From: a virus | IMG/VR virus record: IMGVR_UViG_3300017971_000604 | Location: 1-32,601 of that record | Direction: 5' to 3' (one strand) | Length of the DNA stretch: 32,601 nt | Shown here: piece by piece, positions 1 through 32,601 of the stretch | How positions within the stretch are numbered: the stretch's first letter is position 1 | How the letters are laid out: each line of letters begins with the position of its first letter | Notes under the pieces: model-generated | The model's database searches: none | Seen by the model: the letters and a program-made list of their open reading frames with translations, nothing else | What the model was told of the DNA's origin: nothing | Program-made: the position numbers and the translations under genes

Positions 1-480
1 GCGGCGTGGAGGGCCTGCGAACGCGGCGACTGGATGCTGTGGCTTTTGGGCAAACTCTCGGGTGAACCGGGAAGCGACGCGCGGCGGAAACTCGTGCTCG
101 CCGCCTGTGCGTGTGCGAGGCTCTCTCTTGAGTATGTCCCAAAAGGCGAAGATCGCCCGCGTAAGACCATCGAGACCGCCGAGGCGTGGGCCAAGTACAG
201 GCGGGGCGTGACCTTGGATGATGTGCGAAAAGCCGTCGCCGCCGCCTACGCCGCCTACGCCGCCGCCTACGCCGCCTACGCCGCCGACAACGCCGCCAAA
301 GCCGCTGCCTACGCCGCCGACGCCGCCGACAACGCCGCCTACGCCGCCGCCAAAGCCGCCGCCAACGCCAACGTCCGAGTAGAAACTCTCGCAAAATGCG
401 CGGTGATAGTCCGCAAGTTCTATCCGAGGGCTCCGAAGTTGGCGCGAAATCTGACAAGGAGGAATCGTGGGGCTCCGTAA
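1..480 (+). CDS. Putative immunity-like protein, 5' truncated by the window edge
   Basis: The frame is already open at base 1, upstream of the first ATG at 34, so the gene begins outside the window. The visible part reads DWMLWL, then a Cys/Ala-rich helix (LVLAACACAR), then ETAEAWA. This resembles the phage and bacterial 'putative immunity protein' (Imm-5-like) family, in which an Ala-rich repeat often follows AEAWA; the family call is from memory. Codons of about 232-372 encode an Ala-Ala-Tyr/Asp/Lys repeat, and the C-terminus ends in a basic segment. No catalytic motif is visible. It overlaps the next gene by 14 bases, which suggests co-translation. Its role in a phage is unclear, and whether it confers immunity to anything cannot be read from the sequence. 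Confidence 0.6.
   Translation, partial: AAWRACERGDWMLWLLGKLSGEPGSDARRKLVLAACACARLSLEYVPKGEDRPRKTIETAEAWAKYRRGVTLDDVRKAVAAAYAAYAAAYAAYAADNAAKAAAYAADAADNAAYAAAKAAANANVRVETLAKCAVIVRKFYPRAPKLARNLTRRNRGAP
232..372 (+). repeat. In-frame GCC-rich minisatellite encoding Ala-Ala-Tyr repeats
   Basis: The sequence is built almost entirely from GCC codons interrupted by TAC, GAC-AAC or AAA codons, in units of 9-15 bases. The product is an Ala-rich segment with Tyr, Asp-Asn or Lys every three to five residues, probably helical. Such tracts expand and contract by slippage, so copy number may vary between isolates. Confidence 0.85.
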
Positions 481-1144
481 ATCCAAAGGCAATATGTACC
501 CGTGGGTTACTCACACGCACGCGGCACTTGGCGGCGAGTGTCCGCACAAATGCCCCTACTGCTATGTAGACAACCCTCGGTGGGGCCGGGCTCCCAAGTA
601 CCAAGGGAATCTGCGTCTTATCGTAGGCGAAATGGCGACCAACTTGGGGAGCGGACGCACGATTTTCAAGGAGAACTGCAACGACCTCTTCGCCGCAGAT
701 GGCGTTCTTATCTGCGCCGTGCTGGAACACTGCCGGAAGTACCCCGACAACATCTATGTATTTCAGACGAAGAACCCGCGACGCATGTGGGATTTTCGAG
801 ACGCGTTCCCGCCCCGCACCATACTGGGCACAACGATTGAAACCAACCGCACGGTGAAGGGGTCACATGCGCCTAACCCTGCGGATCGAGTTGCGCCGAT
901 GGAGCGGCTACCCTCGCCAAAGTTCGTCACCGTTGAGCCGATCTTGGATTTTGACGTGGCTGTACTTCTGGGTTGGATTAAGAAAATCACCCCCACCTTC
1001 GTCAACATCGGCGCGGACTCAAAAGGCCACGGACTTCCTGAGCCATCGCCCGATAAGATCAATGCGCTGATCGTAGGCATCCAGCAGGCGGGGATAGAAA
1101 TACGGGAGAAGCACAACCTTGGGCGGTTGTTGCGTGAATCTTGA
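467..1144 (+). CDS. Radical SAM protein, phage Gp37/Gp68 (DUF5131) type
   Basis: The 225-aa protein carries Cys25-x3-Cys29-x2-Cys32 (CPHKCPYC), the [4Fe-4S] cluster motif of radical S-adenosylmethionine enzymes. It is followed by features typical of the phage Gp37/Gp68 family: FKENCNDLF, VFQTKNPRR, a TTIETN strand and FVTVEPILDFD near the middle. Substrate and reaction are not known for this family. The start is GTG 467, chosen because AAGGAGG lies at 456-462; it overlaps the upstream gene by 14 bases. Base composition looks less GC-rich than the structural genes, which fits a separately acquired accessory gene. The family call is strong; the function is open. Confidence 0.85.
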   Translation: MGLRKSKGNMYPWVTHTHAALGGECPHKCPYCYVDNPRWGRAPKYQGNLRLIVGEMATNLGSGRTIFKENCNDLFAADGVLICAVLEHCRKYPDNIYVFQTKNPRRMWDFRDAFPPRTILGTTIETNRTVKGSHAPNPADRVAPMERLPSPKFVTVEPILDFDVAVLLGWIKKITPTFVNIGADSKGHGLPEPSPDKINALIVGIQQAGIEIREKHNLGRLLRES

Positions 1145-1251
1145 CTTGTGGGCACACCCCAACCGCAGAGGCTTGGAAGGGGTGTCTAGTAGGAACGAAC
1201 CGGGAGTATTATAGCACAGGTGTTATGAATAGAGCGGCGGAAGGAGGGCGA

Positions 1252-1581
1252 GTGAGCTGCGTGTTCGTCGTCGAGGGCCCGCTCTTGGGCTACCGCGCAT
1301 CCGTGCGCCGCGCATTCGATCCGGCGTACAAGGCGTTCAAGGAGCGCGTCCGCCTCCTGGCGAACCTCGCAGGCGTGCCGTCCGAACTCGAGTCGGACGC
1401 CAAGGCGAAGATCATCGTGATAATCCACTGGAAGCGCAAGCCCCGGATCGACGGGGAGAACGTGATGAAAGCCCTCGTCGATGCCATTTGGACGCAGGAC
1501 CGCCGCGTGTTCGACGGCCGATACGTCGTCCATGAGAATACCGGCGAGACCGAGTGGGCGAAGGTGGAGGTGAGGACGTGA
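1252..1581 (+). CDS. RusA-like Holliday junction resolvase (tentative)
   Basis: The 109-aa protein contains RIDGENVMKALVDAI followed by a QDRRVFDG segment. This has the spacing of the RusA signature, in which Asp-x-Asp-Asn and a Lys are followed about 20 residues later by an acidic pair. RusA-type enzymes cut four-way DNA junctions and in phages resolve branched DNA before packaging. Here the second catalytic Asp appears to be Glu (D-G-E-N), so activity is uncertain. GTG 1252 is chosen because AAGGAGG sits at 1241-1247; upstream in-frame starts at 1141 and 1225 lack such a site. It ends in a GTGA overlap with the next gene. The 1145-1251 interval holds no gene; an AT-rich TATTAT at 1207 has no convincing -35. 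Confidence 0.6.
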   Translation: MSCVFVVEGPLLGYRASVRRAFDPAYKAFKERVRLLANLAGVPSELESDAKAKIIVIIHWKRKPRIDGENVMKALVDAIWTQDRRVFDGRYVVHENTGETEWAKVEVRT

Positions 1582-2282
1582 GGGAACGACGGTCCATCGT
1601 GACGCTCGCCATCGGACGACAGTACGAGCAAATGGCCAAGGTAACGCATCCGCGCATGCGTGAGTACGCCCGCGAGATCGGCGCCGACTTCCACGTCATC
1701 CGGAAGAAGCTCGGGCCGTCGATGCGGCCGCCGCACTTCGAGAAGCTGCAGGCAAGGTATCTGCTCGACGTGTACGATCGCGTCTTGTTCCTCGACACCG
1801 ACATCGCGATCGCGGCCGGGGCTCCGGACATCTTCGCCGAGGTTCCTTCGGGGGAGTTCGCGGGGTATGATGAACTAGGCCGGCTGGGTCAGCGATGGGA
1901 TGTGATCATGACATTCTGGGAGTGGCTGCTTTTCCGGGCTGGCTGCCCGGGGCCTGCGTCGCGGTATTACCTGCCGCGGGGCGTGGCCTACCTGAACGCC
2001 GGGGTATGGCTCTTCGACCGATCGCACCGCTCGCTTTTCCGAGACCCCCCGCGCAGTTGTTGGGAGTTCCAGCTTCCGGAACAGACCTTCCTGAACTTCC
2101 TCATCCGTTGCGATCGCGTGAAGGTGTTCCGCCTTTCGCCCCGGTGGAACTACATGACGCACTACCTCGGGAACGACCTCCCGGCGCGCTTTCCCGTGTA
2201 TTTCTACCACGTCATCGGGTACGGGTCAAAAGACAGGCTGGGCACTTTGCGGAGATTGATCCATGGGACGAAAAACAGTTGA
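1578..2282 (+). CDS. GT8-like glycosyltransferase
   Basis: The 234-aa protein has a GT-A architecture. An N-terminal strand (SIVTLAIG) is followed by KLQARYLLDVYDRVLFLDTD, whose Asp-Thr-Asp at about 73-75 is the metal and sugar-nucleotide binding motif. LNAGVWLFDR and PEQTFLNFLI are typical of family 8 enzymes such as galactosyl- or glycogenin-like transferases. GTG 1578 is chosen over GTG 1554 because it forms a GTGA overlap with the upstream stop and has GGAGGTGAGG at 1566-1575. Substrate and target are unknown. A second, unrelated glycosyltransferase lies at 26976. Virion, DNA or host-envelope glycosylation are all possible. Confidence 0.75.
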   Translation: MRERRSIVTLAIGRQYEQMAKVTHPRMREYAREIGADFHVIRKKLGPSMRPPHFEKLQARYLLDVYDRVLFLDTDIAIAAGAPDIFAEVPSGEFAGYDELGRLGQRWDVIMTFWEWLLFRAGCPGPASRYYLPRGVAYLNAGVWLFDRSHRSLFRDPPRSCWEFQLPEQTFLNFLIRCDRVKVFRLSPRWNYMTHYLGNDLPARFPVYFYHVIGYGSKDRLGTLRRLIHGTKNS

Positions 2283-2889
2283 CGATTTGCGAAAGATGTT
2301 CGAGGCTGAACGCCAGGCGAATGACCGGCTGATATCGATGAACGCAATTTTGCACCAAGCGATTCTCGACGTGAAGATCAGGGCGATTTCCGCCTTGGGC
2401 GATTACGAGAACGCCATCGCGTCACAAGGAGGATGCAACGATGGGATCGAGCAAGCGGAGATCGGCAAAGGGCGCTGCGGGACTGATGCAGACGGAGATC
2501 GAGGGAACGACGCCGGAGAGGATCCCGGAGGTCGAGCGGGTGGCGCAGTCGCTGAAGGTCGCGAGGTACAAGCGGCAACTCGTGATCCTCATGAAGAAGC
2601 ACGGAATCCAGGCGTACCCGATCGGCGACAAGATCGCAAGCCTCGAAGTCACGGAGCCGAAGGAGAAGATCAAGTTCACCGCGGAGGACTCGGGATCGAC
2701 GCAGGAGTAGAGGAGCCAAGCCTGGTCTGCGAGGTGGGGGGAATCGAGGTCCACAGAGTCGGAGACCTCTACGAAGTGCGGCAGCGGAAGTCGGGGAGGT
2801 TCGTGACGCTCGCGGACCTCCTCGATCTTTCCAGCGCCGCGGAAAAGGCGTATCAGATCGAGAGAGTCGGGAGAGAGGAAGGGGACTGA
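2263..2889 (+). CDS. Open frame of doubtful unity: real-looking ends around a nested gene
   Basis: This frame is open for 208 codons. The first 55 codons (MGRKTVDDLRKMFEAER onward) look like a genuine helical phage protein and start inside the end of the glycosyltransferase gene. The last 55 codons (IEVHRVGDLYEVRQRKSG onward) also look genuine. The middle is Gly/Asp/Arg-rich with no sensible pattern, and lies over a convincing gene in another frame (2441-2710). Either two short genes are joined by a chance-open frame, or the downstream part starts at CTG 2722 or GTG 2734, or a stop was lost by mutation or assembly error. I would not treat the 208-aa product as real without further evidence. 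No function is recognised. Confidence 0.4.
   Translation: MGRKTVDDLRKMFEAERQANDRLISMNAILHQAILDVKIRAISALGDYENAIASQGGCNDGIEQAEIGKGRCGTDADGDRGNDAGEDPGGRAGGAVAEGREVQAATRDPHEEARNPGVPDRRQDRKPRSHGAEGEDQVHRGGLGIDAGVEEPSLVCEVGGIEVHRVGDLYEVRQRKSGRFVTLADLLDLSSAAEKAYQIERVGREEGD
2441..2710 (+). CDS. Hypothetical phage protein, 89 aa
   Basis: The ATG at 2441 follows AAGGAGG at 2426-2432 with 8 bases of spacing. The protein is small and charged: a basic N-terminus, then a helical segment RVAQSLKVARYKRQLVILMK, then an acidic C-terminus. Its amino-acid composition is protein-like, unlike the overlapping frame that spans it, so this is probably the real gene here. No known domain is recognised. It sits in a run of short genes before terminase, a position often holding early or regulatory phage genes. 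Confidence 0.7.
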   Translation: MGSSKRRSAKGAAGLMQTEIEGTTPERIPEVERVAQSLKVARYKRQLVILMKKHGIQAYPIGDKIASLEVTEPKEKIKFTAEDSGSTQE

Positions 2890-3105
2890 ATGAGCGATGT
2901 CAGAACGAAACGCGGTCGGCGGGAAAAGGCGATCGATCTCATATGCCTCGGCAAGCAGTGCGAGGCTTTCGCCGACTGGTTCGACCTCGCCGAAGAGCCG
3001 ACCACGGCCAGGCTACTTCGGACCATCCGTGTTAAACTGGAAATCCTCGCCGCCCGGACGGCGAGGATCAAGTTCGTCCCGACCAGGAAGGAGAAACGAA
3101 GATGA
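2890..3105 (+). CDS. Hypothetical basic phage protein, 71 aa
   Basis: The ATG directly abuts the preceding stop (TGAATG), with purine-rich GAGAGAGGAAGGGG just upstream as a ribosome binding site. The protein is basic and helical: KRGRREKAID, an aromatic FADWFDL segment, then LLRTIRVKLEILAARTAR. It ends in an ATGA overlap with a small membrane protein, so the two are probably translated together. I do not recognise a family. Confidence 0.6.
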   Translation: MSDVRTKRGRREKAIDLICLGKQCEAFADWFDLAEEPTTARLLRTIRVKLEILAARTARIKFVPTRKEKRR

Positions 3106-3224
3106 ACAGGAACAAAAGCGCGTTCGAGCAGGGGTTCGGCGGATGCCTCGGAGTCGCAGTGGCGATCCTCGCCGCGCTGTTCGCGTTGTGGCTCCTGGGT
3201 GTGATGCTCGGCGGCATGAGGTGA
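3102..3224 (+). CDS. Small single-span membrane protein, 40 aa
   Basis: The start codon overlaps the preceding stop (ATGA), and AAGGAG at 3088-3093 lies 8 bases upstream. The product begins with a short polar segment (MNRNKSAFEQ) and continues with one hydrophobic helix of about 22 residues around CLGVAVAILAALFALWLLGV, then ends in a short basic tail. It is predicted to sit in the inner membrane. Its function cannot be told from sequence; small phage membrane proteins may act in superinfection exclusion or lysis. Confidence 0.6.
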   Translation: MNRNKSAFEQGFGGCLGVAVAILAALFALWLLGVMLGGMR

Positions 3225-3227
3225 GCC

Positions 3228-3434
3228 ATGCAGATAAAGATGCAGGACGCGAACACGCTCATCGTCGAGCCCGAATCCACCGCCGAGCAGGTCTACCTCG
3301 AGGGCCTCGTGAAGCGCGGCGTGCTGGTCACTCTCGAGAAGCCGCAGCCGTTCGCCATGAATGTCATCCGCCTCAAGATCGAGGCGTCTCCGGCTGAACG
3401 GCGGCCTATTGACTGCGACCCCGGCGGGTCGTAG
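3228..3434 (+). CDS. Hypothetical phage protein, 68 aa
   Basis: The ATG lies three bases after the preceding stop; the end of the upstream gene (GGCATGAGGTGA) gives only a modest ribosome binding site. The sequence alternates beta-like and helical segments (TLIVEPESTAEQVYLEGLVK, then MNVIRLKIEAS) and has no membrane segment. No family is recognised. Its final codons contain a promoter-like -35, and its TAG stop doubles as the first half of the -10 hexamer at 3432. Confidence 0.6.
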   Translation: MQIKMQDANTLIVEPESTAEQVYLEGLVKRGVLVTLEKPQPFAMNVIRLKIEASPAERRPIDCDPGGS

Positions 3435-3437
3435 ACT
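3409..3437 (+). promoter_or_regulatory. Promoter-like site upstream of terminase
   Basis: TTGACT at 3409-3414 is separated by exactly 17 bases from TAGACT at 3432-3437. The -35 matches the sigma-70 consensus at five of six positions and the -10 at four. TAGNNT -10 boxes are usual in high-GC Gram-positive bacteria. The expected start of transcription is near 3443-3445, just before the terminator-like hairpin. Confidence 0.6.
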
Positions 3438-3459
3438 ACCAGCGTAATCCCCCAACCGG

Positions 3460-3503
3460 GCGGGGCGCCGGTTCCGATGGCGAGTACCGGCGCTCCGCTT
3501 TTT
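3460..3503 (+). terminator. Terminator-like hairpin abutting the TerS start (possible attenuator)
   Basis: A 12-bp stem, with one G-U pair, forms between 3460-3471 and 3487-3498 around a 15-nt loop, followed directly by TTTTT at 3499-3503 and then ATG at 3504. A competing weaker hairpin pairs AACCGG (3454-3459) with CCGGTT (3468-3473) and would break the terminator stem. The layout suggests conditional read-through into the packaging genes, but an ordinary terminator is equally possible. Confidence 0.65.
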
Positions 3504-4004
3504 ATGCCGAGGAGAAAAAAAACAGGTCGGCCCTCGAAACTCACCCCTGCGTGCACCAACGCGATCGTCACCGCAATCAAGGTCGGCACCCCTTTCGTGC
3601 ACGCCGCGCACGCCGCAGGGATCAGTTACGATACTTTCCGGAAATGGATCGTCCGGGGAATGGATGAGGAGTCCGGTCCGTTTAAAAAGTTTTTCAACGA
3701 CGTAAAAAAAGCGGAGGGGGAGTTTGTTCTGAACAACCTTGCGATCATCCAGAAAGCCGCGATGGACGGAGCTTGGCAGGCCGCGGCCTGGAAGCTCGAG
3801 CGCCGCTACCCGCAGGATTTCGGACGGAAGTTCCAGACCGAGGGCGGCCAGGAGACCACCATGTCGAGCGACGAGGCGGACAGCGAGATCAAACGCTCCG
3901 GAGACATCCTCAAACGGCACGGCTTCAAACTGCTCGGCAGGACCGGCACCACCGATGGCAACGGACGCAAAGCCAAAAACAACGGCGACGCATCCGGGCG
4001 GTGA
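3504..4004 (+). CDS. terS: Terminase small subunit
   Basis: The product (166 aa from this start) opens with a basic stretch and GRPSKLTP, followed by a helix-turn-helix (VHAAHAAGISYDTFRKWIVR) and then NNLAIIQKAAMDGAWQAAAW and LERRYPQDFGR. This order is typical of DNA-binding small terminase subunits, which recognise the packaging site and regulate the large subunit. The gene directly precedes TerL and overlaps it by 50 bases. ATG 3504 has no good ribosome binding site because it sits at the base of the hairpin; ATG 3477, in the hairpin loop, is an alternative that adds nine residues. Translation may depend on the fold of the leader. Confidence 0.85.
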   Translation: MPRRKKTGRPSKLTPACTNAIVTAIKVGTPFVHAAHAAGISYDTFRKWIVRGMDEESGPFKKFFNDVKKAEGEFVLNNLAIIQKAAMDGAWQAAAWKLERRYPQDFGRKFQTEGGQETTMSSDEADSEIKRSGDILKRHGFKLLGRTGTTDGNGRKAKNNGDASGR

Positions 4005-5583
4005 CGCCGAAGACCTCACGCCCGTCGCGCAGGCGCTCCGCGTGAAATGCGCCGAGGCGGCCCGCGCCAGCCGCGATTTCTTCATCGAGTACGTCGTCCG
4101 CGACGCCAACGGCCGCGACATCCGCATCGAGGAGATCCACCGCGAAGGATACGCCTTCATCGACTGGGCTCAGTCGGAAGGCAGATACCCCGTCATCATG
4201 GCGCCGTGGGGTTCGGGCAAGACCACGATGTACGTGGTCCCGTTCGCGCTCCGCGCCATCGGCCAGGATCCCAACGTTCGCATCGGTATCTTTTCCAACG
4301 AAGAGGGCCTCGCCGCCGACCGGGTGGAGTCGATCAAGTCGTACATCGAGGATTCGCGGGAGTTCCGGGCGGTCTATCCCGGCGTCGTCGCGAACCGCGA
4401 CAAGTGGGGCACGCACGGTTTGATGGTCAAACGCCCGTCGAAAGACCCGACGCCCACCGTTTCGCCGAAGGGGATTTTGGGATCCAAGGTCGGCCCGCGT
4501 TACGACCTGATCTTCTGCGACGACATCACCGATTTCGAGAACTCCGTCTATTCGGCGGCGAAACGGACGGCGGTCGATCAGCGGCTCCACAACACGGTGA
4601 TGAGTCGCTTGAGCAAGACCGGAAACATTCTCTTCGTTGCGACGGCGTGGCATTCCCAGGACGCGGTGGAGAAGCTCAAGAAGGACGATCGGTTCGCCGT
4701 GCTTGTTCAATCCGTGAACGACGACTGTTCGACGATCGAACAGACGAACCTCGTGACGGGCGAGAGGAAGACGCTCCCGCTCCCGGTCACCCTCGATCGC
4801 AAAAGGCTGCTGCATGAGCGGGCGAACCGGCCGCGCGAGTTCGCCCGAGGCAGGCAGCAGCGGGCTTACACCGAGGAGGAGAAGACCTTCAGCCGCGAGT
4901 CGGTCCTCGAGGCGATCGTCGAGAGCGACATCGTCTTCGCGTCGCTCAAGCCGCTGCCGAAGGGGTACGGCATCGACTTGTGCGGGGAGGCCCGGGCCGG
5001 GAACGCCCTTGTCGGCGCGGCGTGGGAGGAAACGGAGCAGCGGACGAACTTCTTCGACTGCGACGTCCTCAAGGCGACCAGCCCGCAGGTGTGCGAGGCG
5101 GCGGTGGAGAAGTGCCGCGCGCATGCGTGCGACTTCATGGTCGTCGAGAACAACGCCTATCAGCAGAGCTTCATCGAGTGGGGCAGGGCGGCGCATGACG
5201 AGTCCGTGCCGTGGGAGTCGCACACGACGGGCCGCAACAAGGCCGACCTCATGTTGGGGCTGCCCGGGTTCGCGGCGTCGCTCGGAGCTGGCGGCGTTCG
5301 ATTCGTCTTCTCCGAACGGCCGGAGGCGTGCAGGAAATTCCTCTGCGAGTGCACCACGGGGCTGTGCAAGCTCGTCAAGGACCTGATCGCGCATCCGTTC
5401 GGCGACGACGACTCCATCATGGCCGCGTGGTTCATCTGGAAGAAGTTCCGCATGACGGGTGCGGCGGCGGATGGAGGCTCTCCGCAAAATCAGTCTTCCC
5501 AACCGCGTGATCGTCGGCTATATTCCCCGCGGGAGAACATCGCGCGGCACAGGCGCGCCGGAAGCCGCCGCCGCTTCTTTTAG
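3955..5583 (+). CDS. terL: Terminase large subunit (packaging ATPase and nuclease)
   Basis: This 542-aa protein is the motor that pumps DNA into the prohead and cuts the concatemer. Walker A is APWGSGKTT at about 83-91, Walker B is YDLIFCDD at about 183-190, and the coupling motif is FVATAWH at about 227-233. The C-terminal RNase H-like nuclease shows Asp341 (GYGIDLC), Glu398 (VVENN) and an Asp cluster at about 484-486 (FGDDDS). ATG 3955 is chosen because homology-like sequence starts after it; the 72 codons upstream in the same frame are Arg/Ser/Pro-rich shadow of TerS. The last 40 residues are basic and may contact portal or DNA. Confidence 0.95.
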   Translation: MATDAKPKTTATHPGGDAEDLTPVAQALRVKCAEAARASRDFFIEYVVRDANGRDIRIEEIHREGYAFIDWAQSEGRYPVIMAPWGSGKTTMYVVPFALRAIGQDPNVRIGIFSNEEGLAADRVESIKSYIEDSREFRAVYPGVVANRDKWGTHGLMVKRPSKDPTPTVSPKGILGSKVGPRYDLIFCDDITDFENSVYSAAKRTAVDQRLHNTVMSRLSKTGNILFVATAWHSQDAVEKLKKDDRFAVLVQSVNDDCSTIEQTNLVTGERKTLPLPVTLDRKRLLHERANRPREFARGRQQRAYTEEEKTFSRESVLEAIVESDIVFASLKPLPKGYGIDLCGEARAGNALVGAAWEETEQRTNFFDCDVLKATSPQVCEAAVEKCRAHACDFMVVENNAYQQSFIEWGRAAHDESVPWESHTTGRNKADLMLGLPGFAASLGAGGVRFVFSERPEACRKFLCECTTGLCKLVKDLIAHPFGDDDSIMAAWFIWKKFRMTGAAADGGSPQNQSSQPRDRRLYSPRENIARHRRAGSRRRFF

Positions 5584-5594
5584 GGAACAAGATC

Positions 5595-7238
5595 ATGCCG
5601 AAGAAGACGACCCGCAAACCCGCGCCTGCGCCGAAGCGTCTGGGGAAACGCGCGATCAAGTCCATCTCCACCCGGATCGTCGACATGGTCGAGGAGAAGA
5701 ATCTCGCGGAGGTGGCCAGGAAGATCGCCTCGCTCAAGGAGGACTTCCCCTCGTTCTTCGCGATCGGCAACGTCGGCGACGCCGACCCGGAGCTCACGGG
5801 GTTCCGGCGGTTCTCCAGCCGGATTGTGACGACGGACCTGAGCGACGCGCGGCAGGAACGGCAGTACATGACCGCGATCACGCTCTGGCACAAGAGCCCG
5901 ATCGCGCGGTACTTCGTCAACTTGCAGGTCGCGTTCCTCACCGCCGGGAAGATACAGATCGACGCGGCGGACGAGAGGGTCAAGGAATGGATCGGCGCGT
6001 TCCTCTCGGACGAGTTGATCGAGTGGCCTCTTTACCGCAAGCTCCTGGCCCGCGAGGCCGTCCTCGCGGGGGAGATCCTGGCCTATCCGCACATCAACGA
6101 CCAGACGGGCCACGTGCGGCCGGCGTACCTCTCGCCGGCGTACCTCAAGGGCATGCCCGCTCCGGTCCGGGGTTATCCGCACCTGCCCGACAAGGTGCGT
6201 TTGCGCCGCGAGGCGTTGCGGCTTCTGGGGAAGATTCCCGGCGGTGAAGATCAGGCGACGGAACTCAGCAGGCTCGAGATCATGCGCTGCATCCGCCCGC
6301 GATACGTCCAAGACGGCGCGCAGGCGGTTGAGCGTCTCGACGGCGACATCTTTTTCTTCCCGCTCAACCGGCTGCTCTCGTCGCTGCGCGGACATTCGCA
6401 GCTTCTCGCCTCGGCGGACCAGATCGACGCGGTGGACGAGGCGCTCTTCGCCATGATCGAGCGGCTGTACGTGCTCAATCTCTTCTGCTGGCACATCCAG
6501 TACGAGGGGATGAGCGAGGCGAAGATCAGGGAGAAGCAGCGCGAGATCGACTCCCGCGGCGGGTTCCAGCCCGGCGCCGTCTTCGCCACCAACGAAAAGG
6601 TCAAACTCAATCCGGTCAGCGGGAGCTTCCAGAACGCCGATTTTGTCAGCGGCTTCGACAAGGCGATGAACGTCGCGGCGATGGCGTTCGGGTTCCCGCA
6701 GGCGTGGCTCGGCTTGGGAGACCTCGTCAACCGCGCCTCGGCGCAAGTGAGTGAGACGCCGATCATGAAGATGCTCGCGGACAGCCGCGAGGTGTGGCGC
6801 GACTTCGAGAAGAAGGTGCTGCAGTACCACGTCCTGCAGGGGCAGCTTCACGGATCGCTCGCCGGCGTGGCCGACACGTCGTTCACGGTTTCCTACGAAG
6901 AGATGAGCAAGCACGATCAGAGCGACGTGGCGACTACGCTCAACACCCTGACGGGCGCGATGGCCGTCGCGCTGGACCGGAGACTTCTCACCGAAGAACA
7001 GGCCGGCGTGCTCACGAAATTCGTCGCCGAGCAGATCGTCAAGCTTCCCCGGGGCGAGGCGCCGGCCGCGACGCAGCAGATCGATCCCGGTCAGTCCGGC
7101 AATCCCGAGAACGGCAACGCAGGCGGTCCGTCTCCCGCCGAGGAGCGCGCCGACGCCGCGGCGGACGCGATCGAGGCGGGGCTGAGAGCGGCGGCGGAGG
7201 CGCGCGGACGATTCCGACATGCGAGAAACGCCTCTTAA
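5595..7238 (+). CDS. Portal protein
   Basis: This 547-aa protein follows TerL by 11 bases, in the usual portal position, with AGGGAA upstream. It has a basic start, then a long alpha/beta body. Portal-like features are an early helical segment with PIARYFVNLQ, a DGDIFFFPLN strand, MIERLYVLNLF helices, and NVAAMAFGFPQAWLG followed by NRASAQVSE, which is typical of portal stem/clip transitions. The C-terminus is Ala/Glu/Arg-rich and unstructured. Twelve such subunits form the DNA channel that docks terminase and later the tail connector. The call rests on gene order and overall pattern rather than a diagnostic motif. Confidence 0.85.
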   Translation: MPKKTTRKPAPAPKRLGKRAIKSISTRIVDMVEEKNLAEVARKIASLKEDFPSFFAIGNVGDADPELTGFRRFSSRIVTTDLSDARQERQYMTAITLWHKSPIARYFVNLQVAFLTAGKIQIDAADERVKEWIGAFLSDELIEWPLYRKLLAREAVLAGEILAYPHINDQTGHVRPAYLSPAYLKGMPAPVRGYPHLPDKVRLRREALRLLGKIPGGEDQATELSRLEIMRCIRPRYVQDGAQAVERLDGDIFFFPLNRLLSSLRGHSQLLASADQIDAVDEALFAMIERLYVLNLFCWHIQYEGMSEAKIREKQREIDSRGGFQPGAVFATNEKVKLNPVSGSFQNADFVSGFDKAMNVAAMAFGFPQAWLGLGDLVNRASAQVSETPIMKMLADSREVWRDFEKKVLQYHVLQGQLHGSLAGVADTSFTVSYEEMSKHDQSDVATTLNTLTGAMAVALDRRLLTEEQAGVLTKFVAEQIVKLPRGEAPAATQQIDPGQSGNPENGNAGGPSPAEERADAAADAIEAGLRAAAEARGRFRHARNAS

Positions 7239-8118
7239 GGAAGCGGAGCGCGGCGATCTCGCCGTGGCGTTGCGCGGGATCCTGCGCCGTCTCGACGCGC
7301 TGGAAAACAGCGCGCTCAGCCGGTCGCGCATGCTCGTCACCGCGGCGCGCAGAGGAATCGAAGGCTTGACGCCGACGGACCCCCGCCCGAGCGATCTTGA
7401 TTTTTTCATCCGCGGAATCGACGCGCAGATGGCGATGCTTGCAGGCGACTTCGAGGACCTGATCGCCGGCTTCGCCGTCGAGGCGGGAAGTCTCGGGGAG
7501 GAATTCGCCGGCGCGCAGCTCAGGGCGCTCGGCATCGATCCCGCGAAATTCGCCGGGCAGGGATTGAGTTCGTCGGAGCTGGTGACGACCGCCAGAGTGC
7601 TCGCGGCCGAGGCGTCCACCGCGATCGGAGAGACCTCCGCGCGGATTCAGGCGGACGTCGCGCGGGCGTTCCTGGCGCCGAAGCCGAAGCTGTCCGAGAT
7701 CCGCAACGCCATCGCGCAGAACCTCATCACGCGCCGGCGGGACGGATCGCTCAGCGGAGCCATTGCGAAGATTGCGACGAAGCTCCGCGGTTCGGTGGGC
7801 GCGATCTTCGGCCAGGCGAGCCAGGCGGTGCAGAAAGCCGCGGAGGAGAGCGGCGAGCCGATCGGGAAGATCTGGGTGAAGAAGCCTCCGCGCGTCCGGC
7901 CGACGCATTCCGAGGCGGCGGCGCGATATCGCGTCAACGGCAATCCCGGCCCGATCCCCATCGACGACTTCTTCGTCGTCGGCGGCGTGAAGCTGCGCTT
8001 CCCCCGCGATCCGCAGGCGGTGAGCGTCGGAGGGTCCGTCGCGGGCGAAGTCGCCAACTGCAAGTGCGAGTGCGTGATCGTGCCGATGCCGAAATCGAAA
8101 GCGAGAAAATCCGCCTGA
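7219..8118 (+). CDS. MuF-like minor head protein
   Basis: The gene overlaps the portal by 20 bases, and its 299-aa product is mostly helical. Its C-terminal 80 residues carry the family signature: WVKKPPRVRPTHSEA, then DDFFVVGGVKLRFPRDPQA, then ANCKCECVIVP. This Arg-x-x-x-His, Gly-Gly, Pro-x-Asp-Pro, Asn-Cys-x-Cys order is typical of the phage Mu gpF / SPP1 gp7 head morphogenesis domain. Such proteins bind the portal, enter the capsid and may be ejected with DNA. No extra C-terminal toxin domain is present. The product ends in a TGATG overlap with the next gene. Confidence 0.85.
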   Translation: MRETPLKEAERGDLAVALRGILRRLDALENSALSRSRMLVTAARRGIEGLTPTDPRPSDLDFFIRGIDAQMAMLAGDFEDLIAGFAVEAGSLGEEFAGAQLRALGIDPAKFAGQGLSSSELVTTARVLAAEASTAIGETSARIQADVARAFLAPKPKLSEIRNAIAQNLITRRRDGSLSGAIAKIATKLRGSVGAIFGQASQAVQKAAEESGEPIGKIWVKKPPRVRPTHSEAAARYRVNGNPGPIPIDDFFVVGGVKLRFPRDPQAVSVGGSVAGEVANCKCECVIVPMPKSKARKSA

Positions 8119-8633
8119 TGCCCACCGAGCGGCAGAAACGGTTGATCGCCCGGCATACCTGCCTCGGCGAGCCGTTTTACAACCGGGACAAGCGCGACGA
8201 CGAGACGCTCTCGGAATTCATGCATCGCATGGGCAGGGAGAAGGGATGGCTCGTCTTCACCTACACCTGCACGATGCCCGCGAAGGGAAACTTCCCGATG
8301 ATGCGGATGGATCACAACTCCGTGTTCATGGCGGACTCCTGGACGTTTCGAGTCGGCGCGCCGGAGCATCTCGCGTGCGTCGCACACGTCACCTATGCGG
8401 CGGCGCCGGACGTGCAGCTCCGTTGCGCGGAAGGTCTCAGGCGGTCCAATCTCATCACGGCCGATCAGCTTGCGAGGGCGAAAAAAGAGATTCTTGAAAA
8501 AAAGACATTGACAGAGCGGGGAATTGCGGCTAAACATTTCACGGGAGGACCGCATGGCGAAGCGCAGCAGAAAGAAGATCAAGGAGACCGAGAAGATCGA
8601 AAAGGTCGAGGAGATCAGCGTCTCTTCGGATGA
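8118..8633 (+). CDS. Hypothetical phage protein in the head module, 171 aa
   Basis: ATG 8118 overlaps the stop of the MuF gene (TGATG), so translation is probably coupled. The N-terminal 130 residues look like a compact alpha/beta protein with many Met, Tyr and Phe residues (FTYTCTMPAKGNFPMMRMDH). The last 27 residues overlap the start of the next gene and have shadow-like composition, so the true C-terminus may have lengthened by loss of a stop. I recognise no family. The promoter-like site at 8508 lies within its 3' end. Confidence 0.6.
   Translation: MPTERQKRLIARHTCLGEPFYNRDKRDDETLSEFMHRMGREKGWLVFTYTCTMPAKGNFPMMRMDHNSVFMADSWTFRVGAPEHLACVAHVTYAAAPDVQLRCAEGLRRSNLITADQLARAKKEILEKKTLTERGIAAKHFTGGPHGEAQQKEDQGDREDRKGRGDQRLFG
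8508..8536 (+). promoter_or_regulatory. Promoter-like site before the gene at 8554
   Basis: A perfect TTGACA (8508-8513) is followed after exactly 17 bases by TAAACA (8531-8536). The local A-rich tract at 8481-8507 could act as an UP-like element. Transcription would begin near 8543 and run into the 8554 gene and the protease/capsid gene, giving extra capsid mRNA. Confidence 0.55.
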
Positions 8634-9201
8634 GGTTGTCGTCGGCGGCGACGAGAAGCCGCTGACCGCGGACGAGCGGGCGGAACTCGTCCGGTTGCGT
8701 CGCCAAGTGCGCGCCCATGCGGAAGCGGAGGCGGAAAAGCTGGAAGGTCCCGTCTCTCCGATCGGCGACGAGAAGCTTTCCCCGCACGTCACCGCCGCGG
8801 CGGAACTCATCTACGAGCGCAACACGCTCAAGCGCGACGCGTTCCTGGCGAAGCGCGACGGGAAGATGATCGACTACGAGGAGAAGATGAAGTCCGTGCA
8901 CGATCTCGAGCGCAAGGCTGCGGAGCACTGCGCGAAGGTGGCGTGCGTGCCCGTCGAGCGGATCGTCTGCGCCGAACGGCGCGCGAACGGCAGGACCGAG
9001 AAGATCGACTACGGGATCAATGTCCGCGACGGTCTTCTCCGGATCGTCCTGACGAACGGCTCGCGGCTCAAGATCGACGTGGCGAACTACGCCCGGGCCA
9101 AGTGGGACTACGTGCACGATTCGGACGGCCGGGTTGTCGGACCGAACCGCACGCCCGCCAAGTGGCGCGGCAGGCCGCAGCAGGCCGTGCTTCGCGGATA
9201 G
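8554..9201 (+). CDS. Hypothetical head-module protein with charged N-terminal coil, 215 aa
   Basis: ATG 8554 follows GGGAGGA at 8543-8549. The first 30 residues are Lys/Glu-rich (KKIKETEKIEKVEEI); a second charged helical stretch covers roughly 40-70. The C-terminal 90 residues appear to be a small beta-rich domain (GLLRIVLTNGSRLKID, then YARAKWDYVHDSDGRVVGPN). It lies between MuF and protease/capsid, so a scaffolding or accessory head role is possible, but no family is recognised. It has its own promoter-like site upstream. Confidence 0.65.
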   Translation: MAKRSRKKIKETEKIEKVEEISVSSDEVVVGGDEKPLTADERAELVRLRRQVRAHAEAEAEKLEGPVSPIGDEKLSPHVTAAAELIYERNTLKRDAFLAKRDGKMIDYEEKMKSVHDLERKAAEHCAKVACVPVERIVCAERRANGRTEKIDYGINVRDGLLRIVLTNGSRLKIDVANYARAKWDYVHDSDGRVVGPNRTPAKWRGRPQQAVLRG

Positions 9202-9227
9202 CCTGAGAGGAGAGAGAGGGCAGTAAC

Positions 9228-12137
9228 ATGCTGAGCGCAGTCCGCCGGTGGTTCTCAAGCCTGCGGGAGTCGTCCCCCCTCAAGGAGATGATCCGAAAAG
9301 AAGGCGGCCAGTGGTGCGTCTACAGCGCGGACGGATCGGAGAAGCTCGGCTGCCACGACACCGAAGCGGCGGCGCAGGCGCAGCTCGCCGCGATCGAGAT
9401 CCGCAAGATGGGCGAGGCGAATCCCGACGCGCTCGTCCCGAACGACCTTCTGCGCCGCGCGTGTCCCAAGTGCGCCGCGTTCGTCGAGGCGCAGGGCTGG
9501 AAAGGGCTCAAGGCTCGGGCGATCAAGGAGCAGGCGATCGATCCCGCTGCGGTCTGCGGCGACCTCTGGTTCAACGGCACCGATCAGCAGCGGTCGGCGT
9601 TCGCCGGCGGTTCCGCAGGACGGGGCCGCACCGAGAAGCCGCCCGAGGCGTGGTGGAACGACTGCCTGGCGAAAATTCAGGCGGCGACTCCCACGTCCTC
9701 GAAGGAGTCGGGCCGTGCGCCGATGGGGTCGATGCGCTTCCTCGCCGAAGCGGAGCGCGACGCAGACGATCCCCGCGGTTCCGTCTGGGACGTCATGCTG
9801 ATCTCGGCGGGTCTGAGCGACAACCTCGATCCCATGACGCGCCGTCCGCGCTACTACTCTGAAGCCGCGCTTCGCAAAGCCGCCGAGGAGAAGGTCTTCG
9901 AGGGGAAGCCCGCGTTCATCTTCGAGTGGGAGACTCCGCGCGGAGTGAACGCCAACCACACCCCGGACGGTGTGTCGGTGCATCAGTTTCCCCGGCAGAA
10001 GGTCGGGTGGTACGACGACACCCGGTTCGGCGAGGCGGGCGGCGAAAAGGGGCTTCTCGCGCGGCTGCACTTGGTGGACGTGGACCTGCGGCAGCCGCTC
10101 GTCGAGGCGTGGGACCAAGGCAACAAAAATTTCCTCGAGCTTTCGATCAACGCCGGCGGGACCGTCGTCGAATCCGTCATCGATGGAATCCCGGTCGCCG
10201 AAGTGGTGGAGATCAAAGTCGGGGATTCCGTGGACCTGGTATCCGAAGGGGCTCGGGGTGGCAAGCTCCTGCGCCTCGTGGCGTCAAAATCTTTTTTTGA
10301 AGGGGGAGTCATGAACAGGGAAATCGCAATCCGCTTCCTGCAGAAGCATTACCCGAAGCTCTGCGAGGGACAGGACCTCTCGAAGATTTCGGACGAGGAT
10401 CTCGGGAAGCTCTACAACGCCGCGCTTGCCGAGCAGGACGGCCCGAGCGTGAAGCCCGTCGAGGGACGCGGCTTCTGCATCGTCGCCGCGGACGGCACCG
10501 TCGGCGAATGCTTCATCGACGAGGAAGCCGCGAAGGCGGCGCTCGCCAAGATGCAGGGCAACGGCGGCGGACAGTCGGCCGCAGAGGGTCAACCGAATCA
10601 TCAGCCCGCAGCGACCACGACCACGACTCAGACCACCAAGAAGGTCGAGACCTCTCCCGCGAGCACCCCGCCCGCGACCGTCACCGAGAGCAAGGTGGAC
10701 GAGATCGTCGGCAGGCGCGTGGAGAAGGCGATCGCCGCGGCCCTCTGGCCCGGACAGGTCGACACCCTTCTCGCCGAGGCGAAGCTGCCCGCAGATCAGG
10801 CGCAGTACCTGCGGGAATCCTTCCTCGGCCGCGTCGGGGATCGCAAGAGCCTCTCGGCCGAGATCGCACGGACGAAGAAGCTGCTCGGCATGGCGGCCGA
10901 CGCCAGCGCGCAGGCCAGCAGACTCGAAGAGGGTTTCTCTGCGACGGTCACCGAGGATCACCTCGACAAGGTCGTCAAGGGCCTCCGCGGATCGATGCGG
11001 GAGTGCCGCGAGGACCTCTCCCGCGACAAGGTGATGATCGACAAGGTACAGCCGTTCCGGAGCCTCAAGCGGGCCTACCAGGAAGCCACCGGCGACTACC
11101 GGTCGCAGGGGATGGCGCAGGCCCGCCGGATGCTCGAGGGCGCGGCGTTCGCAAGCCACTTCTTCGGCAACTGCGAGGTCGGCGAGCGGCAGAGGAAGGA
11201 GCGGCAGGGCAGGCTCAAGGAAGCCCTGACCGTCGCTTCGTGGGCGCAGGTCCTCGGCGACGCGCTCGAGAAGGAGCGGCTCGACGTGGCGGAAGCGGAA
11301 GACCTCAACAAGTGGAAAAAGCTCGGCTTCGACGTGTCGACCTCCGACAACCTTTATCGGAAGAAACGGATTCGGATCGGAGGGTACGGCACCGTCCCGA
11401 CGATCGCCGAAGGCGCGGCGTATCCCGCGGCCGTGAGTCCCACGGACCAGCAGGTCCAGATCGACCTCACGAAGCGCGGATTCACCGACGAGGTCACGAT
11501 CGAGATGATGCTCCGCGACCAGCTCAACATGATCGCGGAACTCCCGAACCGGATGATCCGCGCCGGGAAGCTGACGCTGCAGCAGGACGTTTTCAACATC
11601 CTGGTGGCGAACCAGAATCTGACGTTCGACAACGACGTCACGGCGCTGTTCACCGTGGCGCATGCGAACATCAACACGAACGCGCTCTCGCGCACGCAGG
11701 TCATCGCCGGAATCGAGGCGATGATGGCGCAGCTGCAGTACGGCTCGACCATCGACCGGCTGGCCGAGGCGAACATGCCCGACCTGCTCCTGGTGGATTT
11801 CGGGCAGTGGGACCAGGCGAACGAGATCGTCAAGGCCCCGTTCGAGTTCGGCACTGCGAACCAGTTCGAATTGCCCTCCAACATCAAGGGCGTCATCAAG
11901 GAGGTCGTGTTGATCTCGCACACGACGGACCTCAACGACTGGTTCCTCGTCAACAGCCGCGGGAAGACCGGCGAGATCATCTTCCTCGACGGCATGGAGG
12001 AGCCGGAGATCTTCGTGCAGGACATGCCGAACGTCGGGAGCATGTTCACCGCCGACAAGGTGACGTACAAGCTGCGTCACTGGTGGGGCCGCGCGCCGCT
12101 CGACTTCCGTCCCTACTACGGCGGGATCGTGACGTAG
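9228..12137 (+). CDS. Prohead protease / major capsid protein in one reading frame
   Basis: The 969-aa frame divides in two. Residues about 1-361 form a prohead protease region: a small domain (24-58), a linker, then YYSEAALRKAA, GLLARLHLV, NKNFLELSINAGG and GDSVDLVSEGARGG, as in capsid maturation proteases. Residues 362 onward are scaffold plus coat: a charged helical stretch followed by an HK97-fold-like coat with GTVPTIAEGAAYP, AHANINTNALSR and a conserved aromatic end (HWWGRAPLDFRPYYGG). Met362 (base 10311) has its own strong ribosome binding site, AGGGGGAG at 10301-10308, so a 608-aa capsid precursor can be made alone. Fusion in frame depends on a T7 run at 10292-10298. Catalytic residues cannot be assigned with certainty. 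Confidence 0.85.
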   Translation: MLSAVRRWFSSLRESSPLKEMIRKEGGQWCVYSADGSEKLGCHDTEAAAQAQLAAIEIRKMGEANPDALVPNDLLRRACPKCAAFVEAQGWKGLKARAIKEQAIDPAAVCGDLWFNGTDQQRSAFAGGSAGRGRTEKPPEAWWNDCLAKIQAATPTSSKESGRAPMGSMRFLAEAERDADDPRGSVWDVMLISAGLSDNLDPMTRRPRYYSEAALRKAAEEKVFEGKPAFIFEWETPRGVNANHTPDGVSVHQFPRQKVGWYDDTRFGEAGGEKGLLARLHLVDVDLRQPLVEAWDQGNKNFLELSINAGGTVVESVIDGIPVAEVVEIKVGDSVDLVSEGARGGKLLRLVASKSFFEGGVMNREIAIRFLQKHYPKLCEGQDLSKISDEDLGKLYNAALAEQDGPSVKPVEGRGFCIVAADGTVGECFIDEEAAKAALAKMQGNGGGQSAAEGQPNHQPAATTTTTQTTKKVETSPASTPPATVTESKVDEIVGRRVEKAIAAALWPGQVDTLLAEAKLPADQAQYLRESFLGRVGDRKSLSAEIARTKKLLGMAADASAQASRLEEGFSATVTEDHLDKVVKGLRGSMRECREDLSRDKVMIDKVQPFRSLKRAYQEATGDYRSQGMAQARRMLEGAAFASHFFGNCEVGERQRKERQGRLKEALTVASWAQVLGDALEKERLDVAEAEDLNKWKKLGFDVSTSDNLYRKKRIRIGGYGTVPTIAEGAAYPAAVSPTDQQVQIDLTKRGFTDEVTIEMMLRDQLNMIAELPNRMIRAGKLTLQQDVFNILVANQNLTFDNDVTALFTVAHANINTNALSRTQVIAGIEAMMAQLQYGSTIDRLAEANMPDLLLVDFGQWDQANEIVKAPFEFGTANQFELPSNIKGVIKEVVLISHTTDLNDWFLVNSRGKTGEIIFLDGMEEPEIFVQDMPNVGSMFTADKVTYKLRHWWGRAPLDFRPYYGGIVT
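10292..10313 (+). promoter_or_regulatory. T7 slip-prone run, ribosome binding site and internal start of the capsid gene
   Basis: Seven consecutive T at 10292-10298 are followed by AGGGGGAG (10301-10308) and ATG (10311-10313). With seven T the protease frame continues into the capsid; with eight T the next codon is TGA (10298-10300 in present numbering), ending the protease just before the capsid start. This is either slippage control or a homopolymer error in the sequence. Confidence 0.7.
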
Positions 12138-12158
12138 CGATCGGAATCGCGTGAAACC

Positions 12159-12187
12159 AAGCCCCGGCCTGCCGGGCCGGGGCTTTT
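12159..12187 (+). terminator. Rho-independent terminator after the capsid gene
   Basis: A perfect 11-bp stem pairs 12159-12169 with 12175-12185 around the loop TGCCG, and the T-tract TTTT covers 12184-12187. It sits 22 bases after the capsid stop. It could set the ratio of capsid to downstream head-completion mRNA by partial read-through. Confidence 0.85.
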
Positions 12188-12220
12188 GGAAAAATCGGGA
12201 CTCCAACAGGAGGTGGAAAA

Positions 12221-12631
12221 ATGGCCTGGTCAACCGTCAACATTTCCGGCGGGAACCGCGTGGCGAGCTTCTCGGGGTCGTTCCCGACGCTGGCCTCGGC
12301 CGCCGTCTCGGGCATTCCACTGCTCGAATGGCCCGCGGGCATCGGGCAGGGAAGGCTCATCAGCTTCCAGCAGGGCGCCGACGCGATCAGCGCCGCGGTG
12401 TCTGTGCTCAGCCGTCTCAGAAGGTACGACGCGAGCGCCGCGTCGACGGCGTTCGCGGTCGGCGCGGGCAAGACGATCCCCGCCGACGACTTCACCGTGA
12501 TCGACATCAACGACACGGACACGGTTGCCGGCGAGGAGATCTTCGACGCGGGAGATCGGTTGCTCCTCGACAAGAACGACGGCGGGTCCGTCACCCGCGG
12601 TCAGTGGCACGCGATCTTCGCGCTCCCGTAA
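12221..12631 (+). CDS. Hypothetical virion protein, head decoration candidate, 136 aa
   Basis: The ATG follows AGGAGGT at 12208-12214, a near-perfect ribosome binding site that suggests high expression. The protein is small, beta-rich and low in Lys (LLEWPAGIGQGRLISFQQG, then DDFTVIDINDTDTVAG). It directly follows the capsid gene and its terminator, the usual site of decoration or stabilising proteins. That role is inferred from size and position only. Confidence 0.6.
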   Translation: MAWSTVNISGGNRVASFSGSFPTLASAAVSGIPLLEWPAGIGQGRLISFQQGADAISAAVSVLSRLRRYDASAASTAFAVGAGKTIPADDFTVIDINDTDTVAGEEIFDAGDRLLLDKNDGGSVTRGQWHAIFALP

Positions 12632-12643
12632 GGAGACGAGCCG

Positions 12644-13018
12644 GTGTCTTGGAAGGCAAATCTCGTCGAAGGCGGCGTCCTGGTCGAATCGCCCGGCATC
12701 GCGGCGGGCGGGATCGCCAGCGGCCAGCACGTCATCGTGTCGGCGGGCGATCTTCCGCCAGGGATCTCGCGCAATTCCCGCTGCTGGGGGATCGCATACT
12801 TCCACTGGACCAAGGGTGCCGCGACGAAGGCGGCGATCCTCGACGGCGGGGGGAACGTCGTCCTGCAGGAGTTCGACAGCAACATCCTGATTGACCGCGA
12901 AGTGGTCGCCTCGATCACGCCGAACTCGAGTCTCGTGATCTCCGCGACGGGCTCGGGTTCGGCTTTTACAATGCGCGCCGTCCCGATCAACCGGACGCTG
13001 CAGTTCAAGCAGCTCTGA
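12644..13018 (+). CDS. Hypothetical virion protein, 124 aa
   Basis: GTG 12644 follows AAGGAG at 12630-12635. The product is beta-rich with Gly/Ser/Ile patterning (IAAGGIASGQHVIVSAGDLP) and no charged coil or membrane helix. Together with the gene before it, it may be a decoration or head-fibre protein. No family is recognised. Confidence 0.6.
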   Translation: MSWKANLVEGGVLVESPGIAAGGIASGQHVIVSAGDLPPGISRNSRCWGIAYFHWTKGAATKAAILDGGGNVVLQEFDSNILIDREVVASITPNSSLVISATGSGSAFTMRAVPINRTLQFKQL

Positions 13019-13056
13019 TCTTCCGCCAACGGTGGGGGCTTACACGGAGGTTTCGC

Positions 13057-13749
13057 ATGGCCTTCACGTTGGATCTTTCCTCGGCGTTGCGCGTCATCAA
13101 GCGCAAAGCCCGCGTGGGATCGGACCTCCTTCCCGACGCCGAGGCGACGGAATCCCTCTCCGACGCGCTCGAGGAGTACAGCGGCGATTCCGAGCGCATC
13201 CTCGCGACCGACGTGTCGGGGACGGGAAGCGTCTTCGACCTCCCCGCGACGTTCGTCGAGGGCTGGTCGACGATCAAGAGCGTCGAGAGCCCCATCGGCA
13301 GCCGGCCTCCGATCTATCTCGTCGAGGGCAGCGACTACGAGGTCGTCCATACCGGGTCGGGGACGAAGATCCAGTTCGTGAGCGTGAATCCCAGCCTGCC
13401 GTTCCGTGTGAGCTATCGCGCGTTACACACGATCGACGGGCTCGAGAGCGAGACGTCGACGACCGTCCCGGCGGCGCATCGAAAAGCCGTGATCCTGCTC
13501 GCGGTCCACTACGCCGCGCTTTCGATGGCGATGAACTACGCGGGAACTTCAACTCCGCAGAACTCCGGCGACACCGTGAACTACCGCACGAAGGAACAGG
13601 AGTGGCGGTCGATCGCCAAGGAGTACCGGGAGCGGTACGACAAGGTGGTCAAGGAGAACGATGAGGCGGCGGCGTTCATCCTCGACGTGGAGGTCCCGCG
13701 GACTGCGGGGGTGCTGCCTCGACTCTGGCACATGCGCCGATGGACGTAA
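13057..13749 (+). CDS. Head-tail adaptor-like protein, 230 aa
   Basis: GGAGGT lies 5 bases before the ATG. The product begins with helices (LSSALRVIKRKARVG), then a beta sandwich-like middle with YLVEGSDYEVVHTG and KIQFVSVNPSLPFRVSYRA, and ends in helices including HRKAVILLAVHYAALSMAMNY and KEQEWRSIAKEYRERYDKVV. This helix-beta-helix layout and the position after the capsid match head-completion adaptors that bind the portal (gp6/gp15 type). It overlaps the next gene by 10 bases. The call is based on architecture and position. Confidence 0.65.
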   Translation: MAFTLDLSSALRVIKRKARVGSDLLPDAEATESLSDALEEYSGDSERILATDVSGTGSVFDLPATFVEGWSTIKSVESPIGSRPPIYLVEGSDYEVVHTGSGTKIQFVSVNPSLPFRVSYRALHTIDGLESETSTTVPAAHRKAVILLAVHYAALSMAMNYAGTSTPQNSGDTVNYRTKEQEWRSIAKEYRERYDKVVKENDEAAAFILDVEVPRTAGVLPRLWHMRRWT

Positions 13750-14105
13750 TCGAATACAAATCGCTGGCGAAAGTCAAATCGATCGAAGGATCGATGGATT
13801 TCACGGTGTTCGTCGAGCTTTCCGCCGAGCCTTCCGTGGAATGGTGGGACCGCTTCCGCGCGGAGATGCGCTTGAGCCCCTTCTGCCCGGCGTGCGCGCG
13901 CGACGGCGAGACCGGCCTGGCGTTCGTGAGCGGTCACGCGGCGATCCGGTACAGGATCGACGGGCTCCGGCGCGTCATCAGCCGGGTGAACAACACCTTC
14001 CGGCCGCGAAGAGTAATCGAGGTCATCCCCTCGAGCGGCAAGGCCGTGCATCTCGGACCGACGGCGGAGGAGATCGAAGCCGCGCTCAGAGAGGACGGAT
14101 ACTGA
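13740..14105 (+). CDS. Hypothetical head-tail connector region protein, 121 aa
   Basis: The ATG lies inside the end of the adaptor gene; the stop overlaps the next start (TGATG). The protein contains a central Cys pair (FCPAC) and an alpha/beta pattern, with YRIDGLRRVISRVNNTFRPR in the C-terminal half. It lies among neck proteins, so a head-closure role is plausible, but no family is recognised. Confidence 0.55.
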   Translation: MDVIEYKSLAKVKSIEGSMDFTVFVELSAEPSVEWWDRFRAEMRLSPFCPACARDGETGLAFVSGHAAIRYRIDGLRRVISRVNNTFRPRRVIEVIPSSGKAVHLGPTAEEIEAALREDGY

Positions 14106-14587
14106 TGGCGTGGAGTCGATCCATAGACGCCGAGGTGACCGCGATCAAGGACCGGCTCGAGCAGGCCGACTTGTGCAAGTACGCCGGGCGCGTGCTGCGG
14201 AGACCCAAGAACGCCGTGTACGAATCCGATCTGCGCGAGAACTTCATCGACGAGGACGGGGTGCTCCGGGCGACGCTCATCACCGGGCCGAACGCGCGCG
14301 CCTTCGAGGACGAGGCGACGCGGCGCGTCTGGCGGTTGAGCACCTACACGCTCGTCCATATGCTTGCGTTCAATGAGGAGGATCGCAGCGCCGACCGGTT
14401 CCGGGACGAGATGGAAGCGATCCATGGATTTCTCTCGTTCGATCCCGTCGTCTTCGGCGTGCCGCACAGACCAGAGGCGCAGCGCCTGCCCGAGAGCGCC
14501 GACGTGGACGGCGAGATCGTGACGACGGGAGACCGGATTCTCCACTCCGGCGCCATCGAACTCACGCTGGAGGCGTACACGACATGA
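14105..14587 (+). CDS. Tail completion/terminator-region protein, 160 aa
   Basis: ATG 14105 overlaps the preceding stop and the product ends in an ATGA overlap with the next gene. An N-terminal helix (SIDAEVTAIKDRLEQ) is followed by strands and a helical STYTLVHMLAFNEEDRSADR segment, and it ends with GAIELTLEAY, resembling the last strand of small tail-terminator or tail-completion proteins. Position between connector and neck protein supports this. The family remains tentative. Confidence 0.55.
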   Translation: MAWSRSIDAEVTAIKDRLEQADLCKYAGRVLRRPKNAVYESDLRENFIDEDGVLRATLITGPNARAFEDEATRRVWRLSTYTLVHMLAFNEEDRSADRFRDEMEAIHGFLSFDPVVFGVPHRPEAQRLPESADVDGEIVTTGDRILHSGAIELTLEAYTT

Positions 14588-15093
14588 GCGCGACGGCGGC
14601 CCCGACGTTCATCGACATCCGCGTGAGCGGATGGCTCAAGAAGAAACGCAGCCGCGACGTTCTCTGGGCGATCGAAAACGGGATGCTTCTGGGCGCCCGG
14701 CTTGCGGTTCCGCGCGTGCGGAGCTTCACGCCCGTTGATCGGACGTTTCTGATCAACGGCTGGCAGGTCAACATGCGCAAACGGCCGCGAAGGGTGATGA
14801 TCGTGAACACCAACGCTCCGGGAAAGGTCGGCGCGATGGAACGCGGCAGGCGCGCCGGAGCGAAGTTCCCGCCCGTGGGCGCGATCCGCGGCTGGGTCAA
14901 CCGGAAACTCGGGCTCACGGGCTCCAAGATGCGGTCCGTGGCGTACCTGATCGGCCGAAAGATCCATCTTCGCGGCATCAAGGTGCCTCTCCAGGTGAGC
15001 GGCAAGGGCGCGATGCTCGCGCGGACCGTCCGGTTTCTCGGCGCGGGATTTTTCGCCAACATCGTCGCGAACGAGGTTCGGAGGCTCAGATAA
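14584..15093 (+). CDS. HK97 gp10-like neck protein, 169 aa
   Basis: The product shows the usual order of the HK97 gp10-like family: a helix with AIENGMLLGARLAVPRVRS, FTPVDRTFLINGWQV (the 'trts/d.G.L..s' position), MIVNTNAP, then an ERGRRAG stretch with pPVGAIRGWV and late helices (AYLIGRKIHLRGIK). These proteins join the head completion complex to the tail tube. It is strongly basic. It overlaps both neighbours by a few bases (ATGA in, TAATG out), consistent with translation from one message. Confidence 0.75.
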   Translation: MSATAAPTFIDIRVSGWLKKKRSRDVLWAIENGMLLGARLAVPRVRSFTPVDRTFLINGWQVNMRKRPRRVMIVNTNAPGKVGAMERGRRAGAKFPPVGAIRGWVNRKLGLTGSKMRSVAYLIGRKIHLRGIKVPLQVSGKGAMLARTVRFLGAGFFANIVANEVRRLR

Positions 15094-16052
15094 TGGTCGT
15101 CAGCAGGACAAACGAGAGGCAGTTCCTACGCATGGCGATGCACCTTGCTCCGCAGGCCGCCGAGGGGTCGCCGATTACAGACTTCACCAGCGGCACCGGC
15201 GCGATGGTGTGGGCGAGATCGGTCCGAGCCACGGAGGGCACCGAGTCCGACAACTTTCAGGGGACTTCCGGGAGCATCTTCGAACATGTCGACGGAATGA
15301 TCGATATCCATCGGAAGCCCGAAATCGAGATCATCTTCTACCCGACGCCGACGATCATCACGGAGTTTCTGAAGATGAATGGCAGCGTCGCGGCGGGTTC
15401 GGTGATATGGTCGGTCGGAATTCCGAACTGGTATTCCTTCCTCTTTGCGGAGGTCGCGGTCGGAACGGCCGGTTACAGGATGTGGCGCTTCGAGGATGCG
15501 TGGGTTCAGGAATTGGAATTCGACACCGGCGGATTCGGCGTCGCCGTCTGCAAGGCGAAGATTCTCGCACAGAAGGTGACGGAGGTCGCCACGAATCAGG
15601 CCGGATACTCGGCCGATTCCAATCCGAACGATTCGACGCAGTTCGCGCACCGTGCCGCGGAACTTATCCGCGACCCATCCGGGCTCAATGTCTCGATCGC
15701 GGTGAAGCAGTTCACGCTCAACCTCAGATGGGGCTTCGATCATGAGCCGTTCAACGAGGAATGGGCGAAGATCACCAAGCAGGGACTTTTCGAAGTGACG
15801 GGAACGCTTATGTCGCGATTCATGGACGAAACCATTGCGATTCGGCAGGACGCGATCGCGGACACCATTCGCGCGTATCGCCACAAGCTCACCGCCGGGG
15901 CTAACTACATCCAGTTCGATCTCAACAACGTCAAATGGAGCGCCCCGCCGGTGGGGTTCGAGAATCGAAACGTAATCGACTTCAACGCGACGTTCCGCGT
16001 CGGAACGTCGAATTTCGCAACGGAGAATTCCATCGACATCACCATAGGGTAG
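15093..16052 (+). CDS. Major tail tube-like protein, 319 aa
   Basis: The ATG overlaps the previous stop (TAATG). The protein is beta-rich with few long helices. It starts with RQFLRMAMHL and a VWARSVRATEGTESDNFQG segment, and later has GLNVSIAVKQFTLNLRWGF, GLFEVTGTLMSRFMDETI and a final NVIDFNATFRVGTS strand set. These resemble long-form siphophage tail tube proteins, which stack as hexamers around the tape measure. Position after the gp10-like neck protein and before the chaperones supports it. No immunoglobulin-like domain is obvious. Confidence 0.65.
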   Translation: MVVSRTNERQFLRMAMHLAPQAAEGSPITDFTSGTGAMVWARSVRATEGTESDNFQGTSGSIFEHVDGMIDIHRKPEIEIIFYPTPTIITEFLKMNGSVAAGSVIWSVGIPNWYSFLFAEVAVGTAGYRMWRFEDAWVQELEFDTGGFGVAVCKAKILAQKVTEVATNQAGYSADSNPNDSTQFAHRAAELIRDPSGLNVSIAVKQFTLNLRWGFDHEPFNEEWAKITKQGLFEVTGTLMSRFMDETIAIRQDAIADTIRAYRHKLTAGANYIQFDLNNVKWSAPPVGFENRNVIDFNATFRVGTSNFATENSIDITIG

Positions 16053-16064
16053 GGGAAAAATCCG

Positions 16065-17705
16065 ATGGCAGATCTACAGAAAACGCAAGCGCAGTGGGAT
16101 GAGATGTACAAGGTGCTCGGCGCCGAGGTCCAGGTCCTCGACGCGATTGAAGCCGCATGGCGGCGGTGCAAGGACGTCCGAAGCGTCGCCGATGCGCAGC
16201 TTGACGAGCAGGGAATCTACGCCTCGATCGACCTCGGCGGCGACGCCGAGATCGGTGTCAACGCCGACGACGACGGGTTCATTTATGTCTCATATGCTTC
16301 GGCGGCCGGGGGGTCGACGCAGCTTTACAGCGACTCGGCCCGGACGGCGCTCGTCGCCAGCGGCGCGACCGTTTCCGGGACGACCTCGACGCTCAACGAA
16401 AAAAACTCCAGCGGCTTCGACGCCGTGCAGGTGACGCTCAACTCCGGTCCCGGCGGCGGGTTCGTCGACGACTCCGACATCCGCTTCGAGGTATCGCAGG
16501 ATTTCGACAAGCTCCTGAAGGATGTCTACGCCGGGAACAACGACGACGCGAAGGACGCCTCGAAGACGAAATCGAAGGAGAGACTTTCGGCGCGGATCAC
16601 CTCCACGCTTTCCTCGCTCCACTCCCGCCGGTGGGACGATTTCGTCAGCTACGTCCTCGCCGGATCGGACGCATTCACGGCGTACATCGCCGACTTCCTA
16701 GAGCTCTCCTCGGAGGACGTGGCGGAAGGCGCCGGCGTCGAATACGGGTACGACACGACCACGATCCCCGGCCAGGTGCTCATCTCCGACCGCTTCGGCG
16801 CGTTCGCCTCGATGCGGCTCTCCATGCAAGAGGAGAGCGTCGCAGGAGCGCAGTCCGTGGCGCAGGCGACGAAGACGATCGGGAACCTCGTCGCGGTATC
16901 CTCGAATCAGGGGCACATTTGGGGCGAGGGATTGCCGGCGGCGAGCGCGTCCGTGCTGACTCTCGCCCTCGACGAGCACGCATTCAGCGGGACGCTCAAG
17001 CTGCGCTGCACGCAGGACACGCCGGGCTCGACTCTGCTCAGCGTTCAGAATGTTCTCGCGGAGGAGTTCGTGCAGCCGATGGAAGGCCAGTCGAGCGCGA
17101 AGCAGATCGAGGCAGACAATGACGCCACCGTCAGTAAGCGCTTTCAGGACGGCCCGACGGCGGTGGACTTCACCGCGAACTACGGCGCCAGCGGCGTGAA
17201 CATTCCTGCGCTGAGCGGCGACGACGGCACGATCCTCTCCGGCCTGACGCTCACGGGGATCAACGCGACCGACACGGACATCGGGAAGATTTACGTCACG
17301 ATCGAACGCACCAAGACGACCGCGATCGACGGAAGCGACGAGTTCACGATGAGCGTCTACAGCAATTCGGGCCGCACGCTCCTGCGCGGCTCCGACACCT
17401 TCACCGCGATCGTCGGGACGGATACCTTCTCGATCACGCTGACCGGCGGTGCCATCTTCGCCGGGAATTTCGAGCAGGCGAACGCCGACACGAAGCTCCC
17501 GAACAAGGGGGATACCGACAATGATATCGAATGCGATCTTCGCATCCCCCGGGTGGGGGACAAGTGGGAGGTCGCGCTCATCGTGACGCACGCCTCGCGG
17601 CTGAATCGCAAGATCGGCCAGCGCACGGGCGGGTCGCTGCCCGCGACCGGATCGCCGACCTTCACGGCGGGTTTCGCGGCGTACCATCCCATTCAGGAGT
17701 CCTGA
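16065..17705 (+). CDS. Large tail-module structural protein with repeated beta domain, 546 aa
   Basis: The ATG at 16065 follows GGGG and an A-rich stretch. The N-terminus is helical (LQKTQAQWDEMYKVLG). Two beta modules are seen: one around 50-125 with YSDSARTALVASGATVSGT, the other around 405-470 with YSNSGRTLLRGSDTFTA. Each has a strand, 'VYS-small-x-x-R-T-x-L' and a following strand, so one is probably a duplicate of the other. Between them lies an alpha/beta part with a GYDTTTIPGQVLISDRFG region. It is probably a virion protein (tube-associated, sheath-like or decoration); I cannot tell which. Confidence 0.6.
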   Translation: MADLQKTQAQWDEMYKVLGAEVQVLDAIEAAWRRCKDVRSVADAQLDEQGIYASIDLGGDAEIGVNADDDGFIYVSYASAAGGSTQLYSDSARTALVASGATVSGTTSTLNEKNSSGFDAVQVTLNSGPGGGFVDDSDIRFEVSQDFDKLLKDVYAGNNDDAKDASKTKSKERLSARITSTLSSLHSRRWDDFVSYVLAGSDAFTAYIADFLELSSEDVAEGAGVEYGYDTTTIPGQVLISDRFGAFASMRLSMQEESVAGAQSVAQATKTIGNLVAVSSNQGHIWGEGLPAASASVLTLALDEHAFSGTLKLRCTQDTPGSTLLSVQNVLAEEFVQPMEGQSSAKQIEADNDATVSKRFQDGPTAVDFTANYGASGVNIPALSGDDGTILSGLTLTGINATDTDIGKIYVTIERTKTTAIDGSDEFTMSVYSNSGRTLLRGSDTFTAIVGTDTFSITLTGGAIFAGNFEQANADTKLPNKGDTDNDIECDLRIPRVGDKWEVALIVTHASRLNRKIGQRTGGSLPATGSPTFTAGFAAYHPIQES

Positions 17706-17708
17706 GCC

Positions 17709-18155
17709 ATGGACGGAATCGAGACGACGCCTCCTTCGTGGGAGATACCCCCCGATCCGGGCGAGAAAATCAGAGTGTCCCGCAACGGCGAGAGCGAGGA
17801 GTTCTCCATCGCCGTGGAGGACAAGCGGGACTTCCTCGCCTTTTTTCGCGAGCTTCACCGTCGATGGAAAATGTGGGAGATGCTCGACCGGGCGGCGAAG
17901 CGGTACGAAACCGGAGAGGTCAGCTACCGCAACGCCGCCGAGAATTTGGAGCACCTCCTGATCGAGCGGGAGAAGCTCGGCGAGGCGTCCGTCGTCGCCG
18001 CGCGGGAATTCTGGCGGTTCACCGACATGTGCGCCGACGCGGACAAAGTCCGGCGGGTGGAGAAGCTCTTCGAGCCGCACGGAGAAGCCGTCATCCAGAT
18101 GGTCGCCGAGTGTTGCCAGGTGGTGCTCGCCGGCGAGGTCGACCGAAAAAACTGA
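17709..18155 (+). CDS. Tail assembly chaperone, short product (lambda gpG analogue)
   Basis: CAGGAG upstream and ATG 17709 start a 148-aa protein. It has a beta N-terminus (IRVSRNGESEEFSIAVED), then helices (FLAFFRELHRRWKMWEMLDR and later AVIQMVAECCQVVLAG). The size, location before the tape measure and the A-AAA-AAC slip site just before its TGA match the G protein of the lambda-like G/GT pair. The chaperone binds the tape measure and tube subunits during tail assembly. Its family identity rests on context and the frameshift, not on a specific domain motif. Confidence 0.8.
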   Translation: MDGIETTPPSWEIPPDPGEKIRVSRNGESEEFSIAVEDKRDFLAFFRELHRRWKMWEMLDRAAKRYETGEVSYRNAAENLEHLLIEREKLGEASVVAAREFWRFTDMCADADKVRRVEKLFEPHGEAVIQMVAECCQVVLAGEVDRKN

Positions 18156-18487
18156 TCGAGGGGGCGCGGCGGGCCTTGACTCCCGGCGCCCCCCACGACT
18201 GCGAGGCGTGCAGGCTGTTCTTTTTCGATCGGGAAGGAAATCCGGTCCGGCCGCGACTGAAAGGCGAGGAGGTGACGCCCCAGATGTGCGGCGGGTGCGA
18301 ATTCCCGGAGGGAGAACCCGGCGCGTTCCGATGGACGCGCGAGAGCCTCGAAACGTTCAACCGCTGGCGGCTCTGGCGCAACCACGGCGGAGCGGGGCCG
18401 AAAAACTTTGAGGAGATGTCGGTTTTCGCCGAGATCGACGCGATCGCGGCGGAAATCGCAGGACCATGCCGCCCCCAACGGACGTAA
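17709..18487 (+). CDS. Tail assembly chaperone, -1 frameshift fusion (lambda gpGT analogue)
   Basis: Ribosomes that slip back one base at 18146-18152 read CTG (18152) as the next codon and continue to 18487, giving a 259-aa product: 148 residues of the short form plus 111 new residues. The extension begins LIEGARRALTPGAPH and contains two Cys pairs, CEAC and CGGC, spaced about 30 residues apart, suggesting a zinc site. This is the T domain by analogy with lambda, recruiting tail tube subunits. The extension has no plausible start of its own near 18152, and its protein-like composition supports its being expressed. It overlaps the tape-measure gene by 22 bases. Confidence 0.85.
18146..18193 (+). 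promoter_or_regulatory. Programmed -1 ribosomal frameshift signal
   Basis: The heptamer A AAA AAC (18146-18152) is in the correct phase of the zero frame and is followed at once by the TGA stop at 18153. After 7 bases of spacer, an 8-bp stem pairs 18160-18167 with 18186-18193. A further 4-bp stem (18170-18173 with 18182-18185) lies inside, with a 2-base bulge and an 8-nt loop. This is the classical slip site, spacer and hairpin arrangement. Confidence 0.9.
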
Positions 18488-19014
18488 CGCTCAACGTCAA
18501 CGAACGCGGCGCCGACAGGGCCGCGCAGCAGATGGACAGGGTCGCCGGATCCGTCGACAGGATGACCTCGCTCGCGCCGAACATCGCGCGGATGTCCACG
18601 GGCCTGATGGGTCTCGGGCAGGTCGCGCGGGTCCTGGGACCTCAGTTCGATTCCCTCGGCCAGTCCGTGACGCAGCTCGGCATGGCCGCCACCGGCCTGG
18701 GAGCAATCGGCGCAATATTCGGTCCACTCGGACAGGCGATCGGCACCGTGGCGGGGATCGCCGTAGGGGCGATCAACCTTCTGCGCGGAGAATCCGCCGC
18801 CGCCGCGCGGCAGACGCAACAGCAGGAGCAGCAGCGAAAGGAAATCAAGAACGAAATCAAGATGGAGTTCAACATTTCCGGCGCGACCATCGATGAGATG
18901 CAGCGACAGGTCGAGGAAAAAATGGACGAACATCTGCGCATGCGCGCGCTGTTCGGCTTCGCGGACATGGAAAGCACCCGCATCGTCACGGAACGAAATC
19001 TGAGGTACAGATGA
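18466..19014 (+). CDS. Very short tail tape-measure candidate, 182 aa
   Basis: The gene directly follows the chaperone pair, the usual place of the tape-measure gene. The product begins with a polar segment (TLNVNERGADRAAQQMD) and helices, then has a Gly/Ala/Ile-rich hydrophobic region (LGAIGAIFGPLGQAIGTVAG) of about 30 residues, then a Gln/Glu/Lys coiled coil with EQQRKEIKNEIK and DEMQRQVEEKMDEHLR. Tape measures are usually 600-2000 aa; 182 is very short and would predict a tail of only about 27 nm at 0.15 nm per residue. It may be a tape measure of a stub-like tail or a different hydrophobic tail protein. CAGGA lies upstream. Confidence 0.6.
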   Translation: MPPPTDVTLNVNERGADRAAQQMDRVAGSVDRMTSLAPNIARMSTGLMGLGQVARVLGPQFDSLGQSVTQLGMAATGLGAIGAIFGPLGQAIGTVAGIAVGAINLLRGESAAAARQTQQQEQQRKEIKNEIKMEFNISGATIDEMQRQVEEKMDEHLRMRALFGFADMESTRIVTERNLRYR

Positions 19015-20042
19015 GCGACAGCTACACGGTGATCATCGGCGAGGGGACGCAGGAGTACAGCTTCTCGTCCACCCGCACCGGGTGGCGGCCGACGATCAAC
19101 AACCAGTTCAATGCCGGCGGGAACCTGGACTCGTCGGAGGAGACTTACGAGATTACGGGCCGGCTGGTGGGTGCGGACGCCGCCGCGACGATGACGCTCT
19201 GGAAGGAACTCCGGGCGGTCGCGCAGCGCGAGACGGAGCAGCGGTTCCGCATCTACCGCAACGCCGTCCTGGAAATCGACATTCACCCGAGCGACGTTCG
19301 CAGGGGTCCATACGTCCTCTCCTTCGACATCGCGCCGACCGGCGGACGGTTCTCGAACCACGTCGCGTTCGTCCTGCGCGTCGGGATGACGACGAAAGGC
19401 GCCAGCCAGTTCTCACAGAACCCCGACGTGATGAACCTCCGAAGGGAGATCGAGGTCGAGCACTACGACGATCGGCTGATCCGGAAGTCCTGGCGGGCGA
19501 ACGCCGACGGCCCGGATGCGTTCAACCTCGTGAAATCGTTCAAGCCTCCCAATGTAGACGGCCTCCGATCCATCGTCACCGAGCGGCTTGACGACCTCGG
19601 GGCAACGGCGATCTACGTCTACGAGCCTCGGCGGGACATCAAGGTTGAGGAGACGATCGTCGTCCCGCGCGGTTCCGGCCGGCCGATCGTTCCCGTCCTG
19701 GTCGTCCCGTCCTCGGCGGATGGACCCGAAAATGATCCGATTCTTTTCCGCGGCCGCAAGCGGCCCGTCGAGCTTACGTTGACCGGGAAAATCACCGGAC
19801 CCGACGTCACGGCGGCGGACGTGCCGGAACTCCACTACGACGAGGAGTACTACGACGACACGCGCTCGTCCTACGACGAGGAGGCCCGGCGCGTTCCGGG
19901 GGACCGCGAACTTTTCGAGATCAACTACCGCGAGGTGTACGTTTTCCCGGACGAGGTGGACATCGGCTCCCCCGACCATTCCAGCCACGCCGGGTTCGAG
20001 GACAAGAACGAGCCCGGCGACGGTTCGATCCATTCGGCATGA
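19011..20042 (+). CDS. Tail tip / distal tail-like protein, 343 aa
   Basis: ATGA overlap with the tape-measure candidate. The first 130 residues are beta-rich (SYTVIIGEGTQEYSFSS, later EQRFRIYRNAVLEIDIHP and GPYVLSFDIAP) and could be a tube-like or distal-tail ring domain. The rest is charged with an acidic run around DEEYYDDTRSSYDEEARR. Position between tape measure and the large hub gene matches a distal tail protein, but the family cannot be confirmed by eye. Confidence 0.55.
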   Translation: MSDSYTVIIGEGTQEYSFSSTRTGWRPTINNQFNAGGNLDSSEETYEITGRLVGADAAATMTLWKELRAVAQRETEQRFRIYRNAVLEIDIHPSDVRRGPYVLSFDIAPTGGRFSNHVAFVLRVGMTTKGASQFSQNPDVMNLRREIEVEHYDDRLIRKSWRANADGPDAFNLVKSFKPPNVDGLRSIVTERLDDLGATAIYVYEPRRDIKVEETIVVPRGSGRPIVPVLVVPSSADGPENDPILFRGRKRPVELTLTGKITGPDVTAADVPELHYDEEYYDDTRSSYDEEARRVPGDRELFEINYREVYVFPDEVDIGSPDHSSHAGFEDKNEPGDGSIHSA

Positions 20043-22432
20043 GAATCACATACCAGGGATTGCCGTGCCTGCGCGCGGAGATCAGCAGGGCGCCCGGCCT
20101 CGCGCCCGGCCGCGGCTACGTTCTGATCGAGCGGAAGTACGTACCCGAAATCGCGATCCGGTACAACCGGATCGGAATCCAGCAGTCGCGCCAAGTATTT
20201 TGGCCGGTCGGGGCGTATCCGCAACCGGCGGAATCCACGGCGGGAACGCCTCCCGGCGAGTACGCGCAGAACGGCGCGCTCAACTTCGTCGGCGATCTCG
20301 TCTTCGATTCCTCCGACGAGGCCGAAGGGTCCGGCGACAACGTCGTCACGATCCGACGCATGTACGTGGACACGACTGGGATCGAAGAGGTCGACGTCGA
20401 CGCATTCGATGGAGAATTCCGCAGCCCCGTCGTCAAGGTCAACCTCGTGGACAGCCGCGCCTTTTGGACCACCGGCGGCGAGGTGACGGGCAGCTACAAC
20501 CGGGTCATGCCCGCCGGGACGCTGGAGCCCGGCAGCATGAAAAAGGGCACGGAATTCTGGAGCTTGCGGGATTTCATCGAAAAGGCCGTCTCGGCGCTGC
20601 CGACTTCCCCGCTCATCACTCATTTCGACGGCGAGGCCAGCGCGACGCCCGCGCCGCTTGACGAGGACTGGCGGCCCTTCCGGAATCCCGTCGTCGTTTT
20701 CGACCATCTGCTCAAGCTCGGCGGTTTCACCGTCGGGCTGCATTGGGACGACACGGTGGGGATCTACCGCGAGAACGTGACGTTCCGGGAGCGAACGTTC
20801 ATCGGCGCGTCGACGGGATCGACGTTCGAGGTGCCGCGTCGCATGGTGACGAAAGATTCCCGCGCCGTTCGGTACAATCACCACTCGATCCTCACGCGCG
20901 TGTGGGGGAAGCCGATCCGCGTGAATACGACCGCGACGCTCTTCCCGGTGTTCACGGACCGGGAAGGGAAGTATCGGCCGCTCACGGATCGGGCGCTCGC
21001 AGCCGCCGGGATGACCGTGGGCGGTCAGCGCGCGACCGTGGAGAACCTCGCGAGATGGGTGCTGCGAAAAGTCTCCGTCTCGGCCAGGTCGGACCCCGCC
21101 GAGAAACGATTTCTCGAGGGAGCCTTCCGGACGTTCATGATCGCGCCGGCGGCGCTGCCCGAAAAAAACGCGGTCTCAAGCTGGGATTTCGACGCGGCGG
21201 AATACCCGACGCTACCCATGCTTCCTTACGTTGCCAGGAACAAAGACGAAGGTGGCCGTCCGGTGGAACTCGGCTTTCGCGTCGCGGCGATGACGTTTTA
21301 TGAGCAGACCTTTCCGGACAAGAACGGACTCGATCAGGCGATCGATCAATTCGTTGAAAGCATCGCATTGGAAATCCAGAGGATCGACCAGGCGAATGCA
21401 GACATCGACGATCAAATCAAGGAAATTTTCGAGAAGCTCGAAAAGCTCGGCCTCAACCAGGATGCCATTGACATCCTGCTCAGCACGCCGGAGGAGGACC
21501 TGGCGGCGTTCTACACGATCATCGAAGCCTACGCGACGCTCGGAGAAGGAACGTTTCCGCCGAAGCCTGAAAATGTCGGCGACGTGGACGAGACGAAGGA
21601 CTCGATCGCCCAGGCGTCTTTGCGGAACAAGCAGACATTCCGGCTCGCGGTGCTGGTCAACTCGCTCCGGGAAACGAAGGCGCGAAATCGGGAGCAGCGG
21701 GACAAGCTGGAGGAATACCTCGATCGCGCGACGGCGAATCGCTCCAAGCTGATCGATCGGGCGGAGTTCAGGAAGTTTTTCAAGCTCGCCTATACGGCGG
21801 GCGTCGTCGAGTACCCCAAGGACGCTTACGAAGTGGTGCCCGAAAAGGGGATCGTCGTCTTCAACGATCCGATTTTCCTTCTGGACGAAATCGGGATGGA
21901 CGACATCGACGGGGGTTCACAGGCCGAGCCGGGCAACGTGTGGGCGAGAATCCGATACAGCTACGAGATGCGCACCGACATCGGCACCGAATACACGAAT
22001 TTCCTTTTCGCCTTCGATCCCGCGTCTCCCGGCGGCGTCAAAAAGATCGGGAAAAACGCTGCAGTGGCCGTCGCACCCGTGCCGATCCACGACGACCGTA
22101 TCGCGGAGTACCGCAACGAGGACGGAAAATCCATCGATCCGAAATTCGACGAGTCGATGGAGCAGGCCGCCCGCCAGGCGGCGATCAAGGAGTTCAACGT
22201 CCGCCGAAGCGAATTCGCCAGAAAATACACCTTCGCGCATTTCTGGAACATCGAGGCGGTTCCGCCGGTGTCGAATCTCGTCATCGGGACCGACGGCGAC
22301 GTGTCGCAGACGTGGGTCGCCGTAAACGACGTGGAGGAACCGCTGCTCGGGTATCCGAGCCTCCGACAAGCGAGGGAGAAATTCAACGCGGTCCTGGCGG
22401 CGATGGTCGAGAGAAGGACGGGCGGATCCTGA
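20039..22432 (+). CDS. Large tail hub/baseplate protein, 797 aa
   Basis: ATGA overlap with the gene before it. The N-terminal 300 residues are beta-rich with FWPVGAYPQ, TIRRMYVDTTGIEEVDVD, and FDHLLKLGGFTVGLHWDD, reminiscent of tail hub (gp27/gp44-like) or minor tail proteins. A Glu/Asp/Lys-rich helical stretch (DQAIDQFVESIALEIQRID and beyond) lies near 430-590, and a C-terminal domain follows with TFAHFWNIEAVPPVSNL. It is most likely the central tail hub or adsorption protein. No lysozyme or peptidase motif was seen. Confidence 0.6.
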   Translation: MRITYQGLPCLRAEISRAPGLAPGRGYVLIERKYVPEIAIRYNRIGIQQSRQVFWPVGAYPQPAESTAGTPPGEYAQNGALNFVGDLVFDSSDEAEGSGDNVVTIRRMYVDTTGIEEVDVDAFDGEFRSPVVKVNLVDSRAFWTTGGEVTGSYNRVMPAGTLEPGSMKKGTEFWSLRDFIEKAVSALPTSPLITHFDGEASATPAPLDEDWRPFRNPVVVFDHLLKLGGFTVGLHWDDTVGIYRENVTFRERTFIGASTGSTFEVPRRMVTKDSRAVRYNHHSILTRVWGKPIRVNTTATLFPVFTDREGKYRPLTDRALAAAGMTVGGQRATVENLARWVLRKVSVSARSDPAEKRFLEGAFRTFMIAPAALPEKNAVSSWDFDAAEYPTLPMLPYVARNKDEGGRPVELGFRVAAMTFYEQTFPDKNGLDQAIDQFVESIALEIQRIDQANADIDDQIKEIFEKLEKLGLNQDAIDILLSTPEEDLAAFYTIIEAYATLGEGTFPPKPENVGDVDETKDSIAQASLRNKQTFRLAVLVNSLRETKARNREQRDKLEEYLDRATANRSKLIDRAEFRKFFKLAYTAGVVEYPKDAYEVVPEKGIVVFNDPIFLLDEIGMDDIDGGSQAEPGNVWARIRYSYEMRTDIGTEYTNFLFAFDPASPGGVKKIGKNAAVAVAPVPIHDDRIAEYRNEDGKSIDPKFDESMEQAARQAAIKEFNVRRSEFARKYTFAHFWNIEAVPPVSNLVIGTDGDVSQTWVAVNDVEEPLLGYPSLRQAREKFNAVLAAMVERRTGGS

Positions 22433-24009
22433 TGGCGACAGGCGCACAACCCGGAGCCTCGCAGCGCAGGCCGGAATTTTTCCGGATCATGGACGGGATC
22501 CTCACGCTCAAGGATTGGTCGGAACTCCCGGCGGACAACCGTGACCGCGTAAAGAAGCTCGGACACCAGCAGGGAACCCGCATCGGCGTCGTGGTGGATT
22601 TCGACGAGGACGATTACGGACGCACCCTGCAGGACGGCCTCCACGACAAATTCAAGGACGACGCGACGTTCTACCTCGAGCCGGACAACCTGATCTTCCG
22701 CCCGCACAAGAACGGCGGCGACGAGGATCAGGTCTGGGCGCTGCGCATGATCTCCGACATGCGGAACGTCCACAACAAAAAAGAGAATCGATCGACGCAC
22801 ATCGTCGATCAACGCAACTCGCAGCGACACGGCTCGCTCCACGATCTCGTCTGGATCAAGTACGTCCTCGACACCGTCTCCGAGAAGGAGCGGGTCATGG
22901 GACCCAACGGGGAGTGCTCCCTGATCGGGAAGAAATCGGCGGGGACTCCGAGCGCCGCAAGCCTCTACACCGCGGTGCTGAACATTTTCATCAAGGCCGG
23001 ATACCTGACCGACTCGGAGAACATCGGACAGTTCAAACATGCGTTCAAAATCCTTCCGTTCACGCGCGACATCCCGACTGGGACGATCCGCGTCGCGGAC
23101 GACGAGAGCGGCGACGGCAACGTGCAGTCGACGGCGATCAACGCGACGCCAGAACTCGTCAACGGCCAGACCAACAACAGCGACGGCGACTGGTTCGGCG
23201 AGACGTGTCTGTGGTCCGACATCATCTTTTACCAGAATAAGAATCGCTGGGGTCCTCTCGGGATCGACGATAAGGACGATAAGAACCCCTCGGGGGTGCT
23301 CTGCTACGGGGGGCTTTTGTGGTCGGGCCGTTCCTCGACGAACGTCTCCGATCAGGAGTTCCCGGACAAGATCACCGTCGACGGGGACAAGGCGAGCGCG
23401 ATTCACGCGAATAAGTTCGAATTCCCGCGAAAGAATCGGTACAACTGGATTCGCCCGTGGATCAGGGCGCCGCGGCCGAGCGTGCGGACCGGAACGTACA
23501 GCCCGCCGACGGGCGTCCCCGGAAGCGATCCGGTCCCGACGGGCGAGACGACGCCCGGGACGCCTACGGTCGGGGCGACGTCACCATTGACTCTCGACTT
23601 CAAGCCCGGCCGCACCACCGGGATTTCGATCCGCGGCGGGATTACGGAAAGTCTTGACGCGCACAAGATCGGATGGCAGATCCGATACACGGTGGACGTC
23701 GCCAAGTCGCTCGGGAATCAGATCGTGATCTTCCTCGGCTATCGCATCTTCAAGGACGGCGAGGCGGCGAATGCCGCGCCGGTCTTTCTGCGCGACGCGA
23801 TCCCTTACGCGGACATCCCGGCGCCGAATCAGCGCAAGAGTTACGTCTTCGAAATTCCCGTCGGCGCGATAGAACCGGGGGATACCGTCGAGGTTTCTCT
23901 CTGGCGATCGAACGGAGACAGCTATCCCGGCAGATTCAAGGTTCTCGAGCACGACGGCATCCTCGGTCTCAATGCCCCGACGGGCCAGGGCGGGAGCGTG
24001 TGGCCGTGA
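22432..24009 (+). CDS. Tail/baseplate protein, 525 aa
   Basis: ATG 22432 overlaps the stop of the hub gene (TGATG), so I chose it over the longer frame, whose first 164 codons are a shadow of that gene. The N-terminal half is mixed alpha/beta (RIMDGILTLKDWSELP, GTRIGVVVDFDEDDYG, HGSLHDLVWIKYVLDTV). A Pro/Thr/Gly-rich linker lies near 365-395. A C-terminal beta domain follows with KIGWQIRYTVDVAKSLG and SYVFEIPVGAIEPGDTVEVS. The linker plus beta domain arrangement fits a tail-tip or fibre-anchoring protein. No enzyme motif is visible. Confidence 0.55.
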   Translation: MATGAQPGASQRRPEFFRIMDGILTLKDWSELPADNRDRVKKLGHQQGTRIGVVVDFDEDDYGRTLQDGLHDKFKDDATFYLEPDNLIFRPHKNGGDEDQVWALRMISDMRNVHNKKENRSTHIVDQRNSQRHGSLHDLVWIKYVLDTVSEKERVMGPNGECSLIGKKSAGTPSAASLYTAVLNIFIKAGYLTDSENIGQFKHAFKILPFTRDIPTGTIRVADDESGDGNVQSTAINATPELVNGQTNNSDGDWFGETCLWSDIIFYQNKNRWGPLGIDDKDDKNPSGVLCYGGLLWSGRSSTNVSDQEFPDKITVDGDKASAIHANKFEFPRKNRYNWIRPWIRAPRPSVRTGTYSPPTGVPGSDPVPTGETTPGTPTVGATSPLTLDFKPGRTTGISIRGGITESLDAHKIGWQIRYTVDVAKSLGNQIVIFLGYRIFKDGEAANAAPVFLRDAIPYADIPAPNQRKSYVFEIPVGAIEPGDTVEVSLWRSNGDSYPGRFKVLEHDGILGLNAPTGQGGSVWP

Positions 24010-24440
24010 GAAACTTCATCGTCGGGATCCCGGAGAACGGAGGCAGCGAAGCGGGACAGCTCGAGGACCTCGCGTCCGCCACGACGGTATCCTCCGCGCC
24101 GCCGACGGGGTTCACCCGCATTTTCTCGCAGGACCGGGAACTCGGACACGTCGGATCGGACGGCCTGGCACGCCGCGAGACGTTCGTTGCCTCGGGAAGC
24201 GGCGCGTTCGTCCAGGCTGGGACCGTTTCCTTTGCCGCCGGAGTCGTCTCCGTGAACGCCACTTTCCCGGAGGCATATCGGGCAGGCACGACTCCCGCGG
24301 TGACCATCGGGCAGGAGAAAAGCGGATCGATCCAGGGGCTGTCGTTCTACAATTTGACCAACGCCGGGTTCACGATTCAGCGGACTGCGGCGGCGGGGAC
24401 TCTTACGGCGCACTATCACGCGATCGGACACAAGCAATGA
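24006..24440 (+). CDS. Small tail fibre-type protein, 144 aa
   Basis: GTG 24006 forms a GTGA overlap with the upstream stop; GGGAG at 23992-23996 supports it. The protein has a beta-strand pattern: VSFAAGVVSVNATFPEAY, AVTIGQEKSGSIQGLSFYN, AGFTIQRTAAAGTLTAHYHA, ending AIGHKQ. This 'F-x-x-A-Y, TP-A-V-T, GFTI, A-I-G' series is typical of C-terminal knob domains of phage tail fibres. It probably contributes to receptor recognition or a tip structure. Confidence 0.6.
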   Translation: MRNFIVGIPENGGSEAGQLEDLASATTVSSAPPTGFTRIFSQDRELGHVGSDGLARRETFVASGSGAFVQAGTVSFAAGVVSVNATFPEAYRAGTTPAVTIGQEKSGSIQGLSFYNLTNAGFTIQRTAAAGTLTAHYHAIGHKQ

Positions 24441-25162
24441 CCGCCGAAATGCGATTCGAGGCCGATTGTTTCATCGGCCAGCGTCAGGGATGCGTCGTGG
24501 ACGTGACGGCTTCCGGCACGACGGTGTCCGCCACGTGCGTCGAACGGATCGACCTGACCGGCGGCGCGGTGACGCGGTTTCTGCCGATGGCTTCCGCCGT
24601 GACAGGCCGCGTTTTCACCTTCATCAAGATCGACGGCTCCGCGAACGCGGCTATTGTGCAGTGCCAGGGCTCCGACGCGATCGAGTCGGAGACGGCGAGC
24701 GCGACGAGCGCGACGCTGACCGCGCAGTGGCAAATGAAGACGTTCTTGGCGCTGAAGGCGGGGGCCTATCAGGACATCACGCCGAGCGGCGGCGTCGGTG
24801 CGGGAATCGTTGGCATTACAATAGACGGCGCAGGCTCGGAGATCACCGCGGGCCTCAAGGGATTCGTCCGCGTCCCCTATTCCGGCACATTGACCTCGTG
24901 GACTCTCTTGGCCGACCAGTCCGGCGACATCAAGATCGACGTGTGGAAATGCGTGTACGCCGACGCCCCACCGACCGACGCCGACAGCATCACGAACGGC
25001 CACGAACCCGAACTCAGCGGCGCGGAGAAGGGCGAGGACACCGACCTCTCCGACTGGACGAGCGTTGCAGTGACGGCGGGCGATGTGATAGGCTTCAGCG
25101 TGGACTCCGTGACGGCCCTTACAAGGGTTGTCCTGGAAATTGAAATAACGAGGTCGTCATGA
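24437..25162 (+). CDS. Tail tip / receptor-contact beta protein, 241 aa
   Basis: ATGA overlap upstream and downstream. The N-terminal 100 residues resemble fibre beta folds (RFLPMASAVTGRVFTFIKID, then QCQGSDAIESETASATS). The C-terminal 130 residues, from GIVGITIDGAGSEITAGLKG through VPYSGTLTSWTLLADQSGDI and DVWKC to DVIGFSVDSV, form a compact jelly-roll-like beta domain seen in many phage fibre and tip proteins. It is probably part of the adsorption apparatus. Confidence 0.6.
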   Translation: MTAEMRFEADCFIGQRQGCVVDVTASGTTVSATCVERIDLTGGAVTRFLPMASAVTGRVFTFIKIDGSANAAIVQCQGSDAIESETASATSATLTAQWQMKTFLALKAGAYQDITPSGGVGAGIVGITIDGAGSEITAGLKGFVRVPYSGTLTSWTLLADQSGDIKIDVWKCVYADAPPTDADSITNGHEPELSGAEKGEDTDLSDWTSVAVTAGDVIGFSVDSVTALTRVVLEIEITRSS

Positions 25163-25524
25163 GAAAAGTAATCCTCGAAGAACCGATCACTTCCCCCAAG
25201 GGCGCGGCGAAGGGGATGGCGCGTCCGATCATCGAGGAAACCGACGAGACTCCCACCGGAGAGGTCCAGTGGCACCTCTACACCTACTTCAACACGCCGA
25301 GTAGTAGGGCGTTCATGGCGCGGTTCCCCGTGGTGGAGATCCCGAAGCCGAAGACTGTAGAGGAGGAGAACGCGATCATCGCCAAGGCGAAGGGAGACAA
25401 CGACAAGCGGGTTTTCGAGGAGCGGCACCGCGCCGACTACGCGGTCTACGAGACTGGCAACCTTCCCGACTTCGGCTACAAGAGTCCCGGTTACCGGGAC
25501 ACAAGGGAGATCGTCCGTGGCTGA
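25159..25524 (+). CDS. Hypothetical tail-associated protein, 121 aa
   Basis: ATGA overlap with the preceding gene. The product is charged and helical in the middle (KPKTVEEENAIIAKAKGDND, then EERHRADYAVYETG). No family is recognised. It lies between two tail-tip genes and overlaps the spike gene, so an assembly or trimerisation role is plausible but unproven. Confidence 0.55.
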   Translation: MRKVILEEPITSPKGAAKGMARPIIEETDETPTGEVQWHLYTYFNTPSSRAFMARFPVVEIPKPKTVEEENAIIAKAKGDNDKRVFEERHRADYAVYETGNLPDFGYKSPGYRDTREIVRG

Positions 25525-26809
25525 TTACTACTGCTCCAAGAACGGCGACGACGCGAACGGCGGAACCTCGTGGGCCGACGCGAAGCTGACGATCCAAGCC
25601 ACGGCGACGGTCGCGGCCAACGGAGACACCCTGCACATCGGGCAGGGCGTCTACGCGGAGACGGTGACGACCGGCAACGAAGGGTATTTCATCCGATGCT
25701 ACGACAAGGTGATCGTGGACGCGGAGAGCGCCCGCGCCTACTGCTGGTACTGCGGAAACGTCGCCACAAGGGACATCGAGGTCCAGACCCCTCCGGGCTC
25801 TCTTGTATTCGCCAATGCGACCTCTCGCGGGCTCAGGACTAGCTCGACCTCGTCGTGGACTACGGGAGTCCACTTCAAGGACTGCGTTCGGGGCAAAGGT
25901 TACAACACGGCTTACGCCTTCGGAGGCTATGTCAACCACTGCGTCTTCGAGGGATGCGAGTACGGGATGTATTACGATTCCGTATCCTACAACCGCGTCC
26001 TTGTGAAAAACTGCCTGTTCTACAACAACGACTATGGCGTCCGTTCTTTGGACAACATCTTCACCTCCTACAACAACATCTTCATCGGCAACACCTACAA
26101 CTGGTACTTCGACAACGCGGGGACGGCGACCGCTTTCGACTACAACTGGTACGACCTTGTGAGCGGGGTGAGCGACAACTACTTCAATGGTGTTTCCTAT
26201 GGCTCCCTCGCGCACTGGCAGTCTGGGACAAGCCAAGACGCGAATAGCGTGAGCGGCACTGCCGCAGAGGCGGGCATCCTTGACATCGCAAACGGCTCTT
26301 TTCGCCTCGACGCGCAATCTCCGTGCAGAAGCAACGGATACCGCGACAGTACTTACGGGGTGCCGATCTACATGGGTCCGTTCCCCTACCCGTCCGTGGG
26401 GTGGAGCGACGGCAACATCAGCGCTTCCGACTTCACCGGATGGACCCTCGACCGTCTTGAAATTGACAGCAACGGCGACTTGTGTCTGAGCGGGACGGCA
26501 ACTTCCGGCGTCGGAATTTCAGAAGTGTGGAACCTCGGGTATATCCGAAGGCTTCGCCTCGTCAACTTCTGTTGGGATGAGAACTACAACACGTTCCCCG
26601 ACTACAAGATCGACGCTTTGAACACCAGTCCGGAGACGGACGATATGCCCAACCGGGCGCAGATGTACTACCGATGTAGCAAGGTGAGCCAAGCGGCGTG
26701 TGAGTCGGCGGCGTGGGTGGAGATGAACGCCTACGCCGTCCAAGACCCCGGCCCAACGGGCCAATGGTGGCAGTTCAAGTTGGTCTTCAGGAAGAACGGG
26801 GTGGCCTAA
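25517..26809 (+). CDS. Right-handed beta-helix tail spike-like protein, 430 aa
   Basis: GTG 25517 follows AAGGGAGA and overlaps the preceding stop. The product opens with DYYCSKNGDDANGGTSWADA, the usual start of pectate-lyase-like or DUF1565-type beta-helix proteins, then GDTLHIGQGVYAETVT. Repeating short strands rich in Asn, Tyr and Gly follow (CVFEGCEYGMYYDS, VLVKNCLFYNNDYGVRS, YNNIFIGNTYNWYFDN). The last 150 residues form a different beta domain with Trp-rich edges. Spikes of this fold bind or cleave surface polysaccharides. The gene looks less GC-rich and uses more AAC/TAC than its neighbours, consistent with exchange of host-range genes. No catalytic residues are assigned. Confidence 0.75.
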   Translation: MADYYCSKNGDDANGGTSWADAKLTIQATATVAANGDTLHIGQGVYAETVTTGNEGYFIRCYDKVIVDAESARAYCWYCGNVATRDIEVQTPPGSLVFANATSRGLRTSSTSSWTTGVHFKDCVRGKGYNTAYAFGGYVNHCVFEGCEYGMYYDSVSYNRVLVKNCLFYNNDYGVRSLDNIFTSYNNIFIGNTYNWYFDNAGTATAFDYNWYDLVSGVSDNYFNGVSYGSLAHWQSGTSQDANSVSGTAAEAGILDIANGSFRLDAQSPCRSNGYRDSTYGVPIYMGPFPYPSVGWSDGNISASDFTGWTLDRLEIDSNGDLCLSGTATSGVGISEVWNLGYIRRLRLVNFCWDENYNTFPDYKIDALNTSPETDDMPNRAQMYYRCSKVSQAACESAAWVEMNAYAVQDPGPTGQWWQFKLVFRKNGVA

Positions 26810-26810
26810 A

Positions 26811-26969
26811 ATGCCCGATCCCGTACTGGAAGCCCTGGAAGTCGAGATGGTCCCCGAGGGGAACGAGCCGCGACTTCAAGCCCTCGAGATCGTGTTCGAC
26901 ATTTTCGAGGCGAAGTCGGAAGCCACCCCTGCGGGGGGCGGGGAGACGGCCCACGTTTTCATCGGGTGA
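26811..26969 (+). CDS. Small acidic tail-region protein, 52 aa
   Basis: The ATG starts one base after the spike stop codon (TAAAATG) and the frame runs 53 codons including stop. The product begins MPDPVLEALEVEMVPEGNEP and continues acidic and helical with LQALEIVFDIFEAKSEAT, ending with Gly-rich and HVFIG. Codon third positions favour G/C as in neighbouring genes. No family is recognised. A larger overlapping frame here (26713-26979) is a shadow. Confidence 0.55.
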   Translation: MPDPVLEALEVEMVPEGNEPRLQALEIVFDIFEAKSEATPAGGGETAHVFIG

Positions 26970-26975
26970 CAACCC

Positions 26976-27728
26976 ATGAGCGAACTCGTCTCCTGCGTCA
27001 TGGCGACCACGGACCGGCCGGGCTTCCTCCGGCGGGCGATCTCCCACTACCGGCGGTTCGAGTGGCCGAAAAAGGAACTCGTCATCGTCGTCAACGGGCG
27101 GCATCGCCGGGAGGCGTCGATCCTCGACGCGCCGGACATCCGCGTCACGGCGCTCGAGGATCGATGGCCGATCGGCGACGCGCTCAACTTCGGCATCGCC
27201 GCGGCCGATGGCGACTGGATCGTCCGCATGGACGACGACGACTGGTATCACCCGCGGTGGATCGAGGCGGTCATGTCGCGGATGCTTTCCGCGCCGGACC
27301 AGCGCCGAGCGCTCAGCGCCGCCGCAAAGCCGCTCGTGTGGCTTGCCCGAACGGGGGAGCTCCGGCGGTTCGTCGCGCCTTCCCACTGGCCGAAGCACAT
27401 ACCCGGCGAGTGCATGATCGGATCGAGTTACGCCTATCACCGCACGCTCTGGGAGGAGTCGCCGTATCCGTCGATGGAGAGCGGCGAAGACGCGGCGTTC
27501 TTCGCCAGGCACGCCTTTCACTACGTCCCGGTGGAGCGCGAGGGGATGTTCGTCTACGTGCGACACGGCAAGGGCAGCCTCTCTGGCGTCCCGCACGAGT
27601 ACTACGAGCGGGAATGCCCCCTGACGGAATTCGTGCTCGAGGAAGTCGTCGGCGAGACGGACGCGGCTTTTTATCGTGCGATGGAAATGGCCGCGAGCGG
27701 TCTTGACAAGCAACAAAATCTAGCGTAG
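26976..27728 (+). CDS. GT2-family glycosyltransferase, 250 aa
   Basis: The N-terminus SELVSCVMATTDRPGFLRRA is the usual opening of inverting GT-A (family 2) enzymes. GDALNFGIAAADGDWIVRMD followed by DDDW gives the Asp cluster at about 86-89 that binds metal and nucleotide sugar. Later ESGEDAAFF and conserved aromatic residues fit the acceptor side. The donor and acceptor are unknown. It lies just after the spike gene, a common place for genes that modify the virion or host surface. It is unrelated in sequence to the GT8-like enzyme at 1578. A promoter-like site overlaps its stop. Confidence 0.85.
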   Translation: MSELVSCVMATTDRPGFLRRAISHYRRFEWPKKELVIVVNGRHRREASILDAPDIRVTALEDRWPIGDALNFGIAAADGDWIVRMDDDDWYHPRWIEAVMSRMLSAPDQRRALSAAAKPLVWLARTGELRRFVAPSHWPKHIPGECMIGSSYAYHRTLWEESPYPSMESGEDAAFFARHAFHYVPVEREGMFVYVRHGKGSLSGVPHEYYERECPLTEFVLEEVVGETDAAFYRAMEMAASGLDKQQNLA

Positions 27729-27731
27729 GGT
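27703..27731 (+). promoter_or_regulatory. Promoter-like site before the gene at 27755
   Basis: A perfect TTGACA (27703-27708) and TAGGGT (27726-27731) are separated by exactly 17 bases. The glycosyltransferase stop codon TAG forms the first three bases of the -10. Transcription should begin near 27738, giving a 17-base leader before the ATG, with a purine-rich ribosome binding site GAAAGGGAAGG. Confidence 0.65.
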
Positions 27732-27754
27732 TCTTTTGCTGAAAGGGAAGGCAT

Positions 27755-28126
27755 ATGAGCAGCTACTCCCATCCTCCGACGGCGATCACGGACGTTGCCG
27801 GATTCAGCATCGCGGCGGCGGTCAATAACGTCTTGGCATTCGGCGGCCAATCTTTGCCCGTCCCCGTGGTCCTGACTTCGAATCACGTCCGCATCGCCGT
27901 CAACATCACCGCGAATACGCTCGCGAATCCCGTCACTTTCACGCTTGAGAAAAACGGCGTCTCAACGAGTGTCGTCATCACCGTCGGGGCCGGGGTCACG
28001 GGAGTCTTCAGGACAAGCGGGACGGTGAAGTTCAATCCCGCGTCCGATGATCGTTTCGGAGTACGCGCGCTGTCCGCGTCTCCCGGCGGTGCGATTACGG
28101 GGAACTGCGTTATCCGCCTGCATTGA
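27755..28126 (+). CDS. Hypothetical beta-rich virion protein, 123 aa
   Basis: It has its own promoter-like site and a GAAAGGGAAGG ribosome binding site. The protein is rich in Val, Ala, Thr, Asn and Gly and alternates strand-like stretches (NHVRIAVNITANTLANPVTF, SVVITVGAGVTGVFRTSGT). It lacks long helices. It resembles fibre or decoration proteins in composition. An independent promoter suggests it is needed at high level or a different time from the tail genes. Confidence 0.6.
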   Translation: MSSYSHPPTAITDVAGFSIAAAVNNVLAFGGQSLPVPVVLTSNHVRIAVNITANTLANPVTFTLEKNGVSTSVVITVGAGVTGVFRTSGTVKFNPASDDRFGVRALSASPGGAITGNCVIRLH

Positions 28127-28137
28127 TCCGGTGAATC

Positions 28138-28524
28138 ATGGCGCTTGAGTTCATCGTTCAGAAGGACATGCCCGGAGCCGGCGACCGCCGACAGCTTGAA
28201 CTTTTCCGCGACTCGACGAACACTTGGGCGGTCGTGGTGAAAAATCCGGACGGGACCAACGCCACGATCACCGGCTGGGCGATGAAGGCGGCGGGGAAAG
28301 AGCACGAGAGCGACGCGAACGAAATCTTCGACGTCTCCGGCACGCCCGATGTAGGCAACTCCAAATTCACCTTCACCGCCACCGTCAGCGCCGGAGCTCC
28401 GGCGTTCGGCGTCGGAGGGCATTGCGAATATCGGTGGTTCACGGGCGGGCTGACCTCGGGAACTCCGAGCGGTCGGTTCCGCATGCCGATGCGGATCACC
28501 GCCGAGATCGGAGAGGGGGCTTAG
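28138..28524 (+). CDS. Hypothetical baseplate/fibre-type protein, 128 aa
   Basis: The protein has an early RDSTNTWAVVVKNPDGTNAT segment followed by ITGWAMKAAGKE, a pattern seen in the N-terminal domain of BppU-like baseplate proteins, which attach fibres to siphophage tails. It continues in beta strands and ends SGRFRMPMRITAEIG. The upstream ribosome binding site is weak. The family match is from memory and only moderately specific. Confidence 0.55.
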   Translation: MALEFIVQKDMPGAGDRRQLELFRDSTNTWAVVVKNPDGTNATITGWAMKAAGKEHESDANEIFDVSGTPDVGNSKFTFTATVSAGAPAFGVGGHCEYRWFTGGLTSGTPSGRFRMPMRITAEIGEGA

Positions 28525-28528
28525 CCGC

Positions 28529-28762
28529 GTGGAATCCGGAGCGATCATCACCGCCGCGCTGTTCGCAATCATGACCCCCTGCCTCATCGGGCTCATCGCG
28601 TGGGTCGGCAAACGGACACACGAGCGGATAGATCGGATCGAGGCGCGAACGAACCAGCACGACATCGATCTCGCTAGGAGCGACGAGAAGTTCGATTTCA
28701 TCCGCCGCCAACTCGACGAGATCCGCGTCAGCGTGAAAAAGATCGAACAGTCCCAGAAATAA
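28529..28762 (+). CDS. Membrane-anchored coiled-coil protein, 77 aa (possible lysis accessory)
   Basis: GTG 28529 follows GAGAGGGGG. One membrane helix lies near residues 5-26 (IITAALFAIMTPCLIGLIAW), followed by a basic border (GKRTHERIDR) and a charged coiled coil to the end (DLARSDEKFDFIRRQLDEIR). Small proteins with one membrane segment and a cytoplasmic or periplasmic coil are common in phage lysis cassettes (spanin or XhlA-like), but orientation here is N-terminal anchor, C-terminal coil. No endolysin is seen nearby, so the lysis role is inferred only. Confidence 0.55.
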   Translation: MESGAIITAALFAIMTPCLIGLIAWVGKRTHERIDRIEARTNQHDIDLARSDEKFDFIRRQLDEIRVSVKKIEQSQK

Positions 28763-28773
28763 GGAGAATCGGC

Positions 28774-29175
28774 ATGTCGAATCGATGGATCGTCTTGGTC
28801 CTGGTCGCAGCGGTCGTGCTGCTGCCGGGAGCCACGTGCCTGCACATGATGGACACCGCCGCTGGCGTGGACGCCGAGGGGAATCCGACCGGCACCGCGC
28901 CGCTGGAGTCGGTCGGGTCCGTCGGACGGCTGCTCGGCATCCCGTTCGCCGGCGAGGCGGCGGGTGCGCTTTGCGCGCTCTGGGCTCTGATCCGGGGACG
29001 CCGGTGGAAGTCGCTCGCAAATGCCGGATTCGAGGCGGTGAACACGGTCAGAAATGCGGCGGACGGACTGGACGCCGCGACCATCAAGGTTTTGCTCGAC
29101 CGGCTCGCCAAAGAGCAGGACAAGGCGGGGCTCCGGACGATGGCGGTGAAGGCTATCGAAAAAATCGAGTCGTAA
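28774..29175 (+). CDS. Membrane protein with signal-like N-terminus, 133 aa (holin candidate)
   Basis: AAGGAGAA precedes the ATG. The N-terminus WIVLVLVAAVVLLPGATCLH is a signal peptide or membrane helix; the following Cys at 22 is not in a good lipobox because Thr precedes it. A second hydrophobic stretch (GIPFAGEAAGALCALWALI) is followed by the basic RGRRWK. The C-terminal half is helical (IKVLLDRLAKEQDKAGL). Two membrane segments and the position next to another small membrane protein fit a class II holin, but this is not diagnostic. A strong terminator follows directly. Confidence 0.55.
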   Translation: MSNRWIVLVLVAAVVLLPGATCLHMMDTAAGVDAEGNPTGTAPLESVGSVGRLLGIPFAGEAAGALCALWALIRGRRWKSLANAGFEAVNTVRNAADGLDAATIKVLLDRLAKEQDKAGLRTMAVKAIEKIES

Positions 29176-29194
29176 TCTCATATTCTCCTTTCAT

Positions 29195-29223
29195 GGTGGC
29201 CTCCTGCGGAGGCCACCTTTTTT
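29195..29223 (+). terminator. Perfect rho-independent terminator
   Basis: A 10-bp stem without mismatch pairs 29195-29204 with 29208-29217 around the loop TGC and is followed by TTTTTT (29218-29223). It begins about 20 bases after the stop of the 28774 gene and probably ends the structural transcript. Confidence 0.93.
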
Positions 29224-29268
29224 GCAGGGCCGTGAAAAGTTGATCGGCCTCGCGGGACGAATTTTCCC

Positions 29269-29297
29269 TCGACACGCCCTGAAAAAGCGTGTAGGCT
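29269..29297 (+). promoter_or_regulatory. Promoter-like site for the small-gene region
   Basis: TCGACA (29269-29274) and TAGGCT (29292-29297) are separated by 17 bases. AAAAAGCGTG, a repeat found twice more nearby, lies in the spacer at 29282-29291, directly before the -10. A repressor bound there would block transcription. Confidence 0.55.
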
Positions 29298-29326
29298 GTC
29301 CCAGACCCATCCTAGCGGAGGTGCCC

Positions 29327-29530
29327 ATGCCCGGCAGACGCGGCGGACGCCATGAGATCCGGATCGACCTCGAGGAGAGAGCCTGCGAGACGTGTGGGCA
29401 GGTGTACCGGCCCCGGCGGGTCCGGCAGCGGTTTTGCGGCCCCCTCTGCCGCTACCGGGCCGCCAGAGCCAGCCGCAAAGCGACAAAAAACGTCACTTCT
29501 GTCGCATTTTGCGACAGAAGGCGCGTCTAA
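29327..29530 (+). CDS. Small zinc-finger-like protein, 67 aa
   Basis: The start at ATG 29327 is chosen because GGAG at 29317-29320 fits it; an in-frame GTG six bases earlier is too close. The product is basic, with Cys20-x2-Cys23 and Cys37-x3-Cys41 (ACETCGQVYRPRRVRQRFCG then PLCRYRAARA). This treble-clef-like short zinc finger pattern is common in phage proteins and bacterial zinc-ribbon proteins. It probably binds nucleic acid. A perfect 11-bp inverted repeat is embedded in its final codons. It could be a regulator of the local operators, which is a guess. Confidence 0.7.
   Translation: MPGRRGGRHEIRIDLEERACETCGQVYRPRRVRQRFCGPLCRYRAARASRKATKNVTSVAFCDRRRV
29496..29520. repeat. Perfect 11-bp inverted repeat at gene end
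   Basis: CTTCTGTCGCA (29496-29506), the spacer TTT, then TGCGACAGAAG (29510-29520). There is no T-tract, so it is a poor terminator. A dimeric DNA-binding protein could recognise it, or it may stabilise the mRNA end. Confidence 0.8.
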
Positions 29531-29565
29531 CTCCTTGGCACGTCGAGACTAATGGGTTTCGCGGA

Positions 29566-29582
29566 TTGACAGGAATTGTCAA
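29566..29582. repeat. TTGACA palindrome, operator-like
   Basis: TTGACA (29566-29571) and TGTCAA (29577-29582) are separated by GGAAT. The left half is a perfect -35 hexamer, but no TAGNNT lies 16-18 bases downstream. It may be an operator. Confidence 0.6.
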
Positions 29583-29583
29583 C

Positions 29584-29647
29584 AAAAAGCGTGTATGGGG
29601 GGCCATAAATCGCGGTTTCCCGCGCGTATGTGCATGGCACGCTTTTT
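29584..29647. repeat. 10-bp inverted repeat AAAAAGCGTG with 44-base spacing
   Basis: AAAAAGCGTG lies at 29584-29593 and its reverse complement at 29638-29647. A third direct copy is inside the promoter-like site at 29282-29291. This stretch of the gene-free interval 29531-29707 looks regulatory. No tRNA or small ORF was seen in it. Confidence 0.65.
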
Positions 29648-29662
29648 GCTCCTAAATAGAGC

Positions 29663-29673
29663 GTGAGACGCGC
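29663..29673 (+). repeat. Leader motif GTGAGACGCGC, copy 1
   Basis: GTGAGACGCGC sits 34 bases before the start codon at 29708. It is followed by an ACAACCC-type stretch (29679-) resembling that after copy 2, then GAGGAGGAGCC and ATG. Confidence 0.6.
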
Positions 29674-29707
29674 AAAGACAACCCTGACCGACAACCGAGG
29701 AGGAGCC

Positions 29708-29905
29708 ATGCAGACGACACAGACCGAGCGGATCATCAAGGCGGGCACCACGCCCAACGGGACGCACGGGACGCTGGTGGAGATCACCTACAGCGGCTAC
29801 AAGCTGATCCCCACCGTGCGGTATGAGTGCCGCACGGATGACGGCCGGGCGCAAAAAATCCCCGCCGACCAGCTGGATCGAGTGCTGGCGATGATCCGCG
29901 AGTAA
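29708..29905 (+). CDS. Hypothetical small protein, 65 aa
   Basis: ATG 29708 follows GAGGAGGAG. A longer in-frame start at 29663 is less likely because it would translate the leader repeat. The product is a compact beta-rich protein: IIKAGTTPNGTHGTLVEITY, KLIPTVRYECRTDDGR, then a short helix. It resembles small phage proteins with SH3-like or ribbon folds, without specific match. The following gene shares the leader type, so the two are probably co-regulated. Confidence 0.65.
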   Translation: MQTTQTERIIKAGTTPNGTHGTLVEITYSGYKLIPTVRYECRTDDGRAQKIPADQLDRVLAMIRE

Positions 29906-29920
29906 CCGCGCCCCTCGTAC

Positions 29921-29941
29921 CCCCCTCCCGCGCGGAGGGGG
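29921..29941 (+). repeat. C-rich hairpin, related to the 30369 and 30733 hairpins
   Basis: CCCCCTCC (29921-29928) pairs with GGAGGGGG (29934-29941) around CGCGC. A related hairpin with the sequence CCCCCTC/GAGGGGG occurs in each copy of the 81-bp repeat. It follows the 29708 gene but has no T-tract. Confidence 0.65.
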
Positions 29942-29945
29942 AGAC

Positions 29946-30013
29946 GTGAGACGCGCATACACAACCCGGCCCGATGACCCCCGCCCCGGCGCGACCCAAC
30001 CCCGCGCGTCTCA
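29946..30013. repeat. Leader motif GTGAGACGCGC, copies 2 and 3 as an inverted pair
   Basis: GTGAGACGCGC at 29946-29956 and its reverse complement at 30003-30013 flank a C-rich 46-base stretch in the leader of the gene at 30075. The 29906-30074 interval holds this and the hairpin at 29921-29941, and no gene. Confidence 0.65.
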
Positions 30014-30074
30014 CACCCTCGCTCTCACGGGCGAGCGGGGCGGGGATCAGCGGGCCGTAACCACAGGAGGAGCC

Positions 30075-30356
30075 ATGTCAGACATCAGCATCGGGACTCA
30101 GTGGGACGCGGCCATGCGCCGCCGCAGGATCATCACGACTGCTCGCGCGTGCGCCACCAGGGCATGGGACCAGCGGACCATCGACAGCGAGGATCGGATC
30201 ATAGTCGCCCCGCAGATCGAGGGCGGCGACTGGGACGCGCTCGCGGAGGCTGCCCCGGACATGACCCGCGAGGAGATCGAGATGGCCGAACAGATGTACG
30301 CCGAGCGCATGGACTACTATCGCGCCACGGCAGGGTACGAGCCCTGCGAGGACTAG
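30075..30356 (+). CDS. Hypothetical acidic protein, 93 aa
   Basis: ATG 30075 follows AGGAGGAG, nearly the same ribosome binding site as the 29708 gene; the in-frame start at 29946 would translate the leader. The product starts SDISIGTQWDAAMRRRRI and ends in an acidic helix (DMTREEIEMAEQMYAERMDY). It resembles small early phage proteins without known domains. Its TAG stop is the first codon of an 81-bp repeat. Confidence 0.6.
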   Translation: MSDISIGTQWDAAMRRRRIITTARACATRAWDQRTIDSEDRIIVAPQIEGGDWDALAEAAPDMTREEIEMAEQMYAERMDYYRATAGYEPCED

Positions 30357-30434
30357 TCCCCGCCGCACCCCCCTCTGCGGAGGGGGAGGCGATGAGGACA
30401 GCCCGGCGGCCTATTCCGCCGGGCGAAAGGAGGA
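30354..30434 (+). repeat. 81-bp perfect direct repeat, copy 1, with hairpin leader
   Basis: Identical over all 81 bases to 30718-30798. It holds a stop codon (TAG), a C-rich hairpin (30369-30375 with 30380-30386), a 9-bp hairpin GCCCGGCGG/CCGCCGGGC (30401-30409 with 30416-30424) with a 6-base loop, and AAAGGAGG at 30426-30433. The next gene starts 5 bases later at 30439, so this is a mobile or duplicated leader cassette. Confidence 0.92.
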
Positions 30435-30442
30435 CACGATGA
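30392..30442 (+). CDS. Possible 16-aa leader peptide
   Basis: Within the first repeat copy, GGAGGGGGAG precedes ATG 30392 and a 16-codon frame rich in Arg and Pro (RRPIPPGERR) ends at TGA 30440-30442, overlapping the ATG of the 30439 gene (ATGA). In the second copy the same peptide start runs on in a long frame instead. It could couple translation through the hairpin, or be chance. Confidence 0.3.
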   Translation: MRTARRPIPPGERRTR

Positions 30443-30633
30443 TCGTCACCAAGCAGACGGTACAGCGGTGGATACGGGCCGACGAGGCCCGCGAGGTGGG
30501 GATGACCAGCGGAGGCGCTCGCTGGCCCGACTGGCCCCGCTACGTGATCGTGGAGCATGTGGCCCGACAGCTCACATACCACTATCCCGCGACTCCTCGG
30601 GACGAGGATCGGCTTGCGGGGCGGGAGGCGTAA
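30439..30633 (+). CDS. Hypothetical small protein, 64 aa
   Basis: AAAGGAGG lies 5 bases upstream within the first repeat. The product is basic and aromatic: a helix (VTKQTVQRWIRADEAREVGM) and then WPDWPRYVIVEHVARQLTYH. The Trp/Arg composition suggests nucleic-acid binding, but no family is recognised. The leader hairpin suggests regulated translation. Confidence 0.6.
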   Translation: MIVTKQTVQRWIRADEAREVGMTSGGARWPDWPRYVIVEHVARQLTYHYPATPRDEDRLAGREA

Positions 30634-30637
30634 GGAC

Positions 30638-30666
30638 GCCCGGCATGGGGTCGGGCGAAGGGAGGG
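30638..30666 (+). promoter_or_regulatory. Hairpin plus ribosome-binding-site leader
   Basis: GCCCG (30638-30642) pairs with CGGGC (30652-30656) around a 9-base loop, followed by GAAGGGAGGG (30657-30666). It is a weaker relative of the 81-bp repeat leader and lies before the 16-codon frame at 30670. Confidence 0.55.
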
Positions 30667-30669
30667 TAC

Positions 30670-30720
30670 ATGGCGTGGGAGTCGGTAGACGATTACTGGA
30701 CGGCGATGAGGCAGAGGTAG
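30670..30720 (+). CDS. Putative 16-aa micropeptide
   Basis: ATG 30670 follows GGGAGGG. The product is MAWESVDDYWTAMRQR, and its TAG stop is the first codon of the second 81-bp repeat. It occupies the place of a normal gene in the leader-gene-leader pattern, so it is either a true micropeptide or a shortened remnant of a gene. Confidence 0.35.
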   Translation: MAWESVDDYWTAMRQR

Positions 30721-30798
30721 TCCCCGCCGCACCCCCCTCTGCGGAGGGGGAGGCGATGAGGACAGCCCGGCGGCCTATTCCGCCGGGCGAAAGGAGGA
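30718..30798 (+). repeat. 81-bp perfect direct repeat, copy 2, with hairpin leader
   Basis: Same 81 bases as 30354-30434, offset 364 bp. Its ribosome binding site (30790-30797) serves the ASCH gene at 30802, 4 bases later. Perfect identity indicates recent duplication or active gene conversion. Confidence 0.92.
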
Positions 30799-30801
30799 TC
30801 G

Positions 30802-31125
30802 ATGAAAACCCTGTGGTTCCGCGGCTGTTTCCGCGCCGCGATCCTGCGCGGCGAAAAGACCGACACGATCCGGATGACGTGTCGGCTGCGCGAGGGCGAG
30901 CATGTCGCGCTGTCCGTGGGTCCGCGACCCGCTTTCGCGCGGGCCCGCGTCACGCGTATCACGCGCGTCACGCTCGCGGACCTCTGCGCCGAGCGCCGCG
31001 CGCAGGTGCTCGCGTGCTATCCCGATCTCGGCCCTGCGGCCCTCGTTTGGAGGATCGAATTTGAGCTCGTCGAAAATGTCCCAGCGGATGATCCCGCTCT
31101 CGCGCCTGCGGGCGCTCAGGCGTAA
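30802..31125 (+). CDS. ASCH-domain protein, 107 aa
   Basis: The N-terminal half shows FRAAILRGEKTDTIR at about 10-24, the Gly-x-Lys-x-x-Thr-x-Arg signature of ASCH domains, then GEHVALSVG and an ARVTRITRV strand. ASCH domains are beta-barrels related to PUA and bind RNA; some act as RNA or nucleoside hydrolases. The catalytic character is unknown. The ribosome binding site comes from the second 81-bp repeat. It overlaps the ParB-like gene by 65 bases, so translation is likely coupled. Confidence 0.75.
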   Translation: MKTLWFRGCFRAAILRGEKTDTIRMTCRLREGEHVALSVGPRPAFARARVTRITRVTLADLCAERRAQVLACYPDLGPAALVWRIEFELVENVPADDPALAPAGAQA

Positions 31126-31606
31126 CCCGCAGTATCTCTCCGAGCGGCAGATGACGGCGCTGGTCGCCTCGATCAGGCGCGACGGCTTCCTGGCGCCCGT
31201 GCTGGTGCGCCCGATGCGCGGCGCGCGCGACGAGTACGAGATCGTCAGCGGCAATCACCGTGTGCTGGCGGCGCGCGAGGCGGGGCTGGAGTCCGTCCCG
31301 TGCGTCGTCGCCAATCTCTCGGCGAAAGCGGCGGCGCGAATCGCCGTGAACCTAAACACGATCCACGGCGACCCGAACGCGGAACTCCTCGCGCCGTTTC
31401 TCGCCGAGCTGTCCAACGACGTGCTCGGCACGATCCACCTGGAGGCCGATCTGCTGTCGAGTCTCCGGGAGTTTGACGCGACGCTGAAGCTCCGGCTGGA
31501 CGAGCTGGAGCCGCCGGACGCGCTCGATCGGGATTCGCCGGCCAGCAATATCACGCTGTGCGTCTGCCCGACATGCGGCAAGCGTCACATGAAGGGCGGA
31601 AAATGA
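31061..31606 (+). CDS. ParB-like nuclease-domain protein, 181 aa
   Basis: TTG 31061 is chosen because GGAGG at 31049-31053 fits it; ATG 31076 has no such site. The product shows the ParB N-terminal pattern: IPLSRLRALRRNP, then QMTALVASIRRDGFLAPVLV, then EIVSGNHRVLAAREAG with GNHR at about 64-67, then SVPCVVANL. Phage proteins with this domain act as DNA-binding, nuclease or modification-related proteins; partition is unlikely as no ParA is present. The C-terminus ends in a half zinc-ribbon (CVCPTCGKRH). It ends in an ATGA overlap with the GNAT gene. Confidence 0.82.
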   Translation: MSSSKMSQRMIPLSRLRALRRNPQYLSERQMTALVASIRRDGFLAPVLVRPMRGARDEYEIVSGNHRVLAAREAGLESVPCVVANLSAKAAARIAVNLNTIHGDPNAELLAPFLAELSNDVLGTIHLEADLLSSLREFDATLKLRLDELEPPDALDRDSPASNITLCVCPTCGKRHMKGGK

Positions 31607-32142
31607 TCTGCGACTGTGCGACACGACTGGACGCGAGGCAGGGCCGACAGGGCGAGTATCGGCGGCTCAAGAAGGCGCTGAATCGTGGCCAACACCCCAC
31701 CTACATCGGCCCGAATATGGTCGAGCACTGCGCCCGCAACGGCGGCCTCTGGTTTTTCCGCTGCGGCGAGACGGACGCGGCAGTCGCGCTGGTCAACCCG
31801 CGACTCAGCGTGCTGCTCACGCTCAACGTCCTGCCCGAGCATCGCAGTCACGGACTCGGCGCGGCGATCATGCGCTACCTCGCGCCGAACTGGATCCGTT
31901 CCACGGAATCGGCGGTCCCGTATTTCCGGCGCCAGGGCTATCAGGTGATCGGCCGGCCCAAGCGGGGCCGCACTCTGCGCACGATCCTGCTCGTGCGCGC
32001 CGATCTGCTGACGCTGGCCGGGCGCGTGAGCCGGATTTTTGGCGAAGAGGAGGGGCGAGGTGATGGTGACTCCGGCGGCGATAGGGCTGCCGGAAAAGGA
32101 GAATCACATGACAAAACTCGCGGCGCGGTATCCCGGAGATGA
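31603..32142 (+). CDS. GNAT-family acetyltransferase-like protein, 179 aa
   Basis: ATG 31603 overlaps the ParB-like stop (ATGA). The core strand-turn-helix LLTLNVLPEHRSHGLGAAIM carries Arg81-x-x-Gly-x-Gly, the acetyl-CoA pyrophosphate binding site of GNAT enzymes. It is followed by AVPYFRRQGYQVIGRPKRGR, a late strand pair of the fold. A basic N-terminal region (QGEYRRLKKALNRGQ) precedes the domain. The last 26 residues have shadow-like composition where the next gene begins. Phage acetyltransferases may modify DNA bases, small molecules or host proteins; nothing here decides which. Confidence 0.75.
   Translation: MICDCATRLDARQGRQGEYRRLKKALNRGQHPTYIGPNMVEHCARNGGLWFFRCGETDAAVALVNPRLSVLLTLNVLPEHRSHGLGAAIMRYLAPNWIRSTESAVPYFRRQGYQVIGRPKRGRTLRTILLVRADLLTLAGRVSRIFGEEEGRGDGDSGGDRAAGKGESHDKTRGAVSRR
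32072..32101 (+). promoter_or_regulatory. Hairpin plus ribosome-binding-site leader
   Basis: CCGGCGGC (32072-32079) pairs with GCTGCCGG (32086-32093), one G-U pair, with a 6-base loop, followed by AAAAGGAG (32094-32101). The loop size and the spacing to the ribosome binding site match the 81-bp repeat leaders, supporting ATG 32108 as the start. Confidence 0.65.
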
Positions 32143-32578
32143 TGGCGTCACGGTGGACGAGACCTGGTGGGCGGCCACCCAGACCCTCGACGGAGTAATC
32201 TACCATCGCCACCCCCACGGGGGCGGCTGGGTCGCGGAGACGGCGCAGGTGGCCGAGTCTGCGTTTGTTGGGTTTACCGCGCGGGTGTACGGCAACGCGC
32301 ACGTGTCCGGCAACGCGCAGGTGTATGGCAGCGCGCGGGTGTCCGGCAGCGCGCAGGTGTATGGCAGCGCGCGGGTGTCCGGCAGCGCGCGGGTGTCCGG
32401 CAACGCGCACGTGTCCGGCAACGCGCAGGTGTACGGCAACGCGCAGGTGTCCGGCAACGCGTGGGTGTCCGGCAACGCGTGGGTGTACGACAACGCGTGG
32501 GTGTCCGGCAACGCGCGAGTGTCCGGCAACGCGCACGTGTCCGGCAGCGCGCGGGTGTCTGGCGGCGACCTGACCTAG
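32108..32578 (+). CDS. Hexapeptide-repeat (left-handed beta-helix) protein, 156 aa
   Basis: The protein has a short N-terminal region (KLAARYPGDDGVTVDETWWA), then WVAETAQVAESAFVG, then about 15 six-residue repeats of the form V-S/Y-G-N/S-A-x. This [LIV]-G-x4-like periodicity is the hexapeptide pattern of left-handed parallel beta-helices, as in YdcK-like proteins and acyltransferases. Here no catalytic His loop is seen, so a structural or binding role, possibly a fibre or polymer-forming protein, is more likely. ATG 32063 is an alternative start with GAGGAGG upstream, but the hairpin leader favours 32108. The last 23 bases of the window hold no gene. Confidence 0.7.
   Translation: MTKLAARYPGDDGVTVDETWWAATQTLDGVIYHRHPHGGGWVAETAQVAESAFVGFTARVYGNAHVSGNAQVYGSARVSGSAQVYGSARVSGSARVSGNAHVSGNAQVYGNAQVSGNAWVSGNAWVYDNAWVSGNARVSGNAHVSGSARVSGGDLT
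32285..32554 (+). repeat. Tandem 18-bp repeat, 15 units, coding
   Basis: Fifteen units of GTG-T(C/A)(C/T)-GGC-(A/G)(G/A)C-GCG-NNN run without interruption; most differences fall in the second, fourth and sixth codons. The units are so similar that recombination or slippage could readily change their number. Confidence 0.9.
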
Positions 32579-32601
32579 TCCACTCTCTCTCTATATCCGC
32601 C

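Follow-up and report, generated by a model that had tools for sequence, protein, structure and literature searches.

Intergenic cassettes are already known in other phages. In the early mRNA of phage T7, RNase III processes long, imperfect hairpins that lie between the cistrons and close to the ribosome-binding site downstream, and the PeSLs of the T4-type phages were reportedly treated by Arbiol et al. in 2010. In the outline given in PMC4503421, a PeSL consists of an early promoter and a terminator-type stem-loop. The cluster K mycobacteriophages possess 11-19 SAS elements per genome, about half of which are extended, i.e., ESAS (Pope et al. 2011, PMC3203893). The ESAS carries a 17-bp imperfect inverted repeat, with a spacer mostly of 4-13, just upstream of the start-associated SD-like repeat; according to its authors, the departures observed in the repeats generally do not support RNA pairing (PMC3203893).

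The cassette described in the present study resembles these elements, the nearest being the cluster K ESAS and the T4-type PeSLs, and falls outside the definitions of both. It occurs in a single IMG/VR record of an uncultured virus (IMGVR_UViG_3300017971_000604), the 32,601 bases of which were analysed in full and are referred to below as the window. Tailed-phage genes (TerS, TerL, portal and head protein) are found in the window, the GC content of which is 60-68%, such that strong hairpins arise easily. The coordinates of the two cassette copies, their hairpins and their neighbouring genes are collected in Table 1.

Table 1. Cassette copies, hairpins, SD sequences and adjacent genes in the window (hp1, post-stop hairpin; hp2, SD-abutting hairpin; hp1', diverged third hp1)
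Feature	Position	Strand	Characteristics
hp1'	29907-29955	+	just 3' of the TAA of gene 29708-29905; z -3.0
Large hairpin 3' of hp1', before the SD of gene 30075	29967-30057	+	22-nt arms, 91% complementary; z -4.9
Gene upstream of copy 1	30075-30356	+	93 aa, no family match
81-nt cassette, copy 1	30354-30434	+	TAG stop of ORF 30075-30356 through SD of gene 30439; fold z -4.9
hp1, copy 1	30356-30399	+	post-stop; CCCCCTC/GAGGGGG 7-bp stem, UGCG loop; pair table, z -4.4
hp2, copy 1	30401-30424	+	GCCCGGCGG-CCTATT-CCGCCGGGC; 9-bp GC stem, 6-base loop, abuts SD
SD GAAAGGAGG, copy 1	30425-30433	+	predicted unpaired 0.92
Gene downstream of copy 1	30439-30633	+	64 aa, no family match
hp2-like hairpin	30637-30657	+	CGCCCGGC-ATGGG-GTCGGGCG; abuts AAGGGAGG of the 16-codon ORF; z -3.3
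16-codon ORF MAWESVDDYWTAMRQR between copies	30670-30720	+	putative; no significant similarity to neighbours
81-nt cassette, copy 2	30718-30798	+	TAG of 16-codon ORF through SD of ASCH-like gene 30802; fold z -4.6
hp1, copy 2	30720-30763	+	identical to copy 1
hp2, copy 2	30765-30788	+	identical to copy 1
SD GAAAGGAGG, copy 2	30789-30797	+	predicted unpaired 0.61-0.90, depending on the context folded
ASCH-like gene downstream of copy 2	30802-31125	+	107 aa; Pfam ASCH E 0.018, below curated cut-off
hp2-like hairpin	32071-32094	+	TCCGGCGGC-GATAGG-GCTGCCGGA; against AAAGGAG of YdcK-solenoid-like gene; z -4.7

The original prediction described two copies, offset by 364 bp and identical over 81 bases, and both values proved exact (81/81; 364 from start to start). 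By comparison, when the entire window was dinucleotide-shuffled ten times, the longest exact repeats were of 15-18 bases, and the longest of the window's own, once copy 2 and two tandem arrays were set aside, is 18. The edges of the repeat likewise coincide with gene ends as originally proposed: identity opens at the T of the TAG stop in both copies and closes at GGAGGA in the SD region, 3-4 bases before the ATG (the sequence continues as CACGATG into gene 30439 after copy 1, and as TCGATG into gene 30802 after copy 2). The flanks of both copies are unrelated immediately on either side, and only the spacer, not the neighbouring genes, has been duplicated. The repeat is thus supported as a separate unit between genes that comprises a stop, two hairpins and an SD, and its perfect identity reflects recent copying or maintained identity.

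The order in each copy is TAG, hp1, hp2 and GAAAGGAGG. The hairpins and ribosome binding site that had been read from the sequence were confirmed by folding, with a minimum free energy of -52.3 kcal/mol for each copy, which exceeds that of dinucleotide shuffles (see Table 1 for z values). The hp1 hairpin is long and imperfect: below its 7-bp stem are a 2x2 internal loop, 3 bp (CGC/GCG) and interrupted outer pairs. The minus strand of the cassette folds about equally strongly (z -4.6), such that energy alone cannot tell RNA from DNA.

Folded with 100 nt of 5' context, the SD is predicted to be unpaired at 0.92 in copy 1 and 0.64 in copy 2, the median over 18 other starts being 0.435. At copy 1 the same value of 0.92 is obtained without hp2, and a requirement of this hairpin for SD access is therefore unsupported there. 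In the case of gene 30075, where hp1' and the large hairpin precede the SD, the predicted unpaired value is 0.30, and the SD is thus not predicted to be accessible.

It had also been proposed that the cassette brings regulation to whatever gene lies downstream. Such a role is conjectural. Neither a T-tract terminator nor a sigma-70-like promoter was found in the cassette. The scan that finds the late terminator at 29195 reveals no T-tract after hp1 or hp2, and the cassette was rejected as a terminator for this reason; a scan limited to sigma-70-type promoters gave none in 29000-32601, cassettes included. Accordingly, neither the early promoter (as a sigma-70 type) nor the terminator stem-loop of the PeSLs, as outlined in the source cited above, has a counterpart in the cassette. 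No Rfam family matched above its gathering score in the whole window. Other signals lie upstream. A strong intrinsic terminator (29195-29223; 10-bp stem and TTTTTT) closes the late genes. At 29635-29649 (plus strand), upstream of gene 29708, there is an exact sigma-54 promoter consensus, TGGCAC-N5-TTGC, the only match when up to one mismatch is allowed; shuffles lead to an expectation of about 1.3 near-matches and, as estimated from this figure, about 0.04 exact ones. A 35-nt imperfect repeat (83%, beginning CGTGAGACGCGCA..) occurs at 29662-29696, near the expected transcript start from the sigma-54-like site, and again at 29945-29979, where it overlaps the 3' arm of hp1'.

Small ORFans are located between and around the cassette copies. 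The 16-codon ORF, i.e., the "gene before" copy 2, is uncertain as a gene, having no independent support, and its similarity to gene 30075, of which it might be a truncated paralogue, was not significant (p 0.24). A short leader ORF in copy 1 (ATG at 30392, its stop overlapping the ATG of gene 30439) was also rejected: the corresponding frame of copy 2 runs on to 31064, rendering a conserved leader peptide unlikely. The ASCH-like gene is linked to ParB-like and GNAT-like genes, both here and in relatives (by tblastn). The ASCH-ParB and ParB-GNAT gene pairs overlap and lack a cassette-type spacer; the spacer is present where adjacent genes do not overlap. The ASCH-like/ParB-like/GNAT-like cluster (30802-32142) recurs in many otherwise different viral contigs, with ParB mostly at 49-60%, and adjoins the terminase in some of them. 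Tandem repeats occur at both ends of the window, namely an Ala-rich array at 208-393 inside ORF 34-480, and 18-nt repeats at 32108-32578 encoding a solenoid protein (Pfam B_solenoid_ydck, E 1.2e-19).

Selection on RNA structure, which the original prediction offered as one explanation of the identity, finds some evidence within the genome, namely a compensating pair in hp1' and unlike hairpins placed against other SDs. The hp1' hairpin aligns to hp1 with a score of 35 (at most 30 in 1000 shuffles) and shares its overall topology. Within the alignable stem there is a single difference from hp1: in the inner lower part, the pair C-G (30366/30389) is replaced by the compensating pair T-A (29918/29944). 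In addition, hp1' has a longer loop, and its four outer pairs are changed in sequence with pairing kept. The apparent compensation is one double change between two distinct sequences only.

Hairpins of 8-9 bp abut two further SDs (30637-30657 and 32071-32094), the first of which is similar to hp2 in sequence (p 0.003). The second probably lies within the 3' end of the GNAT reading frame and is for this reason weaker evidence. Altogether, a hairpin of at least 8 bp abuts 4 of the approximately 51 SD-start candidates that the window contains, and these four are confined to its right end (the script returned 52 candidates and five hits, two of which share one SD). The four are not independent, since two of them belong to the identical cassette. 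The background for such hairpins is 0.5% of positions window-wide and 1.5% at the right end, the latter figure including these hits. The loops CCTATT (30401-30424) and GATAGG (32071-32094) share a 5-base reverse complement (CCTAT/ATAGG), which on sequence grounds would allow a loop-loop contact or an inverted palindrome.

Like the ESAS, which is nearest in position, the cassette is a repeated intergenic element at translation starts among the non-structural genes of a tailed phage, with an inverted repeat immediately upstream of an SD-like repeat. The 13-bp SAS consensus GGGATAGGAGCCC has no match at up to two mismatches in the whole window. The arms of hp2 are 9 bp as opposed to 17 in the ESAS, whereas its 6-nt loop is within the ESAS spacer range and it lies 0 nt from GAAAGGAGG. 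ESAS elements are present in many copies across the non-structural half of the genome; the cassette has two identical copies, and the other SD-abutting hairpins differ in sequence. The cassette also adds a post-stop hairpin, and changes between repeats support RNA pairing at hp1, as opposed to the general finding in ESAS. Like the PeSLs and the HGTV-1 motif (PMC3950731), insofar as these sources outline them, it is a stem-loop intergenic unit found repeatedly among small variable genes, the shuffling of which it may mediate. The T7 RNase III sites offer a further analogy, in that the cassette hairpin would likewise be long, imperfect, intercistronic and near the downstream ribosome-binding site; unlike those sites, the cassette has two hairpins in succession.

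Beyond this genome, exact and gapped pattern scans of IMG/VR with the cassette core, hp2 plus SD, and hp1 gave no match, and BLASTN of the region and the cassette against phages and plasmids returned only two matches of 26-30 bases (E 0.6-0.7). Relatives were reached through ParB, TerL and the major-head/protease protein. Among the relatives reached through ParB, mostly at 49-60% identity, the ASCH-ParB-GNAT synteny is often retained, and the regions upstream are without the cassette. The cassette is also absent from two structural relatives, L013 (a 10.5-kb fragment) and L014. In the full 54.9-kb record of a GC-rich relative (G004) there is no repeated spacer, and its few hairpin-SD pairs occur at roughly the background rate. 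Among the genomes searched, the cassette is therefore carried by one only.

The reading that we tentatively prefer, and would place slightly short of probable, is that the repeat is an RNA element situated between the cistrons of a polycistronic phage transcript; specific to this lineage and copied as a whole spacer, it would insulate or stabilise the cistrons and present the SD. This reading is favoured because terminator and sigma-70-like promoter are lacking, the cassette SDs are predicted to be accessible and the overlapping genes have no spacer. The whole spacer would have been duplicated recently, or its identity kept by gene conversion. The hp2 hairpin would confine the GC-rich RNA upstream to a local structure, leaving GAAAGGAGG single-stranded, and each cistron might thereby be translated independently. 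Following the stop, hp1 would protect or separate the 3' end of the preceding cistron, and may, by analogy with T7 early mRNA, be a processing site for a double-strand endonuclease of the RNase III type. Alternatively, the identity at gene borders may be mainly a trace of, or a substrate for, gene shuffling, identical spacers bounding the small genes that are exchanged; the hairpins would then be secondary. The coincidence of repeat edges with gene ends, the unrelated flanks, the small ORFans and the duplication of the spacer alone all fit such a recombination linker, but the compensated third hp1 and the recurrent SD-abutting hairpins are left unexplained, and no relative with an exchanged gene was found; we regard this explanation as somewhat unlikely.

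Palindromes acting at the DNA level, as protein-binding operators or promoters of the kind proposed for ESAS rather than as RNA structures, would account for the equal folding of both strands and for the ATAGG that the loop at 32071 shares with the reverse complement of the hp2 loop, like a palindrome in opposite orientation. The hairpins nevertheless hold a constant position relative to the SD on the coding strand, their stems vary between sites, unlike a fixed operator, and a sigma-70-like promoter is lacking, which together make a DNA site unlikely. A recent neutral duplication in a GC-rich genome, the hairpins of which are ordinary for its composition, would be in keeping with the restriction of the cassette to a single genome of 60-68% GC and its absence from the relatives found, yet is rendered quite improbable by folding that exceeds dinucleotide shuffles and by the third hp1 copy with its compensation. 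That the duplication arose in assembly is conceivable for a metagenomic contig known from a single uncultured IMG/VR record, but the two copies have different flanks with genes running on at either side, and the diverged third hp1 indicates that the element is genuinely multi-copy; an assembly duplication is therefore scarcely credible.

A further, distinctly improbable proposal may be formulated, whereby the module joins the 3'-end hairpin of one gene to the SD-presenting hairpin of the next and is copied as a unit, such that inserted small genes would become independently translated and processed cistrons. Such a phage spacer would be of a new kind. Should the module function as proposed, newly acquired small genes that have no promoter themselves would be supplied by the phage with ready-made translation and mRNA ends. 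If true, it would also constitute a start-associated hairpin element with compensation at the RNA level, unlike the ESAS, where such compensation is unsupported.
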